Both the position numbers and the translations under genes were made by a program. A stretch of 64,000 nucleotides of DNA from Bacillota bacterium (GTDB lineage Bacteria; Bacillota; Bacilli; Alicyclobacillales; SLC66): positions 1 to 64,000 of the forward strand of contig JAPNUP010000051.1 in NCBI GenBank assembly GCA_026627345.1, given 5' to 3'. The notes under the pieces were generated by a model, which searched no databases, was not told the DNA's origin, and saw only the letters and a list, made by a program, of their open reading frames with translations. This document shows positions 1 to 64,000 of this stretch, piece by piece (the first letter of the stretch is position 1; each line of letters begins with the position of its first letter).

Positions 1-593
1 GGGAGGACGACCGATTCTAGTCGGGGGTCATGACTCATCAAGCTCAAAAATGCGCGCATGCCGACCACCGAGTCGTCCTGGTTGTCAGGCAAAAGAATGC
101 GATCGCCGAGCAAGACATTGTCCGCACAAATCAGCATGCCAGGATTGGCCAAGCGCAAGACTCGGTCCAAATAATGCGGATAATTCGGCTTATCGGCATC
201 GATGAAGACGAAGTCAAAACGCGCTCCTTCCGCTACCAGCGCATCTAAACTACTGAGCGCGGCACCCACCCGATAGCTGACCTGTTCGGCAAAACCTGCC
301 ACCGCCAAATTACTTTTCGCGAATTGGGCGAACTCCGGATTCAACTCAAGCGAAGTCAATGTGCCGTCAGGACCAAGCCCGCGCGCCAGACAGACGCCGC
401 TATAGCCACCTAAGGCGCCGATCTCAAGAATACGCTTGGCGCCCGAAGAACGCACGAGTATGGTTAATAGCCGGCCGAGTTCTGGCGCGACCGAGATCGG
501 CGGCATTTTGTTAGCCTCTATACCTTGCCGAATCGCCAATAGGACATCATCTTCACAGTTGACAACGCTGGCTGCAAACTCTTCTCTGTTCAT
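1..593 (-). CDS. SAM-dependent O-methyltransferase (COG4122 type), 3' end beyond window
   Basis: The first 197 residues of a class I SAM-dependent methyltransferase of the caffeoyl-CoA/catechol O-methyltransferase type are present. The gene runs off the left edge, probably 15-25 residues short of its stop. SAM motif I is E57-IGALGGYS-65, and the family's metal/substrate motif is DADK at 132-135 followed by PNY. The ATG at 593 is preceded by AAAGGCGG. It lies 46 bases after the nagB stop on the same strand, so it may be the last gene of the nag operon, but its substrate cannot be read from the sequence. Similar genes are often annotated yrrM. Certain at family level, open as to role. Confidence 0.85.
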   Translation of the reverse strand, partial: MNREEFAASVVNCEDDVLLAIRQGIEANKMPPISVAPELGRLLTILVRSSGAKRILEIGALGGYSGVCLARGLGPDGTLTSLELNPEFAQFAKSNLAVAGFAEQVSYRVGAALSSLDALVAEGARFDFVFIDADKPNYPHYLDRVLRLANPGMLICADNVLLGDRILLPDNQDDSVVGMRAFLSLMSHDPRLESVVL

Positions 594-639
594 CTACCTA
601 GCCGCCTTTACATCGATTTTCACGATTCGCCGCGTGTAA

Positions 640-1407
640 TTACTGTGTGCCTTGAGCGACTTCCAAACGCAGCTTACCATCAGCGGTCAACAAGGCAGAG
701 GCTGAGGCTCTGTCTAAAACCACCGTGACCTGTCGGTGCAACTGCAAAATACTGGCTGGAACATCGGTTCGCACATTATCTATGACTGCTTTGGCGACGA
801 TCTCCGCCTTTTGGCTGCCAAACGCCATCAAGACAATCCGCTCTGCCTGTAGGATGGCCTGAACACCCATGGTGATGGCACGCTTCGGCACTTCCTCGGA
901 GTCCGCGAAAAAGCGTGCATTACTCGCTACCGTTTCTGGCCGTAATTCTACCACGTGCGTGCGGGCCACCAGAAGATCGTCCGGTTCATTAAACCCGATA
1001 TGGCCATTGGCCCCGATGCCGAGAATCTGCAGATCAATCGGATGCCGACTGAGCACTTCGTCATAGCGTGCGCACTCAGCAGCCCAGTCTGGCGCGTCCC
1101 CGCGCGGCAGGTGGGTGCGAGCAGGGTCCAGATGCACCCTGGAGAATAAATGTTCGGTCATAAAATAATGATAACTCTGTGGATGTTGCTCGGAAAGTCC
1201 TACGTACTCATCCAGATTGATCGTTACGACACGTGACAAGTCGAGCCCACAGTCATGCAGTTTTACCAATGCATCGTAAAAAGTGACCGGCGTAGAGCCT
1301 GTGGCAAGTCCCAGTACAGGTTCTGCTTTAGCCAAGATCACCTGCTCGGCCAAGGCGCCGACGTAGATTCCTGCCTCTTGCGGTGTATCAAACACGCGAA
1401 TGCGCAT
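640..1407 (-). CDS. nagB: Glucosamine-6-phosphate deaminase
   Basis: NagB converts glucosamine-6-phosphate to fructose-6-phosphate and ammonia, the last step in feeding amino sugars to glycolysis. It has 255 residues, the usual size. The phosphate-binding GLATGSTP is at 33-40, LDEY at about 65-68, and the active-site GHIGFNEP has His135 and Glu140. The reading frame extends further upstream, but the ATG at 1407 follows AGAGGGG and begins with the normal NagB N-terminus MRIRVF. The start lies inside the end of nagA (20-base overlap), so translation is probably coupled. It is the fourth gene of the nagZ-kinase-nagA-nagB set. Confidence 0.96.
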   Translation of the reverse strand: MRIRVFDTPQEAGIYVGALAEQVILAKAEPVLGLATGSTPVTFYDALVKLHDCGLDLSRVVTINLDEYVGLSEQHPQSYHYFMTEHLFSRVHLDPARTHLPRGDAPDWAAECARYDEVLSRHPIDLQILGIGANGHIGFNEPDDLLVARTHVVELRPETVASNARFFADSEEVPKRAITMGVQAILQAERIVLMAFGSQKAEIVAKAVIDNVRTDVPASILQLHRQVTVVLDRASASALLTADGKLRLEVAQGTQ

Positions 1408-2557
1408 GGCCTTGCACCCCTCTTTCGTACACAACAGCCCCGCCCACCATGGTCCAACATAGCTCACCCTGCGCGTCCAAACACACCATATCAGCGTCAT
1501 ACCCGACCTCGACTTCGCCTTTGTTCAAAAGACCGAGTCGCCGTGCCGGATTTCGCGCCGCCAAGCGCAGGGCCACTGACAACGATACGCCCGCCAAACG
1601 CTGTACACCGCTGACCGCCTGGGCCATCGTCAGTACGGAGCCAGCGAGTGTTCCGTCTTCGAGTCTACAGGCCCCATCGCGAACAGTTACCGTAAGGCCA
1701 CCGAGATCGTAAATGCCTGGAGGTTGTGCGGTAGCACGAATCGCATCCGTAATCAGCAGGAGCCTGTCTTCTCCGATCGCGCGAATGAGCGTCGTGACCA
1801 TGGGGGCATCGACGTGAATTCCATCGCAGATCAGATCTCCAGTCAAGCGTTCATCGGTCACCACACAGCCGATTGGGCCTGGCTCGCGGTGCAATAGAGG
1901 CCGCATCGCATTACACAAATGCGTGACATGTGAGAATCCACCTTCATCGACTGCGATGCGCATGTCGGCCGCAGTGGCTGTCGTGTGACCCGCGGCCGCC
2001 ACAATACCCTGCTCATGGGCCATGCGTGCGACTTGGTGCGCGCCTGGCCGTTCTGGTGCGAGCGTGATCATCTTGACGACACCGCTGTCATACCACTTTT
2101 TCGCAAGCGTCGGGTCCGGATCCATAATGCGGTCGGGCCGCTGTGCACCAGCTTTGTCTGGGTGAATAAAGGGCCCTTCTAAATGCACACCCAGGACATG
2201 CGCACCGGCGATATGGTTGCCTTTCATATAACTTGACGCAGCTGTTAGAACGGCGTCGATGCGCTCGGCAGATTCCGTAACCGTAGTCAGCAACAGTGAT
2301 GTCGTGCCAGACTGTGCATGCGTCTGTGCGATTTGGGAGAAAGCCTCGATCGTCGCGTCCATCGTATCGGCGCCACCGCCGCCATGCACATGAATATCGA
2401 TGAAACCTGGCGCTAAAATCGACAGCTCAGGGTGGTACGTGTGATATGCCTTGACTACCGCGATGCGCGCGCCATCAATCCCGATGCGTGCAGTCTGCCA
2501 CTGCCCTGACTGAGTCAGACGGTTACCCTCTATCCATTTCACCAGCGACGCCTCCAT
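1388..2557 (-). CDS. nagA: N-acetylglucosamine-6-phosphate deacetylase
   Basis: NagA removes the acetyl group from GlcNAc-6-phosphate to give glucosamine-6-phosphate, the substrate of NagB next to it. The product is 389 residues, an amidohydrolase-fold enzyme with the metal-binding HVH at 56-58 (IDIHVHGGGG), the LEGPF segment, and LITDA carrying the catalytic Asp. The open frame extends upstream into the kinase gene, but the ATG at 2557 gives the normal N-terminus and overlaps the kinase stop as TAATG, a translational-coupling arrangement. It overlaps nagB at its 3' end. The product is cytosolic, with no signal peptide. Confidence 0.96.
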   Translation of the reverse strand: MEASLVKWIEGNRLTQSGQWQTARIGIDGARIAVVKAYHTYHPELSILAPGFIDIHVHGGGGADTMDATIEAFSQIAQTHAQSGTTSLLLTTVTESAERIDAVLTAASSYMKGNHIAGAHVLGVHLEGPFIHPDKAGAQRPDRIMDPDPTLAKKWYDSGVVKMITLAPERPGAHQVARMAHEQGIVAAAGHTTATAADMRIAVDEGGFSHVTHLCNAMRPLLHREPGPIGCVVTDERLTGDLICDGIHVDAPMVTTLIRAIGEDRLLLITDAIRATAQPPGIYDLGGLTVTVRDGACRLEDGTLAGSVLTMAQAVSGVQRLAGVSLSVALRLAARNPARRLGLLNKGEVEVGYDADMVCLDAQGELCWTMVGGAVVYERGVQGHAHSRV

Positions 2558-3543
2558 TACCTGATCTGTATTCCCTGTGTGACACGGTCGGCTACCTCGC
2601 GCCACGTCTCCCTTGACTGTTCGGTTTCCTGTCCAGCTTCGCGAATCGCCATCAAGCAGGCGCCTGTGACAGGCGGGCGCGTCAATACACGGCAGTCGCA
2701 TTCTGCGAGCTCAGCGATCAGACTGCTTCGTAAATAGTTATCTTGTCCGATCAACCCTCCTGCCAAAAGAACAGTCGGTGACAAGCCAGACAAACGGGTG
2801 CGAACACTGCGCACAAGGGCCACCTGCGATGCTACGGCACGCTGAATAATAGAGTGGGCCACGGCATCTATCGTCGCATACGCCAATACTTCTCGCGCAA
2901 ACCCTGCAATCGTACGAACAGGTTCTGACTGGGCGTACACCTGCCATAAAAAGGCTGGTAAATGAGTGCCCACTTCTTGTTCAGATTCTCCGAAATACGT
3001 GGCGGCTACCGACAGAAGGACGGTATCAGGTCCCCGTCCTTCTGTTGCTGTGAGCGCAGCAGCCAACCCAGCTTGACCAATGGCAAAACCGCTACCCTCA
3101 TCTCCAAGCAGGTAACCGAACCCCCCAGCGCGCGCCGTATCCCCCTCAGGATTCATCCCATATGCCATAGATCCTGTTCCGGCGATCAATACGACGCCCG
3201 ACTCACCGGCTGTGCCCGCCAATAAAGCCGCATGTGGATCTACAATAACGACAATCTGCGCATGCGGCCAGAACCCTTGCAGCAGTTCCCGCATACGCGC
3301 CCGGTCTTGCCCGCGGCCGACGCCCGCGAGTGCCACGCACAGTGAAAATGCGCAGGTGACGTCACCGGATAAACCTGCGATGGCTTGTTCGACTACGTCT
3401 TTCACGCGACTGCCTGCCTGAGCAAACCCGATCACCGAAGGATTTCCAGGGCCTGTCTCTTTGAGTGCGAACCGACCTGTGTGCCCATCGAGCGCTAAAG
3501 CAAGCGTCTTGGTGCCGCCTCCGTCCACCCCAATAAACAGCAA
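2557..3543 (-). CDS. BadF/BadG-type N-acetylglucosamine (or MurNAc/GlcNAc) kinase
   Basis: This is a 328-residue ASKHA-fold sugar kinase. The N-terminal phosphate-1 loop GVDGGGTKT is at 5-13, and a second phosphate motif, IAGTGSMAYG, and the GDEGSGFAIG segment typical of eukaryote-like GlcNAc kinases follow. A TTG at 3543 is chosen because it lies 6 bases after AAGGGGGG and puts GVDGGGTKT at the usual place. It sits between nagZ and nagA, so it most likely phosphorylates the sugar freed by NagZ. Clostridial MurK of the same superfamily accepts both MurNAc and GlcNAc; the sequence alone does not separate the two, and no murQ etherase is seen in the window. Confidence 0.88.
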   Translation of the reverse strand: MLFIGVDGGGTKTLALALDGHTGRFALKETGPGNPSVIGFAQAGSRVKDVVEQAIAGLSGDVTCAFSLCVALAGVGRGQDRARMRELLQGFWPHAQIVVIVDPHAALLAGTAGESGVVLIAGTGSMAYGMNPEGDTARAGGFGYLLGDEGSGFAIGQAGLAAALTATEGRGPDTVLLSVAATYFGESEQEVGTHLPAFLWQVYAQSEPVRTIAGFAREVLAYATIDAVAHSIIQRAVASQVALVRSVRTRLSGLSPTVLLAGGLIGQDNYLRSSLIAELAECDCRVLTRPPVTGACLMAIREAGQETEQSRETWREVADRVTQGIQIR

Positions 3544-3559
3544 AGAAGGCCCCCCTTTT

Positions 3560-5143
3560 TTAGCAAAGAGACACGGGTAAACAACCACTCGGAAGTTCTC
3601 TAGCGAACAACGCGCGTGCCGCTGCGCGAATCATCCACGGGGTATCCTCGTAAAGAGCAACCGCACAGGACGCATCTGGCACAGCGACGAGATCATACGG
3701 GCTGCGCATCAGTAGTACCACGACAGGCGCACCTGCCTGGCATAAATCGTGGATAAAAGTGGACAAGTCAGATTTTTCCGCTCTACTCACACATGCGAGA
3801 ATCAGATCAGCACGCAGACACTCCTCTAAACTGGGATAAGGCGAATGCTCAGTCTCTGACGTAAGGGGCTGGATGACGTAGTTCGAGATCGACAGATGTG
3901 GGGCCTGACGCTCGAGTTCGTCGACAAGGAGTCGGTTACGCGCTTCGAGTATCGTAGGATCGGCTGCCATCATGGCGCTTTCCCTACCGTCTTGCAACAA
4001 AACCACGTGTGACAGGGCATCTACATCGACTGGTAAGCGCCCTGCTACATCGCGTACAACGGTAATGGCACGCATACACATATCCATGGACACGCGCTCT
4101 GTATCTGCCAGTGCCGCTTCATCGACGGCCTTTGAGGACAACAGACGTCGGCGCTTCACCCGCGCTACACGTTCAGCCGCCGCTTGTACGCGCAAAATAT
4201 CTAGTTCACCTGTTTCGATCGCTTGGCAGACTGCAGCAATCGCCTCTTCTTGCTCATCCAAGCGATGTGAAACCATTAACATATCCGCCCCCGCAGTCAA
4301 CGCTTGCACACAGGCACGACCGATGCCGATCGAGTCGGCAATCGCTTTCATTTCCATGCTGTCAGTCGTGATGATACCGTCAAACCCCAATTCCCGTCGC
4401 AAAATATCGGTGAGAACTGCATGTGAGACGGTTGCTGGCCGCATAGGGTCAAACGCCTCGAAAATGACATGTGCTGTCATGATCGCATCGATCCCTGACT
4501 CGATAGCACGTACAAATGGCACCCACTCCACCGTACAGAGTCTCTCCCTGTCATGGGCGATGACCGGCAAGTCGTGATGAGAGTCTACCGCAGTATCTCC
4601 ATGCCCAGGAAAGTGCTTGGCACAGGCCGAGACATTGAAATCCTGCAACCCGCGTATCATTGCTGCACCAAAATTCGCCACTTGGGCGGGATCCTCACCA
4701 TAGGAGCGAACGCCAATCACCGGATTTAAAGGATTGTTATTCACATCTAGCACCGGTGCGAGGTTCATGTTTATTCCCAGCGCTCGCAACTGCAAAGCTG
4801 TCAAGCGTCCAACCTCATAGGCGACTGTCGGATCTTGCGTCGCTGCGACCGCCATATTGCCAGGAAGTCCGGGAAATGCGCGTCCAAGCCTGCGTACGAT
4901 CCCGTTTTCCTGATCAGTGCAAACGATCAGCGGAAGCTCCTGTCCGGTGCTTACGGCCCACTCTTGCAGCCGGCCGGTGAGCGCTGTGGCTTGATCCCTC
5001 GTCCGTATATTGCGTGAAAATAAGATGATATTTCCCACGTGATGCCTTTCAATCAGTATGCGAGCATGCTCGTTGACGTCCAGACCATCAAAGCCCATCA
5101 CCATCACGGATCCAACCAATCGCCGCAGTTCCTCTGTAATCAT
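3560..5143 (-). CDS. nagZ: Beta-N-acetylhexosaminidase, glycoside hydrolase family 3
   Basis: A 527-residue GH3 enzyme that removes terminal GlcNAc from muropeptides. KHFPGHGDT is at 176-184, with Asp187 and His189 following; this His/Asp pair acts as acid/base in NagZ. The nucleophile is Asp261 in TTDSMEMKA. A C-terminal GH3-C-like domain follows residue ~350, as in Gram-positive NagZ. No signal peptide is visible, which points to cytosolic recycling, whereas B. subtilis NagZ is exported. The ATG at 5143 is preceded by AGGAGG six bases away; an upstream in-frame extension has no such site. It is the first gene of the nagZ-kinase-nagA-nagB operon. Confidence 0.93.
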   Translation of the reverse strand: MITEELRRLVGSVMVMGFDGLDVNEHARILIERHHVGNIILFSRNIRTRDQATALTGRLQEWAVSTGQELPLIVCTDQENGIVRRLGRAFPGLPGNMAVAATQDPTVAYEVGRLTALQLRALGINMNLAPVLDVNNNPLNPVIGVRSYGEDPAQVANFGAAMIRGLQDFNVSACAKHFPGHGDTAVDSHHDLPVIAHDRERLCTVEWVPFVRAIESGIDAIMTAHVIFEAFDPMRPATVSHAVLTDILRRELGFDGIITTDSMEMKAIADSIGIGRACVQALTAGADMLMVSHRLDEQEEAIAAVCQAIETGELDILRVQAAAERVARVKRRRLLSSKAVDEAALADTERVSMDMCMRAITVVRDVAGRLPVDVDALSHVVLLQDGRESAMMAADPTILEARNRLLVDELERQAPHLSISNYVIQPLTSETEHSPYPSLEECLRADLILACVSRAEKSDLSTFIHDLCQAGAPVVVLLMRSPYDLVAVPDASCAVALYEDTPWMIRAAARALFARELPSGCLPVSLC

Positions 5144-5188
5144 CGCGATCCTCCTATACATCCTACCGAACGTATCCGATCCTATGTC

Positions 5189-5216
5189 CTTATAGCAAAA
5201 GATAACATAGCGTGAA
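5189..5216 (-). promoter_or_regulatory. Possible sigma-A promoter of the nagZ operon
   Basis: TTCACG (5211-5216) and TATAAG (5189-5194), reading to the left, are 16 bases apart and lie about 45 bases before the nagZ start. The match is moderate, and a second reading, TTGCCG with TATCTT slightly upstream, is also possible. The 163-base divergent region with phzF holds nothing else recognisable. Confidence 0.35.
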
Positions 5217-5306
5217 TACATGCGGCAATCACGTATTGGAGAAGTAACAATCGATTTGTTGTACAATCGGATCTGATGAATAGCCCAGCCAAAAGGGAGT
5301 GCAACG

Positions 5307-6224
5307 ATGCCAGATTTTTTTATTGTCGATGTATTTACGCAAGGTCCGTTTACCGGAAATCCGCTTGCTGTATTTGTACACGGTGAGCGCTTTGAAACCA
5401 ACCATATGCAAAGTCTGGCGCGCGAACTGAATTTCTCCGAAACGACCTTTATTCTCCCCCAAAACGCAGACGGCTCTTGGCCCGTACGCATCTTTACCCC
5501 TGTCGCAGAGCTCCCATTTGCAGGGCACCCTACACTAGGAACGGCATTCGTCATTGCGAATAAACTGATGGAGGAGCCGACCGAGGTCCTGACACTCGAT
5601 CTCTTGGTCGGTCGCATCGAGATACAAATCAAATACGAGCATGGGAAGATACACAGTCTCGTCATGCGACAACCGCAGCCCATCTTTAGTATCGTATATC
5701 CGACGCGCCCGGTTTGGGATGCACTTGGCCTCGCGCGCTATGAGATACCCGCTGATTTGCCACCGGTGCAACTGGTCTCGACCGGACTCCCCTTTCTGAT
5801 CGTCCCTGTGCCAAGCCTTCAGGCCGTTCGCGAAGCGCGCCTCACACTCGATCGCTTTGAAACGATCCCAGACATGGACCCTTCCACGAATGTACTACTG
5901 TACACCACTGAAGCGCAGGAGGCCTCCCATGATCTACACGTGCGCGTATTCGTACCTGAACTAGGGATTTCCGAAGATCCGGCCACAGGAAGTGCGAACG
6001 GTTGTCTTTGCGCATATCTGCTACGTTATGGTCAAAACGGCACCGCCGCCACGTCTATAAACTTACATGCAATCGTCGAGCAAGGCTATGAGATCGGCAG
6101 ACCTTCACTCCTTTACTTATCCGGCGCACGCAAAGACGAAACCTATGAAATCCATGTCGGCGGCCAAGTCGAATGGGTCGCGCAATCGACTTTATACGAC
6201 AGCAAAGACGAAGATCATTCATGA
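5307..6224 (+). CDS. PhzF family isomerase/epimerase-like protein
   Basis: A 305-residue PhzF-family protein with two similar halves of diaminopimelate-epimerase fold. The conserved glutamate is Glu45 in NFSETTF, and the family motifs FAGHPTLGTA (71-80) and EDPATGSANG are intact. The family includes the PhzF isomerase of phenazine synthesis and many uncharacterised housekeeping members; with no phenazine genes nearby the latter is far more likely. AAAGGGAG precedes the ATG at 5307. TACAAT at 5262-5267 could be its -10 box, but no -35 at normal spacing is clear. It is divergent from nagZ and is one of only a few plus-strand genes here. Confidence 0.9.
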   Translation: MPDFFIVDVFTQGPFTGNPLAVFVHGERFETNHMQSLARELNFSETTFILPQNADGSWPVRIFTPVAELPFAGHPTLGTAFVIANKLMEEPTEVLTLDLLVGRIEIQIKYEHGKIHSLVMRQPQPIFSIVYPTRPVWDALGLARYEIPADLPPVQLVSTGLPFLIVPVPSLQAVREARLTLDRFETIPDMDPSTNVLLYTTEAQEASHDLHVRVFVPELGISEDPATGSANGCLCAYLLRYGQNGTAATSINLHAIVEQGYEIGRPSLLYLSGARKDETYEIHVGGQVEWVAQSTLYDSKDEDHS

Positions 6225-6319
6225 CATTTGCTGAGTCTGCCTCTTTCGACAAGTTTCGCTATTTACAAGGTAAAGGATTAACCGTTTAATGGACGCATGG
6301 GGATAAGGGGGAATCATAG

Positions 6320-6478
6320 ATCAGAGAACATAGGGAACTGGAAAGACTCGAGGAGCTGTGTCACCGCTGTCAATCGTATGGGCAGTCGAAATGCGTACTC
6401 TGTCCGGCAGAACGGCGCAGACAGAAGCTCATTGTCGTGATCATGAAAGAGGCGCACGCTCCTGCTCGTGAAGCATGA
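6320..6478 (+). CDS. Possible tiny zinc-ribbon protein with an ATC start
   Basis: A 52-codon frame encodes a charged N-terminal helix (EHRELERLEEL) followed by CHRC (14-17), seven residues, and CVLC (25-28), then a basic tail. The paired CxxC motifs suggest one structural zinc. The frame opens just after a stop at 6317-6319 and has no ATG, GTG or TTG before codon 40. However, AAGGGGG lies eight bases before ATC at 6320, which would be a rare infC-like initiation; CTG at 6338 is the alternative. Its stop lies in the left arm of a strong hairpin where it meets a convergent gene, as expected for a real transcription unit. I do not recognise the family. Confidence 0.35.
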   Translation: MREHRELERLEELCHRCQSYGQSKCVLCPAERRRQKLIVVIMKEAHAPAREA

Positions 6479-6497
6479 AGCGCGGGAGAGCGTGCGC
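6452..6497 (+). other. Alternative hairpin exclusive with the adjacent terminator
   Basis: GCGCACGCTC (6452-6461) is an exact reverse complement of GAGCGTGCGC (6488-6497). This ten-base-pair stem uses the last base of the left arm and the loop of the 6471-6516 hairpin, so both cannot form fully together. The layout resembles an antiterminator/terminator pair for plus-strand transcripts. Confidence 0.5.
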
Positions 6498-6516
6498 GCT
6501 CCCGCGCTTCATGCTT
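6471..6516. terminator. Bidirectional terminator hairpin with an 18-bp perfect stem
   Basis: The left arm 6471-6488 and right arm 6499-6516 are perfectly complementary over 18 base pairs with a ten-base loop, and TTTT closes the structure on the plus strand. It ends the minus-strand gene whose stop is at 6517 and the small plus-strand frame ending at 6478. Confidence 0.8.
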
Positions 6517-6726
6517 TTACTGATCGTGGTCTTTGCTGGCACCGTCTGCAACATTCGAGATTCTCTCCGATGCACTTTTTCCAAGCTCCACGGCGGCAGT
6601 CGCCGTACCTTCCCATGCCGACTGGACAGCATCGATCACCCGCCCGTGCGATGCGTGTTCGCTGGCCCTCTGAGCTCCTTTGGAGAAGCTTTCTGAGGCG
6701 TTTTTCATGTGATTGTCGTTCCCCAT
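6517..6726 (-). CDS. Small hydrophilic helical protein, unknown function
   Basis: A 69-residue protein, soluble and rich in Ala, Ser, Glu, His and Lys, starting MGNDNHMKNASESFSK and ending KDHDQ. It has no Cys and no membrane segment. Its repeated amphipathic helix (AVELGKSASERISN-like) recalls LEA-type or YtxH-like stress proteins, but I cannot assign a family. The start is well supported: AAAGGAGG lies seven bases before the ATG at 6726. The stop abuts an 18-bp terminator hairpin. It is divergent from the LysR gene 108 bases away, so it could be that regulator's target or a spore/stress protein; both are guesses. Confidence 0.75.
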   Translation of the reverse strand: MGNDNHMKNASESFSKGAQRASEHASHGRVIDAVQSAWEGTATAAVELGKSASERISNVADGASKDHDQ

Positions 6727-6822
6727 TTGATTGCCTCCTTTGTACGCGCTGACAGTTCCAACCGCACGTACGTAGGGTTTACAGCGTGATCGAACTTCAT
6801 GCATTTGCATCGCGATCTAGTG

Positions 6823-6828
6823 TACAAT
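6823..6828 (+). promoter_or_regulatory. -10-like box seven bases before the LysR gene start
   Basis: TACAAT here would put the transcription start at or next to the ATG at 6835. Together with the absence of a Shine-Dalgarno site, this suggests a leaderless message. No convincing -35 box is seen at 16-18 bases. Confidence 0.35.
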
Positions 6829-6834
6829 CAGCTC

Positions 6835-7707
6835 ATGGACATGCGATACTTGGACACCTTTGTAAAGGTGATTGAGCTCAAAAGCTTTACCCTTGCCGCT
6901 TCGCGACTCGGTCTTACGCAACCAGGGGTCAGTAAACAGATTCAGCGGCTCGAGGCGGAGCTCGGCATCACTTTATTTCATCGCACGGATGGGGAACTAA
7001 CACTGACGGACGCGGGCAGATCGGTGTACCAATCAGCGTGCACCCTTCTTGCCGAATGGTCGTCTTTGCAAGCGCGTTGTCGCCAAAGCCAGGACCCGTT
7101 GTCAGGCGAACTAACGGTCGGTGCCAGCACGATTCCCAGCCGGCACTTTCTCCCTCGTATCCTCGCCAATTTCGCTAAAGCATATCCAGCAGTACAAGTC
7201 ACCGTCGAGGTTGGGGACTCGTCAGGAATCGAAGAAGGCTTAAGCAATGGCAATATTCACATCGCCCTCATTGGCCGTAAACCGGAGTCTCCGGCACTAA
7301 AGGCCCAGTGCATCGGATCCGATCATTTGGTCATCATCGCGTCCAGTGACTTTTCGCTTACTGAGGATTGGCGCAAAAGTCCATTTCTATTTCGCGAACA
7401 AGGATCAGGAACGCGTCGAGCCGCACAAGAAGCCTTGGCAGGTATCGGCGTTCTCGCTGACAGTCTATACGCCCCTTTTCAGGTCAATGATACAGGGCTC
7501 ATCTTGCAATTAGTGCGTCAAGGCGTAGGCGTCGCAGTAGTGTCTGATCTAGACGCCATCGAAGCCGTGCAACTTGGATACGTACAAGTCATCCACAGGT
7601 TTTCTGATATTCGCGCGTTTTACGTTGCGCAGTATCGAGACTATAACCTGCATCCGATTGAAGAAGCTTTCCTCCAAACTGTGCACGATACCCTATCGAG
7701 TACATAA
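6835..7707 (+). CDS. LysR family transcriptional regulator
   Basis: A 290-residue LysR-type regulator. The N-terminal winged helix (residues ~3-62) carries the family pattern SFTLAASRLGLTQPGVSKQI and LTDAGR. A periplasmic-binding-like effector domain follows from about residue 90, with FREQGSGTRR as in the CysL/YwfK and YeiE-type subgroup. The effector is unknown. ATG at 6835 (or 6841) matches the family N-terminus; neither has a Shine-Dalgarno site, and further upstream starts fit worse. The gene is divergent from the small gene at 6517-6726, the usual layout for a LysR regulator and its target. Confidence 0.9.
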   Translation: MDMRYLDTFVKVIELKSFTLAASRLGLTQPGVSKQIQRLEAELGITLFHRTDGELTLTDAGRSVYQSACTLLAEWSSLQARCRQSQDPLSGELTVGASTIPSRHFLPRILANFAKAYPAVQVTVEVGDSSGIEEGLSNGNIHIALIGRKPESPALKAQCIGSDHLVIIASSDFSLTEDWRKSPFLFREQGSGTRRAAQEALAGIGVLADSLYAPFQVNDTGLILQLVRQGVGVAVVSDLDAIEAVQLGYVQVIHRFSDIRAFYVAQYRDYNLHPIEEAFLQTVHDTLSST

Positions 7708-7738
7708 AAAGCGGCTCAGTCGGGATGACTGAGCCGCT
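7706..7738 (-). terminator. Terminator of the thioredoxin-like gene
   Basis: A perfect 12-bp stem (7710-7721 with 7727-7738, five-base loop) is followed on the minus strand by TTTTT. It lies 23 bases beyond the stop of the gene at 7762 and also separates the convergent LysR gene. Confidence 0.85.
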
Positions 7739-7761
7739 CCGTTCAAGGCAATCTTTCTTGG

Positions 7762-8079
7762 CTATTTATATTGCTTGGCCAGAAAATCAGCGACCTGCTT
7801 CACTGATTTAGCATCGCGGCTCAGTAGCCGACCGCGCAACTCTCCCTCTTCAAATACAAGAAAGGAAGGAATGCCCATCACGTCATAGCGCTCCGCGATA
7901 TCAGGCACCTCGTCGCGATTGCAACGCAGGAGCCGAAACGTTGACGCATATGTTTTCTCCCACTCAGGCAATGTCGGCTCGATCCGTTTGCAGTCTGGGC
8001 ACCAGTTGGCATACACTTCTATAATCACTCTACCGCTGGCAATCGCTTCGTCCCACTGCTCGACAGACGTAATTTCCAC
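7762..8079 (-). CDS. Thioredoxin-like protein with a WCPDC active site
   Basis: A 105-residue single-domain thioredoxin fold. The redox motif is WCPDC at 26-30 instead of the WCGPC of classical thioredoxin, and the cis-proline loop is present as GIPSFLV. It resembles the YtpP/YdfQ-type accessory thioredoxins of Bacilli; the Pro-Asp pair should shift its redox potential, but partners are unknown. GTG at 8079 is chosen because GAGGGGG lies nine bases before it. The TTG at 8088 would sit directly against that site. It stands alone between the 2-hydroxyacid dehydrogenase and a terminator. Confidence 0.88.
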   Translation of the reverse strand: MEITSVEQWDEAIASGRVIIEVYANWCPDCKRIEPTLPEWEKTYASTFRLLRCNRDEVPDIAERYDVMGIPSFLVFEEGELRGRLLSRDAKSVKQVADFLAKQYK

Positions 8080-8158
8080 CTTTAGCAACCCCCTCTTCGA
8101 TGCGCACTCCTATATAGCGTACATCTCGTGGTCAAGAGGTGTCAAATAGCGATAGAGT

Positions 8159-9133
8159 TCACATAAACACTTCAGTGAGCAACGGAAGTCCGTCTAGTCC
8201 ACGCAAAATGTTGTCAGCCGTTAAAAGGGCCATGGCTTCCCGCGTTTCATGTGTCGCGCTGCCTATATGCGGCGTCACGATGACATTTTTCATATGTAGC
8301 AAAGGGTGTTCAGCCGGAAGCGGTTCAGGATCGGTCACATCCAAAGCGGCGCCGGCAATGACACCCTCTTGCAAAACGGCGACAAGAGCTGCCGTATCAA
8401 CGACTTGACCGCGTGCAGCATTGACAAAAAACGCTGAGCGTTTCATCTGTGCGAATTGCGCAGCCCCGAATAGTCCCCGCGTATGCTCTGTCAGAGGCGT
8501 CAGCACAACGATACAGTCAGACTGTGCTAACACCTCTGAGAGCGTCCCATAAACGGCTCCTAGCTGCTGATCACCCATGCGCCTGCTGCGATTGTGATAC
8601 ATCACGTGCATGTCACTTGCGAGTGCCCTTTTAGCCACTGCAGACCCGATATCACCCATGCCGATGATGCCAAGTGTCTTCAAAGCCAAGTCATGCCCAT
8701 AAGGCATTGCCTCTCCATGCGCGAATCGCCCACTTCTGACGTGATCGACAGCTTCAACGAGCCGGCGCATCACGAGCAGCACCAGCGCAAACGTCAGGTC
8801 GGCTGTGGCATTGACGAGAACACCAGGGGTGTTGGCGAATGGAACACCTTTCGCTTTGCAAGCCTTTACATCTACGTTATCGTACCCGACCGCAGATTGC
8901 GCGATGACGCGCAATCGGGGCGCTTTCGCCAGCAATGATCCGTCCACCTGAATGCCCCCGTGCGGCACAAAGGCATCTGCATCTTGCAACCACTCCATGA
9001 GCGTAGCATGTGGAATCGCATGCTTAGCATCATCCCACACCCGTAAGGTGCAGCTTTCCTGCAGACGCGAGGTGAGAGCCGGATGCACCGGTCCTGCGAT
9101 CACCACGCGTCTTTCTGTACGCTGATCACTCAC
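8159..9133 (-). CDS. D-isomer-specific 2-hydroxyacid dehydrogenase (glyoxylate/hydroxypyruvate reductase-like)
   Basis: A 324-residue NAD(P)-dependent dehydrogenase with a split catalytic domain around a Rossmann domain. Visible are the nucleotide-binding [10 protein letters not shown], the catalytic Arg in NAARGQVVD, the Glu in DVTDPEPL and the His in TPHIGS. The arrangement fits glyoxylate/hydroxypyruvate or 2-ketogluconate reductases rather than serA, since no ACT domain follows. The GTG start at 9133 overlaps the spo0A stop as GTGA, so it is probably translated in step with spo0A. I know of no functional link between the two. Exact substrate uncertain. Confidence 0.88.
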
Positions 9134-9981
9134 ACTTTATGCTCCATTCGTAACTTGTCTGCGATCATGGCGATAAATTCCGAATTGGTCGGTTTCGCCT
9201 TACTCATACTGACAGTGTAACCGAATACCTGGGTGATGGCTTCACTGTTGCCACGACTCCAAGCCACTTCAATGGCATGGCGAATCGCGCGTTCGACGCG
9301 CGAAGAGGTCGTCGTGAACTTTTTAGCAATCTCCGGGTACAAGACTTTGGTGACTGAACCCAAGATTTCAATGTCATTGTACACCATCATAATGGCTTCT
9401 CGTAGGTACTGATATCCCTTAATGTGCGCTGGTACACCGATTTCGTGAATGACGCCAGTGACCAGTTGATCGATGCTACGTGTTTTTGGCGCAATCGACA
9501 CCAGTCGCGGCGAGGACATGGTCTGGGTAGAAGGTAGCGCATAACTGACACTCATCGCCCCGCCAGAAGATCCCACTGCCGCACGGGTACGCTCGCTATA
9601 GATCTCCACTTTCATGACATCGCGAATTCGTTCAAGTAAAACATCGAGGTCAAATGGTTTGAGTACATAGTACAATGCACCCAGTTCCATAGCTTTTTTC
9701 GTGATGGACTCTTGTCCAAACGCCGTTAACATGATTGTGCGCGGACAGGCGCCACCGTCGACAAAGCGCAGGCGTTCCAAAACGCCGATACCGTCTAGTA
9801 CAGGCATAATGATGTCGAGTACGAGAACATCCGGCTGGTGTTGCTCGATCTGCGCAAGAACCTCTTGTCCGTTATGCGCAACACCTACAACTTCCATGTC
9901 CGCGTGATCGCTTAAATACTCATACAGCAGATCCGCGAACTCCCTATTGTCGTCTGCAATCAAAACGCGCGTTACATTCAC
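9130..9981 (-). CDS. spo0A: Stage 0 sporulation response regulator Spo0A
   Basis: Master regulator of sporulation entry, 283 residues. The receiver domain has Asp10/Asp11, the phosphorylated Asp56 (VLDIIMP), Thr86 and Lys108. The C-terminal DNA-binding domain carries [20 protein letters not shown] and the recognition helix [20 protein letters not shown], nearly identical to other Spo0A proteins, ending [16 protein letters not shown]. The frame extends to an ATG at 10080, but the GTG at 9981, preceded by AAGGGGG, gives the normal N-terminus; the extra 33 codons have no receiver homology. It follows spoIVB, as in B. subtilis, and is separated from it by a terminator and Spo0A boxes. Confidence 0.97.
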
Positions 9982-10017
9982 TATTAGACAATCCCCCTTA
10001 ACATTCTCCTTCTTCCA

Positions 10018-10102
10018 TTCGACATATTGGACAATCGTTCCTGTCTGATCCACAAAAGACTTTCCGACGGCTTCAGACATCGAGCCCTCATATTTTGTCG
10101 AA
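10018..10102 (-). promoter_or_regulatory. spo0A upstream region with two Spo0A boxes
   Basis: TGTCGAA, the core of the 0A box, occurs at 10018-10024 (minus strand) and within TTTGTCGAA at 10094-10102 (plus strand). A weaker AGTCGAA is at 10106-10112. All lie in the 140 bases between spoIVB and the chosen spo0A start. Autoregulation of spo0A through such boxes is known in B. subtilis. The sigma-A and sigma-H boxes are not clear enough to mark. Confidence 0.6.
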
Positions 10103-10138
10103 AAAAGTCGAAAAGCAGGTGCGTCACACCACCTGCTT
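10101..10138 (-). terminator. Rho-independent terminator overlapping the spoIVB stop
   Basis: A nine-bp stem AAGCAGGTG/CACCTGCTT (10113-10121 with 10130-10138), eight-base loop, then TTTTCGACTTTTTT on the minus strand. The spoIVB stop codon lies in the loop. The T-tract runs into a Spo0A box. Confidence 0.8.
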
Positions 10139-11293
10139 CAGTCCGTTCGAGCGAATAGCATCCTGCGATTTTGCTTGTGTAGCTTGCAACATCCACTGTG
10201 CGTATATGCCGAAGCCTTGTGTAGGATCACTGACAAATACATGCGTCACCGCTCCGATCAGTTTCCCGTCTTGAAGGATCGGGCTGCCACTCATTCCTTG
10301 GACAATCCCGCCTGTCTTCGCCAATAACACAGGGTCTGTAACGCGAATCACCATGCCTTTGACGTCAGCTACACTCTGGTGATTGACTTTAACGATTTGT
10401 ACGTCAAACGCCTGCACCTTCTGGTTGCTCACTACGGTGAGGATCTTGGCAGGCCCGACGTGGACATCTTGTGCACGCTCGACGACAATCGGGCGATCGT
10501 ATAGACCGTGATCGGGCGGATTAGCCATCGTGCCAAACACACCGAACGCTGTATTGCGTGCAATCTGGCCGAGAATCATGTGATCGTTTAAAAAGGAACC
10601 GCGAACCTCGCCTGGCTGTCCGCTTTCCCCACGCTCGATCGAGGTCACTGTCGCGTGCACGATCTGGCCGTTGCCTTCAATGGCCTGACCGGTGTCTGCG
10701 TCTGCGATCACATGCCCCAACGCGCCAAAAGCATGGGTTTTCGGAACGTAAAAAGTGAGCGTACCGACACCGGATGCAGAATCGCGAATGAACACTCCTA
10801 GGCGATATGTGCCTGAATCGGCATCGTATAGCGGCTTGATTTTAGTTTCGACAGCTTCCCCTTTACGGCGTATCGACAGCGTCAAACTTCTCTTCTCTGT
10901 TCCCGCTTGCTGGATCAGCTGCGCTACCTGTGTGACCCCACTAACTTTATGCCCATCGATCGCGACTATCACATCTCCTACGTGCACATGGGCTTGTTCC
11001 GCTGGACTCACGGCATCGCGTCCGAGATGCGTCAGATGGTACCCCACCACCAAGATCCCGCTGGCATGCAGCTTGACGCCAATCGATTGACCACCTGGGA
11101 TCACCATTGGTTCTGCATTGTCTTTGGCATTGGCGAACAGCGCTAGCCACGAAATACCGTTTTCAGACAATGCTTTCGGTTCTTGCATCTGCTCTGCCGC
11201 TGCTGCCGCCTGCGGGTGAAAGCTGATGCCACCTTGAACAGAAATGAGTGCTGTTGTGATAACGGATAATAGAACTGATTTGAAAGACTTCAC
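10124..11293 (-). CDS. spoIVB: SpoIVB serine peptidase of the sigma-K checkpoint
   Basis: A 389-residue exported serine protease made in the forespore, which cleaves SpoIVFA and so triggers pro-sigma-K processing. An N-terminal membrane/signal segment spans residues ~6-30. A PDZ domain lies around 70-160. The SpoIVB peptidase domain carries His194 in GALGHVI, Asp320 in VTDPVL and Ser335 in GMSGSPIL; the 15-residue Asp-Ser spacing matches that of the B. subtilis triad. GTG at 11293 is chosen because GAGGAGGG lies seven bases before it; the frame continues upstream without such a site. It sits between recN and spo0A as in other spore formers. Confidence 0.95.
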
Positions 11294-11395
11294 GGCTTCA
11301 CCCTCCTCGTGCACGTTTGCGTCAGTGCTTCTATCGTGCCCGGAGAGTGCAAAGGCGATGTTGCTCAAAACATGCCATGCAAGGAGGATTCCCGG

Positions 11396-13090
11396 TCAAC
11401 CGGTCAATGCCCCCATCTTGATCATTTCTCGCGCATGATCCATCGTGGTGGTGGTAATCTGATCACCACTGATGATGCGCGCAAGCTCGCGGACTCTACC
11501 TTCGTCGTCAAGCACATGGACTAGCGTGTGCGTGCGATGGTCATCTGATTGCTTTTCGATGAGCAGATGGTGACTGGCCAGACTCGCCATCTGCGGTAGA
11601 TGAGTCACGCAAAGGACTTGCCTGGTCTTCGCCAGATGACGCATTCGCTGTGCAACAGCCTGCGCCGCGCGACCTGAAATGCCAGTGTCTATCTCATCAA
11701 AAATAAGGGTAGAAACGGGTGTATGCTCCGACAATACATCGATAAAGGCAAGCATTGTACGAGACAACTCCCCGCCTGATGCGATTTTTGCCAGCGGCTT
11801 CGGGTCTTCTCCGCGATTGGCACTAAAGAGGATTTCCACATCGTCCAGACCCGTACTTGAAGGCGCTACTCGTTGAAACGAAATGACAAATCGCACGGCT
11901 GGCATCAGAAGACTCTCAAGCGCACCGACTAGTTCTCGTTCTAGGTTCTGAGCAGCTTGAAGACGGACAGCTGAAAGCCGGTCACCCGCTTGCTGCAGCT
12001 GCTCTTGTGCTTGATCGTGACGCTGTTGCAACTCGGCCAAAACTTCTACGTGGTGCTCAAGTTGATCGACTTCTGTCTTTATAGTCTCTAGATACGACAA
12101 AATTTCCTGCGACGAATCGCCGTACTTTTTCAAAAGGCGCTCAATGGCGGCGAGGCGATCCTCAAGGCGGTTGAGGCGGGCGGGATCAAAGTCATTTTCG
12201 TCTTTATAATGCCTGACAAAATCAACCGCTTCCGTCAGGTTAACCTGCGCCACGTTGATGTATTCATGCAATTCTTGCAGGCCCGGATCGTAGCGTGCCG
12301 CAGCCACAAGTTCATCGAGAAGGCGATGCAGCTCTGTCAAGATAGCCGGCGTACGCTGATCGCCTTCATATAGGTGTAGGTAGACGTCATCGACGGCCGA
12401 ACGAAGGCGTTCATTGTATTGCATCTTGTTGCGCAGCGCGCGTAGCCTTTCTTCTTCACCGGCTTTGAGTCTGACCGTTTCGATCTCTTGAATCTGAAAG
12501 CGAAGCGAGTCCAGCCTTCGTTCCCGTTCCCGATCATCCCGGTGCGCTGCGACCATATCGCGCCGCGTCTGCGCATAAGCTTGGTAAGCCGTCTGATAAG
12601 CGCTAAACGCAGACGCCACTTCAAAGCCCCCATAGGCATCGACTAATCCTAAATGGACTTCTTTTCGAAGCAAAGACGTGCTGTCATGCTGACCGTGCTG
12701 TTGCACGAGATGCTCGCCGATCTGTCTTAGTACTTGGGCAGTGACCATTCGTCCATTGACACGGGCCACTGTTTTCCCAGATGCAGACACCTCTCGCGCG
12801 ACCACGAGTTGTTGATCCAAACATTCAATCCCAATATCCTCTAAAAGTGAGACGAGTGATACAGGCATCTTCTGCTCAGGCCAGTCAAAAAGGCCTTCCA
12901 CATACGCTTTATCTGCTCCCTTACGCACCAGATCACTGCTAGCCCGCGCTCCAAGCAATAAGCCTACTGCATCCAGGAGAATAGACTTCCCTGCACCCGT
13001 CTCACCAGTCAAGCACGTAAAACCGTTTTCAATTGTCAAGGTAAGCGCCTCAATTAATGCCAATTGCCGAATCTGCAACATGCGCAGCAT
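11396..13090 (-). CDS. recN: DNA repair ATPase RecN
   Basis: An SMC-like protein of 564 residues acting early in double-strand break repair. The N-terminal Walker A is GETGAGKS (29-36), a long coiled coil spans about 160-370, and the C-terminal ABC half holds the signature ASGGELSRTMLA and Walker B LIFDEIDTGISG. ATG at 13090 is placed nine bases after AAAGGAG; a GTG two codons earlier is too close to that site. It is directly downstream of argR, in the same order as B. subtilis ahrC-recN. Confidence 0.97.
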   Translation of the reverse strand: MLRMLQIRQLALIEALTLTIENGFTCLTGETGAGKSILLDAVGLLLGARASSDLVRKGADKAYVEGLFDWPEQKMPVSLVSLLEDIGIECLDQQLVVAREVSASGKTVARVNGRMVTAQVLRQIGEHLVQQHGQHDSTSLLRKEVHLGLVDAYGGFEVASAFSAYQTAYQAYAQTRRDMVAAHRDDRERERRLDSLRFQIQEIETVRLKAGEEERLRALRNKMQYNERLRSAVDDVYLHLYEGDQRTPAILTELHRLLDELVAAARYDPGLQELHEYINVAQVNLTEAVDFVRHYKDENDFDPARLNRLEDRLAAIERLLKKYGDSSQEILSYLETIKTEVDQLEHHVEVLAELQQRHDQAQEQLQQAGDRLSAVRLQAAQNLERELVGALESLLMPAVRFVISFQRVAPSSTGLDDVEILFSANRGEDPKPLAKIASGGELSRTMLAFIDVLSEHTPVSTLIFDEIDTGISGRAAQAVAQRMRHLAKTRQVLCVTHLPQMASLASHHLLIEKQSDDHRTHTLVHVLDDEGRVRELARIISGDQITTTTMDHAREMIKMGALTG

Positions 13091-13131
13091 AGGCACCCTC
13101 TCCTTTGCAAGCCACGGTTACGCCAATCGAT

Positions 13132-13584
13132 CTACAGCATACTTTTAATCCGCTCAACGAGGGCACATGCACCGTCTTTGGAGCGAGAGATCAGAAGGAC
13201 CGTATCGTCTCCAGCGACCGTACCGAGCACTTCAGGCCACTCTAAGGCATCGAACAATGCTGCCGCCGCATGAGCGTTTCCAGGCATCGTGCGCATGACC
13301 ACCAGGTTTTCGGCGAAATCGATTGCGATAAACACATCATTTAGGAGACGATGCAGTTTCACATCCAAATTGAAAGTGGAAGGGTCTGTTGGAAGAATAT
13401 ACTTATAACGACCATCCGAAGCCATAGGAACTTTAATCAAATGCATCTCCTTGATGTCTCGCGATACGGTTGCTTGCGTCACTGTAAATCCGGCAGCACG
13501 CAAAGCTTCTGCCAAATCCTCTTGTGTCTCAATAATCTGTTGTTGCACGATCTCACGTATCTTCAGCATGCGTTGACCTTTCAC
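13132..13584 (-). CDS. argR: Arginine repressor
   Basis: A 150-residue ArgR/AhrC protein. The N-terminal winged helix starts with KIREIVQQQ and holds VTQATVSRDIKEMHLIKVP. The C-terminal oligomerisation/arginine-binding domain has MPGNAHAAAALFD and the GTVAGDDTVLLI motif with the two Asp residues that bind arginine. It represses arginine synthesis and activates its breakdown. GTG at 13584 follows AAGGAG by eight bases. The gene is 19 bases after nadK. No arginine gene is in the window. Confidence 0.96.
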   Translation of the reverse strand: MKGQRMLKIREIVQQQIIETQEDLAEALRAAGFTVTQATVSRDIKEMHLIKVPMASDGRYKYILPTDPSTFNLDVKLHRLLNDVFIAIDFAENLVVMRTMPGNAHAAAALFDALEWPEVLGTVAGDDTVLLISRSKDGACALVERIKSML

Positions 13585-13603
13585 GTCTCACACTCCTTAA
13601 GAT

Positions 13604-14461
13604 TTATGACTCTCCGCTAAGTTTTCCTTGTAATATGGAGAAGAACGCACGCTCGCGCCAGCGAATCAGTGTCGTATCGCACGCTGCACGGCGCACGATC
13701 ACCCGATCCCCTGTCTGAAGGCCAAAGCCTACTTGTCCATCGACTGTCAGTCCAAAATCGTGATGCGTGGCACTAACCTCTACGGTGACCGTCTGCTCAC
13801 ACCCGATGACACATGGCCTAGATACCAACTTGTGGGCACAAATCGGCGTGAGAATCATCACTTGCATATGCGGCACGACAATCGGCCCACCGCAGGACAA
13901 AGAATAGGCAGTAGAGCCCGTCGGAGTCGACACGATTAGTCCATCGCCTGCAAACGCATCCCAAAGCTCTCCATCTACTGACACCGACACCTCAATCATG
14001 CGAGCGAATGAACCTTTTCCGATCCCAGCGTCATTTAGGCCAATGGAGCTATGCACACATTCTTCTCGCCGCCAGACTTCCGTCCGGATCATCATGCGTC
14101 GCTCCAGAAAGAAGTCACCTTCCAAAACACGCGTCACAGCCATCTCCAAGTCCGATGGTTCCGCCTCTGACAAGAAGCCGAGGTGGCCAATGTTGATGCC
14201 AAGAAGCGGAATATCGTATGCCGCAAGTTGTCGAGCGACCCCAAGTAATGTGCCGTCTCCACCCAGTACAAATATCAGATCGACAGCTTCAGGGAAATCG
14301 CAAATGGGCTTGCCCACGTCAGCTCGACCGATCGCCTCAGCTGTGTCCTCATCGAGAACAACGATGGCGCCACGCGCAGTGATCGAATGCACCAGCCGCG
14401 TAGCGATCTCATTCGCGGAGGCCTTGTTGCGATTGGCGATGATCCCAATCCGTTTCGGCAC
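13604..14461 (-). CDS. nadK: NAD kinase
   Basis: This enzyme phosphorylates NAD to NADP. It has 285 residues, with the phosphate-binding GGDGTLLG, the NIGHLGFLSE segment, and the conserved FAGDGLIVSTPTGSTAYSLS stretch followed by a glycine-rich region. The sequence is clearly PpnK-like. It lies between a small membrane protein gene and argR. The order tlyA-nadK-argR-recN is common outside the B. subtilis group, where nadK lies elsewhere. Confidence 0.96.
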   Translation of the reverse strand: MPKRIGIIANRNKASANEIATRLVHSITARGAIVVLDEDTAEAIGRADVGKPICDFPEAVDLIFVLGGDGTLLGVARQLAAYDIPLLGINIGHLGFLSEAEPSDLEMAVTRVLEGDFFLERRMMIRTEVWRREECVHSSIGLNDAGIGKGSFARMIEVSVSVDGELWDAFAGDGLIVSTPTGSTAYSLSCGGPIVVPHMQVMILTPICAHKLVSRPCVIGCEQTVTVEVSATHHDFGLTVDGQVGFGLQTGDRVIVRRAACDTTLIRWRERAFFSILQGKLSGES

Positions 14462-14474
14462 GTTAAGTCCCCCC

Positions 14475-14990
14475 TTACTTCTGCATCGAAAGCAACCAGC
14501 CCGTAGCTATGCCAATCGCCAGCCACAAAAGACGCGACCGCCAGCGGCGACGATGATAACGCGCAGGATAGTCAATGCTAAAGTCCACTACTTCAATCGT
14601 TCCCGCATCCGGGCATACATACACAACAGGAGACTCGTAAGAGAGGTACAGGGGGAATAGCTGACGTCGCAACCATACGCCACTTACGCGATCCGGATCG
14701 CGAGTGCTACGCACGCGCGCCGGATACGGCATGCCATCTTTCTCTACGACGAAATCTGCAACGATGTAATTCGTGAACTTGCGCGAACCAAAATATGTAC
14801 TCATTTCATGCGCGACGCGTTCCTGAACAATCCGGTACCCTTTCTTTTGCAGAAATTCCGCTGCATAGTGCAGCCTCTCTCGTTGTGACTGGGAGGCGAA
14901 TTCACCAAGCGGACTGGCGAGATACTTTCCGCGCAACCACAAAAAAGCCACCGTCAAAAACGTCAACAAGGCCAGGATAGCCAAGCGCAT
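14475..14990 (-). CDS. Hypothetical membrane protein with two terminal membrane segments
   Basis: An unrecognised protein of about 171 residues. A hydrophobic segment lies at ~3-19 (LAILALLTFLTVAFLW) and another near the C-terminus (LLWLAIGIATGWLLS). Between them is a soluble, basic domain with many Arg and Tyr (LHYAAEFLQKKGYRIVQERV), perhaps facing outward. The start is uncertain: ATG at 14990 abuts GGGGGG, and a TTG at 14984 lies six bases after it and may be the true start. The stop is 13 bases before nadK. Conserved hypothetical proteins occur at this position in related Bacilli as far as I know; function unknown. Confidence 0.7.
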   Translation of the reverse strand: MRLAILALLTFLTVAFLWLRGKYLASPLGEFASQSQRERLHYAAEFLQKKGYRIVQERVAHEMSTYFGSRKFTNYIVADFVVEKDGMPYPARVRSTRDPDRVSGVWLRRQLFPLYLSYESPVVYVCPDAGTIEVVDFSIDYPARYHRRRWRSRLLWLAIGIATGWLLSMQK

Positions 14991-15085
14991 CCCCCCGTAC
15001 GTCTTTGTTCGATGGCCCCGACCAGATTCCTGCAAGGATCAGTAAATAAACTGTGAATCCGTCACATTAAGAAGACCAACTTGTC

Positions 15086-15901
15086 CTATTGCAGCTGGCC
15101 GTGTGCTGTAGCAACCGTCGCCGCAATGTCCACTTGCGTAACCGCAGATACACTCTCGGTACCCTCACTCGGAGCGCTTGCCCACAAGAGAAACTCGATA
15201 TTGCCCTCGCCGCCACGGATCGGAGAGTGCGTAAGCCCATGAATAGCGAAACCGGCGGCTGCGACTTGCGTTAACACCTGCTCCAGTACACGAGCATGTG
15301 TCTCTGGGTCGCGGACAATTCCACCTTTTCCCACAGCTTTTGGACCAGCCTCAAACTGCGGCTTGATCAAGGAGACAAGTACCGATCCCGGCAAAAGTAT
15401 TTGTCCTAGTTTCGGGAGCAACTTGCTAATCGAGATAAACGAGACATCCATCACAGCCGCGTCAGGCCTTGGGTCAAAGACGTCTACTTCAGCATGTCGA
15501 AAATTCATACGCTCCATCACTCGTACGCGAGGGTCCGTCCGTAGTTTCCAAGCCAATTGCCCATAGCCGACATCCACGCTATAGACAAGGGCAGCCCCAT
15601 GTTGAAGAGCGCAGTCTGTAAAACCACCTGTCGAAGCCCCTACGTCTAGCACCACACGGTCTGAAAGCGAGACCCCGAACACTTCAAGCGCGCGCTGTAG
15701 CTTCAAGCCCCCTCGACTCGCATATGGATGCACAGGTCCGGTTACCGATAGCACTGCATCCACGGAAACTTTTTCTCCCGCCTTATCAAGCGTTGTGTCT
15801 CCTAACCTTACAAGCCCTGCCATGATCAGACGCTTAGCGAGCTCCCTTGTTTCTGCCAGCCCGCGAGACACAAGCAATACGTCGGCACGTTCCTTTTTCA
15901 T
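15086..15901 (-). CDS. tlyA: TlyA family rRNA 2'-O-methyltransferase
   Basis: A 271-residue protein with an N-terminal S4 RNA-binding domain (RADVLLVSRGLAETRELAKR...) and an FtsJ/RrmJ-type methyltransferase domain with the SAM motif LDVGASTGGFTDCALQ. TlyA methylates cytidines in rRNA. The KADK-type catalytic residues appear spread as K66 in SRGGLK, the Asp in DVSFIS and Lys in SLIKPQFEAG. Its ATG overlaps the dxs stop as ATGA, so translation is coupled. B. subtilis has the same neighbour pair (dxs-yqxC). Confidence 0.93.
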   Translation of the reverse strand: MKKERADVLLVSRGLAETRELAKRLIMAGLVRLGDTTLDKAGEKVSVDAVLSVTGPVHPYASRGGLKLQRALEVFGVSLSDRVVLDVGASTGGFTDCALQHGAALVYSVDVGYGQLAWKLRTDPRVRVMERMNFRHAEVDVFDPRPDAAVMDVSFISISKLLPKLGQILLPGSVLVSLIKPQFEAGPKAVGKGGIVRDPETHARVLEQVLTQVAAAGFAIHGLTHSPIRGGEGNIEFLLWASAPSEGTESVSAVTQVDIAATVATAHGQLQ

Positions 15902-17811
15902 CGCCGTCTTCCTGACAGATTCTTCGCTGACCCGAGTTTTACCACAGCCTCAACCGTCTCTCGACTATCCAACAACCCTTGCGCCTGATCAGCCACGGCT
16001 TCTGCGGTGAGTCCTGCATGATGCAACAATTCAAGACGCGAGCCATGTTCGATGAAGCGATCCGCAAGCCCGATCGGATGCACCGTATGCCACAGATCAC
16101 GTGCCCCGTAAAACTCCATCACTGCCGCCCCGACGCCGCCGGCTACCGCTGCTTCCTCGAGCGTGACGATCGGCATTTTCCTGTCCGATAAGTGCAATAG
16201 TAGCGCCTCATCCAACGGTTTGATAAAACGCAGATTCACGACCATGGCCGATATACCCCGATCGGCAAGCATAAGTGCTGCATTCTCCGCCACGGCCACC
16301 ATCGGTCCTAGGGCGAGGATCGCGATATCTCGCCCGTCGCGAAGCGTCTCTGATTCTCCGATCGGCAAAACGTGCAACGGCTCATCTAGCGAGACGCCTA
16401 CACCGTCTTCCCTGGGGTAGCGCACCGCGGTCGGTCCAGGTAGCGTCATCGCCGTATACATCATATGGCGAAGTTCATTTTCATCTTTCGGCATCATGAT
16501 CGTAATGTTCGGCACCGTGCGCAAATACGCGACATCAAACACTCCTTGGTGCGTTTCCCCATCCGGGCCCACAATCCCAGCTCGATCGATGGCGAAGAGT
16601 ACGGGGAGGTTTTGAATACAGACATCGTGAATGACTTGGTCATAGGCGCGCTGCAAGAATGTGCTATAGACGGCAAAGACCGGCCTCATGCCAGCCGTTG
16701 CAAGACCTGCGCACAGCGTGGTCGCATGCTGCTCCGCAATACCGACATCCAGACACCGATCAGGAAACTTCTCGGCAAACGCAGTGAGTCCCGTGCCTGG
16801 CACCATGGCGGCTGTGACCGCGACAATGCGCGGATCATCCTTCGCCATCGCCATCAGTGTCTCAGCAAAGATATGCGTGTACGACGGTACCGGCTTGATA
16901 GGCTTGGTTACTGCGCCACCGACACTATGCAACTTGTCAGGGGCGGCTTCCGCAGTCGGATATCCTTTGCCCTTTTGCGTAACCACATGCAACAACACTG
17001 GTTCGTCCATATCTTTCGTCTGTTCGAGAATGGCAATGAGCGCTTCGAGATCGTGGCCAGGAATCGGTCCGAAATACGAGAAACCCATTTCCTCGAATAA
17101 AGCGCCTTGTACCATGAAATATTTCAATGCGTCTTTCATCCGTTCGGCAGCGCTTGCCAACTTTGAACCGATCGCCGGAATCTGCCGCAACAGGGCCTCC
17201 ACTTCGCTCTTGACCTTCCCGTAGTGCGGGTCGCTGCGAAGCCGGGTCAAGTAGTGGGACACAGCACCGACGTTGGGGGCGATCGACATCTCATTGTCGT
17301 TCAGAATCACCAACAGTCGCTTTTGCAAATGTCCTGCGTGATTGAGCGCTTCGAAAGCCATGCCACCGGTCATTGCCCCATCGCCAATGACTGCAGCCAC
17401 GTGATGGTCTTGCCCCTGTAAGTCGCGCGCCACAGCCATACCGAGTGCGGCTGAGATGGACGTACTGGCATGACCTACGCCAAAAAAGTCATGCGGACTC
17501 TCTGCGCGTTTGGGAAACCCCGCCAAGCCTCCGTATTGACGTAGACTCGGAAACAGGTGTTTGCGACCTGTCAGAATCTTGTGAACGTATGCTTGGTGGC
17601 CGACGTCCCAGACGATCCTGTCACGCGGCGAATCGAGCACATAGTGAAGGGCAAGGGTTAGTTCCACCACGCCGAGGTTCGCACCAAAGTGTCCGCCTGT
17701 CGACATGATGTTTTCAATCAAAAACTGTCTGATCTCGAAGGCGAGCTTTTCTAACTCATCAACATGCAAGGACTTGATATCTGTGGGATCATTCACGCGC
17801 TCCAAATACAT
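15898..17811 (-). CDS. dxs: 1-deoxy-D-xylulose-5-phosphate synthase
   Basis: First enzyme of the MEP isoprenoid pathway; joins pyruvate and glyceraldehyde-3-phosphate using thiamine diphosphate. It has 637 residues, full length. The N-terminal part carries GGHFGANLGVVELT and WDVGHQAYVHK, the ThDP motif GDGAMTGGMAFEALNHAG with ILNDNEMSI, then the pyrimidine domain with DVGIAEQHA and a C-terminal transketolase domain. ATG at 17811 follows AAGGGATGGAG. It heads dxs-tlyA-hypothetical-nadK-argR-recN. dxr, the next enzyme of the pathway, is 6 kb away in the polC cluster. Confidence 0.97.
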   Translation of the reverse strand: MYLERVNDPTDIKSLHVDELEKLAFEIRQFLIENIMSTGGHFGANLGVVELTLALHYVLDSPRDRIVWDVGHQAYVHKILTGRKHLFPSLRQYGGLAGFPKRAESPHDFFGVGHASTSISAALGMAVARDLQGQDHHVAAVIGDGAMTGGMAFEALNHAGHLQKRLLVILNDNEMSIAPNVGAVSHYLTRLRSDPHYGKVKSEVEALLRQIPAIGSKLASAAERMKDALKYFMVQGALFEEMGFSYFGPIPGHDLEALIAILEQTKDMDEPVLLHVVTQKGKGYPTAEAAPDKLHSVGGAVTKPIKPVPSYTHIFAETLMAMAKDDPRIVAVTAAMVPGTGLTAFAEKFPDRCLDVGIAEQHATTLCAGLATAGMRPVFAVYSTFLQRAYDQVIHDVCIQNLPVLFAIDRAGIVGPDGETHQGVFDVAYLRTVPNITIMMPKDENELRHMMYTAMTLPGPTAVRYPREDGVGVSLDEPLHVLPIGESETLRDGRDIAILALGPMVAVAENAALMLADRGISAMVVNLRFIKPLDEALLLHLSDRKMPIVTLEEAAVAGGVGAAVMEFYGARDLWHTVHPIGLADRFIEHGSRLELLHHAGLTAEAVADQAQGLLDSRETVEAVVKLGSAKNLSGRRR

Positions 17812-17866
17812 AGAGACTCCATCCCTTCATAGGGCAAACATGCGTCAGCTAAACCCATGAGGCTAT

Positions 17867-17878
17867 ACTCGTACGAGT
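17867..17878. repeat. 12-base perfect palindrome upstream of dxs
   Basis: ACTCGTACGAGT is self-complementary and lies about 55 bases before the dxs start, next to AT-rich sequence (TATAC, TTATTAAC) that probably holds the dxs promoter. It could be an operator, but no known regulator motif fits. Confidence 0.4.
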
Positions 17879-17913
17879 TATTAACATTGGAAAACACATC
17901 AAAAGTATAACAT

Positions 17914-17956
17914 AGGCATGGTCTGACCTCCAATGAAAGAGGGGCGGACCATGCCT
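17914..17956 (-). terminator. Hairpin after the DUF1657 gene
   Basis: AGGCATGGTC (17914-17923) pairs with GACCATGCCT (17947-17956), extended inward with one mismatch. It starts six bases after the stop at 17962. The T-tract is weak (TATGTTATACTTTTG), so termination may be partial. Confidence 0.55.
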
Positions 17957-17961
17957 GGAAG

Positions 17962-18168
17962 CTACTGTTCCCGATATTGGGGCTCTTGCTCCTGAATGTA
18001 GGTCAGGCGTGACTGCAGTGTATTGACGCAGTTATCCATCGACTGCGAAAGCTGATTGAACATTTGCTTAGCCTGCTGATCTTTCGTGTCAAGCGCGAAC
18101 AGCTTGAGATTAGCCGCTACTACTTGGGCCTGCGCAATCGTCTCTTGCATCTTGTGTCCCACTGTCAC
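17962..18168 (-). CDS. DUF1657 family small protein
   Basis: A 68-residue protein with the whole-length DUF1657 pattern: MTVGHKMQETIAQAQ, LKLFALDTKDQQAKQMF, then TYIQEQEPQYREQ at the end. The family is almost confined to spore-forming Bacilli and often accompanies spoVA-type genes, so a spore role is likely but unproven. GTG at 18168 is chosen because GGGGGG lies eight bases before it and the MTVGHKM N-terminus matches the family; the frame reaches further upstream. It lies between polC and dxs and ends at a hairpin. Confidence 0.88.
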   Translation of the reverse strand: MTVGHKMQETIAQAQVVAANLKLFALDTKDQQAKQMFNQLSQSMDNCVNTLQSRLTYIQEQEPQYREQ

Positions 18169-18241
18169 AGACACCACCCCCCAGACTATAGTGTTGACAG
18201 GGGCGAAAGGGCTGATGCACCACAAGCGCGGTATCAGTGAC

Positions 18242-21200
18242 TTAAAACAGCGTCAGCTGATTCGTGTCCGGCAGTTCGACCAAGCAACCAAAAGAATCGA
18301 GCAGCTCGATCACCGTTTTAGATACGTGCGCACGTTCCGAGACATCTTCTTTCGAGATGAACGGGGCTTCCATGCGGGCTTGCACGATCCCACGAGCGGC
18401 CGCCTCACCAACGCCTGTCGCCGCTGAAAAAGGCGGCAGAAGTCCATCCCCATCGACGAGAAATCGCGTTGCATCCGAGCGGTATAAATCCAGCGTCTTG
18501 AAGTGAAAACCGCGGCGGGTCATCTCGAGTGCCAGTTCAAGGACAGTTTGCAATGCCTTTTCTTTCGGAGTTGCCGTATTCCCCTTGCTTTCGATTTCTT
18601 CTATGCGCGCGGCAATGACATCCGCCCCGCGCGCCATCAGAGCAAGATCAAAATCCTCCGCGCGTACAGTGAAATAAGCGGCATAGTAAGCGAGTGGTTT
18701 GTGCACCTTAAACCACGCGATACGCACGGCATTTAAGACGTAAGCTGCTGCGTGTGCCTTAGGAAACATGTATTGAATACGACGACATGACTCCAAATAC
18801 CATTCAGGCACATCGAACGATTTCATGTATGCCTCATCTTCTTCAGTCAAGCCTTTACCTTTTCGCACAGACTCCATGATTTTGAACGCCCGCGACGGTT
18901 CAAGACCTCGATAAATGAGATACACCATGATATCGTCTCGACAGCAAATCACTTCTTGCAGCTTGGCAACTTTGCCTTTAATCAGTTCTTGGGCGTTATT
19001 GGTCCACACATCCGTACCGTGAGAAAGTCCTGAGATGCGCACCAGGTCTGCAAAGTTTTGTGGCTGCGCCTCCTCCAACATCTGCCGAACAAACCGTGTA
19101 CCCATTTCGGGAATCCCATACGTGCCGGTGCGCGAGCGAATCTCTTTCTCTGAGACGCCAAGCGGCTCGACAGATCGGAATAACGCGTAGACCTTACGAT
19201 CATCCACCGGCACAGACTGAACCGGAATGCCCGTGATATCTTGCAGCATTCTGAGCACGGTAGGGTCATCATGACCAAGAATATCGAGTTTCAACAGGTT
19301 GTCATGGATAGAATTAAAGTCAAAGTGCGTCGTGCGCGTCTCTGATTTCTTGTCGTCCGCAGGATGCTGAATCGGACAAAAGTCATAGATTTCGCGGTCG
19401 TTTGGCACGATAATCAGTCCACCTGGGTGCTGACCGGTAGTTCGCTTAATGCCAGTACACCCGTTGACCAGCCTCGCGATCTCGGCATTACGCAGCTGCC
19501 TGCCGTGATCATCTGCCCACCTTCGCACATAGCCAAAGGCTGTCTTGTCAGCAATCGTCGAGATGGTCCCGGCACGGTATACATAATCCGAACCGAACAA
19601 CTCCTCCGTGTACTTGTGCGCGCGCGCTTGATATTCCCCTGAGAAGTTCAAATCGATATCAGGAACCTTATCGCCTTTAAAACCAAGAAACGTTTCAAAC
19701 GGAATGTCTTGGCCATCTTTGGCAAGTGCTTGCTGACACTTTGGACATTCGCGATCTGGCAGATCAAAGCCTGAGCCCACAGAGCCATCCAGGATAAACT
19801 CGGAATACTGGCAGCGCGTACAGCGATAGTGTGGAGCCAGTGGATTGACTTCTGTAATGTCCAGCATGGTCGCTACCAACGACGATCCGACCGACCCACG
19901 GGATCCCACAATGTAACCATCTTGTAAAGACTTGGTCACGAGTTTATGCGCAATCAGGTAGTTTACCGAAAAGCCATAGGTGATAATACTGTGCAATTCC
20001 TTATCGAGTCGTTCGCGCACCACATCGGGAACGGGGTCTCCGTATAATGCCTTCGCTTTCTCCCAAGACATCGTCCGCACCTGATCTTCGGCCCCTTCCA
20101 TGATCGGTGGGAAGACGCCATCTGGAACGGGACGAACCGTTTCGATCAGATCCGCTAGCTTACGCGGATTGTCGATGACGATCTCGCTAGCCCGCTGGTC
20201 GAGATGCGAGAAGGCTTGTAGCATGTCATGGGTTGTCCGAAACGAGAGGTTAGGCTGCTTGACCGGATTTTTGGAATCTCCTTTATTTTGTACCGTGTAC
20301 AGGATGATCTCCCTGAATAATGCGTCTTGCGGGCGCAAGAAGTGCACATCGCCAGTCGCGACCACTGGCTTGCCGAGCTCGTCCGCGAGTTCCAGAAGCG
20401 TTTTATGAGCAGCGATGACCGCCCCAACATGCGCGAATTCCTGCGAATCAATCAGCGCTTGATAGTGGTCGATTGGTTGTAGTTCGACAAAGTCGTAAAA
20501 CTGCATCATCGCAAGCAACTCTTCACGTGTCTTACCGCGAATGATGCCTTGGATCAGTTCCCCGTACTTGCACCCTGAGCCGACAAAAAGACCCGCACGC
20601 AGTTCACCCAGTAAAGCGCGCGGAATGCGCGGTTCCCTATGATAAAAGTCCAGATGCGACCGCGAAACCATTTTGTATAGGTTCTTTAGACCACTTTGAT
20701 CCCGAACGAGAATCGTTGCGTGTACGGGGCGGCTCCGAGTATAGTCTGCACTCTCTGTCCCGAGTCGAATCAGTGCATCGATCGACGACTCCCCTGCGGC
20801 GTTCGCCGCCTCTTGCAAAAGTTTGTAATAGATCCGCCCTGTTGCCTCGGCGTCTGCGAGCGCACGGTGATGCTCAAACAGTTTGACCTCGAATTTCTGT
20901 GTCAACGTCTTTAGCTTGTGATTACGATCATTGGGATACAGAGTTCGTGCCAGTGCCAGCGTGTCAATGACCACTTCGTCAAATGGTTTGACACCACAGC
21001 AGCTAGCCTGTACCCGTAAAAAAGCGAGGTCAAACTCGGCGTTATGGGCGACCATGACACTCCCTTCACAAAAGGTTCGAAACTTCGGTAGCACCTCTTG
21101 CACGGACGGCGCGCCTGCCACCATATCATTTGTAATATTCGTAATCTCTGTAATTTTGGCTGGAATCGGCGTCATCGGCGCGATCAGTTCTGCGAATCTG

Positions 21201-22600
21201 TCGATGATCACGCCACCTTGCATCTTAACGCCAGCAATCTCTATGAGTTCGCAATGTGCCGCTGATAAACCAGTAGTCTCTGTATCAAATATGACGTATA
21301 CGGTACTATCATCGAGAACCCGGGATCGAGGTTGATAGACGATCGTCTGGCCGACATCAATCAAGTTGGCTTCCAATCCGTATAGAATTTTGACGCCATG
21401 CTTCTTCCCTGCGGCATAGGCTTCCGGATACGACTGCACGACCCCATGATCCGTAATCGCGACTGCAGCATGCCCATAAGCTGCTGCTTGTTTCACCAGA
21501 TCAGTGGCTGAGATGACACCGTCTAGTGCGCTCATTTGCGTATGCGCGTGAAGCTCTACGCGCTTGTCGATAGCCTCATCCGCTACAACAGGCCTCGGTA
21601 CCGGTATGAGATCAGACACCATCAGCACAAGTTCCTTGCTAAATGTGTCGAACTGAACGGTTCCCCGCACCTTCACATACATGCCATCTACTATATTCGG
21701 GAGTTCCGATTCTTTCTTGCCGGTCTTGCCGAACAGCTTACACGTCAATGAATCGCTGTCATCCGATACGTGAAAGGAGATCAATTGTCTGCCGCTCGGA
21801 AGATCGCGAGATTCAAATCCAAACACCCGACCGGCAATCACACAGCGCCTCATCTCATCTTGCACCAGCGAGATGTTCATGGACTCTTCGGCGATATCAG
21901 AGCCGTATCGAAGCGTGCTGTCTATCGGCGAGCCTCTGTCTTTACCAGTCGACATTTTGTCTTTGACTGTCGCGACAGGGGCATTTACTTGAGCGATCCC
22001 TTTCTCGTAGGCTTGATCGTCCACAACTTGACGAAACGCTTCGACGAGGGCGCGCTGCTCAGCCATCTGCTCAAAGCGAACCGTCCACTTACGGCCAGTG
22101 AGAGCCCCAAGAAAATAGGCAAGCTTTTCATGTGTACGGCGCGACTGCAACACATCAGCCATCGTCGCCAATTGCATCACGATGGCACCCGGTGGGGAAT
22201 ACAAAAAATTGGCATTCACAAATGCCGGCACTAGTCCCGGCTCGCGCGCCAGCAGCAGACGCACGGCCGCTGAAATCACCGACGAGGTGAGCGCTTCATG
22301 AGCAACCTGCTCGCTCTCCTTCGGTTCAGCGCCAAGGTTAAGCCGAAACTCGAACTCAATCTCTGCGAGTGCATCCATCATGCACAGCCACGCCCGCGCC
22401 AGACGAATCTCGTCGCCGCCCCTTAGCACGACTTCCACGCGTCGCTCGGCCTGGCGGACAACGACACGCGCATCCATTTCCTCTAGAAAGTCACGCAGCT
22501 CTGCTTGACTAAAAGGGGGGATCTCCGACGCATCGTACGCAAATGCCTGCGCCCTTGCACGATCCCCTCGTTCGTTTAATTGCTCCCACTCCAACGCCAT
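18242..22600 (-). CDS. polC: DNA polymerase III alpha subunit, Gram-positive PolC type
   Basis: Main replicative polymerase of low-GC Gram-positives, 1452 residues. In order: N-terminal domain, OB-fold (ISFHVSDDSDSLTCKLFGK), PHP domain opening with VELHAHTQMSALDGV and interrupted by the DnaQ-like 3'-5' exonuclease (FDTETTGLSAAHCELIE), the zinc-binding CTRC...CPKC pair, then the palm with DIDLNFSGEYQ, where both Asp residues bind metal. No break or frameshift is seen. ATG at 22600 follows AGAGG. It is the last gene of the rpsB-to-polC block; proS, which lies between rseP and polC in B. subtilis, is missing here. Confidence 0.98.
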   Translation of the reverse strand: MALEWEQLNERGDRARAQAFAYDASEIPPFSQAELRDFLEEMDARVVVRQAERRVEVVLRGGDEIRLARAWLCMMDALAEIEFEFRLNLGAEPKESEQVAHEALTSSVISAAVRLLLAREPGLVPAFVNANFLYSPPGAIVMQLATMADVLQSRRTHEKLAYFLGALTGRKWTVRFEQMAEQRALVEAFRQVVDDQAYEKGIAQVNAPVATVKDKMSTGKDRGSPIDSTLRYGSDIAEESMNISLVQDEMRRCVIAGRVFGFESRDLPSGRQLISFHVSDDSDSLTCKLFGKTGKKESELPNIVDGMYVKVRGTVQFDTFSKELVLMVSDLIPVPRPVVADEAIDKRVELHAHTQMSALDGVISATDLVKQAAAYGHAAVAITDHGVVQSYPEAYAAGKKHGVKILYGLEANLIDVGQTIVYQPRSRVLDDSTVYVIFDTETTGLSAAHCELIEIAGVKMQGGVIIDRFAELIAPMTPIPAKITEITNITNDMVAGAPSVQEVLPKFRTFCEGSVMVAHNAEFDLAFLRVQASCCGVKPFDEVVIDTLALARTLYPNDRNHKLKTLTQKFEVKLFEHHRALADAEATGRIYYKLLQEAANAAGESSIDALIRLGTESADYTRSRPVHATILVRDQSGLKNLYKMVSRSHLDFYHREPRIPRALLGELRAGLFVGSGCKYGELIQGIIRGKTREELLAMMQFYDFVELQPIDHYQALIDSQEFAHVGAVIAAHKTLLELADELGKPVVATGDVHFLRPQDALFREIILYTVQNKGDSKNPVKQPNLSFRTTHDMLQAFSHLDQRASEIVIDNPRKLADLIETVRPVPDGVFPPIMEGAEDQVRTMSWEKAKALYGDPVPDVVRERLDKELHSIITYGFSVNYLIAHKLVTKSLQDGYIVGSRGSVGSSLVATMLDITEVNPLAPHYRCTRCQYSEFILDGSVGSGFDLPDRECPKCQQALAKDGQDIPFETFLGFKGDKVPDIDLNFSGEYQARAHKYTEELFGSDYVYRAGTISTIADKTAFGYVRRWADDHGRQLRNAEIARLVNGCTGIKRTTGQHPGGLIIVPNDREIYDFCPIQHPADDKKSETRTTHFDFNSIHDNLLKLDILGHDDPTVLRMLQDITGIPVQSVPVDDRKVYALFRSVEPLGVSEKEIRSRTGTYGIPEMGTRFVRQMLEEAQPQNFADLVRISGLSHGTDVWTNNAQELIKGKVAKLQEVICCRDDIMVYLIYRGLEPSRAFKIMESVRKGKGLTEEDEAYMKSFDVPEWYLESCRRIQYMFPKAHAAAYVLNAVRIAWFKVHKPLAYYAAYFTVRAEDFDLALMARGADVIAARIEEIESKGNTATPKEKALQTVLELALEMTRRGFHFKTLDLYRSDATRFLVDGDGLLPPFSAATGVGEAAARGIVQARMEAPFISKEDVSERAHVSKTVIELLDSFGCLVELPDTNQLTLF

Positions 22601-22645
22601 ATCAAAAGCCTCTTCCCGCTTGACGCCAAAGTTTTCCGCCTCTCC

Positions 22646-23908
22646 TTACAACAATTGCGATACGTCCAGATACGTTCGAAAGACGGTAAATAAAATTAAC
22701 AAAGCAAAGCCGATGGCGTGCACCATATACTCCTTGCGCGGATCGACGGGCTTGCCACGGATCCACTCCACAATCATAAAGAGCAGACGGCTCCCGTCAA
22801 GCGCTGGAATCGGCAAGAGATTGAAAATCGCCAGATTCAGGCTTAGAATCGCCGTCAGATTCACGAGCGACAGGATGCCGTTTTGCGCTTGTTGCCCAAT
22901 AATCGTGACAATTTTCACCGGCCCCGCAGTGTCTTTCACAAATGCCGAGCGATGCGTAAACAGCTGCCCTAGCGCTCCATAAATCATCTGCGTATACTGG
23001 CCGGTCTCTTGCACGCCACCAACGATAGACGTGCCGATGCTGTGATTACTGGCCGTGACCACACCGATGAACCCGTTCCCTGCGCTGTCTTTTTCAGGCA
23101 CCACCGTCAGTGACTTGGCAGTACCGTCTCGTACAACGCGCAACACGAGTTTCGCGCCAGGATGTTCCTGGACGTCGATCACAAACTGTGGCCAGCTCGT
23201 AACCGTCTGCCCGTCGATCGCGGTCACGACATCGCCTGCCCGCATCCCCGCCTTATAGGCGGGAGAGTGAGCAAGCACCGAGGCGATTTGCGGCGGACTC
23301 ACTGGCGTTCCGATGACGCCGGCGACGACTGCAAAAAGGACGATGGTGAGCAACACGTTCATTACAGGTCCAGCCAGCACGATCAGCATACGGGCATACA
23401 AAGGCTTTTGACCCATTTGTCGATCCGGCGGAGCCAGTACGATCGGATCCTTCCCTGTGACGATGACAGCATGCCGGGAAATCGGATAGCGCTGAACGCC
23501 CTCGTCTGTCGCAAGAGTGAGCGTAAACGAGCGCTGTGTATCGATCGCCGACAAGTTGCCGTCTAGCCCATCAGGCAAGTCCTGGGGTTCCGCAATCTGG
23601 GTAACTTCACCTTTATCATCGACGGTCACCGCAATGCGTTCCCCAAGCTTAAAGAACGTGTCCTGCGGGATCTCCCCGGCCAACTGGACATACCCGCCTA
23701 GGGGAAAGAGACGAATCGAATACTCCGTCTCGCCTTTGCCAAATCGAAACAGCGCTGGCCCAAATCCGATGGCAAAGCGAGGCACCAGCACCCCGGCCTT
23801 CTTCGCGACGATAAAATGTCCAAATTCGTGAATCGTAACCAGTACCAGGAAGACGACTACGACGGCTACGACCGACTTCAGTCCCCCTGCTAGCAAGGTG
23901 CCAATCAT
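22646..23908 (-). CDS. rseP: RseP/RasP site-2 zinc metalloprotease
   Basis: A membrane-embedded site-2 protease of 420 residues that cuts anti-sigma factors and signal-peptide remnants inside the membrane. The zinc motif HEFGH is in the first membrane helix (LVTIHEFGHFIVAKK), a PDZ domain spans about 205-290, and the third ligand region is NLLPIPALDGSRLLF near the C-terminus. ATG at 23908 lies eight bases after AGGAGG; the ATG two codons earlier is only two bases from it. Its neighbours dxr and cdsA are the usual ones. Confidence 0.96.
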   Translation of the reverse strand: MIGTLLAGGLKSVVAVVVVFLVLVTIHEFGHFIVAKKAGVLVPRFAIGFGPALFRFGKGETEYSIRLFPLGGYVQLAGEIPQDTFFKLGERIAVTVDDKGEVTQIAEPQDLPDGLDGNLSAIDTQRSFTLTLATDEGVQRYPISRHAVIVTGKDPIVLAPPDRQMGQKPLYARMLIVLAGPVMNVLLTIVLFAVVAGVIGTPVSPPQIASVLAHSPAYKAGMRAGDVVTAIDGQTVTSWPQFVIDVQEHPGAKLVLRVVRDGTAKSLTVVPEKDSAGNGFIGVVTASNHSIGTSIVGGVQETGQYTQMIYGALGQLFTHRSAFVKDTAGPVKIVTIIGQQAQNGILSLVNLTAILSLNLAIFNLLPIPALDGSRLLFMIVEWIRGKPVDPRKEYMVHAIGFALLILFTVFRTYLDVSQLL

Positions 23909-23953
23909 CTCCATCGCCTCCTACTTCCGTCTCGATCTTGCGCCTTCTGAGCC

Positions 23954-25117
23954 CTACACATGTTTAACAGACTGCTCAATCGCTCTTTCAGCCGCAGCGC
24001 GCGCTTCACGATCCGCCACTAGGACATCGTCTAACTGCGGATCTGTCACAAACGGCGCCTGTTGCACCACGCGCTCGACCACTTCATAAATCTGCGTGAA
24101 AGCCATTCGTCCGTGCAAAAAGGCGTCCACTGCGACTTCGTTCGCTGCATTCATCACAGCGGGCGCTGTCCCCCCTTGTCGCCCACATGTATAAGCTAGC
24201 GCCAAGGCTGGAAACTTGATGGTGTCCGGGGCGACAAAAGTCAAAGCCGACAAATCCGACAACCGCAGCCTGGCAAATGCGTGATCGCGACGCTGACCAC
24301 CGGCGAACAGCGCGTACGTAATCGGGGTTCGCATGTCAGGTGTACCGAGTTGCGCCAAAAGGGCGCCGTCGACGAACTCTACCAGCGAGTGAATGACACT
24401 TTGCGGATGGACGATCACATCAATCTTGTCGTAAGACATCTGGTACAAATGGTGCGCTTCGATGACTTCAAACCCTTTGTTCATGAGTGTGGCGCTGTCA
24501 ATCGAAATCTTCGCTCCCATCTGCCAGGTTGGGTGACGCAAAGCCTCAGCCACGGTGACTCGCGCAAGCTGCTCGACTGGCGTATCGCGAAAAGGCCCAC
24601 CTGAGGCCGTGAGCACCAAGCGCTCAACCTCATCAGGAGACGACCCGCGCAGACACTGCCAAATCGCTGAATGCTCGGAATCGATCGGTATGATAGACTG
24701 CCCCGCCAAACGCGCGGTCTTCATGACAATCTCCCCGGCAGCCACCAGCGTCTCTTTGTTGGCCAGCGCCACGTCGCACCCGGATTGCAAAGCCGTCAGC
24801 GTTGGCCGGACACCTGCTGCACCAAGCAATGCATTGACCACAAGCGCCCCCGGGAACAAGCTACACATCTCTACCAAAGACTCCACACCATAGCGAACGG
24901 TTACGTGCGGAAGCGCCGCCTGAACATCGCTTGCTTGCTCTCTCGTTTGCACGACCACGTGCTTGACCCCGAGTGCTCGCGCCGCGACCACCAGTTCATC
25001 CATGCGCGAATGCGCACTCAACCCTTCGACGACGAACTCCGAGGGAAAAGCACGCAACACCTCTTGTGTCTGACGACCAATAGACCCCGTGGCGCCAAGT
25101 ATTATCACGGAACGCAC
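23954..25117 (-). CDS. dxr: 1-deoxy-D-xylulose-5-phosphate reductoisomerase
   Basis: Second MEP-pathway enzyme, NADPH-dependent, target of fosmidomycin. It has 387 residues. The N-terminal NADPH motif is LGATGSIGRQT. The metal/substrate region shows IPIDSEHSAIWQC and LTASGGPFRD, followed by HPTWQMGAKISIDSATLMNK and the conserved EAHHLY. GTG at 25117 follows GAGGTGG by seven bases. It lies in the standard cdsA-dxr-rseP order. Confidence 0.97.
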   Translation of the reverse strand: MRSVIILGATGSIGRQTQEVLRAFPSEFVVEGLSAHSRMDELVVAARALGVKHVVVQTREQASDVQAALPHVTVRYGVESLVEMCSLFPGALVVNALLGAAGVRPTLTALQSGCDVALANKETLVAAGEIVMKTARLAGQSIIPIDSEHSAIWQCLRGSSPDEVERLVLTASGGPFRDTPVEQLARVTVAEALRHPTWQMGAKISIDSATLMNKGFEVIEAHHLYQMSYDKIDVIVHPQSVIHSLVEFVDGALLAQLGTPDMRTPITYALFAGGQRRDHAFARLRLSDLSALTFVAPDTIKFPALALAYTCGRQGGTAPAVMNAANEVAVDAFLHGRMAFTQIYEVVERVVQQAPFVTDPQLDDVLVADREARAAAERAIEQSVKHV

Positions 25118-25176
25118 CAGGAATCCACCTCACCATCATTCGTATGTCCGCAGGTTCATAGTCAACCTCTCGGGAC

Positions 25177-25965
25177 CTACCACTGTGTAAAAAACAGCCA
25201 TTGTACTAAATGATACGCGATCGGTGCTGCCAAGAGCAAGCTGTCAAAACGGTCCAACAGTCCGCCGTGGCCAGGTAGCAGCCAGCCTGAGTCTTTGACT
25301 TCATAGTGCCGCTTCAGTGCAGACTCGATCAGGTCACCAGCTTGACCAGCCACCGAGACGACCAGCCCCAGAATCGCGAACCGCCACCAGTCTTGACCCA
25401 GATCACCCATAAACGAACCACCAGCTATAACGGTGCATATAACCGAAAATATAAGGCCGCCCACTGCCCCAGAAACGGTCTTCTTAGGACTCACTTCAGG
25501 CAAAAGTTTGCGCCCGCCAAAGGCGCGGCCAATGAAATAAGCGCCTGTATCGGTCGTCCAAATGGCGATAAACACAATGAGGACCCACCCGATCCCATGG
25601 GAAAGGGGGCGCAGATCTAGGAGGTTGCGAAAAGCGTAGCTTGAATAAAGGGCCCCCGCAAAAAGAACGGCCGCCGCGGGAAAGGAGAACTGTTGCCGAC
25701 GAAAAACAGTCACGATCAAGAGGACATACAGCAACACGTACCAGAAATTCTCGAACTGCGGCCACACTACCAGCAAAACGACGAACACAAGCGCCAAAAT
25801 GCTCTCCGCGCTCGTCAGCCGCACGTGCATCATCGTGCCGATCTCCACCGTGCAGACAGCTGCGATGACAGCAAAAAACAAGGCCATCCAAATTCCGCCC
25901 AGCCAAGTAGCTCCGAGCACCAGAAGGACACCTACACTGCCTGTCAGCACGCGTTGAACCAGCAT
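25177..25965 (-). CDS. cdsA: Phosphatidate cytidylyltransferase
   Basis: Makes CDP-diacylglycerol from phosphatidate and CTP. About 262 residues with some eight hydrophobic membrane segments. The CDP-alcohol signature is near the C-terminus as KRHYEVKDSGWLLPGHGGLLDRFDSLL (read in two parts: KRHYEVKDSGWLLPGHGG, then LLDRFDSLL), with the catalytic Asp residues intact. ATG at 25965 is nine bases from AGGCGG; a GTG three codons earlier is too close. It lies between uppS and dxr. Confidence 0.95.
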   Translation of the reverse strand: MLVQRVLTGSVGVLLVLGATWLGGIWMALFFAVIAAVCTVEIGTMMHVRLTSAESILALVFVVLLVVWPQFENFWYVLLYVLLIVTVFRRQQFSFPAAAVLFAGALYSSYAFRNLLDLRPLSHGIGWVLIVFIAIWTTDTGAYFIGRAFGGRKLLPEVSPKKTVSGAVGGLIFSVICTVIAGGSFMGDLGQDWWRFAILGLVVSVAGQAGDLIESALKRHYEVKDSGWLLPGHGGLLDRFDSLLLAAPIAYHLVQWLFFTQW

Positions 25966-25995
25966 GAACGTCACCCGCCTCTGTGATGACCCGCG

Positions 25996-26769
25996 CTACT
26001 TAAGCCCACCGAATCTCCGCTCGCGCCGCGCATATTCCTGCAACGCGCGTATGTATTCAGTGCGGGTAAACTCCGGCCAAACCAAGTCTGTAAAGTACAA
26101 TTCTGCATAAGCGATCTGCCACAACAAGAAATTGCTGATACGCACGTCACCGGCTGTTCGAATCAGCAAGTCCGGATCAGGCAAACCCTGTGTCTCGAGC
26201 AGTTGGGAAAGGACCGTCTCATCGATCTCCGACGCTTTGATCACGCCATCGCTAACCTGCTCGGCCAACTTTCGTACCGCAGTGATAATCTCCGCCCGAC
26301 TGCCGTAATTCAGCGCGAACTGGACAATCATGCCTGAGTTACCCGCCGTTAGCCGAATCGATTCGCGCACGAAATTTTGCGTTTGCAAAGGAAGTTTCGA
26401 GGTATCCCCGATAAATCGAACTTGCACGTTACGCTCAATGAGCTCTTCCATATCTGTGCGGAAGAATTCTCCAACTAGGTGCCACAGATACTGAATCTCC
26501 TGACGGGGCCGTTTCCAATTCTCCGTAGAAAAGGCATACAGCGTGAGCGCCTGAATCCCGAGATCATCCGAACAACGAATGACTTCCCTCATCGCGCCCA
26601 TTCCAGCATGATGCCCAGCGGGACGCGGCAGTCCCCGCGATCGCGCCCAACGACCATTGCCGTCCATAATAATCGCTACATGCCTCGGTAACGTCTCAGG
26701 AGCCAGATCATTTACGGGCACGCTGTCTCGCCTACGCCTGCGAAAGATCGTCAACCAGTTTCGAGTCAT
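25996..26769 (-). CDS. uppS: Undecaprenyl diphosphate synthase
   Basis: A cis-prenyltransferase making the C55 lipid carrier for cell-wall synthesis; 257 residues. The motifs are IIMDGNGRWARSRG with the catalytic Asp, HHAGM, LTLYAFSTENWKRP, and DLLIRTAGDVRISNFLLWQ near the C-terminus. The family usually has RTSGE where this protein has RTAGD, a mild change. ATG at 26769 follows GAGGG by eight bases. Works directly downstream of the MEP pathway genes dxr and dxs also in the window. Confidence 0.95.
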   Translation of the reverse strand: MTRNWLTIFRRRRRDSVPVNDLAPETLPRHVAIIMDGNGRWARSRGLPRPAGHHAGMGAMREVIRCSDDLGIQALTLYAFSTENWKRPRQEIQYLWHLVGEFFRTDMEELIERNVQVRFIGDTSKLPLQTQNFVRESIRLTAGNSGMIVQFALNYGSRAEIITAVRKLAEQVSDGVIKASEIDETVLSQLLETQGLPDPDLLIRTAGDVRISNFLLWQIAYAELYFTDLVWPEFTRTEYIRALQEYARRERRFGGLK

Positions 26770-26792
26770 AGGGACATCCCTCACGATTTCGC

Positions 26793-27353
26793 TTACACTT
26801 CGAGCAATTCACGTTCCTTTTGTGCGAGCAAACGATCGATCTCAGCGATTGTTTTGTCAGTCACATCCTGAACCCGTTCTTGTAAGCGGCGGCTCTCATC
26901 TTCCGGCAAGCCAGAGGTCTTTTCGGCCTTCTTGATATCTTCATTCACATCGCGCCGCACGTTTCGCACTGCAATCCGCCCGTCTTCCGCGAGTTTCCGG
27001 ATGACCTTGGCCAATTCCTGACGCCGTTGCTCGGTGAGTTGCGGAATGCTCAGACGAATGAGGACACCATCGTTAGATGGACTAAGCCCCAGATCCGACT
27101 TCATAATCGCCCGTTCAATCTCGTGAAGCGAGCCTTTGTCCCACGGTTGGATGACGAGCATCCGCGGCTCCGGTACCGAGATATTGGCCACTTGCGAAAT
27201 CGGAACCATAGACCCATAGTACTCGACCAGCACTTTGTCGAGTAGCGAAGGCGTCGCACGCCCTGCACGAACGGTAGCAAAATCCTTTTTCAGTGCGTTC
27301 ACCGACTTCTCCATACGCTCTTGCGCGTCTTTCACAAAATCATCCGCACTCAC
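26793..27353 (-). CDS. frr: Ribosome recycling factor
   Basis: With EF-G, splits the post-termination ribosome. 186 residues with [36 protein letters not shown] and the long C-terminal helix [25 protein letters not shown] (given here only as landmarks: [19 protein letters not shown]). The GTG at 27353 follows GAGGAGGG by seven bases and overlaps the pyrH stop as GTGA. Standard pyrH-frr-uppS order. Confidence 0.97.
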
Positions 27354-28081
27354 GTTTCGTCCCTCCTCACAATTGTGCCGATCGTATCCCCTCGCACGGC
27401 GCGAACGATGTTTCCTGGGGCCGTAATCGAGAAGACGAGAATCGGTATATCGTTATCCATGCACAAAGATGTAGCCGTTGCATCCATGACACCGAGGCCT
27501 TGACTAAGAACCGTCATAAAATTTAGACGGTCGTATTTTACTGCGTCGGGAAACCGTTGCGGGTCAGCCGAGTAAACACCGTCCACTCCGTTTTTGGCCA
27601 TCAAAATTACGTCCGCCTCAATCTCTGCAGCTCGCAAGGCAGCCGTGGTATCGGTGGTAAAAAACGGATTGCCTGTGCCACCAGCAAAGATGACCACACG
27701 GCCTTTTTCCAGATGTCGAATGGCTCGCCGTCTTATGTAGGGTTCCGCTACCTGACGCATCTCAATGGACGTCTGCACTCTAGTGACCACGCCGATGCGT
27801 TCTAACGCATCTTGCAACGCCAGACCATTCAAGACGGTCGCAAGCATCCCCATATAATCGGCATGCGCTCGCTCCATGCCAAGCTCGCTCGCAGATCCCC
27901 CGCGCCAGATATTTCCGCCGCCGACGACCACCGCCACTTGTACACCGAGCGTTGTCACATCGCGAAGTTGCTTAGCTACGGCTGCTATGACATCTGCCGC
28001 AATACCAAATCCACCCTCACCTGCCAGCGCCTCTCCGCTAAGCTTGAGCACCACGCGGCGATATGCGGCTTTCTCATTCAT
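27350..28081 (-). CDS. pyrH: Uridylate kinase
   Basis: Converts UMP to UDP; bacterial hexameric UMP kinase of the amino-acid-kinase fold, 243 residues. Visible are [16 protein letters not shown], the glycine-rich [32 protein letters not shown] and the [10 protein letters not shown]-like [16 protein letters not shown] at 28081 follows AAGGATGGG; a longer frame reaches upstream into the tsf terminator and is not used. There is no room for a full promoter between that terminator and the start, so transcription probably reads through from rpsB-tsf. Confidence 0.97.
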
Positions 28082-28110
28082 AGCGACCCATCCTTCAACT
28101 TGTCTAAGCG

Positions 28111-28143
28111 AAAAAGGGAACACGACTCGCAAGCCGTGTCCCC
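28111..28143 (-). terminator. Terminator or attenuator between tsf and pyrH
   Basis: A nine-bp stem with one G-T pair (28116-28124 with 28135-28143), ten-base loop, followed on the minus strand by TTTTT. It lies 10 bases after the tsf stop. Only about 30 bases separate it from the pyrH start. Confidence 0.8.
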
Positions 28144-28153
28144 CGATCAGAAG

Positions 28154-28807
28154 TTATTTCTTTACTTGCGCCATCACTTCCGACACGAAGTCATCTTGCT
28201 TTTTCTCAAGCCCTTCGCCCATCTCGTAACGAACAAACCGGCGAATGGAGATGTTCTCACCGATCTTGCCGACTTTACCAGCCACCAAAGCAGCTACAGT
28301 GACTGAAGGGTCCTTCACGAACGGCTGATCGAGCAGGCACTGTTCCCGTAGATACTTATCTACGCGACCCGCGACGATCTTGTCCACTACATTCTCCGGC
28401 TTGCCTTCGTTCAACGTCTGCTGGCGAAAAATTTCGGTCTCGCGATCCACGACCTCTTGCGCAATGTCTTCGCGCCGTAGATATTCCGGACGAGAAGCCG
28501 CAATGTGCATCGCGATGTCTTTACACAGCGCCCTGAATTCATCGGTCTTGGCCACAAAGTCAGTCTCACAGTTGACTTCCACCAAGACACCGATGCGACC
28601 TCCGGCATGGATGTAGGATTCGACCACGCCTTCCGCCGCTACACGACCAGCTTTCTTCGCCGCAGAAGCGAGTCCTTGCTCTCGGAGAAACTCGATAGCC
28701 TTTTCCACGTTGCCATCGCTCTCCGTCAATGCTTTCTTACAATCGAGCATACCTGCGCCCGTCTTGTCCCGCAATTCTTTCACAAGTGCCGCACTCACAG
28801 TTGCCAT
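28154..28807 (-). CDS. tsf: Translation elongation factor Ts
   Basis: Nucleotide exchange factor for EF-Tu; 217 residues, the short form with one core domain repeat. The N-terminal UBA-like domain has [21 protein letters not shown], and the core has [16 protein letters not shown] with the TDF motif that touches EF-Tu. ATG at 28807 gives the normal MATVSAALV start, 35 bases after rpsB; an extended frame overlaps rpsB and is not used. The Shine-Dalgarno site is weak (TGGAG about 13 bases away). Confidence 0.96.
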
Positions 28808-28842
28808 CTCAATCGTCCACTCCAAATCATTCGCGAAATAGT

Positions 28843-29544
28843 TTACGACGCTGATTCTTCTCCGCCTTGCGCACCTTCGATATAAGCTTCCGCCATTTTG
28901 TTGCACAATAGTTTGACGGCGCGGATCGCATCATCATTGCCTGGAATCACATAGTCAATCTCATCCGGATCACAGTTGGTATCGACAATACCGACGATCG
29001 GGATACCGAGTTTACGCGCTTCAGCCACTGCAATGCGCTCTTTGCGCGGATCAATAATGAATAGCGCACCCGGCAATTTCTTCATATCTTTAATGCCGCC
29101 GAGGAATTTCTCGAGGCGTTCCATCTCTTTGCGAAGAATGATGACTTCTTTTTTAGGCAAGACATCAAATGTTCCATCTTGTTCCATCTTCTCAATCTCG
29201 CGAAGGCGCTCAATCCGCTTTTGAATCGTCGAGAAGTTTGTCATCGTTCCACCTAGCCAACGCTGGTTGACATAGTAGCAGCCACAACGGGCAGCTTCAT
29301 CGCGCACAGACTCCTGCGCTTGTTTCTTCGTTCCCACAAACAGAATCGTCTTGCCTTCAGAAGCAATCTGACGGACAAAGTTGTACGCCTCTTCGACTTT
29401 CTTCACTGTTTTTTGCAAGTCAATGATGTAAATGCCATTGCGTTCTGTGAAGATGTACTTGTCCATCTTCGGATTCCAACGACGCGTTTGGTGACCGAAA
29501 TGCACGCCGGCCTCCAGTAATTGTTTCATCGATATGACAGCCAT
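28843..29544 (-). CDS. rpsB: 30S ribosomal protein S2
   Basis: Small-subunit ribosomal protein, 233 residues, with the S2 signatures [20 protein letters not shown] and, later, [19 protein letters not shown] and [22 protein letters not shown] precedes the ATG at 29544. It is followed by tsf in the universal order. Its own strong promoter and a folded leader lie upstream, separating it from the fla operon. Confidence 0.98.
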
Positions 29545-29564
29545 GATTGAACCCCTCTCAAGTT

Positions 29565-29638
29565 ACACCTCCGCCGTAGTCGGCAAACGGCCCCCTGCTA
29601 TCGGAGATAACAGACTCAGCCCTTCTCGGACGGCGTGT
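29565..29638 (-). promoter_or_regulatory. Folded 5' leader of rpsB, possible S2 autoregulatory structure
   Basis: Just after the predicted transcript start, ACAC-GCCGT pairs with ACGGC-GTGT across a four-base bulge (29565-29568 and 29573-29577 with 29630-29638). The closed stem holds an inner eight-bp hairpin (29595-29602 with 29606-29613, three-base loop, one wobble). Ribosomal protein S2 operons are often controlled through such leaders; no exact known motif is recognised. Confidence 0.45.
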
Positions 29639-29655
29639 GATTTTGTGCCTGTAAA

Positions 29656-29684
29656 AGTATATCATCACTGATCTATATGCACAA
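29656..29684 (-). promoter_or_regulatory. Sigma-A promoter of rpsB-tsf
   Basis: TTGTGC (29679-29684) and TATACT (29656-29661) are 17 bases apart, an excellent fit. The start point would be near 29648, giving a leader of about 100 bases. Confidence 0.8.
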
Positions 29685-29702
29685 GTTCCAAACAGCTCGA
29701 AG

Positions 29703-30179
29703 TTATAGAGGAAGTGATTGGTCACTCTCCAGAAGTCGCGCTACGAGATCAACCTCTGCCTGTCCTAAGTCGAGTTCTTTCATAACGGCTTCCCGAGGGT
29801 GCCCCGCCAATAGTCGCTCAGCGACAGTCCGATAGCGCGCTGACAGATACCCGGGAACCGCGAGCGACTGCCCACCGTGGCCGATTTGATTCATTTGCGT
29901 CTCCAGGCGCGATGCGCGGGCTGACAGATCGTTGGTCTGCTGCCGAAGGTATTCGCCAGCCTGTCGCTGCTCGATCTCCAGCCCATCAATCTTCTGGCGC
30001 AAGAGCGACAGCATCTCAATGAGCCGCTCATTTTCCTCTTCCATCTCCCGCGAAAACGCTTCGAGAGCTTGCACGACTTCTCCGGAAGCTTTGGCAGGAC
30101 GCACGGCCTTTCGTCCGCGCCACCAAAAGAGTCCGGCCACAATCGCCACCAGAATCCATACTACCGCCTGTACCGACAC
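29703..30179 (-). CDS. SwrB/YlxL-like (DUF2802-type) membrane protein
   Basis: About 158 residues: one N-terminal membrane segment (VVWILVAIVAGLFWW), a coiled coil rich in Glu and Arg from ~35 to 100, and a C-terminal helix-turn-helix-like unit (YRTVAERLLAGHPREAVMKELDLG...VARLL). This is the architecture of SwrB/YlxL and DUF2802 proteins, and the position at the end of the fla operon is the same; B. subtilis SwrB promotes assembly of the flagellar export apparatus. GTG at 30179 is nine bases from AAAGGTGG; a GTG at 30200 lacks a good site. Confidence 0.72.
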   Translation of the reverse strand: MSVQAVVWILVAIVAGLFWWRGRKAVRPAKASGEVVQALEAFSREMEEENERLIEMLSLLRQKIDGLEIEQRQAGEYLRQQTNDLSARASRLETQMNQIGHGGQSLAVPGYLSARYRTVAERLLAGHPREAVMKELDLGQAEVDLVARLLESDQSLPL

Positions 30180-30217
30180 TGCATTCGTCCACCTTTCCAC
30201 TTCTCATAAATGGGCGC

Positions 30218-31630
30218 TCAACGCACAGGGCGTCGTTCAAACCCATCCTGTGTAAGCGTGTACTGACAAGGCCTAGTCAACTCATCCAGATACATCGTAG
30301 CGGCACTCGCCTCCAGGCGTACGCCAGGATAAGCGACCCCACCAATTTGCAAGAAAGGTTCCGGTTGACCAAGTACTTCCTCCCACTGCATTCGCTCTGC
30401 TTCCATTTGCTCGATCTGCTGACGGAAAGTCTCCACTTCCTCGTGCAATTGAAGCAGACGTGAAGAGTCGCCACTCTGGTTTTGTTGGCGCAACAGACCC
30501 AAGAGGTGCAATCGCTCAGTCTCGCTTTGCAAAAGTGCGCCTGAAAGTTTCGCGAGCGCCTGCTCGCAGGCTTTCAGCCGGTCTTTAGCGGACGGAAAGT
30601 AACCCAACCGGATAGGCGTCGCCGTAGACAGATGTGATCCGATGACGCGTGCGAATAGGCTCTCTGTGACCTGCGTTTCCCCACCTACCAAGAGTCCGCG
30701 TTTACCGACCATCCGCAACCTCTTGGCCGTCACTTTTGAGTGCATGACACTATCAGACACCAACAGCTCCCCAGCGACGACTACTGTGGCATTTTGCAGA
30801 TACATTGCCCGCATATTGCCCTCTACCTGCACACGCGACCTGCGCGAGCCCTGTACGCCACCGCGAACAGTGAGATTTCCACCGGCACTGACATCTGCCG
30901 CTTCAATGATGCCATAGATTTCAATGTCATGGGCGGCTTTAACTGTAAAACCGGATTTCACATTGCCTCGAATGACGATCGTCCCTATGAAGTCGATGTT
31001 GCCAACACTAAAGTCCACATCCTCATCGACGTAAAGAATCGGTGTAACGCTCACGCGCCGGTCTGGCCCGTAACTCAGCTGTCCATCGATCGCCGCCGTC
31101 AAGGTTAGGCCATCATCACTGATTTGCGTACCTTTGCCTGCAGGCAGTGGCACGGCTTTAGGCATTTTCGGCAATACTGGCACGTTGCGAACATCCGTTC
31201 CCGGATCGCCTGGTATCGCCTTCGTCTTCGTCGCGAGCAGTTGCCCCGCCACAGCCGTCTGCATGATGCCGAGTTCCCGAAAATCAACCGTTCCATCGTC
31301 CCGCTCAACTAGCCGGATCTGCGGATCAGGATCAAAGTGTAAAGTCACCGTCTCAGGAATCGATTCCGTGGGTGGACGTCCAACCGCAACGACAACGCCT
31401 GACATTCGATCCAGCCAACTGTCAAGTACATCTTGCAGCGCCGCCTCAGACAACACGCCGTAGCGCACGCCGTGTTGTCGAAGTATCGCCAGAAATTGCT
31501 GGACAGTTGGCACAAATCCGGAATCCGCAGGGGGACGCTCACGAAAGTCGACCACCGCTCGCAACCGGTCAACATTCATCTTGACTGACACATAGTCCGC
31601 CAACTGCGGCGGCTCGACGACCTCATCCAC
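30218..31630 (-). CDS. FapA/DUF342 family polymer-like protein
   Basis: 470 residues of the FapA (DUF342) family. A central right-handed beta-helix region (about 190-340) shows repeated short turns such as DFIGTIVIRGNVKSGFTVKA and ADVSAGGNLTVRGGV. An N-terminal domain precedes it, and a coiled coil (370-425) follows. The family occurs at the ends of flagellar operons in many Bacilli and Clostridia, but its role is not firmly known. GTG at 31630 is chosen because GGAGGG is six bases away; an ATG two codons earlier abuts that site. It follows cheD directly, where sigD would stand in B. subtilis. Confidence 0.85.
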   Translation of the reverse strand: MDEVVEPPQLADYVSVKMNVDRLRAVVDFRERPPADSGFVPTVQQFLAILRQHGVRYGVLSEAALQDVLDSWLDRMSGVVVAVGRPPTESIPETVTLHFDPDPQIRLVERDDGTVDFRELGIMQTAVAGQLLATKTKAIPGDPGTDVRNVPVLPKMPKAVPLPAGKGTQISDDGLTLTAAIDGQLSYGPDRRVSVTPILYVDEDVDFSVGNIDFIGTIVIRGNVKSGFTVKAAHDIEIYGIIEAADVSAGGNLTVRGGVQGSRRSRVQVEGNMRAMYLQNATVVVAGELLVSDSVMHSKVTAKRLRMVGKRGLLVGGETQVTESLFARVIGSHLSTATPIRLGYFPSAKDRLKACEQALAKLSGALLQSETERLHLLGLLRQQNQSGDSSRLLQLHEEVETFRQQIEQMEAERMQWEEVLGQPEPFLQIGGVAYPGVRLEASAATMYLDELTRPCQYTLTQDGFERRPVR

Positions 31631-31651
31631 ATGCATCCCTCCATATCCGAC

Positions 31652-32125
31652 CTAGATCGTGATTGCCTGTACATCGGCACAGCGAACGGTCAAACTTCCG
31701 TCCTGTGCATAAAGCTCGATCGTTCGCCCTTTGTGCCCACCAACCGCCCGCGAGACTACAGGTATCCTGGCGCTCACAAGCACCGCTTCCACCGCCTCGA
31801 CATTGCGCGGGCCTATCCGGGCGTAATCTTTACGACCGGCGACTGTGAACATTTGTGCGCCGCCCGCCAGTTTAGCGACGATCTGATTGCGTTTCGCCCC
31901 TTGCGCCTGCATCAACTGCAGCAACAAAGCGATCCCGCTGTCTGCATACTTCGCCGGCGTTGCCCCCGCGTCACCACGACTGTCTGGGAGCATGATGTGC
32001 GCGAGACCTGCCACCGCAGCTCGCGCGTCGTATAACGCGACACCCACGCACGAGCCTAGCCCGACCGTGCGCAACGAATCACTTCCCGTGACAGCTCGAG
32101 CATCTGCCATACCTACGCGGTACAT
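31652..32125 (-). CDS. cheD: Chemoreceptor glutamine deamidase CheD
   Basis: A 157-residue CheD deamidase/esterase that modifies chemoreceptor glutamines and, in B. subtilis, binds CheC. The catalytic Cys is in TVGLGSCVGV, the His in GLAHIMLPDS, and the Thr region in GRTIEL. ATG at 32125 overlaps the cheC stop as TGATG with no Shine-Dalgarno site, so it probably depends on coupling; a GTG one codon earlier is possible. The methylation partners cheR and cheB are not in the window. Confidence 0.93.
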   Translation of the reverse strand: MYRVGMADARAVTGSDSLRTVGLGSCVGVALYDARAAVAGLAHIMLPDSRGDAGATPAKYADSGIALLLQLMQAQGAKRNQIVAKLAGGAQMFTVAGRKDYARIGPRNVEAVEAVLVSARIPVVSRAVGGHKGRTIELYAQDGSLTVRCADVQAITI

Positions 32126-32745
32126 CACGAGTCAAGGGCTACGCCGAGTGCATTTTGCAAAACGCGTTCGGCGCCTGGGTCAGGTAACAAGAAGACATGC
32201 GCATCTTCGATCGCGGACAAGTGATGAATCCTCGTATGAACGACTAGCGCATAATGGCTCACCCCGAGCGAGCGGATCAGACCTACAGACAGCACGGCTT
32301 GCGCCATATCCACTGCCACCATCGGAACATCTGCCGATAACTGCAGTCCGGTAAAAGTCATCAGGGAAGAAAGATAGTTAGCGGCCATGATATTCCCCAT
32401 CTCAGCGAGCGCTGAAATCTCCATATCGGACAGCCGCGTCGTAGCCAAGGCATCCGGTAAGACCTCCGCTATTAAAGATTTGGCCGCCTGCGGAGTCTGA
32501 ACGAAAAAAAGGCTTCCCGTAAAGTCTCCTGACAGTGTCAGGTAGACACCTACTACCACCTGTTCCGGATCGCCGATGAGCTCGGCCATATCGTCAAAAG
32601 GCACGAGATCCACACGAGGCACCTGAATGGAAACAGGTTGTCGCAACATCTCTGATAATGCAGAGGCTGCGTGCGCAGTCCCAATGTTGCCGATCTCGCG
32701 CAGCAGATCTGCAGTGCGTTCATTGACAAAACGAATGTTGTCCAT
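32125..32745 (-). CDS. cheC: CheY-P phosphatase CheC
   Basis: A 206-residue CheC that dephosphorylates CheY-P and interacts with CheD. Two pseudo-symmetric active-site helices are visible, LREIGNIGTAHAAS and LAEMGNIMAANYL, each with the Glu-x-x-Asn pair. ATG at 32745 follows AGGAGGGG; the frame extends upstream into flhG without such a site. It follows flhG after only 37 bases. In B. subtilis cheB, cheA and cheW stand in exactly this gap. Confidence 0.94.
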   Translation of the reverse strand: MDNIRFVNERTADLLREIGNIGTAHAASALSEMLRQPVSIQVPRVDLVPFDDMAELIGDPEQVVVGVYLTLSGDFTGSLFFVQTPQAAKSLIAEVLPDALATTRLSDMEISALAEMGNIMAANYLSSLMTFTGLQLSADVPMVAVDMAQAVLSVGLIRSLGVSHYALVVHTRIHHLSAIEDAHVFLLPDPGAERVLQNALGVALDS

Positions 32746-32782
32746 CCTACCCCTCCTAGCCCCGCAATGGGTATCTCTCTGT

Positions 32783-33673
32783 CTACTGTCGCGCGACAAA
32801 GCGTTCAAAAAACGCGCGAATGCCTCGCGCCGGTGGTACAAGTACAGGCTTTGCGCCCTCCCTTGGCGTGCTGGGCCAGCCTGTGGCAGCCAATTGTCGA
32901 ATGCAGCGCGAAGCCGCCGCCTGTGGCTGTGCAACTACAAACGGCACTTGGCGCACCACCGCTCGCGCCACCGCTTCGTCATCTTGCACATAGCCGAGCG
33001 CCTGCACTTTCAGGTCTAGAAATTTCGCCGCTACTGCTGAAAACTTCTCACTGGTTTCCTGCGCCTGCTGTTCATTGCGGACGCGATTGACCACCAAGCG
33101 AAGGTACGGCAAACGACCGCCACGCATCATCATCTTGACCAGTGCGTATGCGTCTGTGAGAGAGGTCGGTTCTGGTGTCGTCACTAGTAACATCTCATCA
33201 CATAAGGCCATCATCTCCGACGCGTAGCGTCCGAAACCAGCACCGAAATCGATGAAGATGTAGTCGAAGAGACCATCAATGTCAATCAATTGCTCGGCAA
33301 AACGCGCAAGATAGAGATTCCCGATACGATCTTCGGGAACTGTACCTGACCCACCAGACACCAGCGCCAATCCATCGCGATAAGTCACGCAGGCCTTGCG
33401 CAGATCCACTTGGCCGCGAAAAACGTCTTGAAGGCTATACTGGGGCCGCAGACCAAGTAAAATCTCAAGGTTCGAAAATCCGAGATCGCCGTCGATAATG
33501 GCGACTCGAAAGCCTGACATCTGCAGTACAAGCGCTAGATTGAGACTTACATTAGACTTACCTACCCCCCCTTTTCCACTGGCCACAGCGACCAGTCTCG
33601 TATGCGCTAGCCGCGAGGTAGAGTCAGGCCGTGATTGCGCGAGAATCCGTAGTTGCTCCGCTTGATCAGCCAT
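32783..33673 (-). CDS. flhG: MinD-like flagellar number regulator FlhG
   Basis: A 296-residue P-loop ATPase of the MinD/ParA type that works with FlhF to set flagellar number and place. The deviant Walker A SGKGGVGKSNVS, IDGDLGFSNLEILLG and IDFGAGFGRYASEM are clear, and a basic C-terminal region ends the protein. B. subtilis knows it as YlxH. The ATG at 33673 overlaps the flhF stop as TGATG and follows GGGAGGG. The N-terminal stretch before the P-loop carries a short activator-like motif (QAEQLR) of the sort that stimulates FlhF. Confidence 0.94.
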   Translation of the reverse strand: MADQAEQLRILAQSRPDSTSRLAHTRLVAVASGKGGVGKSNVSLNLALVLQMSGFRVAIIDGDLGFSNLEILLGLRPQYSLQDVFRGQVDLRKACVTYRDGLALVSGGSGTVPEDRIGNLYLARFAEQLIDIDGLFDYIFIDFGAGFGRYASEMMALCDEMLLVTTPEPTSLTDAYALVKMMMRGGRLPYLRLVVNRVRNEQQAQETSEKFSAVAAKFLDLKVQALGYVQDDEAVARAVVRQVPFVVAQPQAAASRCIRQLAATGWPSTPREGAKPVLVPPARGIRAFFERFVARQ

Positions 33674-34887
33674 CAGGACAACCCTCCCTTGACCAGGAGA
33701 TCGGCGATCCACGTGGGATCAGCTGTGCGAATATCGTCGGGAACATGCTGTCCGGTGGAGAGATAAGACAGTGGAATCTTCAGCGCATCAGCCAGACTCA
33801 GCGCGAGGGTCGGCAGTAGTGTCTCATCGCTCTTGGTCAGTAACAATGCGTCGTAGCCCACGGTTTCTAAGACCTTGGCGGTAGATAACGCTTCTGCGAA
33901 TCTCGCAGACAAACTCAGTACGAGGTACTTCAGATCAAATGCAAATGGTGCGAGCGCCTCTGCCATCTGTGCCGCTTGCATCGGCCCGAGAAAACTACGC
34001 CCCGTCGTATCCACCAAGATGAGGTCGCAGGCGGACAGCGCCTTCAATCCAGCGCGCGCCTCCTGTGCATCACGTGCGGCCACGAAAGGCAAGCCCATGA
34101 TATCAGCGTAGGTTTTCATCTGTTCGACTGCTGCGACGCGAAACGAATCAATCGTGAGCACGCCGACACGCCGACCTTCTTTCAGACGCGCGCGCGCAGC
34201 CAACTTGGCGATCGTGGTCGTCTTGCCGACTCCGGTCGGACCAATCATCCCCACAATGCGGTCATGGGTGCTCAGCAGTCGCAGTTCTCCTGTGCCAGTC
34301 AAGATCCCCTCACTGAAGCTGCGTAGTGTACGGACGAGTCCTTCGGGATCGCGAACCTGCTCAGCTCTTGCGCATTGGATCAAGCGTAGTAGCAGACCCT
34401 TGGACAACCCAGTGTCCGAGAGCCGATCTCCTAAGCGTACCAAAGCATCGTCAACGCCTTCGCCGAAAGTCGCGTCAGCGACTGCGACCGACGCCGGGAC
34501 AACACGCGGCTGAGCAGACTGATCGCTGGCTGGCAGCCGCTCGGAGGCTGCAGGCGCCACCAGCGGTTCAAATGTGGGCGGCACTTCTTTCGTCAAGGAC
34601 GTGAGTGCAGTTGAGCCTGCTCGATAACGCGCTGCCACAGCCGTCGCAGGCACGGTAGGCACGGTAGGCACGGTAGGCACGGTAGGCTTGGGATTCTCTG
34701 TGCTAACTTCTGTTTCCGACTGTTCGACCGCGGCCACCACTTCATAGACCATTTTGCCAAAGAGACCAGCCAGACCTTTCGCACGAATTTTACGTGACGA
34801 CAAAATCATGACGTCTTGTCCCATCTCTTTGCGAATCTGCGCTGTGGCGTCGGGTAAACTGGCTGCTACAAAGCGTTTAACAAACAT
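33673..34887 (-). CDS. flhF: SRP-type GTPase FlhF
   Basis: A 404-residue flagellar SRP-like GTPase placing the basal body. The N-terminal B domain starts MFVKRFVAASLPDATAQIRK. A variable linker holds four in-frame Thr-Val-Pro units (69-80). The NG domain follows with the P-loop [16 protein letters not shown], a switch region LILVDTTGRS and LTKSDE, the G4-type motif. The ATG at 34887 directly adjoins the flhA stop (TAGATG), so translation is probably coupled. Confidence 0.95.
   Translation of the reverse strand: MFVKRFVAASLPDATAQIRKEMGQDVMILSSRKIRAKGLAGLFGKMVYEVVAAVEQSETEVSTENPKPTVPTVPTVPTVPATAVAARYRAGSTALTSLTKEVPPTFEPLVAPAASERLPASDQSAQPRVVPASVAVADATFGEGVDDALVRLGDRLSDTGLSKGLLLRLIQCARAEQVRDPEGLVRTLRSFSEGILTGTGELRLLSTHDRIVGMIGPTGVGKTTTIAKLAARARLKEGRRVGVLTIDSFRVAAVEQMKTYADIMGLPFVAARDAQEARAGLKALSACDLILVDTTGRSFLGPMQAAQMAEALAPFAFDLKYLVLSLSARFAEALSTAKVLETVGYDALLLTKSDETLLPTLALSLADALKIPLSYLSTGQHVPDDIRTADPTWIADLLVKGGLS
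34649..34687. repeat. Four-copy 9-base tandem repeat inside flhF
   Basis: GGCACGGTA repeats 4.3 times without error (34649-34684 plus GGC). Read on the minus strand it encodes Thr-Val-Pro units in the FlhF linker. Copy-number changes would keep the frame. Confidence 0.95.
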
Positions 34888-36927
34888 CTAGAGATTCACC
34901 ACCCCTCCACTTTCTACCGGTGCTTCCGGGTCGAGCTCCGCATACGACAGTACGGACAAATCAGGCAATGAACGCTGCATTAATTTTCTGATGTGCCCGC
35001 GTAGAACTGGGGATACGAGCAGGACCGCCGACTTACCGAGAGTAGCTAGGCGGTTGGTGTGCTCACCGATGCTTTTGGTCAGTTGCTGGGCGAGACGTGG
35101 ATCCATCGTCAGTTGTGCCCCTTGATCGGTATGCCCGATAAACTCCTGTATGCGCCTTTCTGCACCTGCGCTCAGTGTAATCGCCGTTACGGCTCCAGCT
35201 CCTGCACGCGCCTGGTAAGTAATCTGTCGGCTCAGCCGCTGACGAGCGAACTCCGTCAGCAAATCCATATCCTTAATCAGGCGGGCGTGATCGGACAGGG
35301 CCTCGAGGATACTCGACAGGTCGCGTATGCTGACACGTTCTTGCAAAAGGTTGGCCAGCACCTTTTGTACCTCACCGACCGAAAGTAGCTGCGGCACAAG
35401 CTCCTCTACCAAGACTGGATGCTGCTCCTTAAGCGCATCGAGTAACGCCCGTGTCTCCTGTCGCCCAAGTAGTTCACTGGCGTGGCGCTTGATCACCTCG
35501 GTCATATGCGTCGCAATCATGGAAGGGGGGTCGACGACAGTATAATTGGCTAGAATTGCACGGTCGCGCATCGCCTCGTTAATCCACTCGGCTGGTAACC
35601 CAAACGCGGGCTCTTTCGTAGGGATTCCTACTACAGACGGGTCACTCATTCCAGGACTCATAGCCAGATAATGATTCGGCATCAACTCATAGCGCGCCAC
35701 TTCGTTGCCACGAATACGGATCGTATACTCATTTGGACGCAGCTGTATATTATCGCGAAAGCGAATCATCGGCACGACGATCCCTAGATCGAGCGCCACC
35801 TGTCGACGGATTAGCGCGACCCGCTCCAAGAGATCGCCACCTTGCGCTACATCGGCGAGTGGGATCAGGCCATAACCAAATTCGAACTCGATCGGATCGA
35901 CCTGAATCAACGAGTACATACTTTCTGGGCTCTTGACCGTCTTGCTCCGCTCTTGCTCCGCCTTCTTCTTGGCATCTCCCTCCTCAAGACTGCGCGCCCG
36001 TATCATTCGGCGCCCCGCCACCACGAGTAAAATGGAGAGCGGCACTGTCGGCAGGGGCCCAATCGGTGACAGTAGGCCAAGGATCAATATGACAACGGCC
36101 ACGATGTACAGCATGCGCGGGTACGCCGTAAGCTGCGTGATCAGTTCCGTGCCAAAGTCCTGTTTGGCAGCCGAGCGTGTTACCGTCAGACCAGCTGCTG
36201 TAGAAAGCAGTAACGCTGGAATCTGACTCACCAGACCGTCGCCCACTGACAGGACTGTATACGTCGAGATTGCAGTCGAGAAAGAATCTCCTTGTTGGAC
36301 CATTCCGATAATAAAGCCGCCGATGATGTTGACCGCCACGATGATCATGGAGGCGGTGGCATCCCCTTTGACAAACTTGCTAGCGCCATCCATCGCCCCG
36401 TAGAAGTCTGCTTCGCGCTCAATCGCTTCGCGCTTCTCGCGTGCTTGGATTTCAGTGATCACCCCAGCGTTTAGATCCGCATCGATACTGATCTGCTTGC
36501 CCGGCATCGCATCGAGCGTAAACCGCGCAGCCACTTCTGCCGCCCGCTCACCACCGCGCGTGATCACGATAAACTGGATAATAGCGAGGATGACATACAC
36601 AATGACACCGACGACTGGATTACCACCGATCACAAAATTTCCAAACGTTTCAATGACTTGGCCAGCATAACCTTGCGTTAGAATAAGTCTCGTCGAGGAA
36701 ACGTTCAGCGCAAGGCGAAACAGGGTTGTAATCAGCAGTAGCGAAGGGAAGACGGAAAAGTTTAGCGGCTCTTTGGTAGTCATCGCAACTAAAAGAACCG
36801 TAATGGCAATGGACATATTGAGCACGAGTAGGAAGTCAAGAAGTACAGGAGAGATGGGAATGACCAGCATACCGATGATGCCAATGACAGCGATTAAAGG
36901 CAAAACCGCAAGTCTTTTCATCGTCAT
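34888..36927 (-). CDS. flhA: Flagellar export gate protein FlhA
   Basis: 679-residue export-gate protein. Eight N-terminal membrane segments span residues ~5-310, including the FHIPEP-family signature SVGDGLVSQIPALLLS and the cytoplasmic loop RGGERAAEVAARFTLDAMPGKQ (landmarks GGERAAEVA and LDAMPGKQ). The C-terminal cytosolic domain (from ~350) docks chaperone-substrate complexes. It works with FlhB, FliP, FliQ and FliR encoded immediately upstream. Start ATG at 36927 (or 36921) follows AAAGGAG. Confidence 0.97.
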   Translation of the reverse strand: MTMKRLAVLPLIAVIGIIGMLVIPISPVLLDFLLVLNMSIAITVLLVAMTTKEPLNFSVFPSLLLITTLFRLALNVSSTRLILTQGYAGQVIETFGNFVIGGNPVVGVIVYVILAIIQFIVITRGGERAAEVAARFTLDAMPGKQISIDADLNAGVITEIQAREKREAIEREADFYGAMDGASKFVKGDATASMIIVAVNIIGGFIIGMVQQGDSFSTAISTYTVLSVGDGLVSQIPALLLSTAAGLTVTRSAAKQDFGTELITQLTAYPRMLYIVAVVILILGLLSPIGPLPTVPLSILLVVAGRRMIRARSLEEGDAKKKAEQERSKTVKSPESMYSLIQVDPIEFEFGYGLIPLADVAQGGDLLERVALIRRQVALDLGIVVPMIRFRDNIQLRPNEYTIRIRGNEVARYELMPNHYLAMSPGMSDPSVVGIPTKEPAFGLPAEWINEAMRDRAILANYTVVDPPSMIATHMTEVIKRHASELLGRQETRALLDALKEQHPVLVEELVPQLLSVGEVQKVLANLLQERVSIRDLSSILEALSDHARLIKDMDLLTEFARQRLSRQITYQARAGAGAVTAITLSAGAERRIQEFIGHTDQGAQLTMDPRLAQQLTKSIGEHTNRLATLGKSAVLLVSPVLRGHIRKLMQRSLPDLSVLSYAELDPEAPVESGGVVNL

Positions 36928-36957
36928 AGTCGCCAGGTCTCCTTTCCTAAGTGCAAG

Positions 36958-38034
36958 TTAGCGCGCTTGTTGGCGAAGTTTATATACATAAGCCAAGACT
37001 TCAGCGACTGCTTGAAACAACTGATGAGGAACATAATCGTCCACGTTTACCTGGTTGTACAAAGCGCGTGCCAATGCACGATTTTCGACAATCGGTATGC
37101 GATGCTCGCGCGCCACTTCCCTGATGCGCAAAGCGAGCTCGTCCACCCCTTTGGCCACCACCTGCGGCGCGTGCATCGTCGTCCCATCGTATTTAAGCGC
37201 AATCGCATAGTGCGTCGGGTTCGTCACGATGACGTCTGCCGTAGGCACCTTCTTCATCATCCGACGAAAGGCGATGCTGAACCCTCGTTTACGAATCTCC
37301 CGTTTAACAGCCGGGTCACCGTCTGACTGCCTGCGCTCATCTTTAATCTCATCCTTGGACATCTTGATGCCTTTTTCAAAATTGAATTTTTGGTAGGCAA
37401 AATCGCCGATAGACAAGGCGACAAACATTGCAGCGACATACACGAGTATAGTGAATGCAGAGTGGCTGTAATACGAGAAGATCTGCGCTGGTTGAGCGCC
37501 CATCAGCCCCATGACTTGCACGCCTTGACTGCTGACTGCAAGGTACAACGCTGCCGCGATGAAGCCAAGCTGTACAACGGATTTGAGCAAAGCAACCACC
37601 GAATTCAGTGAAAAAAGCCGCTTAAAGCCCGTCACTGGGTTTATGCGATCAAAACTCGGCATCAGCGGTTTTAAAGAAAAGAGTCGGCCCACTTGACGGT
37701 AGGCGATCAACAGAGCGACTGCAATAGAGATCATCATGACCAAGCTCATCCAAAGCCCGACTTGCTCCAACAAGGGGCCAAACGCCAGTGGCATTCCCGA
37801 CTGGTTCACCGCGTAGGTGACGCCTGAGGTAAACACGTAAGTCGCCAGATTCGCCATTGCCGTGAATAGTCGACTGCCGAAGATCGCAAGACCTACCAGT
37901 AGCGCCATGAAGGCGAAAGAAGATGTGAGATCGGTACTTCGCGCCACACGACCTTCCTCACGCTCTTTGCTGCGCCGCCGCGGCGTCGGGGCTTCTGTGC
38001 GTTCGGCGAACCATTGGAGATCAAAGCGCATCAT
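36958..38034 (-). CDS. flhB: Flagellar export switch protein FlhB
   Basis: 358 residues, four membrane segments (~35-60, 85-110, 140-165, 185-210) and a cytosolic domain with the self-cleavage motif NPTH in IVTNPTHYAIAL. It sets substrate class, switching from rod/hook to filament together with FliK. The N-terminus begins RFDLQWFAERTEAPTPRR, typical of FlhB. The ATG overlaps the fliR stop as ATGA, so coupling is likely. Confidence 0.97.
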   Translation of the reverse strand: MMRFDLQWFAERTEAPTPRRRSKEREEGRVARSTDLTSSFAFMALLVGLAIFGSRLFTAMANLATYVFTSGVTYAVNQSGMPLAFGPLLEQVGLWMSLVMMISIAVALLIAYRQVGRLFSLKPLMPSFDRINPVTGFKRLFSLNSVVALLKSVVQLGFIAAALYLAVSSQGVQVMGLMGAQPAQIFSYYSHSAFTILVYVAAMFVALSIGDFAYQKFNFEKGIKMSKDEIKDERRQSDGDPAVKREIRKRGFSIAFRRMMKKVPTADVIVTNPTHYAIALKYDGTTMHAPQVVAKGVDELALRIREVAREHRIPIVENRALARALYNQVNVDDYVPHQLFQAVAEVLAYVYKLRQQAR

Positions 38035-38819
38035 GTGAATACACCCCCCATCGCCCGCAAGGCATCATCGATCTGCGTCTCCAGTAAGGTAAGCAAGCCT
38101 TGAAAGGCGGTGCCAAGGTCAGGCATCACTGACGACAAGACTAGAAAACCGACGAACAGAGACAACGGTAATCCGACGGCAAACACATTCATCTGTGGCA
38201 CAGCTCGCGCAGCGGCCGCTAGTGATACATTCGTGATAAACAGTGATAACATGACAGGTGCTGCCATCTGGATCGCAAGCACGAACAGATTCGCCGTCGC
38301 CTGAATGAACAAGTTCTCCAGTGGCCCAGAAAAGTGCGCCGCGCCAATCGGAAGGACGCGAAAGCTCTGTAAAATAGCGAGAATGATGACGTAATGACCG
38401 TTTACAGCCAAAAACCATAGGGTAAACAGCATGTACTCAAAATTCGACAGCAAGGTAACGGGACCGACGAGCCCCGGTGAGACGATCGACGCAATAGACA
38501 GGCCGATCTGAAGATCCAGGAGTCCCCCTGCCACTTCGACTGCAGCAAATACCACGTTCATGATAAATCCGAGTGCCACGCCAACAAGTGTCTCTTGGAC
38601 TGCCAAGACGATAAAGGCGGGAAACTGCAACGTGCTCGCTGTAGGCAACAGCTGATGAGCTGGGATGGTCGTCGTCACAATGAGTGCGAGTAGCAGACCA
38701 ATACCTATTTTCCAAATCGTCGGCACCTGAGTGTTACCAAGCCAAGGTGCAGTGCCGGCTACGCCAAGCGTTCGCAACAGTACGAGCAAGAACACCAGAA
38801 TATAGGAAGGGATCACCAT
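38031..38819 (-). CDS. fliR: Flagellar export gate protein FliR
   Basis: 262 residues with about six hydrophobic segments and no long soluble part. Together with FliP and FliQ it forms the export pore. Family features include the N-terminal LVLLRTLGVAGTAPWLGN and LGFIMNVVFAAVEVAGGLLD in mid-protein. It starts with ATG at 38819, seven bases after the fliQ stop, and overlaps flhB by four bases. Confidence 0.95.
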   Translation of the reverse strand: MVIPSYILVFLLVLLRTLGVAGTAPWLGNTQVPTIWKIGIGLLLALIVTTTIPAHQLLPTASTLQFPAFIVLAVQETLVGVALGFIMNVVFAAVEVAGGLLDLQIGLSIASIVSPGLVGPVTLLSNFEYMLFTLWFLAVNGHYVIILAILQSFRVLPIGAAHFSGPLENLFIQATANLFVLAIQMAAPVMLSLFITNVSLAAAARAVPQMNVFAVGLPLSLFVGFLVLSSVMPDLGTAFQGLLTLLETQIDDALRAMGGVFT

Positions 38820-38826
38820 AGACGCA

Positions 38827-39096
38827 TCACCGGATATACTGTTGCAAGTTACCCAGAATATTGGTTGTAAAGTTCAGCATCTGCGACATCATCCACGGAC
38901 CTGCTAACAACAGGATTAAAATGATGCTGGCGGTTTTCACAAAATAGACGAGCGTCTGCTCTGAGATCTGCGTCGTCGCTTGAAAAATGCTGATCACTAA
39001 CCCGACGATGATCCCGACGAGCAAAATAGGGCCGGCCAACTCGAGCACCATCATAATCACTTGCTGACCCAGGCCGATCACAAAATTGCCGTCCAC
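38827..39096 (-). CDS. fliQ: Flagellar export gate protein FliQ
   Basis: 89 residues with two membrane helices and the family core ISIFQATTQISEQTL between them. GTG at 39096 lies seven bases after GGAGG and gives the exact family length; longer readings reach into fliP and are not used. It is part of the FliPQR pore. Confidence 0.95.
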   Translation of the reverse strand: MDGNFVIGLGQQVIMMVLELAGPILLVGIIVGLVISIFQATTQISEQTLVYFVKTASIILILLLAGPWMMSQMLNFTTNILGNLQQYIR

Positions 39097-39154
39097 TCCT
39101 GCGCCTCCATCATTTCGTGCATTTTCGCCGCTATGCGATATGATTCGACGCAAG

Positions 39155-39910
39155 TCAGTGGAATCCTGCCAGAATGGACTTAACGACAAGATACCAGCCG
39201 TTGACCATCACGAACAAAAGCAGTTTGAAAGGTGTCGAGATCAGCACTGGCGGTAACATCATCATGTTCATGGACATCAGTGTCGTTGCCACTACCAAGT
39301 CTACAATGAGAAATGGGACATAGATCATGAACCCGATCTGAAAGGCCGTTTTCAGTTCGCTGATAGCGAACGCCGGAACCAGCGTCGTAATGGGCAGGTC
39401 CGTCAAGGTCTTTGGCAACGGCAGATGCTGGTACTGCAAGAACAGTTCCACATCGTCAATACGGGTTTGCTTTGCCATAAATTCTTTGAATGGCATCTCG
39501 CCGCGTTCGAGCGCCACCGTCTGATTGATGTGGCCTGCCAGATAAGGTTGCAACGCCTGATTATTCACTGCAGAAAAAGTAGGCGTCATGATAAATAACG
39601 TCAAAAACAGCGCCAATCCAATCAACACTTGATTGGGAGGGGCTGACTGTGTAGCCAGCGCGCTACGCACAAAAGACAAGATGACAATCACACGCGTAAA
39701 AGCCGTCATCATGACTAAGATAGCAGGTGCGAAACTCAACAGCGCGAGCAAAACGATGATCTGCAGCGTGCCTACGACACCGGCTGGACTGCTCGTCCCA
39801 GTCAGATTCAATGAGACACCCGGAAGTGAAGCCGCCTGGCTGACAGCGCCGCTAAACCCCCACACAAGCATACCGGCTAGTACAGGCAAAGTCAGACGTA
39901 TGCGTCTCAC
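39155..39910 (-). CDS. fliP: Flagellar export gate protein FliP
   Basis: 251 residues. A cleavable signal-like N-terminus (LTLPVLAGMLVWGFSGAVSQA) is usual for FliP. Membrane segments follow, with the signatures MMTAFTRVIVILSFVRSALAT and FQIGFMIYVPFLIVDLVV. GTG at 39910 overlaps the fliO stop as GTGA; an earlier in-frame start would lie inside fliO without cause. It is the main subunit of the export pore. Confidence 0.96.
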   Translation of the reverse strand: MRRIRLTLPVLAGMLVWGFSGAVSQAASLPGVSLNLTGTSSPAGVVGTLQIIVLLALLSFAPAILVMMTAFTRVIVILSFVRSALATQSAPPNQVLIGLALFLTLFIMTPTFSAVNNQALQPYLAGHINQTVALERGEMPFKEFMAKQTRIDDVELFLQYQHLPLPKTLTDLPITTLVPAFAISELKTAFQIGFMIYVPFLIVDLVVATTLMSMNMMMLPPVLISTPFKLLLFVMVNGWYLVVKSILAGFH

Positions 39911-40416
39911 TGCGGCCACCTCGAATCGTCGGACTGAGAAGTAGCATCTGGCTGATCTTTGGGATCGAGTTGCGTCCAATGCTCCGCTCTGCTCTTTTGC
40001 AGGTCCTCCAGGCGCTGGCGCACCAGTGTCGAAAATGCATCTTCCTGAGCCTTGCCACTTTTTCTCCTAGCAGTCCGTTCGCGCAGCCAGGCAACCAGTT
40101 TTACAGCGCTGCCCTCACCCGCCAGCAGCTGTCCGTTTTGCTGTGCGAGTAACCGCTCTGCCAAATCAGGATCATCGAAGCGCGCGAGCGTCTCCAGGTG
40201 TGCCCCTGCCCCGATTAAAAGGACCGTCTTTTCATCGACGACGATCGCATGAACTGACTTGTTTTGTCCCAGCTGTTGCGAATGCGCCACCTTAATCAGC
40301 GCATGACTGTTCATCATGCCGGAACGACGTCCTAGAAAGCGAATACTGAAATACGCCAAGAAGATAATAAGCAGAAGGCTCCCGATCACTTGCATACTGA
40401 GACCGATGGTACCCAT
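39907..40416 (-). CDS. fliO: Flagellar export assembly protein FliO
   Basis: 169 residues. A single N-terminal membrane segment (VIGSLLLIIFLAYFSIRFLG) is followed by the FliO core (LIKVAHSQQLGQNKSVHAIVV and VLLIGAGA) and a long, charged tail of about 80 residues that is poorly conserved. FliO helps FliP assemble. It lies between cheY and fliP, its normal place, and overlaps fliP by four bases. Confidence 0.9.
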   Translation of the reverse strand: MGTIGLSMQVIGSLLLIIFLAYFSIRFLGRRSGMMNSHALIKVAHSQQLGQNKSVHAIVVDEKTVLLIGAGAHLETLARFDDPDLAERLLAQQNGQLLAGEGSAVKLVAWLRERTARRKSGKAQEDAFSTLVRQRLEDLQKSRAEHWTQLDPKDQPDATSQSDDSRWPQ

Positions 40417-40417
40417 A

Positions 40418-40780
40418 TCAACCCAGCGTCTTGCGAATGGCTTCGATAACTCGATCGGCTTGGAAAGGTTTTACGATAAAGTCGCGCGCCCCTGCCTGAA
40501 TCGCATCGATGACCATGGCTTGTTGTCCCATTGCGGAGCACATGATGACTTTCGCAGCACTGTCCATCGCACGGATCTCTTTAAGCGCCTGGATGCCATC
40601 CATTTCCGGCATGGTGATATCCATGGTGACTAAATCAGGGCTCAGTTCACGGTACTTGTCCACTGCTTGTGCCCCATCAGCCGCTTCGCCGACCACTTCA
40701 TAACCGTTTTTACTTAAAATTTCCTTAATCATCATGCGCATAAATGCAGCGTCATCCACGACAAGTATCCTGTGCGCCAT
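40418..40780 (-). CDS. cheY: Chemotaxis response regulator CheY
   Basis: A single receiver domain of 120 residues: VVDDAAFMR with Asp9 and Asp10, phosphorylated Asp54 in VTMDITMPEMDG, the switch Ser in MCSAMGQ, and Lys104 in FIVKPF. It binds the FliM/FliY switch to set motor direction. It needs CheA for phosphate, but no cheA is in the window; the dephosphorylating enzymes CheC and FliY are. Confidence 0.96.
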   Translation of the reverse strand: MAHRILVVDDAAFMRMMIKEILSKNGYEVVGEAADGAQAVDKYRELSPDLVTMDITMPEMDGIQALKEIRAMDSAAKVIMCSAMGQQAMVIDAIQAGARDFIVKPFQADRVIEAIRKTLG

Positions 40781-40833
40781 CCTGTTCGTCCCCTTATATG
40801 CCTCGTCTACGAGGTTGATGATGAGGTTGCAGA

Positions 40834-42039
40834 TTACTGAAGCCGTTTGATTCGCTCGGCGGGGCTTAAGATATCTGTGACCCGCACGCCGAAGCTCTCA
40901 TCAATCACGACGACTTCGCCGCGCGCGATCAACTTGTTGTTGATCAAGATATCGACTGGCTCACCTGCCAAGGTGTCAAGTTCAATGATCGACCCGGTGC
41001 TAAAATCGAGAATATCGCGAATCAGTTTCTTCGTTCGACCTAGCTCTACTGTAAGTCCGAGCGGGACGTCGAGCAGCAAGTCGAGATTGCGACCACCTCG
41101 TGTTGTAGGTGTCTCGCCGAAGGAGGCGAAAGCCACTCTCTCGACAGTCGGAGCTGGCGGCTGGGCTTGGCTTACTCCTGAATTGCCGCCGCGATCGACG
41201 TTCGTTCCGGACTCGGGAAAACTAGACGCCCCGGACGAGTAGGCATTGCGAGCATTAGAACGCGAAAATCCATACGGATCTTCCGTAGCCATAGACGCCT
41301 TCCCCTGATCGTGGGTGTGTGTAGAAGCCGGACCCGACGACGCTTGCGGTTTCGCGTCTTGCGAAGTGATATCTCCTGCACCCATTAGCATCTCCAGTAG
41401 ATTATTGGCGAAGTCCAAGGAGAGCATTTGCATGATATGTGAGTCTATGAGATTTCCGACATGCAAGCGAAAAGAGATTTTCACTAAGATATCGCCTGCC
41501 GGCTTGAACAGATCTGCGGGTGATGCCTCCGCATCGATCACTTTGACTGACGGCGGCGAGATATTGACGGGGATCTTCAGCAGTGTGGACATCGAGGTAG
41601 AAGCCGTGCCCATCATCTGATTCATTGCTTCCGCCACCGCGCTCAGGTGCAATTCGTTCAATTCTTCTGCAGGCGCTGAACCGTCTCCACCTAGCATCAA
41701 GTCAGCGATAATTTGCGCGTCGTTGAGCTTGATAGCCAAGATATTGCTTCCTGCCAGACCACTGATATACTCGACGTGCGCCGCGACGTGCGGCGCAGGA
41801 AAATCGTTGCCAAAGTCCGCACTGCGCAGCAACGTCACTTGCGGTGTCGTAATATTGACCTTATGGTGCAAAAGTGTGGACAAAGTCGTTGCCGCCGTAC
41901 CAAACGAGATATTGCCGATTTCCCCTAATGCATCCCGGTCAAACATGGAGAGAAATTCGTCTGGATCCAGGTCCCGTCCAGGACCTCCTCCCACCAATGC
42001 CGAAAGCTCGTCCTCTGACAAAAAGTCCTTATTCACCAT
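40834..42039 (-). CDS. fliY: Flagellar switch protein and CheY-P phosphatase FliY
   Basis: 401 residues in three parts: a short N-terminal peptide, a CheC-like phosphatase domain with both active-site pairs (LGEIGNISFG, Glu40/Asn43, and VAEAMNQMM), a 90-residue Ser/Gly/Asn-rich linker, and a C-terminal FliN domain (LDLLLDVPLGLTVELGRTKK). ATG at 42039 lies after GAGGAGGA and overlaps the end of fliM by 11 bases. It is part of the C-ring with FliM and FliG and also removes CheY phosphate. Confidence 0.95.
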   Translation of the reverse strand: MVNKDFLSEDELSALVGGGPGRDLDPDEFLSMFDRDALGEIGNISFGTAATTLSTLLHHKVNITTPQVTLLRSADFGNDFPAPHVAAHVEYISGLAGSNILAIKLNDAQIIADLMLGGDGSAPAEELNELHLSAVAEAMNQMMGTASTSMSTLLKIPVNISPPSVKVIDAEASPADLFKPAGDILVKISFRLHVGNLIDSHIMQMLSLDFANNLLEMLMGAGDITSQDAKPQASSGPASTHTHDQGKASMATEDPYGFSRSNARNAYSSGASSFPESGTNVDRGGNSGVSQAQPPAPTVERVAFASFGETPTTRGGRNLDLLLDVPLGLTVELGRTKKLIRDILDFSTGSIIELDTLAGEPVDILINNKLIARGEVVVIDESFGVRVTDILSPAERIKRLQ

Positions 42040-43024
42040 CTTCCTCCTCTTCCACAACTTGCAGAATCCGAGCAGCGTAGCGGCCTCGCGAAGTGCCTGG
42101 CTGTCCTCGATACTTGATTTCATCGCCGACTTTTACGTATAAGGGTTCACCTAACACCTGATCGAGTGTGATGATATCGCCAGGCTGCAGCTCTAGTAAC
42201 TCGTCCAAGCGAATGTTCGTGTAACCGAGTTCGGCCTTGAGTACAACCTCAACGCGGTCCATGTGTTTTTGAAGTTTTCGTTGCAGCAACTCAGGCTGAT
42301 CGTGCGACCTGGGAGACGCAAAGGCAAATCTGGCGCTGAGGCGTCCCATCAGCGGTTCGAGTGCGATATGTGGCATACAGATCGTCATGATGCCCGACTG
42401 GTTGCCTACCATCGTCGCCAATGAGACGACTAGAACGACGTCCGTTTGATTGGCGATTTGAATAAATTGCGGATTCACTTCGAGCGTGTCGTATACGAAT
42501 GTCAGATCCGCCACGCCACCCCACGCCGAGGTCAGTGCATACAAGGACCCTGTCATCAGGCGTTCGAGTACGAGCATGTCGATCTCGGTCAATCGACGAT
42601 CGGCGATCGGCGACTGCCCGTCTCCGCCGAGCAATCGATCGAGTACAGCCTGCGAAATGTTATTTGGCATTTCGACTAAAAACTTGCCGCCAAGTGGATG
42701 CACATCCAGTACGTGCAAAACGGTCACGCTCGGAATGGAGCGTATAAACTCCTCATAAGGAAGCTGGTCAACAGAGGCCACACTGACTTGCACGCCCTGA
42801 CGCAACTGGGCAGAAAAATAGGTGGACATTAAACGTGCCGCGTGTTCATAAATGCGCGATATACTGCGCAGATGATCTTTAGAAAACCGCATCGCCCGTT
42901 TAAAGTCGTACGATCGTATGCGGACGGCTTGCACGTCTTTTCGCGCTTCCTCTGCCGATAGTTCACCGGAGTTCAGCGCGTTTAGCAACGCGTCGATTTC
43001 GTTTTGCGAAAGAACCTCGGCCAT
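42029..43024 (-). CDS. fliM: Flagellar motor switch protein FliM
   Basis: 331 residues. The N-terminal CheY-binding peptide is LSQNEIDALLNAL, the middle CheC-like domain starts with DFKRAMRFSKDHLRSI, and the C-terminal FliN-like domain has DIITLDQVLGEPLYVKVGD. It ends in an acidic tail (VVEEEEDGE) whose codons also form the Shine-Dalgarno site for fliY. Confidence 0.97.
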   Translation of the reverse strand: MAEVLSQNEIDALLNALNSGELSAEEARKDVQAVRIRSYDFKRAMRFSKDHLRSISRIYEHAARLMSTYFSAQLRQGVQVSVASVDQLPYEEFIRSIPSVTVLHVLDVHPLGGKFLVEMPNNISQAVLDRLLGGDGQSPIADRRLTEIDMLVLERLMTGSLYALTSAWGGVADLTFVYDTLEVNPQFIQIANQTDVVLVVSLATMVGNQSGIMTICMPHIALEPLMGRLSARFAFASPRSHDQPELLQRKLQKHMDRVEVVLKAELGYTNIRLDELLELQPGDIITLDQVLGEPLYVKVGDEIKYRGQPGTSRGRYAARILQVVEEEEDGE

Positions 43025-43066
43025 GTAAAATGTCTCACCTCCTGATCACGTGTACGATAAGTCAAT

Positions 43067-43483
43067 TCACTGCACAATCATGCTGTCGATGTACACGGTT
43101 CGGATCTTGCCTGTCGTCAAGAAGGCATTAATGGCCTGTTTCACCTTGGCCTTTAGAAGCTCTCTGCCGCCTGGCGCCATGATTTGAGCAGAGGAAAGGC
43201 CATGCAGCACACCGATCACCGCATCATCGACCTGCGCATTTCGCTGCCCAAGTTCGGTCACCACGGCGGTGCTTCCGGCTTGCAAGGTGAACTGTGCCTG
43301 AATCACGCCTTGTTGTTGCAAGTTGGTCGTGATTTTATCCACCGGATACTGCCAAGACTCCAGCGTCGCGGCAGATGGCGGCGCATGCAAGCCCGGCACG
43401 AAGACGAACTCATAATAGGAAGCCGAGCCAATCAGCAATAAGGCTATCACCAAAATGATGATCAAAGATCGCTTAAACGTCAC
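43067..43483 (-). CDS. fliL: Flagellar basal-body-associated protein FliL
   Basis: 138 residues: a short cytosolic N-terminus, one membrane helix (SLIIILVIALLLIGSASYY) and an extracellular domain typical of FliL, which supports the stator under load. GTG at 43483 follows AAAGGG by eight bases and overlaps the end of flbD; longer readings add residues that read as flbD in another frame. Confidence 0.88.
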   Translation of the reverse strand: MTFKRSLIIILVIALLLIGSASYYEFVFVPGLHAPPSAATLESWQYPVDKITTNLQQQGVIQAQFTLQAGSTAVVTELGQRNAQVDDAVIGVLHGLSSAQIMAPGGRELLKAKVKQAINAFLTTGKIRTVYIDSMIVQ

Positions 43484-43718
43484 TCTCGCCGCCCTTTCCC
43501 CCATGTGCATTGTGGCCACAGGCACCTGCCGTAGCAAGCAAGCCGATGGAGCGATAGTAATCCGTCACAAGCGTCGCAATCTCGGACGCCGTCTCGCGAA
43601 CCACGTATTTGCGACCGGAAACGAGCGTAATAACGGTATCCGGTGTGGATTCGACCAATTCGATCAACGGTGCGTTTACGACAAATGCGATCCCACTCAT
43701 TCGCGTAAGAGCAATCAC
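43473..43718 (-). CDS. flbD: FlbD family flagellar protein
   Basis: 81 residues, small soluble protein opening with IALTRMSGIAFVVNAPLIE and VITLVSGRKYVVRET, the FlbD family pattern (SwrD in B. subtilis, which raises motor torque). GTG at 43718 follows GGGAGG. A His/Gly-rich tail (GACGHNAHGGKGG) after residue ~65 is longer than in most relatives. It lies between flgE and fliL as usual. Confidence 0.88.
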   Translation of the reverse strand: MIALTRMSGIAFVVNAPLIELVESTPDTVITLVSGRKYVVRETASEIATLVTDYYRSIGLLATAGACGHNAHGGKGGESDV

Positions 43719-43821
43719 CTGTATCCTCCCTCTCGCAGTCACCGGCGCGCGCGTGGTGCAGTAAACAATAGACTGCGTTGTTTGCCGCACCGGGTACGCT
43801 TGCCGCGCCTATCGATCAGAT

Positions 43822-44778
43822 CTAGGCTTGCTGTTCGAGCGTTAGAACGGTAGACAGAATATTGTTATCTGTGTTGATCACCTTGGAGTTGGCATCAAAC
43901 GCCTGTTGTGCGACGATCATATTCGTGAATTCGTCCGTCAGGTTGACGTTCGAAGCTTCCAAGGCGCCGACGCGAAAGGTCGCGAACCCGTTGCTACCCG
44001 CCTGACCCATAGAAGCGCCTGCATTCGCTGCCGCTGCGGAGGCGCCGAACTGCCCTGAGTCTGGCGTCTGCTGAAACTGATTGTTACCAATCTTCGACAG
44101 ACCGCTCGGGTTGAAGAACTTTGCGAGTGGCACCACCCACGTCTCCACCGTTTGATTGGTCGTCGGATCAGTGACGGTAATAGTGCCGTTGGCGTTAAAC
44201 GTAAAATTCCCTGGAACCGGCTGACCGCCTGTGGAAGGAACAACCCCTACGTTGACTGCGCCGAGATCCTGGACGTTCGTTGGTGCTGACCCTGACCCTT
44301 GCAAATAGCCGAGTAGCTTCGAGCCATCTGGCGTAACAATATCACCGCTTGCGTCTACACTAAAGTCACCGGCGCGCGTGAAGTACACCGGATTCGCGCC
44401 GACTGTGGTCACCGTAGGCGCGGTGTCCGCCGCAGTCGGTGTGTTTGTCGTCGCGGAAGGACTGACCATGAAATAGCCATCTCCGTCGAGGGCCACATCC
44501 GTGTTGACGCCGGTTTCCTGATCGGCGCCTTGGGTAAACGGTGTATAGATCGACGCCACATTCACGCCAAGGCCGACCTGTTGCGGGTTGGTGCCGCCAA
44601 GTCCGGCATTCGACGGCTGCGAGGCGCCCGCAATCGTTTGACTCAAAATGTCGCTGAATTCTGTGCGGCTGGCTTTATACCCAGTCGTATCGACATTGGC
44701 GATGTTGTTGCCGACTACGTCCAATTCTGTCTGGAAAGCATTCATACCGGAGATCGCCGAGTACATGGAACGCAACAT
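43822..44778 (-). CDS. flgE: Flagellar hook protein FlgE (FlgG-type)
   Basis: 318 residues. The N-terminal rod/hook signature is MLRSMYSAISGMNAFQTELD then NNIANVDTTGYKAS, and the C-terminal one is NVNLTDEFTNMIVAQQAFDA. By its place after flgD this is the hook protein, although the sequence also resembles FlgG and such genes are often mislabelled so. The middle domain is rich in Thr, Ala, Gly and Asn and lacks Cys. AGGAGAAAT precedes the start. Confidence 0.92.
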   Translation of the reverse strand: MLRSMYSAISGMNAFQTELDVVGNNIANVDTTGYKASRTEFSDILSQTIAGASQPSNAGLGGTNPQQVGLGVNVASIYTPFTQGADQETGVNTDVALDGDGYFMVSPSATTNTPTAADTAPTVTTVGANPVYFTRAGDFSVDASGDIVTPDGSKLLGYLQGSGSAPTNVQDLGAVNVGVVPSTGGQPVPGNFTFNANGTITVTDPTTNQTVETWVVPLAKFFNPSGLSKIGNNQFQQTPDSGQFGASAAAANAGASMGQAGSNGFATFRVGALEASNVNLTDEFTNMIVAQQAFDANSKVINTDNNILSTVLTLEQQA

Positions 44779-44870
44779 AAGTTGATTTCTCCTCCCTATT
44801 GTCGGTGCGCTTCTATCAGTCCGCGCACCTGCACGGCTTCCGCTTTGCGGTCCAGCCGGTTATCTGACCT

Positions 44871-45299
44871 CTACTGTTTGGAGGTCGCCTTGACCCAAAT
44901 GGCACTGTCAATATTCGTAAACACTTGACTGTGATCAGTCGCCATGGACAGTGCCGTGACAACCGTGCGGTTCGGCACATTGACAACAAACCCGACATCG
45001 TCAACGACGACCAACGAGTCGCGCGCACCTTTTTGCGCCAGCTGATCGACTGCCGTCTTGAGCGATTGCACCAGATGCGGCGATTGTGCGATACCGCGTA
45101 GACGCAGGCGCTCACTCGCATGTCCAGAGAACACGACGTCCGCTGGGGCCATCTTTTTTTGCAGAATCTGCGAAAAGGAGGAGCTTCCAATCGCTTTTGC
45201 AGATGACCTCGTCGCAGGGTTATCGAGCGGCTGGTGTTCGACAGTACGCGAGCTTGGAAGTGCCGACCGTAAAACCTCCGAGTATGGAATCACCGTCAT
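44871..45299 (-). CDS. Flagellar operon protein (TIGR02530 family)
   Basis: 142 residues. A variable Ser-rich N-terminus is followed by the family core FSGHASERLRLRGIAQS, LVVVDDVGFVVNVPNRTVVT and VFTNIDSAIWVK. The family is found only in flagellar operons between flgD and flgE of Bacilli and Clostridia. Its function is not known to me. It begins 12 bases after flgD. Confidence 0.88.
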   Translation of the reverse strand: MTVIPYSEVLRSALPSSRTVEHQPLDNPATRSSAKAIGSSSFSQILQKKMAPADVVFSGHASERLRLRGIAQSPHLVQSLKTAVDQLAQKGARDSLVVVDDVGFVVNVPNRTVVTALSMATDHSQVFTNIDSAIWVKATSKQ

Positions 45300-45311
45300 T
45301 CCCTCCGCTCA

Positions 45312-45776
45312 TCACTTGCTGACCGACTGTACATCAGCTACTGGGTACTCCGTTCCATTGACTGTGATCATCACGCCATTTGCAGTTGACTGCACGGCTG
45401 AAACCGTCCCCGAGGCTTGCGTGCCACTGGCATCTTGTAAGGTCACCGAATTGCCCAGCAAGGAAAATGCGGAAGTCAGTTGCTCTTGCGAAGCCAAGCT
45501 ATTGATGCCGCTGACCACTTGACCTTCTTGTGTAGAGACATTCGTCATCTGCTCGAGTGATGAAAACTGTGCGAGTTGCGCGACAAACTGTGTATTGTCT
45601 TGCGGTTGCAGCGGATCTTGATATTGCAACTGAGTTGCCAAAAGTTGTAAAAAAGCATTCTCCCCGAGCGAACCACCAGGCACAAACGATGTGGTCGAAC
45701 TTGTGCTCGCCGCGGCGGTTGTAGTACTGGGTATCGCGTTCGCGGGCGCCCCTGTCATCCCTGACACGTTCATCAT
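45312..45776 (-). CDS. flgD: Flagellar hook cap protein FlgD
   Basis: 154 residues, a short FlgD. The N-terminal part has FLQLLATQLQYQDPLQPQDNTQFVAQLAQFSSLEQ (landmarks LATQLQYQDPLQPQDN and FVAQLAQFSSLEQ), the core of the family. The C-terminal half is small with GTVSAVQSTANGVMITVNG and lacks the full tudor/FN3-like domain of E. coli FlgD, as in Bacillus. It caps the growing hook and depends on FliK for length control. Confidence 0.93.
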   Translation of the reverse strand: MMNVSGMTGAPANAIPSTTTAAASTSSTTSFVPGGSLGENAFLQLLATQLQYQDPLQPQDNTQFVAQLAQFSSLEQMTNVSTQEGQVVSGINSLASQEQLTSAFSLLGNSVTLQDASGTQASGTVSAVQSTANGVMITVNGTEYPVADVQSVSK

Positions 45777-45790
45777 GTTCCCCCCTTACA

Positions 45791-47569
45791 CTAGGCTTGT
45801 GCGTAAAACGTGCCGGTCTCGCGCTGCTCCATCCACAGCACTTGCGATGGAGAACGCTCAGCTGTACTCGCTACGTCAGACTGTGACAATGTTTGTAGAG
45901 GCGGTATATAAGCGCGTTGCTCGGACACCCCTTGCTCCTGCCCTTGGCCCTGTCCTTGCGTAAAGACATCGATTTGCACATCCGCATATCCGTTTTTGGT
46001 CAGCCGATCTCGAAGTTGTGACAGATCAGCTTGAATGGCCGAACTGGTTTGCGGCAAGGTCGATAGCAAACTGACATGTAAATGACCAGATGTACCAGCA
46101 GAGAGCGTCACATGGACAGTCCCGAGATGCTCTGGAACGAGGGTGATGCTGACCACCGACGGTCCGTTTGACTTTGCGTACTTAGCCCGCAGCGCTGTCC
46201 ACTGCGCTACAGTAGGCATGAATTGATCCATGGGAACGGTCAGCTGCTGGTTGGACTCTGCTGCTGTTTTCAAGGAAGTCGCGCCGCCGCCTGTAGTCGC
46301 TACTGTTGACACCCACGCAGCCGTTTGCGCCTGACTACTGTTGGGTTCACGACCAGGCGCAGAAGTTTGACCTGGTACGGGCGCCGGCTCTGCACGGTGC
46401 GAAGAGATTTTGCGCTCCATCCCTCGCGCGACAGGCTGGACGATTGTAGCGGCCACCTGATCGATAGCTCCGGTCGTAACGCCAGTATGGTTACCGACGC
46501 CGATGGCATTTGTTTTGCCAGAACCTCTGAGCCTGCTTACACGCCTGCTAACAGCAAAAGCGTGCGCTGTGTTGGGACGGTCCACTTGCCCGGAGGCAGT
46601 TAGCACCCTACTTAGCCGTTGTCCCGTCTGCGCAGGTACGCCTTTGGCTTCTTTAGGCACGCTAACGCTGACTGCTCGCAGCACCGAAGAAGCGTCACTT
46701 CGACCAGTCGTCGCCTGCACTCGGGTCTCGGTATGAGCCGCCTTTACTATCAGCGGAGTCTGCTTCAAAGGTGTCGCCGCGCTCTTAGCTTCAATCAAGC
46801 GCGCGAAAACATCAGACGAGCCGTTCTGCCCTGTGATCGGTCCCACTTCACTAGAAGCACTCGGACGCAGTTCTGCCTGGGATACGGTGAGCGCACGCGC
46901 TCTGAGCGGTGCACTGCGCAAAGTGGACAGATCTACTGGCTGCTTTTGTGCGTGCCCTTTCGCTAGAGCGGCCGGCAAAGGTGATCTTCGTACACCGCGG
47001 CTTACGCTCAGTGCGGGTCCCATAACAAGCTCGGGCCGAGGTTTGCTCTGAGTCGCGGCTGTATCGACTTTCTTCCCTCTGGCGGCAAGCGTTTGGGCTG
47101 CCACGATCAGCTGGTTTGCCACGGCTGTCGATGGTGGCCGAGCAGGCGGTACAGTGAGGTGCGACTTCGCCATTGGTCCCGGCACTTTCACCGCTTCGGC
47201 AGAGTGTTCAACCGCGGTTTGACTCATCCCAAGGGCTTTGCGGACGGCAAGTGGCGCTACTTCATTGATCCTCGCAGCGATATCTTGGGGCACAGGTGTT
47301 GCTATACTCGCGCCCAACCACAGTGCGCTTGTCGCTGAGGCTTTTTTCTTGTCGTCGTGAGGAGTCACGGCTTGCGCGCTTTTGACGTCGGTTCTCGAAC
47401 CTGCTCTAGCGGGCCGCGTCGGTGTCTGTACTCCGGTGATCTTACCGAGCACGACACCCAGATGCTGCTCGAAATGCGAGTCCTTGCGACTTGCTGTCGC
47501 AGGCCCATGGGTATCCTGTGCCGCACCTTTCGGAGTCACCGGGAGTGCACGAATAGGTAGCATGTTCAA
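45791..47569 (-). CDS. fliK: Flagellar hook-length control protein FliK
   Basis: About 592 residues. A long, low-complexity N-terminal region rich in Ala, Thr, Ser, Pro, Lys and Arg forms the ruler. The C-terminal Flg_hook domain shows SITLVPEHLGTVHVTLS, HLHVSLLS and LRDRLTKNGYADVQID, then a GQGQGQEQG stretch. FliK measures the hook and flips FlhB specificity. TTG at 47569 is chosen because GGAGG is eight bases away; ATG at 47563 (MLPIRALPV) is also reasonable, and an ATG at 47626 follows AAGGA. The 127 bases before it hold two small hairpins and no other gene. Confidence 0.88.
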   Translation of the reverse strand: MNMLPIRALPVTPKGAAQDTHGPATASRKDSHFEQHLGVVLGKITGVQTPTRPARAGSRTDVKSAQAVTPHDDKKKASATSALWLGASIATPVPQDIAARINEVAPLAVRKALGMSQTAVEHSAEAVKVPGPMAKSHLTVPPARPPSTAVANQLIVAAQTLAARGKKVDTAATQSKPRPELVMGPALSVSRGVRRSPLPAALAKGHAQKQPVDLSTLRSAPLRARALTVSQAELRPSASSEVGPITGQNGSSDVFARLIEAKSAATPLKQTPLIVKAAHTETRVQATTGRSDASSVLRAVSVSVPKEAKGVPAQTGQRLSRVLTASGQVDRPNTAHAFAVSRRVSRLRGSGKTNAIGVGNHTGVTTGAIDQVAATIVQPVARGMERKISSHRAEPAPVPGQTSAPGREPNSSQAQTAAWVSTVATTGGGATSLKTAAESNQQLTVPMDQFMPTVAQWTALRAKYAKSNGPSVVSITLVPEHLGTVHVTLSAGTSGHLHVSLLSTLPQTSSAIQADLSQLRDRLTKNGYADVQIDVFTQGQGQGQEQGVSEQRAYIPPLQTLSQSDVASTAERSPSQVLWMEQRETGTFYAQA

Positions 47570-47696
47570 TTCACTCTCCTCCTTTCTCAAATATTTCTCC
47601 TGTGGACGGTGGTGCGAGAGCACCATGTTACCGTCCTTACTGGCGAGTGCGCTGTGCGCTCGCCGCCTCACCTCCTTTTCCTCGCGCATCGCCTCT

Positions 47697-48266
47697 TCAG
47701 GCGCCTGCCTGAAGCAGCTTTGCCGCTTGCGCGGTTGAAAACTCAGACAGAATAGAGGCTTGATCACTTGCGTCCATGGCTTTTAAGGTCATCACCTGTT
47801 GTTCAAATGGCAGCCGCTCGATGATCAGGGCAGCTTGATTTGGTGCCATGTCCATGTACACAGTAGCCGCATTTTGTGCGCTATGATTCGAGGTTTTCAG
47901 TCCCTTGATCTGCCGCTGCGCCTCTTGCAGTTTCTGGGTGGCTTGTGCAACACGCGTTTGCAGCGAAGTGATGTCGGATTGCAGGTTGGCGTTTTGCCGT
48001 CTCAAAGTTGCGAGCATCTGCACATCACGTTGAATGACAGCGTCCAGCGTGGCCACTTGCCGTGGCACAGGAACCGGTACCGGCCCCAGTCCCATGGTAT
48101 GCCTTACAGCAGGATTGCTGAGTGCCCAATTGGATACCGCTCCTGCGATGTTGATGCCTAATATAAATTGAACAATAAGTGCGATGATAATCATGGTAAA
48201 AATGATTGGTAGCACGAGCGTGTAAAAGATCCACGACAGCGGACGAGCAGCAGATCGCTCTTTCAC
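47697..48266 (-). CDS. MotE/YlxF-like flagellar protein
   Basis: 189 residues: an N-terminal membrane segment (IFTMIIIALIVQFILGI), a Pro-rich hinge (GPVPVPVPRQ), a coiled coil (about 75-125), and a C-terminal MgtE-N/FliG-like helical unit (MAPNQAALIIERLPFEQQVM...AKLLQA). This is the YlxF/MotE layout, a periplasmic chaperone-type flagellar factor next to fliJ and fliK. GTG at 48266 overlaps the fliJ stop as GTGA. Confidence 0.85.
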   Translation of the reverse strand: MKERSAARPLSWIFYTLVLPIIFTMIIIALIVQFILGINIAGAVSNWALSNPAVRHTMGLGPVPVPVPRQVATLDAVIQRDVQMLATLRRQNANLQSDITSLQTRVAQATQKLQEAQRQIKGLKTSNHSAQNAATVYMDMAPNQAALIIERLPFEQQVMTLKAMDASDQASILSEFSTAQAAKLLQAGA

Positions 48267-48730
48267 CTCTCCATCACGTCCTTAGAACGAAATTCGCTGG
48301 CGCCAGCGTACCGAGTAACGGCCAACTCATCCAAAGCTCGCTGACTCACTTTCGCAAAAGACAATGCCTGTGCGACTCGCGCATTCTCCTCCATGCGCTC
48401 CCAACGCTTCGCATCTTGAAATGCAGCAAGCGTACGTTTTTGCGCCTCCTGCAGCAGTTCTTGCCATTTCGCGACGACTTGCTCTTGCTGCGTCAGTTGT
48501 ACTTCCACGCGTTGCCGATAATGAGACCAAAGAACTGCCTGCCAGCCGAGCTGCCCGCTTCCACAACTGCCTGTGTCGACTTCATTTTCCAGTGCTTGTA
48601 GTCCGTTTAGACACTCGATTTCTTGCGCTAATTTGCCCGCTACCGCGCTTTGCTCGTTTTCAAATTGGCGAAGAATTTGATCGTGAAGCTTATGCAACCG
48701 CTCCGTACGTTTCATCTGAGCCTGGGTCAT
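48263..48730 (-). CDS. fliJ: Flagellar export protein FliJ
   Basis: 155 residues, almost entirely helical coiled coil rich in Gln, Glu, Ala and Arg, as in FliJ, the central stalk of the export ATPase. Sequence conservation is low, so the call rests on size, coiled-coil pattern and position after fliI. Its ATG overlaps the fliI stop as ATGA. Confidence 0.87.
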   Translation of the reverse strand: MTQAQMKRTERLHKLHDQILRQFENEQSAVAGKLAQEIECLNGLQALENEVDTGSCGSGQLGWQAVLWSHYRQRVEVQLTQQEQVVAKWQELLQEAQKRTLAAFQDAKRWERMEENARVAQALSFAKVSQRALDELAVTRYAGASEFRSKDVMER

Positions 48731-50052
48731 TCTGGTTCACCGACTTTCGTGAGTGACATAAGGGCCTCGCTTGTAGCGAGGAAAGACGAGGTCTCATCCA
48801 CGTTCTGGCACAACCAGTCGGCGAGCGGCTGCTGTGCTTCCAACGCCTCGTCCACCAAATAGTCGCTTCCGCGCTGATACGCACCGATCCGAATCAAGTC
48901 CTCGGCATCGCGTTTCGCAGCCATCCATGCGCGCACCCGGGAGGCGGCTTTACGTTGCTGCTCGGAGACAATGTCATGCATGAGACGGCTCACACTTTGC
49001 AGTGGATCGACGGACGGAAAGTGTCCGCGATTGGCGAGGTCCCGTGACAAGACGATGTGTCCATCGAGAATGCCACGCACGGCGTCCGCGATAGGATCCT
49101 GCATATCATCACCGTCTACCAGCACCGTGTAAATGCCAGTGATCGAACCATGTGCCGCCGTGCCGGCACGTTCCAGCAGTTTGGGCAAAGCAGCAAACAC
49201 CGAAGGGGTATATCCGCGTGCTGTCGGCGGTTCCCCAATCGCAAGACCCTGTTCGCGAAGGGCCATGGCAAACCGCGTCACGGAGTCCATCATCAGCGTC
49301 ACATCTTTACCTGCCTCGCGAAAATACTCCGCGATGGCAGTTGCGACAAAGGCTCCCTTAATACGAGTGAGCGGTGGTTGGTCAGAGGTCGCCACGACCA
49401 CGACAGACCGCGCGATGGCGGACCCCAGATCTTTTTCGATAAACTCCCGCACTTCCCGTCCCCGTTCGCCAATCAGGGCAATGACATTGACATCGGCGTC
49501 CGAATTCCGAGCAATCATGCCCAACAGGGTACTTTTGCCGACACCGCTTCCGGCGAAGAGACCTACCCGCTGCCCGCGACCGAGGGTGAGCAGACCATCA
49601 ATCACGCGGACCCCCGTAGCCATGACAGAACGAATGAGCGGTCGCGAAAGCGGGGGCGGCGGGTCTCGCGAAATGGGCACACGTAAATCAGCAGAGAGTG
49701 GTCCAAGCCCGTCGATCGGCTGCCCCAAGCCGTCCAACACGCGCCCTAGCAACCCCTCCCCGACCGTCACTTGCAAGGACTCTCCTGTAGCCTCAACAAT
49801 ACTGCCTGGTGCCAAACCACCAATATCGCCAAGCGGCATCAGAACAACGAGATCTTGACGAAAGCCCACAACCTCGCACAAAGCACTTTCGCCATCTCCG
49901 TGCAACAGGCAGACATCCCCTATTTTTGTGACCGGCCCACGCGACTCAACGGTCAGGCCAATCACTTTTTCGACGCGGCCATTGACTTTATGTAAGCGCG
50001 TCCGAGCAAGACGGTTATGATAAGCTTGCAGTTTCTCCGGCGAGTGATTCAC
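48727..50052 (-). CDS. fliI: Flagellar export ATPase FliI
   Basis: 441-residue ATPase powering type III flagellar export. Walker A is GLFAGSGVGKSTLLGMI, followed by IGERGREVREFIE, the Walker B region VTLMMDSVTRFAMALRE, and the FliI signature PPTARGYTPSVFAALPKLLER. GTG at 50052 follows AAGGAGTGGG; it overlaps the end of fliH by 38 bases. Confidence 0.96.
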   Translation of the reverse strand: MNHSPEKLQAYHNRLARTRLHKVNGRVEKVIGLTVESRGPVTKIGDVCLLHGDGESALCEVVGFRQDLVVLMPLGDIGGLAPGSIVEATGESLQVTVGEGLLGRVLDGLGQPIDGLGPLSADLRVPISRDPPPPLSRPLIRSVMATGVRVIDGLLTLGRGQRVGLFAGSGVGKSTLLGMIARNSDADVNVIALIGERGREVREFIEKDLGSAIARSVVVVATSDQPPLTRIKGAFVATAIAEYFREAGKDVTLMMDSVTRFAMALREQGLAIGEPPTARGYTPSVFAALPKLLERAGTAAHGSITGIYTVLVDGDDMQDPIADAVRGILDGHIVLSRDLANRGHFPSVDPLQSVSRLMHDIVSEQQRKAASRVRAWMAAKRDAEDLIRIGAYQRGSDYLVDEALEAQQPLADWLCQNVDETSSFLATSEALMSLTKVGEPE

Positions 50053-50824
50053 GCTGTTCCCACTCCTTCGCGACCGCCTGCAACGCCTTTTTGACACCTT
50101 CGAGCCGGACATCGAGGCGTGCATCCACAGTCCCCATCTCCGTCACTACAACTAAATCTCCGGTGCGCAACGCATGATCCGGTACAATGAGACACTCCAC
50201 ACGTTGATAAAACATTTTCTCGATTGCGCTTCGCTGCGACAGCATGTGCGAAAAGTCGCCTGGAGCCACCCGCAACTCGACGCGATGCGCTTTGTCCACC
50301 TCGGTCAGCACTTCACGCGTGAGCGACAGCAGGAATACATCGTCGCGTTCTACCTCTCGCAGGACAAGACGTCGGGCGACAACGAGTCCGAGATCTGCCA
50401 CGAACGATTCTGTTTCAAGAATGCGGGTCCTGCGTTCGCGCTCCGCATCACCAAGTACGGCTTGCGCCTGCACAATCAAACTTTCGTACTTAGAGCGCCC
50501 CTCTTCCAACCCTTGCGCGTACCCTTGTTTGTGTCCCTGTACAAGCGCATGCTCACGCTGTCGTAAAGTCTCATCTAGCGCATCTTGGATCAACTGCTCT
50601 GCGCGCGCGCTAGCCGCCGTCATCAGGTCTTGTGCCTCCTGCGTCAGAGCCGTGAGTCGTGCCTGCTCGGCCTCGATGAGCGCTCTTGTTTGCTCCAATT
50701 CACCATCTGCCTGCGCCAGAGGGTCTAGGGGTATGGCTTGAGGCGCGGTCATCATCTCCATGACGGGCGGTGACACTACACGCGTCTGCAGGACGCCGGA
50801 CATGTCGCGATAGATTTTAGACAA
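50015..50824 (-). CDS. fliH: Flagellar export regulator FliH
   Basis: 269 residues. A long coiled coil (40-130) carries AQGLEEG in the Gly-rich motif region, then a V-ATPase-E-like C-terminal domain (VADLGLVVARRLV, VVTEMGTVDARLDVRLEGV). It restrains and escorts FliI. TTG at 50824 (giving MSKIYRDMSG, like other FliH N-termini) is nine bases from GGGGGGG and overlaps fliG; a GTG further up lies against that site. Confidence 0.88.
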   Translation of the reverse strand: MSKIYRDMSGVLQTRVVSPPVMEMMTAPQAIPLDPLAQADGELEQTRALIEAEQARLTALTQEAQDLMTAASARAEQLIQDALDETLRQREHALVQGHKQGYAQGLEEGRSKYESLIVQAQAVLGDAERERRTRILETESFVADLGLVVARRLVLREVERDDVFLLSLTREVLTEVDKAHRVELRVAPGDFSHMLSQRSAIEKMFYQRVECLIVPDHALRTGDLVVVTEMGTVDARLDVRLEGVKKALQAVAKEWEQRESLAGETASLS

Positions 50825-51827
50825 GAATGTCGTCCCCCCCGCCACGAGAAATCACGATTTCACCCATCTCTTCAAGTCGCCTGATCTGCCCAACAATACG
50901 CTGTTGTGCTTCCTCTACATCACGCAAACGAACAGGCCCGGCAAATTCCATATCTTGCTTGAACGTCTCCACCATACGTGCGGACATATTGCGGTACACC
51001 GCGTCTTGTACCTCTTCGCTCGCGGTCCGTAGCGCCAGCATCAAATCGGCTTGGTCTATCTCGCGGATCACGCGCTGTTGGGCACGGTTGTCGAGAAGTA
51101 CGATATCTTCAAATACGAACATCCGCTTCTTGATTTCTTCCGCCAACTCAGGATCACTGAGCTCAAGACTCTCTAGGATTCCGCGCTCAGTCGTCCGGTC
51201 TGCGCCATTGAGGATCTTAACGATGGCATCCACGCCACCGACATGAAGGGAGTCGAGAGAAGCCGTCGATTGCATCTTGTTTTCCAGCACGCGTTCGACC
51301 GAACTGACGACTTCAGGTGACGTGCCATCCATCACAGCAATCCGCTTGGCCACCTCGGCACGAAGGTTTGGCGCAAGACTCGATAACACGGCAGAGGCTT
51401 GATCCGCCTCCAAGTGAGCCAAGACGAGGGCAATCGTTTGCGGGTGTTCGTTTTGAATAAAGTTCACTATTTGATTCGCACCTGCGCGACGAGCGAACTC
51501 AAACGGGCGCACTTGAAGCGAGGAAGTCAAGCGATCAATCACAGACGAAGCACGGTCTGTGCCGAGTGCCTTTTGCAAGACATCTCGGGCATAATCGATC
51601 CCGCCTTGAGAAATATACTGTTCGGCAATCGCCAGCTCTTGAAACTCCGACAAAATGGCCATCCGCTGCCCGCTGTCCACTCGCCGAACGGAAGCAATGT
51701 CCAATGTCAAGCTTTCAATCTCCGTTTCTTCCAAATGTTTATATATACCTGCCGCTACTTCGGGGCCAAGCGCGATGAGAAGGATCGCAGCTTTCTGGCG
51801 CAGTGACAGTTCATCGACCTTTTTCAC
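50817..51827 (-). CDS. fliG: Flagellar motor switch protein FliG
   Basis: 336 residues in three armadillo-like helical domains. Key parts are LSLRQKAAILLIALGPEVAA at the start, the EHPQTIALVLAHL motif in the middle domain, and the torque helix near the C-terminus (DIVLLDNRAQQRVIREID) with its charged residues, then MSARMVETFKQDMEF. It joins the MS ring (FliF) and FliM. Confidence 0.97.
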   Translation of the reverse strand: MKKVDELSLRQKAAILLIALGPEVAAGIYKHLEETEIESLTLDIASVRRVDSGQRMAILSEFQELAIAEQYISQGGIDYARDVLQKALGTDRASSVIDRLTSSLQVRPFEFARRAGANQIVNFIQNEHPQTIALVLAHLEADQASAVLSSLAPNLRAEVAKRIAVMDGTSPEVVSSVERVLENKMQSTASLDSLHVGGVDAIVKILNGADRTTERGILESLELSDPELAEEIKKRMFVFEDIVLLDNRAQQRVIREIDQADLMLALRTASEEVQDAVYRNMSARMVETFKQDMEFAGPVRLRDVEEAQQRIVGQIRRLEEMGEIVISRGGGDDILV

Positions 51828-51839
51828 AGTGCCCGCCTC

Positions 51840-53393
51840 CTACTCTTCCGTCAGCCATGAGCGAAGTAACGCTGCGAAAGCCTCAGGTCGACGTAACGCC
51901 AGGTCTTTCAGTTGACGTGTGACCGCGGCTTCCGGCGACTCCTCGAAGGAATTCGCCAACGAGGAGGCCTTCGACAGGGAGTCAATCGCTTCACTCGTCA
52001 ACTGCCGGCGGCGTCGTGACCGTCTTACCAGCACCACCGCGCCCCCGGCGCCCAGCAGGAGCGCCGCCACGACAGCTAGACCAATGGGACCTCCCGGAAA
52101 CGATGTGGATCCGTTAGCGTTCACGCCAGTCGTCGTCACAAAGGGTGTGCCGAGCACCGTAACGATCGGTGACTGCGTCGTCGAGCCGCGTTGTCCAATC
52201 GCCGTCAAAACATAGCTTTGCAAAGACTGTTTCAACGCTTTCGTCAGCGTGACCGCGCGCGAGTTGACAAGTACGCTTACCGTGTAACCTTGCACTTGCA
52301 TCGGCTGCCCGGTGACCGTTGTGTTGCGGTAGCTGTTGTCGTAGTTCGTTGTGCTTGAACGGTTGGAGCTCGTCGCTTGACCACTGCCACCTGACGAGCC
52401 GTATGTGACCAAATTCGGATTCTGCGTCGCTTGCCCAGCCACACCGCCTGACGATGTGCCGGCGCCTGCATTTCCGCCTGTCGAAGATGTCGAATTGGCC
52501 TGCGACGAGAGCGGAGGTCCTGCTTGTACGATATGGCTTTGCGTAGCCACCTGATTAAAGCTGACATTAGCGTGTACCAGCACAGATACATTGCCTGGCC
52601 CCACCATGTTGACCAAGCTTGACTGCAACTGGTTTTGCAAAGTCTGTTGAATCTGCGTTTGTAAAGCCAATTCCTGCGCTGCAGGTCCAGACGCACCCGT
52701 CGATTGACCGCCACTTGAACCCGTAGCGGTCGACAGATCGTTGCCATACTGATCGACGACCGTCACGGCGCTAGCGCTGAGTCCCTGTACAGCATGCGCA
52801 ACGAGCTCGGTGATACCCCCTACTTGTTCCGGGGCAAGCGTTGCACCCGGCCCTACGGTGACAAGCACTGAGGCCTTGGCACCGAGATCCTGCGTCGGAT
52901 CGATAAAGGTCTGCTGCTGAGGCATCACGATGTTGACCTGCGCACTCTCAATGCCGTTGATCGATTCAATCGACTGCGCCAAGCGATTCTGCAAGACATT
53001 GAGCACCTGTAGATTCAGTTCCTGATCAGACAAGCCAAACGTATTGCCTTGAAATATTTGCGAATAGTCGATATTGCCAGTAGAAGGAAGACCATCCATC
53101 GCCATATCGACACGCACTTGATCGGCCTGTGAAGCAGGCACGGCAATGTTGTCTCCTTGCAGCTGATAAGGCACTTTCATCTGTTCCAACTTCTGCGTGA
53201 TCTGGCCTGCAGACGTTGCGTCAAGATTAGAAAATACTGTCTCGTAATTAGGGTTTAAGAAGACCGATAATAAGATGATCAACATAACCACAGCTATAAT
53301 GGATATCATCCAGAGATTACGCCGCTGTCGACCTTCGAGCCCCTCGTAATAGGACTTGGCTTTCGTTAACCAAGCAGCAAAATCAAAATTCAT
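51840..53393 (-). CDS. fliF: Flagellar MS-ring protein FliF
   Basis: 517 residues. Two membrane segments flank a large periplasmic part: the first at ~26-46 (MISIIAVVMLIILLSVFL), the second at ~425-447 (GLAVVAALLLGAGGAVVLV). Ring-building motifs YSQIFQGNTFGLSDQE and AQVNIVMPQQQTF are present. A Ser/Thr/Gly/Asn-rich insert (about 290-350) is long. The C-terminal tail (RRPEAFAALLRSWLTEE) binds FliG. Confidence 0.96.
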   Translation of the reverse strand: MNFDFAAWLTKAKSYYEGLEGRQRRNLWMISIIAVVMLIILLSVFLNPNYETVFSNLDATSAGQITQKLEQMKVPYQLQGDNIAVPASQADQVRVDMAMDGLPSTGNIDYSQIFQGNTFGLSDQELNLQVLNVLQNRLAQSIESINGIESAQVNIVMPQQQTFIDPTQDLGAKASVLVTVGPGATLAPEQVGGITELVAHAVQGLSASAVTVVDQYGNDLSTATGSSGGQSTGASGPAAQELALQTQIQQTLQNQLQSSLVNMVGPGNVSVLVHANVSFNQVATQSHIVQAGPPLSSQANSTSSTGGNAGAGTSSGGVAGQATQNPNLVTYGSSGGSGQATSSNRSSTTNYDNSYRNTTVTGQPMQVQGYTVSVLVNSRAVTLTKALKQSLQSYVLTAIGQRGSTTQSPIVTVLGTPFVTTTGVNANGSTSFPGGPIGLAVVAALLLGAGGAVVLVRRSRRRRQLTSEAIDSLSKASSLANSFEESPEAAVTRQLKDLALRRPEAFAALLRSWLTEE

Positions 53394-53421
53394 CCGTCTC
53401 CATCACCCTGCACTTCCGTCG

Positions 53422-53724
53422 CTATACCTGCATGGACATAATCTGGTTGTAAGCTTGTACGACGCGGTCTCGAACTTGAACCGTCATATCGACAGCGAGT
53501 TGCGCTTGGGTGGCGGCCTCCATGACAGAAGCAACACTTGGGGCCGTACCGGCGGCCAAAGCGATCCCTTGTTGTTCAGCGTTTTGCACTGTGCCGTTTA
53601 CGCTTTGCATAGCCTCGGACAACAGGTTCGCAAACCCACCCGATGAAGCTGGAGCAGCGGAAGATGCGGCCGCTGAAGAAGGTAAAGAAGGTAGGTGATT
53701 CAAACTAAGCGGCGTGATGATCAA
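53422..53724 (-). CDS. fliE: Flagellar hook-basal body protein FliE
   Basis: 100 residues, typical length. The family pattern is clear: FANLLSEAMQSVNGTVQ, MEAATQAQLAVDMTVQVRDR and VQAYNQIMSMQV at the end. FliE links the MS ring to the rod. It starts two bases after flgC. Confidence 0.95.
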   Translation of the reverse strand: MIITPLSLNHLPSLPSSAAASSAAPASSGGFANLLSEAMQSVNGTVQNAEQQGIALAAGTAPSVASVMEAATQAQLAVDMTVQVRDRVVQAYNQIMSMQV

Positions 53725-53726
53725 GC

Positions 53727-54170
53727 TTATACACCCTTCCCTAGACCGATCGCTGCGACATCCATCGCCTTGGCGGCGTTAAAGGCCGTTACGTTCGCTT
53801 GATACGCGTTGGACGCGGTTACCATATCCATCATTTCCGTGCTCACGTTGACATTCGGCGTTTGTACGTAACCATTCACGGCATCTGGGCTACTCGGATC
53901 ATAGACCAGATTAAAAGGTGACGGATCCTGGACGATCGACTGCACGACCACGCCGTTGCCGACCGTAGAGGTACCGCCCGACGCATTCGCGAGCGCCTGA
54001 TTGAAAGAACCGGTCGCCGGAGCGAATACGACTTCTTCACGCCGATACGGGCCGCCTCCCGGTGTTCTCGTCGTGTTCGCGTTGGCAATGTTGTTCGCCG
54101 TCACGTTCATCCACAAACTATTCGCTGTCAGACCCGATGCACTGATGTTCAAGCCATCAAAAAGCCCCAA
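53727..54170 (-). CDS. flgC: Flagellar proximal rod protein FlgC
   Basis: 147 residues: N-terminal LNISASGLTANSLWMNVTAN and NIANANTTRTPGGGPYRRE, the PNVNVSTEMMDMVTASNAYQ motif near the end, then FNAAKAMDVAAIGLGKG. It is a rod protein encoded between flgB and fliE as in B. subtilis. Confidence 0.96.
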   Translation of the reverse strand: MGLFDGLNISASGLTANSLWMNVTANNIANANTTRTPGGGPYRREEVVFAPATGSFNQALANASGGTSTVGNGVVVQSIVQDPSPFNLVYDPSSPDAVNGYVQTPNVNVSTEMMDMVTASNAYQANVTAFNAAKAMDVAAIGLGKGV

Positions 54171-54176
54171 CTGTCA

Positions 54177-54608
54177 TCACCCCGTTATCGCGGTTTGCAT
54201 CATCGAGAATTGATCATTCAAATCTTGGATCAGGGCGCTGTAGCTAATCTGGTTTTCCGCCAACGCGCTCATTTGCGCATTCAAATTCACGTTATTGCCA
54301 TTCCCTGACGTCGACGTGCTCTCATCTGTGGTGACAACCGGAGACACATATGTAGAAGCAGACGATGCACCCGACAAGTCACTCGTACTATTAGCAGCCA
54401 TGGGCAGAGCCGACGCATCTTGACCCTGTGGCAGGGCGCCTTGCGCCGCCAGGGCGTTTTGCAGTAGCGACGTGAACTGCACCCCTTGCTCCTTGTAACC
54501 TGGCGTGTTCGCGTTCGCAATGTTGTTCGCGTACACTTGCTGCTGCAACTGTCCAGCCGCGATCGCGGACGATACGGAGTTCATATAAATAGAATCCAGC
54601 GTAGACAC
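54177..54608 (-). CDS. flgB: Flagellar proximal rod protein FlgB
   Basis: 143 residues with VYANNIANANTPGYKEQGV, the rod signature, and a C-terminal LNAQMSALAENQISYSALIQ. The middle has a Ser/Thr/Ala/Gly-rich stretch of about 45 residues. GTG at 54608 follows GAGGTG; the frame runs further upstream through the promoter and terminator region and is not used. First gene of the 25-kb fla operon. Confidence 0.94.
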   Translation of the reverse strand: MSTLDSIYMNSVSSAIAAGQLQQQVYANNIANANTPGYKEQGVQFTSLLQNALAAQGALPQGQDASALPMAANSTSDLSGASSASTYVSPVVTTDESTSTSGNGNNVNLNAQMSALAENQISYSALIQDLNDQFSMMQTAITG

Positions 54609-54626
54609 GCGTTCACCTCGCCTTTT

Positions 54627-54668
54627 TTCGACACGTTTATACATTCTTCGTCTATTTCTATTCGACAA
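54627..54668 (-). promoter_or_regulatory. flgB promoter region with two Spo0A boxes
   Basis: On the minus strand TTTGTCGAA (core TGTCGAA 54661-54667) precedes a -10-like TATAAA (54636-54641), which is followed by a second TGTCGAA (54627-54633); a one-mismatch AGACGAA is between them. TTGTCG (54663-54668) as -35 would be 21 bases from TATAAA, an over-long spacing like that of the Spo0A-activated spoIIG promoter, where a 0A box overlaps the -35. No sigma-D type promoter is visible. Confidence 0.5.
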
Positions 54669-54695
54669 AGACAACCTTTCACCTTCTTTCCGCAC

Positions 54696-54725
54696 AAAAA
54701 AAACGCCATTCTTTTGAATGACGTT
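54696..54725 (-). terminator. Terminator of codY
   Basis: A ten-bp stem with one wobble pair (54702-54711 with 54716-54725), a TTTT loop, and an eight-T tract on the minus strand. It lies 15 bases after the codY stop and isolates the fla operon from the codY operon. Confidence 0.9.
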
Positions 54726-54740
54726 GCAAAAATTTTGCGA

Positions 54741-55505
54741 TTATGACCGATGTCGTACCTTATCGAGTTGATCGAGGAGTTTATCGTTCAGAATTTTAAT
54801 ATAGGTCCCTTTCATGCCAAGCGACCGCGATTCAATGACCCCTGCACTCTCAAGCTTCCTCAGCGCGTTGACGATGACCGATCTCGTGATCCCAACGCGA
54901 TCAGCCACTTTGCTGGCAACGAGCAGCCCTTCCCGACCTTCAAGTTCCTCAAAGATATGCTCGATCGCTTCGAGTTCACTGTACGAAAGGGAATCGACGG
55001 CCATTTGTACGACCGCGCGGGCGCGTGTTTCCTCCTCGATCTCGTGTGCGCGCGACCGCAGGATCTCCATGCCAACGACAGTTGCACCGTACTCGGCCAG
55101 CAAGATGTCCTCATCTGTGAATGTATCTGCGGTGCGCGACACGACCAAGGTGCCGAGGCGTTCACCGCCGCCGATCACAGGAACCACAGTCGTCACAGGC
55201 AGATCCTCTTGCGCTGCTTCGAAATGAGCCATAGGCGAAAGCGACTTGTCGTTGGCGCACGTGACATCGTGACGGAGCAAGTCATTGTTGTACTGGCGCG
55301 GAAATACAAACTGCTGATCACTAGCGTCTAGGCCGATGACATCTCCTTGATTTGCAAAACCGAGCACTTTGCCTGTTCGCGACACGACAAAAATGCTGGC
55401 ATCGATCACGTCGCGCATGACTTCGGCCATCTCCACAAAATCTACATACTGCCCGGCACGCTGTAACAGCCGATTGACTCGGCGCGTTTTTGCCAGTAAA
55501 TCCAT
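54741..55505 (-). CDS. codY: Global nutrient regulator CodY
   Basis: 254-residue repressor sensing branched-chain amino acids and GTP. The N-terminal GAF domain has [11 protein letters not shown] and [20 protein letters not shown]; the C-terminal winged helix has [20 protein letters not shown] and [20 protein letters not shown]. It follows hslU in the xerC-hslV-hslU-codY operon. In B. subtilis CodY restrains the fla/che promoter, which stands right downstream here as well. Confidence 0.98.
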
Positions 55506-55520
55506 AACGAAAGAACTCCT

Positions 55521-56897
55521 CTACAATATAAAGTGGCTCAAATCCCGATCGCGTACAATCTTGATCAATTTCTCTTCGACATACTCCGGCGTAATCGCAA
55601 TCTCTTGTGAGCCGATATCAGGCGCCTCAAATAGAAGGTCCTCGAGGACGCGCTCGAGCAGCGTGTGTAACCTGCGCGCGCCAATATCTTCCGTGCTCGC
55701 ATTGACTTCAGTCGCAATTTCTGCCATGCGTCTGACAGCCGCTGGTGTAAACGACAGGCGAATCCCTTCAGTCATTAGCAACGCAGCATACTGCGTGATT
55801 AAAGCGTGTTCAGGCTCCGTCAAAATGCGCTCAAAATCTTCCGCCCGCAGGCTTGTCAATTCAACGCGAATCGGAAACCGCCCTTGCAACTCCGGAATTA
55901 AGTCTGACGGCTTCGACATGTGAAACGCGCCGGCCGCTATAAACAGGATATGGTCCGTTTTTACGGGCCCGTGCTTCGTCATGACGGTGGAACCTTCAAC
56001 GATCGGCAGGATATCGCGTTGGACGCCTTCGCGAGATACATCCACGCCACCGCGGCCTTCACGCGACGCAATTTTGTCCATTTCATCAATGAAGATGATC
56101 CCCGACTCTTCAGCCCTGCGAACGGCTTCCGCAGTGACGTCATCCATGTCGATCAGTTTTTGCGCCTCTTCTTGCAAAAGCACCTTGCGCGCATCGCGAA
56201 CAGTCAGTTTACGGTGTTTTTTCTTTTTCGGCATAAAGTTACCAAGCATCTCTTGTAAGTTGCCGATCCCTTCGGCACCGAGCCCTGGCACGACGTCAAA
56301 TGAAGGCATACCAGACTCCTCCACCAGGATGTCGATCACACGATCTTCCAACTCGCCTGCCAAGAGTTCACGACGGACGCGTTCACGCTCTTGCCTCACA
56401 TTATCGGATACGTCTGGGCGCCTATCCTCTTGGGATTGAAACAGCGCTTCGAGCGGGTTCTTGAAAGTCCGTTCGCGCGCCGCATCAGGCACCAAAGCCT
56501 CAAGCAAACGGGCGTTGACGGCCTCCTGTGCGCCTCCTTGCACAGACTCCGTCCGCTCAGATTTCACCATGCGAATACCTGTCTCCACCAAGTCCCGAAT
56601 CATCGAGTCGACATCCCGACCGACATATCCGACTTCGGTAAACTTGGTCGCTTCCACTTTCACAAAAGGAGCGCCTGTCAGTTTCGCGAGCCTACGCGCG
56701 ATCTCCGTCTTGCCCACACCTGTCGGGCCGATCATGAGGATATTCTTTGGCGTCACTTCGTCGCGCAGCACAGGATCGACACGCTCACGCCGGTAGCGAT
56801 TGCGCAAAGCGACAGCCACCGCTTTCTTCGCTTCCTTTTGGCCCACCACAAATTTATCCAGTTCCGAGACGATCATGCGCGGTGTCAAGTCTTGCAT
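55521..56897 (-). CDS. hslU: HslU/ClpY ATPase
   Basis: 458-residue AAA+ unfoldase of the HslVU protease. Walker [16 protein letters not shown], Walker [13 protein letters not shown], the pore-loop region [15 protein letters not shown] with GYVG, and sensor-2 [18 protein letters not shown]. The I-domain spans about 110-240. It ends LSHFIL, the C-terminal tail that inserts into HslV. ATG at 56897 follows GGGAGG; longer readings extend into hslV. Confidence 0.97.
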
Positions 56898-56926
56898 CGA
56901 GCCATTCCTCCCGCCAGGCAGTAGTT

Positions 56927-57463
56927 TCAGACCTCTTCCAAGACAATGTGATCGTTGGTAAAGACGCAAATTTCACTTGCGATCGTCAGCGCTTGGCGCG
57001 CAACATCCTTTGCCGGCAATGTACTATAGCGCGCCAACGCGCGCCCTGCTGCCAGCGCATACGAACCACCCGAGCCGATCGCGCAGATCCCATCATCCGG
57101 TTCGATCACTTCGCCCGTGCCTGAAATTAAAAGCAAGCTCTCTTTGGACAACGCAATCATCATCGCTTCTAGCTTGCTGAGCATTCGATCCGTTCGCCAT
57201 AACTTGGCAAGTTCTACTGCGGCGCGTGGGACATGCCCATGGAATTCCTCGAGCTTTTGTTCAAATTTCTCAAGAAGCGTCAGCGCATCGGCCACACTCC
57301 CGGCAAAACCGACGACGACCTCTCCGTGGTATAGTCGTCGGACTTTCTTGGCGCCTGCTTTCATAATCATCGAGTTGCCAAACGTAACCTGCCCATCTCC
57401 TGCCATAGCTCCACCTTGCTCCGTCTTGATCGCAAATATCGTGGTGGCGTGAAAATCCCCCAA
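56927..57463 (-). CDS. hslV: HslV/ClpQ protease subunit with Gly after the initiator Met
   Basis: 178-residue proteasome-like peptidase. The core [36 protein letters not shown] and [21 protein letters not shown] are all conserved. TTG at 57463 is seven bases from GGGGAGG, giving [12 protein letters not shown]. In B. subtilis ClpQ the protein begins MSSFHATTIF, and its new N-terminal Ser is the reported nucleophile; here Gly replaces that Ser. Activity would then need a Thr exposed at the ATT position, as in E. coli HslV (see findings). Confidence 0.95.
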
Positions 57464-57487
57464 CTCAAAACCTCCCCTGTGCGCCTG

Positions 57488-58387
57488 TCAAGCCCGCGGA
57501 TGGCTGGCTTCGTATACGCGCATCAAGTGTTCCCGCGCTGTATGCGTATAGATCTGCGTCGTGGACAACGACTGATGCCCCAATAATTCCTGAACCGTCC
57601 GCAAGTCCGCCCCACCCTCGAGCAGATGAGTGGCAAAAGAATGGCGAAAAGTGTGCGGGCTTACGTGCTTGGTCGTGCCGATTCGGGCCGCATATTGTTC
57701 AACAATACGGCGCATTGACCGATCGCTCAGTCGACTACCGCGTTGATTCACGAATAGCGCTGTGGTACCGGCTTGCGCCCACTTCGTTCGGCTATGGAGC
57801 AAGTACTCTTCAATCGCTTCTTGAGCTTTGCTCCCATAAAGGACGATCCGCTCGCGCCGTCCTTTACCCAGCACACGCAGCACACCACCGCTGCGAACAA
57901 CGTCCGCGACATCGAGTGCCGCACATTCCGATACGCGTAGCCCTGAGGCGTAAAGAAGTTCCAAGAGTGCTCGATCGCGCAAGCCCACAGGAGTCGTACG
58001 ATCGGGTAACGCCAAGAGGGCAAGCATTTCGTCGATATAGAGAAAATCCGGCAACCGTTTCTCCAGTTTCGGAGAACGAATGGCGCGCGCAGGGGATTCA
58101 ACCCCTCCGTCCTGCGCCAAATAGCGGTATAGCGATCGCAATGCGCTCATCTTGCGTGCAACCGTCCGCCTACTGTAAGCCCCGTCGACCAATTGCCCCA
58201 AGTATTGTCGGATCACCGGGGACGTCACTGCGTCCGGTTCTAATTGGACACGTGAAACGAATGCTGCCAAATCAGATGCGTATGCGGATATGGTGCGTTT
58301 CGAGGCGTTTCTCTCTATCTGAAGATAAAGGATAAACCCCGACAAGACACCATCCCAGCTTGAACTGCCAACTGGCTGCTCAGTCAT
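57488..58387 (-). CDS. xerC: Tyrosine recombinase XerC (CodV)
   Basis: 299 residues. N-terminal SAM-like core-binding domain (LYLQIERNASKRTISAYASD), C-terminal catalytic domain with Arg in YASGLRVSECAAL, HTFRHSFATHLLEGGADL (His-x-x-Arg), LGHQSLSTTQIYTH with the His and the catalytic Tyr. It is the codV gene of the codV-clpQ-clpY-codY operon and resolves chromosome dimers. ATG at 58387 follows AAGGTGACGG. A terminator hairpin lies directly before it. Confidence 0.94.
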   Translation of the reverse strand: MTEQPVGSSSWDGVLSGFILYLQIERNASKRTISAYASDLAAFVSRVQLEPDAVTSPVIRQYLGQLVDGAYSRRTVARKMSALRSLYRYLAQDGGVESPARAIRSPKLEKRLPDFLYIDEMLALLALPDRTTPVGLRDRALLELLYASGLRVSECAALDVADVVRSGGVLRVLGKGRRERIVLYGSKAQEAIEEYLLHSRTKWAQAGTTALFVNQRGSRLSDRSMRRIVEQYAARIGTTKHVSPHTFRHSFATHLLEGGADLRTVQELLGHQSLSTTQIYTHTAREHLMRVYEASHPRA

Positions 58388-58411
58388 TCCCGTCACCTTC
58401 CAGTGCACAAA

Positions 58412-58457
58412 CAAAAACCCGAGCCATGCACGATCACTTATGCATGGTAACACGGGG
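58412..58457 (-). terminator. Terminator or attenuator between trmFO and xerC
   Basis: On the minus strand CCCG and CCATGCA pair with TGCATGG and CGGG around an internal loop; the ten-base apical loop is TAAGTGATCG, and TTTTTGTTT follows. It begins 18 bases after the trmFO stop and ends about 25 bases before the xerC start. Confidence 0.75.
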
Positions 58458-58474
58458 CTTCACTAGCTGGCAAC

Positions 58475-59794
58475 TCAATGTGCACTTTTCACTATAAAAT
58501 TCTGAATTGTTTCCAAAGATCTCGCCACAATCTTTTCATTCTTTTCGCGTTTCGAACGAATACGTTCTTCTACCGGAGGAAAAAGGCCAAAAGTCACGTT
58601 CATAGGCTGAAAGTGCTCCGGATCAGCATGCGTGATGTAGTACGCTAGACTGCCGATTGCAGTGGTGCGCGGGGCCTCGACGGTCTCCTTACCGAGCGCT
58701 AGTCGTCCAGCGTTAAACCCAGCTAAAAGACCCGCCGCGGCAGACTCCACGTAGCCTTCCACCCCTGTGATTTGTCCAGCAAAAAAGAGATCGTTGCGTG
58801 CTTTCGTTTGATACGTTTCGCACAAGACGCGAGGCGAATTGATATAAGTGTTTCGATGCATCACGCCGTAGCGCACAAACTCCGCATTCTCCAATCCTGG
58901 AATGAGTTGAAACACGCGCTTTTGTTCTCCCCATTTCAAATGGGTTTGAAATCCCACAAGATTAAAAAGGGTCGCTGCGGCGTTATCCTGTCTGAGCTGG
59001 ACTACGGCGAAGGGCTGCTGACCTGTGCGCGGATCTGACAGGCCCACCGGTTTCATAGGACCAAAAAGTAGCGTCTGTCGCCCACGTTTGGCCATGACTT
59101 CAACCGGCATACAACCTTCAAAGTAGACTTCCCGCTCAAATGCTTCAAGCGGTGCTGTTTGCGCTGCGATCAACTCGTCGTAAAAGCGGTCGAATTCTTC
59201 TTCTGACATTGGACAATTCAAGTATGCGGCCTCGCCTTTATCATAGCGAGAGGCCAGATAGACGCGTGTTTCGTCTACGGTCGCTCGGTCTACAATCGGG
59301 GCGGCCGCATCATAGAAGTAAAGTGACTCGTCCCCTGTGTACGCTTTAATAGAAGCACTGAGTGCCTCAGAGGTTAGCGGCCCGGTCGCTACAATCGTGA
59401 TTTCGCCTTCGTCAGGTATCGCTTGCACCTCATCGCGAACGACTGTGATCAAAGGATGAGACGACAATGCCTGAGTGATCATGGAAGAAAACGCCTCACG
59501 ATCGACCGCCAACGCGCCGCCTGCAGGCACGGCTGTCGCGTCAGCTGCGCGCATGATGAGAGAATCTAGCCTTCGCATTTCTTCCTTCAAGAGTCCTACA
59601 GCGTTGGTTAGGCCGGCTGCGCGCAAACTATTAGAGCACACGAGCTCAGCGAAGTCGGATCCTCGGTGTGCAGGCGTGGGCCGGACGCCTCGCATCTCAT
59701 GGAGGGTCACATGAACACCTTGCCTGGCAATCTGCCAAGCCGCCTCTGAGCCTGCAAGCCCCGCGCCTATCACTGTCACACGGTTAGGCTCCAC
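58475..59794 (-). CDS. trmFO: Folate-dependent tRNA (m5U54) methyltransferase TrmFO
   Basis: 439 residues, FAD protein that methylates U54 of tRNA using methylenetetrahydrofolate. The N-terminal dinucleotide motif is [16 protein letters not shown], followed by [12 protein letters not shown] with the reactive Cys. C-terminal [19 protein letters not shown] is the second GidA-family signature. GTG at 59794 is preceded by AAAGGATGG. Standard topA-trmFO-xerC order. Confidence 0.96.
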
Positions 59795-59817
59795 CGGACC
59801 GCCATCCTTTCTTTATC

Positions 59818-61923
59818 TCACGCACTCGGTTCCGTCTCGTCCTTGACCTCGGATACCGCGTGCGAACACTCACTATTTGAGCATTGAATCGTTTCCTTGC
59901 CTGACTTGCCTGCACGCTTTTTCACCAATGGCTCTCCACAGTCAGGACATAAAGCACCCGTCGGTTCATCCCACAGTACGTAGTCGCACTCTGGATATCC
60001 AGAACAGCCATAAAACACTTTACGCCTTTTGCCGCGTCGTTCTACGAGCGGTTTGGCACAACGTGGACAAGCGACACCGACCTCTTTGACAATCGGTTTG
60101 GCGTTGCGGCATTCGGGAAAGCCCGGACAAGCCATGAACTTGCCGAAACGACCGTGCTTGTATACCATCTGACGGCCACACTTTTCGCACACCTCGTCAG
60201 CCAGTTCTTCTTCAATCTTAACGTTTTCCATCTGTTTTTCCGCGACCGCCAAATAATCGGCGAAGTCTTTATGAAAAGCATCCAGCATGGTCACAAAGTT
60301 GGCTTCGCCTTCTTCAACATCATCCAATTGCTGCTCAAGATGTGCTGTAAAATCTGCGTCGACAATGGTTGGGAAGAACTCTTTCATCAAATCGACGACA
60401 ATCTCTCCGAGTTCCGTCGGCACGAAACGTTTTTCTTCAAGCAAGACATAGCCACGTTTTTGAATCGTGTCGATCGTAGGCGCGTAAGTGCTCGGACGTC
60501 CGATACCCAGTTCTTCCATGGACTTCACGAGACGTGCCTCGGAAAAGCGCGGAGGTGGTTGTGTAAAATGCTGCTCGGGCTGAAGCTGCGGTCGTGGCGT
60601 CAGCTCCTCATCTACGGTCAAAGCCGGCAGAAAACCTTCTTCTTCCGCCTGATCGTCGCTACCTTCGATATATAGCTTCATAAAGCCCGGAAACTTAACC
60701 TTGGAACCAGAGGCCCGGAACCACACATCGCCAGCGGCGATATCGACTGTCAACGTATCGAGTACAGCAGACGCCATTTGACACGCGATAAAACGCTCGT
60801 AGATCAGTTTGTACAACCGAAGCTGATCGCGCGAGAGAATCTCTTTCATGTCTTCTGGGCGGTACGCCGTAGACGTGGGACGAATCGCCTCATGGGCGTC
60901 TTGGGCCCCTTTTTTCACATTGAACTCGCGCGGAGCCTCAGGTAGATACTCGGCGCCGTACGTCTGTTCTATGAAAGTGCGCGCATCGGCAATGGCAGTC
61001 TCGGACAGTCTGGTCGAGTCTGTTCTCATGTACGTAATGAGGCCAACCGCGCCTTCTTTCGGAATCTCGATTCCCTCATACAGCTGTTGTGCCACGGCCA
61101 TCGTTTTTTGCGCTCGAAATCCGAGCTTGCGGGCCGCTTCTTGCTGCAGACTGCTGGTGATAAAAGGCGGCGACGGATTGCGCTTACGTTCACTCGCCTT
61201 CACTTGACGCACGATAAAAGACTGTTTACCTACGCGAAGTAGCAACTCATCAACGTCTGCTTGTGTCTTCAACTCTGTCTTTTTCTGATCGTAGCCGTAA
61301 AACGATGCCTTGAAAGACTCGTTCCCTGATGTACACAGCGCACTGACCGTCCAGTACTCCTCTGGCACGAACGCTTTGATCTCCCGTTCCCGATCTACGA
61401 CTAGGCGGACCGCGAGCGACTGCACGCGTCCGGCCGACAGTCCGCGCTTGACTTTCTTCCACAATAACGGACTGATCTGATAGCCTACCAACCGATCGAG
61501 AATGCGGCGTGCTTGCTGAGCATTCACCAGATCCATATCCACTGCGCGCGGCGACTTGAATGCATCCTTGACCGCCTGCTTAGTGATCTCGTTGAACACA
61601 ACACGACATGGGCGCTGCGGGTCGAGATCAAGGATATGCGCTAGATGCCAAGCGATCGCTTCGCCTTCGCGATCCGGGTCAGCTGCGAGATAGACAGCTT
61701 TCACCTTGCGGCTGGACTCACGCAGGTTTTTCAGTACATCCCCTTTGCCGCGGATGGTGATGTACTTTGGTTCGAACCCATTGGAGACATCTACTCCCAG
61801 TTGACTCTTAGGCAGATCCCTGACGTGTCCCATAGAAGCTTTCACAATATACTTGCTACCCAAATACTTACCGATAGTCTTGGCCTTTGCAGGCGACTCG
61901 ACGATGACAAGGTAATCAGCCAT
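59818..61923 (-). CDS. topA: DNA topoisomerase I
   Basis: 701-residue type IA topoisomerase relaxing negative supercoils. The Toprim domain begins [19 protein letters not shown] and includes [15 protein letters not shown]; the active-site Tyr is in [14 protein letters not shown]. At the C-terminus three zinc-ribbon units appear: CEKC...CPGFPEC, CPRC...CSGYPEC and CPDC...CSNSEC. GAGGGGGTGC precedes the ATG at 61923. Usually sits after dprA, as here. Confidence 0.98.
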
Positions 61924-61955
61924 CGTGCACCCCCTCGCCTAGTGAAGTTCATCAC

Positions 61956-61985
61956 ATCTTATCACTCACATTCAAGAACATGCAA
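61956..61985 (-). promoter_or_regulatory. Possible sigma-A promoter of topA
   Basis: TTGCAT (61980-61985) and TAAGAT (61956-61961) are 18 bases apart and about 35 bases before the topA start. A fair match only. The -35 box touches the 3' end of the dprA region. Confidence 0.4.
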
Positions 61986-61992
61986 ACGCTTG

Positions 61993-63114
61993 TTACAATT
62001 TGGGTGTTGCCTGCGCGTAGGTGCCTTCACTATGCACGATTAAGGAGGCAAGTTCAAGCGCAGTGATCGCTTCAAACAGCTCACGACGTGAGAATCCCCC
62101 AGACACTGCGGCCTCCTGAAGTTCGCCAAGTGTGCGCTCTGATGCTGATAATTCAGCTAGCACACATTGCTGAATGGCAGGCAGTCCGGCCCACTCGGTC
62201 ATCTCTCCCTGCACAAAGTGCGCGCCACTGCGACCGGTATACCCTATCGCGTCTAGCACATCACCGGCAGAAAGCACCGGACGTGCACCTTCTACGATCA
62301 AAGCATTCGTTCCACGCGAACGATCGCTAAAGATCGATCCTGGCACGGCCAACACGTCCCTATTTTGCTCCAGGGCATACGCGGCCGTGATGAGAGCCCC
62401 GCTGCGCTCTCCGGCTTCAATAATGACGATCGCTTGCGATAATCCGCTGATGATGCGGTTACGTTGTGGAAATTGATAGGACTGCGGTCCTGTCCATGGC
62501 AAAAATTCGCTCATCACACAGCCGCGGGCCGCGACTATCTGGTCTGCGAGACGCCGATGTTCCCGCGGGTACACAGCATCCACGCCGGAGCCAAGCACAG
62601 CCACTGTCACTCCGGCCCCCATCAGCGCTCCTTCATGGGCTGCCTTATCCACCCCATAAGCCAAGCCTGAGACCACCCCGACTCCCGTATCCGCGAGGGT
62701 GGAGGCAATCTCAAACGCAGCTTTGCGACCGTAGGCAGAACATGTGCGCGTGCCCACGATCCCGACGTTAAGCTGTTTTTCAGGCAAGGTCCCGTAGTAA
62801 AAGAGAAACGGGGGCGCTGCTGCAATCTCCTTGAGGAGCATCGGATAATGCTCATCGCGATCAGAAACCAAAGACACGCCAGACGCGCGAATGCGCGCGA
62901 CAAGGGCGCTCGGCTCCTCCGAACGAAACGCCGCCACGAGCGCTTGGCACAAAGACGGTGGCGCGTTGCGCTCGCGCCAATCACCAGCTGACAGGGTTGC
63001 TCCTGGTGCAGTCGTCTTCCAGTCACCAATCAAACTCCGGGCTTGAACCAAACCAATGCCTTTAACTGAGCGTACAGTCAACCAAAGCAGCAGATACGCT
63101 TCCCGCTCGTCCAT
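61993..63114 (-). CDS. dprA: DNA processing protein DprA
   Basis: 373-residue DNA-protecting protein that loads RecA on incoming single strands in transformation. The Rossmann-like DprA domain shows VGIVGTRTCSAYGR, VVSGLAYGVDKAAHEGAL and VLGSGVDAVYPREHRRLA, later FPQRNRIISGLSQA and EAGERSGALITA. N-terminal helical and C-terminal winged-helix domains flank it. ATG at 63114 is nine bases from AAGGGG; a GTG six codons earlier has no site. Confidence 0.95.
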   Translation of the reverse strand: MDEREAYLLLWLTVRSVKGIGLVQARSLIGDWKTTAPGATLSAGDWRERNAPPSLCQALVAAFRSEEPSALVARIRASGVSLVSDRDEHYPMLLKEIAAAPPFLFYYGTLPEKQLNVGIVGTRTCSAYGRKAAFEIASTLADTGVGVVSGLAYGVDKAAHEGALMGAGVTVAVLGSGVDAVYPREHRRLADQIVAARGCVMSEFLPWTGPQSYQFPQRNRIISGLSQAIVIIEAGERSGALITAAYALEQNRDVLAVPGSIFSDRSRGTNALIVEGARPVLSAGDVLDAIGYTGRSGAHFVQGEMTEWAGLPAIQQCVLAELSASERTLGELQEAAVSGGFSRRELFEAITALELASLIVHSEGTYAQATPKL

Positions 63115-63210
63115 GCCTTCGCGCCCCTTCACTGAAACTTACTTTTTCTACAGTGACAGGTTTGCAACCACCGTACCACTCCTATACCAAATGAAATTCT
63201 CCATGCCTCA

Positions 63211-63256
63211 AAAAAAACGCCACCCTTTGCTTCAAATAACGAAGCAAAGGGTGGCC
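63211..63256 (-). terminator. Terminator of the suc operon
   Basis: A perfect 15-bp stem (63220-63234 with 63242-63256), seven-base loop and TTTTTTTT on the minus strand. It lies 20 bases after the sucD stop. Confidence 0.95.
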
Positions 63257-63276
63257 ACTTCTCTATTGCACCGCTT

Positions 63277-64000
63277 TTATGCGCGACACTTATCAAACAG
63301 ACCGCGCTCTTTGAGCATGTCGACCAGCGTAGAACCCATCTCTGACGGCGTACCTGCCATGTGCACACCGGCCGCTTCGAGCGCTGCGACTTTTTCTGTC
63401 GCTGTCCCTTTGCCTCCAGAGATAATCGCCCCCGCATGACCCATACGTTTTCCAGGCGGAGCACTCATGCCCGCAATAAACCCGGCAACAGGCTTCTTGA
63501 CCTGTTCCTTAATGTAAGCGGCCGCCTCTTCTTCTGCGGTGCCGCCAATCTCACCGATCATGATCATCGCTTCCGTATCCGGATCTTCGTTGAACATCCG
63601 CAACACGTCGACGAAGTTGGTGCCATTGACCGGATCGCCACCGATGCCCACTGCAGTCGACTGTCCAACGCCGAGCGTTGAGAGTTGATGCACGGCTTCG
63701 TAAGTAAGTGTGCCGCTACGGCTCACGACACCCACGTGTCCACGCTTGTGAATATACCCGGGCATAATGCCGATCTTGCATTCACCGGGCGTGATGACGC
63801 CTGGGCAGTTCGGTCCGATGAGGCGCGATTTCCTGCCTTCCAAGTAGCGTTTCACTTGCACCATATCCAAAACAGGAATACCTTCAGTAATACAAATGAT
63901 CAGTTCTACACCTGCGTCCGCCGCCTCCATAATGGCGTCTGCAGCAAATGCAGGTGGCACGTAAATGACAGACGCATTGGCACCAGTGGCTCGCACAGCG
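63277..64000 (-). CDS. sucD: Succinate-CoA ligase alpha subunit, 5' end beyond window
   Basis: The last 240 residues of SucD; roughly 60 N-terminal residues, including the CoA-binding start, are outside the window. The phosphohistidine is in [16 protein letters not shown]; also visible are [37 protein letters not shown] and [12 protein letters not shown]. It makes ATP or GTP from succinyl-CoA in the TCA cycle. It ends at a strong terminator before dprA, as in B. subtilis sucCD-dprA. Confidence 0.96.

Follow-up and report, generated by a model that had tools for sequence, protein, structure and literature searches.

A predicted sigma-H-type promoter, usually with adjacent Spo0A boxes, upstream of the fla operon in many related Bacilli

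The fla operon of a spore-forming bacterium, like that of many related Bacilli, appears to be preceded by a SigH-type promoter, usually with adjacent Spo0A boxes. In the stretch of DNA analyzed here (64,000 nucleotides in full, hereafter the window), we read positions 54610-54700 as a sigma-H-type promoter of this operon with Spo0A~P acting on top of it, and we put the probability of this reading at roughly 0.78. SigH is the sigma factor that acts when cells enter stationary phase and begin to sporulate. Motility and sporulation are commonly presented as opposed programs, which B. subtilis links through several regulator layers. Since a sporulation-type promoter and Spo0A boxes occur together at the fla operon, swimming may share a switch with the spore decision. 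The initial annotation had tied the operon to this decision through Spo0A-type promoter sequences; comparison with relatives strengthened that core idea, but the promoter anatomy it proposed was wrong. Judged from sequence, a sigma-H-type promoter at flgB in the window genome is very probable and its use by sigma-H likely, and direct control by Spo0A in this genome is plausible, at even odds, with a sign that would probably be repressive.

The promoter region lies on the minus strand between codY (54741-55505), whose intrinsic terminator (54702-54725) separates it from the flgB promoter region, and flgB (54177-54608), the first gene of the operon. The minus-strand letters from 54695 to 54609 are GTGCGGAAAGAAGGTGAAAGGTTGTCTTTGTCGAATAGAAATAGACGAAGAATGTATAAACGTGTCGAAAAAAGGCGAGGTGAACGC, after which flgB begins with GTG at 54608, and direct reading of the sequence places its ribosome-binding site GGCGAGGTGA at 54613-54622. 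The B. subtilis sigma-H consensus is RNAGGAWWW-N11/12-RNNGAATWW. A predicted -35 element GAAGGTGAA (54678-54686) matches RNAGGAWWW in 7 of 9 positions, and a predicted -10 element GTCGAATAG (54658-54666) follows RNNGAATWW except for its last base. With the 11-base spacer between them, the whole promoter spans 54686-54658 and agrees with the consensus at 15 of 18 positions, the AGG and GAAT cores being intact. SigH promoters mapped in C. difficile share the same form (PMC7438776).

Two exact TGTCGAA copies, which the initial annotation had described as flanking a TATAAA, are indeed present on the minus strand. Box 1 (54661-54667) overlaps the predicted -10 element in the manner of box 0A4, and box 2 (54627-54633) follows the predicted start at a distance of about 14 bases. 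The TATAAA between them (54636-54641) is probably not a promoter element. A one-mismatch copy had also been reported between the boxes, but none occurs anywhere in 54609-54695, the nearest sequence being AGACGAA with two mismatches. The window contains 23 copies of the motif versus 11 expected, about a two-fold excess. The earlier view that two copies are unlikely by chance held: two same-strand copies in a 140-bp intergenic region of this composition have P ~0.0025, and over the whole 64 kb only ~0.02 same-strand pairs no more than 60 bp apart would be expected.

Related genomes point to sigma-H. The family of the window genome (G000; 2.76 Mb, 99% complete), f1, is represented by 18 genomes, and its sister family (f2) we take to be Alicyclobacillaceae. 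The codY-flgB loci of relatives were gathered with a CodY profile; a FlgB query returned no relatives. Upstream of flgB, f1 members share a conserved pair of elements, GCAGG or GAAGG plus A/T followed after 11-12 bases by G..GAAT, and the window's GAAGGTGAA occupies the same position as GCAGGAWWW/GAAGGTWWW of these members. A weight matrix was then applied to 250-bp flgB upstream regions, each compared with its dinucleotide shuffles. To limit circularity, it was derived only from 21 sites in the f1 promoters of spoVG and spo0A, two classical sigma-H genes, these sites being predicted by consensus rather than mapped. The spoVG promoters have the form GCAGGAATT-N11/12-GTGGAATAA, and those of spo0A combine AGGAAC-type -35 elements with the -10 GTCGAATTA.

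A matrix site at p<=0.05 was found in 14 of 15 f1 loci, in 35/39 f2 loci and, against ~2.5 expected, in 31 of the 49 loci from other Bacilli families, although not all loci in these counts are independent. The flgB site of the window gave p 0.003 (300 shuffles) and 0.010 (200 shuffles), values that benefit from the spo0A training sites, most of which carry GTCGAAT and so favour the window's -10. As a negative control, the same matrix detected no sigma-H site in the 37 flagellin upstream regions of f1 and f2. SigH itself is encoded in the window genome (G000:C100, E 6e-110, above the curated cut-off). At the f1 locus L013, the matrix chose GCAGAAAAT-12-GTCGAATTT, which overlaps the footprinted GCAGGATTT-11-GGCGAATGA but differs from it. 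In the sister genome G001, the best site of locus L003 (G001:C33) lies 156 bases from flgB, with repeats inserted between. This genome has two codY-flgB loci, and the other one (L225, G001:C29) carries an intact promoter and 0A-like boxes. Across the 64-kb window three sites scored above 14, namely those of flgB and spo0A and one at 39169 inside the operon. The last, GCAGGATTC-N11-GTCGAATCA on the minus strand near the fliP/fliQ junction, ranks first among the sigma-H-like sites of the window and may be an internal promoter or a chance match.

The position of Spo0A boxes relative to this promoter was also conserved. We defined the 0A box as TTGTCGAA, with a strict match of at least 7/8, and counted offsets from the first base of the -35 nonamer. 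A strict box lies exactly at -12 in 17 loci of seven families (f2, f8, f13, f20, f23, f24 and f28), versus 0.29 expected from boxes elsewhere. With relaxed matching, 23 loci of 8 families have a box at this offset and no other upstream offset has more than 3. One of the loci with a -12 box is assigned to Tepidibacillus decaturensis, and Aneurinibacillus (L038, L039) and Brevibacillus (L060) have a box at -11 or -12. We regard direct action of Spo0A at the -12 box of these lineages as probable. Within f1, six loci have 0A-like elements slightly further upstream of the -35 than -12: a pair about 10 bp apart in L006, L008, L012, L013 and L015, and a single clear box in L009. Among the five loci with a pair, the first box and the -10 are always equally far apart, whether the spacer is 11 or 12. 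The window genome has no 0A box just upstream of the -35, where its relatives carry theirs. As to the conservation of boxes upstream of flgB, one way of checking the early proposal, the group keeps the box at -12 and the window genome lacks it. Boxes downstream of the promoter, at offsets similar to that of box 2, were found in f2 (+37, +47) and f32 (+51, +52). Several loci among L190-L201 (f2, Alicyclobacillus-like) have no upstream box, and a tandem pair GTCGAATTTTGTCGG is located there between the start and the flgB ribosome-binding site.

The window also contains spo0A (9130-9975, minus strand, with a GTG start near 9975), and the DNA-binding domain of its product is almost identical to the solved Spo0A chains 1LQ1 and 1FC3. 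Its predicted sigma-H-type promoter, ACAGGAACG-N12-GTCGAATGG (10015-10044, minus strand), has TGTCGAA at the -10, arranged as at flgB. A TTCGACA is present further upstream, within 10015-10102, and the arrangement matches the conserved spo0A promoter of f1, whose members carry at the -10 TGTCGAAT, the same sequence as box 1 of the window flgB. In B. subtilis, box 0A4 overlaps the -10 of the spo0A promoter Ps, and the effect of the 0A boxes at the spo0A promoter is mainly repressive (PMC12090719).

These observations suggest the following model. RNA polymerase with SigH would turn on the fla operon when growth slows, the flgB transcript being predicted to start near 54650. In most other lineages, Spo0A~P would bind the boxes that immediately precede the -35 and, as at spoIIA, would probably activate. 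In the window genome, abundant Spo0A~P would instead cover the -10 and the downstream box and mainly shut the operon off. A mainly repressive effect is expected because the boxes coincide with the -10 and follow the predicted start by about 14 bases, and the latter position is more typical of repression. Under this model, cells would pass through a transient motile phase as they move from growth to sporulation.

It is possible, at somewhat less than even odds, that the window genome has the sigma-H promoter without any direct action of Spo0A, box 1 being simply the -10 element, box 2 a chance occurrence, and Spo0A acting indirectly by raising SigH. In this genome, the coincidence of box 1 with the sigma-H -10 means that it does not count as a separate Spo0A site. 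The upstream box of other lineages is missing. TGTCGAA is common in the window, and both boxes could be incidental. However, the pair in 140 bp is improbable at P 0.0025, downstream boxes recur in other lineages, and 0A4 at Ps shows that overlap with a -10 is compatible with Spo0A binding (PMC12090719).

Much less probable is that the conserved element is read by another sigma factor of similar consensus. The support for SigH comes from the consensus, several alternative sigma factors are present, and a second SigH-like protein is encoded in one genome (G008); yet the element equals the spoVG and spo0A promoters of the same genomes, and it shares its form with the SigH promoters mapped in C. 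difficile (PMC7438776). We consider marginally less probable still the over-spaced sigma-A promoter of the initial annotation, TTGTCG-21-TATAAA, which Spo0A~P would activate or repress as at spoIIG. The annotated hexamers do exist at this spacing (TTGTCG at 54668-54663, 21 bases from TATAAA), and TGTCGAA does overlap the -35-like one. Neither TATAAA nor its spacing is conserved upstream of flgB in the aligned f1 relatives, whereas the sigma-H elements are, and a sigma-70 scan of 54560-54800 found no acceptable promoter; on these two grounds, this promoter was rejected. In addition, 0A boxes of the spoIIG type sit over the -35 and upstream of it, not at +14. Finally, that boxes and promoter-like sequence are both meaningless is very improbable: the motif does have only seven bases and is over-represented in the window, but conservation and fixed geometry over many families contradict chance at the group level.

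Several known systems resemble this promoter in part. The closest in anatomy is Ps/0A4 of B. subtilis spo0A, also a sigma-H promoter whose -10 is overlapped by a 0A box, although Ps drives spo0A and has the further boxes 0A1-0A3. At spoIIA, which depends on sigma-H and Spo0A, the -35 GCAGGAWWW directly adjoins a 0A box, as at flgB of the relatives, and in the same genomes; spoIIA differs in controlling sigma-F and not motility, and the window flgB promoter has no upstream box. In the spoIIA promoters of f1 (L125-L141), a common CACTAGTTTTGTCG immediately precedes GCAGGAA, and this conserved block is longer than a 0A box. The spoIIG promoter likewise has 0A-like sequences nearby, but it is an over-spaced sigma-A promoter, which is unsupported at flgB. 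The B. subtilis fla/che operon is the same operon and is read from promoters between codY and flgB, as in the window; these are the sigma-A promoter PA with SwrA-DegU and the sigma-D promoter PD-3, however, and no sigma-H element is present (PMC3874003). The flgB promoter of C. difficile also drives the early flagellar operon, but mapping showed it to depend on SigA, and a c-di-GMP riboswitch and an invertible switch accompany it (PMC7438776). In the literature searched, which covered few subscription papers, no study describing a sigma-H promoter at a fla operon was found. The promoter type is known; what seems new is that it serves the fla operon and does so in many Bacilli families.

If this reading is correct, the sigma factor of sporulation entry transcribes the fla operon directly, and both programs are under one switch, an arrangement that would extend to the cultivable genera Brevibacillus, Aneurinibacillus, Tepidibacillus and probably Alicyclobacillus. 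A wave of motility would be expected as starvation sets in, and the arrangement offers a starting point for understanding how Bacilli rewired flagellar control. One scenario, for which we see about equal chances either way, is that sigma-H and Spo0A control of the fla operon (0A box, four bases, -35, 11-12 bases, -10) is ancestral in Bacilli, that the SwrA/DegU/sigma-A control of B. subtilis is a later replacement, and that an Alicyclobacillales-like order lost sigma-D, its operon being kept by sigma-H.

The gene content of the operon is relevant to the last point. The operon occupies 29703-54608 on the minus strand, its genes being presumably co-transcribed, in the order flgB-flgC ... fliF-fliG ... 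fliI ... fliK-flgD-flgE/G-fliM-fliY ... flhB-flhA-flhF-flhG-cheC-cheD-fapA-orf; sigD is absent, and rpsB-tsf-pyrH-frr follow. In 13 of 13 sampled genomes of other families SigD is encoded between cheD and rpsB, and it is absent from this place in the window and in 7 f2 genomes. In this order, the operon thus appears to have kept a sigma-H-type promoter and lacks sigD. None of the 18 f1 genomes has FliA/SigD above the curated cut-off, the matches being SigA-like and sporulation-sigma-like. With a sigma-H fla promoter, one must also ask how flagellin is expressed where sigma-D is missing. Some f2 flagellin genes have upstream GCCGATAT sequences that resemble sigma-D promoters, although these letters may encode Ala-Asp-Met of a preceding flagellin. 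The flagellin N-terminal domain (E<=1e-12) was found in most other f1 members and in neither G000 nor G001, the two genomes of the window's genus, which might reflect an assembly gap, a divergent flagellin or its loss. At the end of the operon in the window (28843-31636), fapA and a short gene occupy the place that sigD has in other Bacilli.
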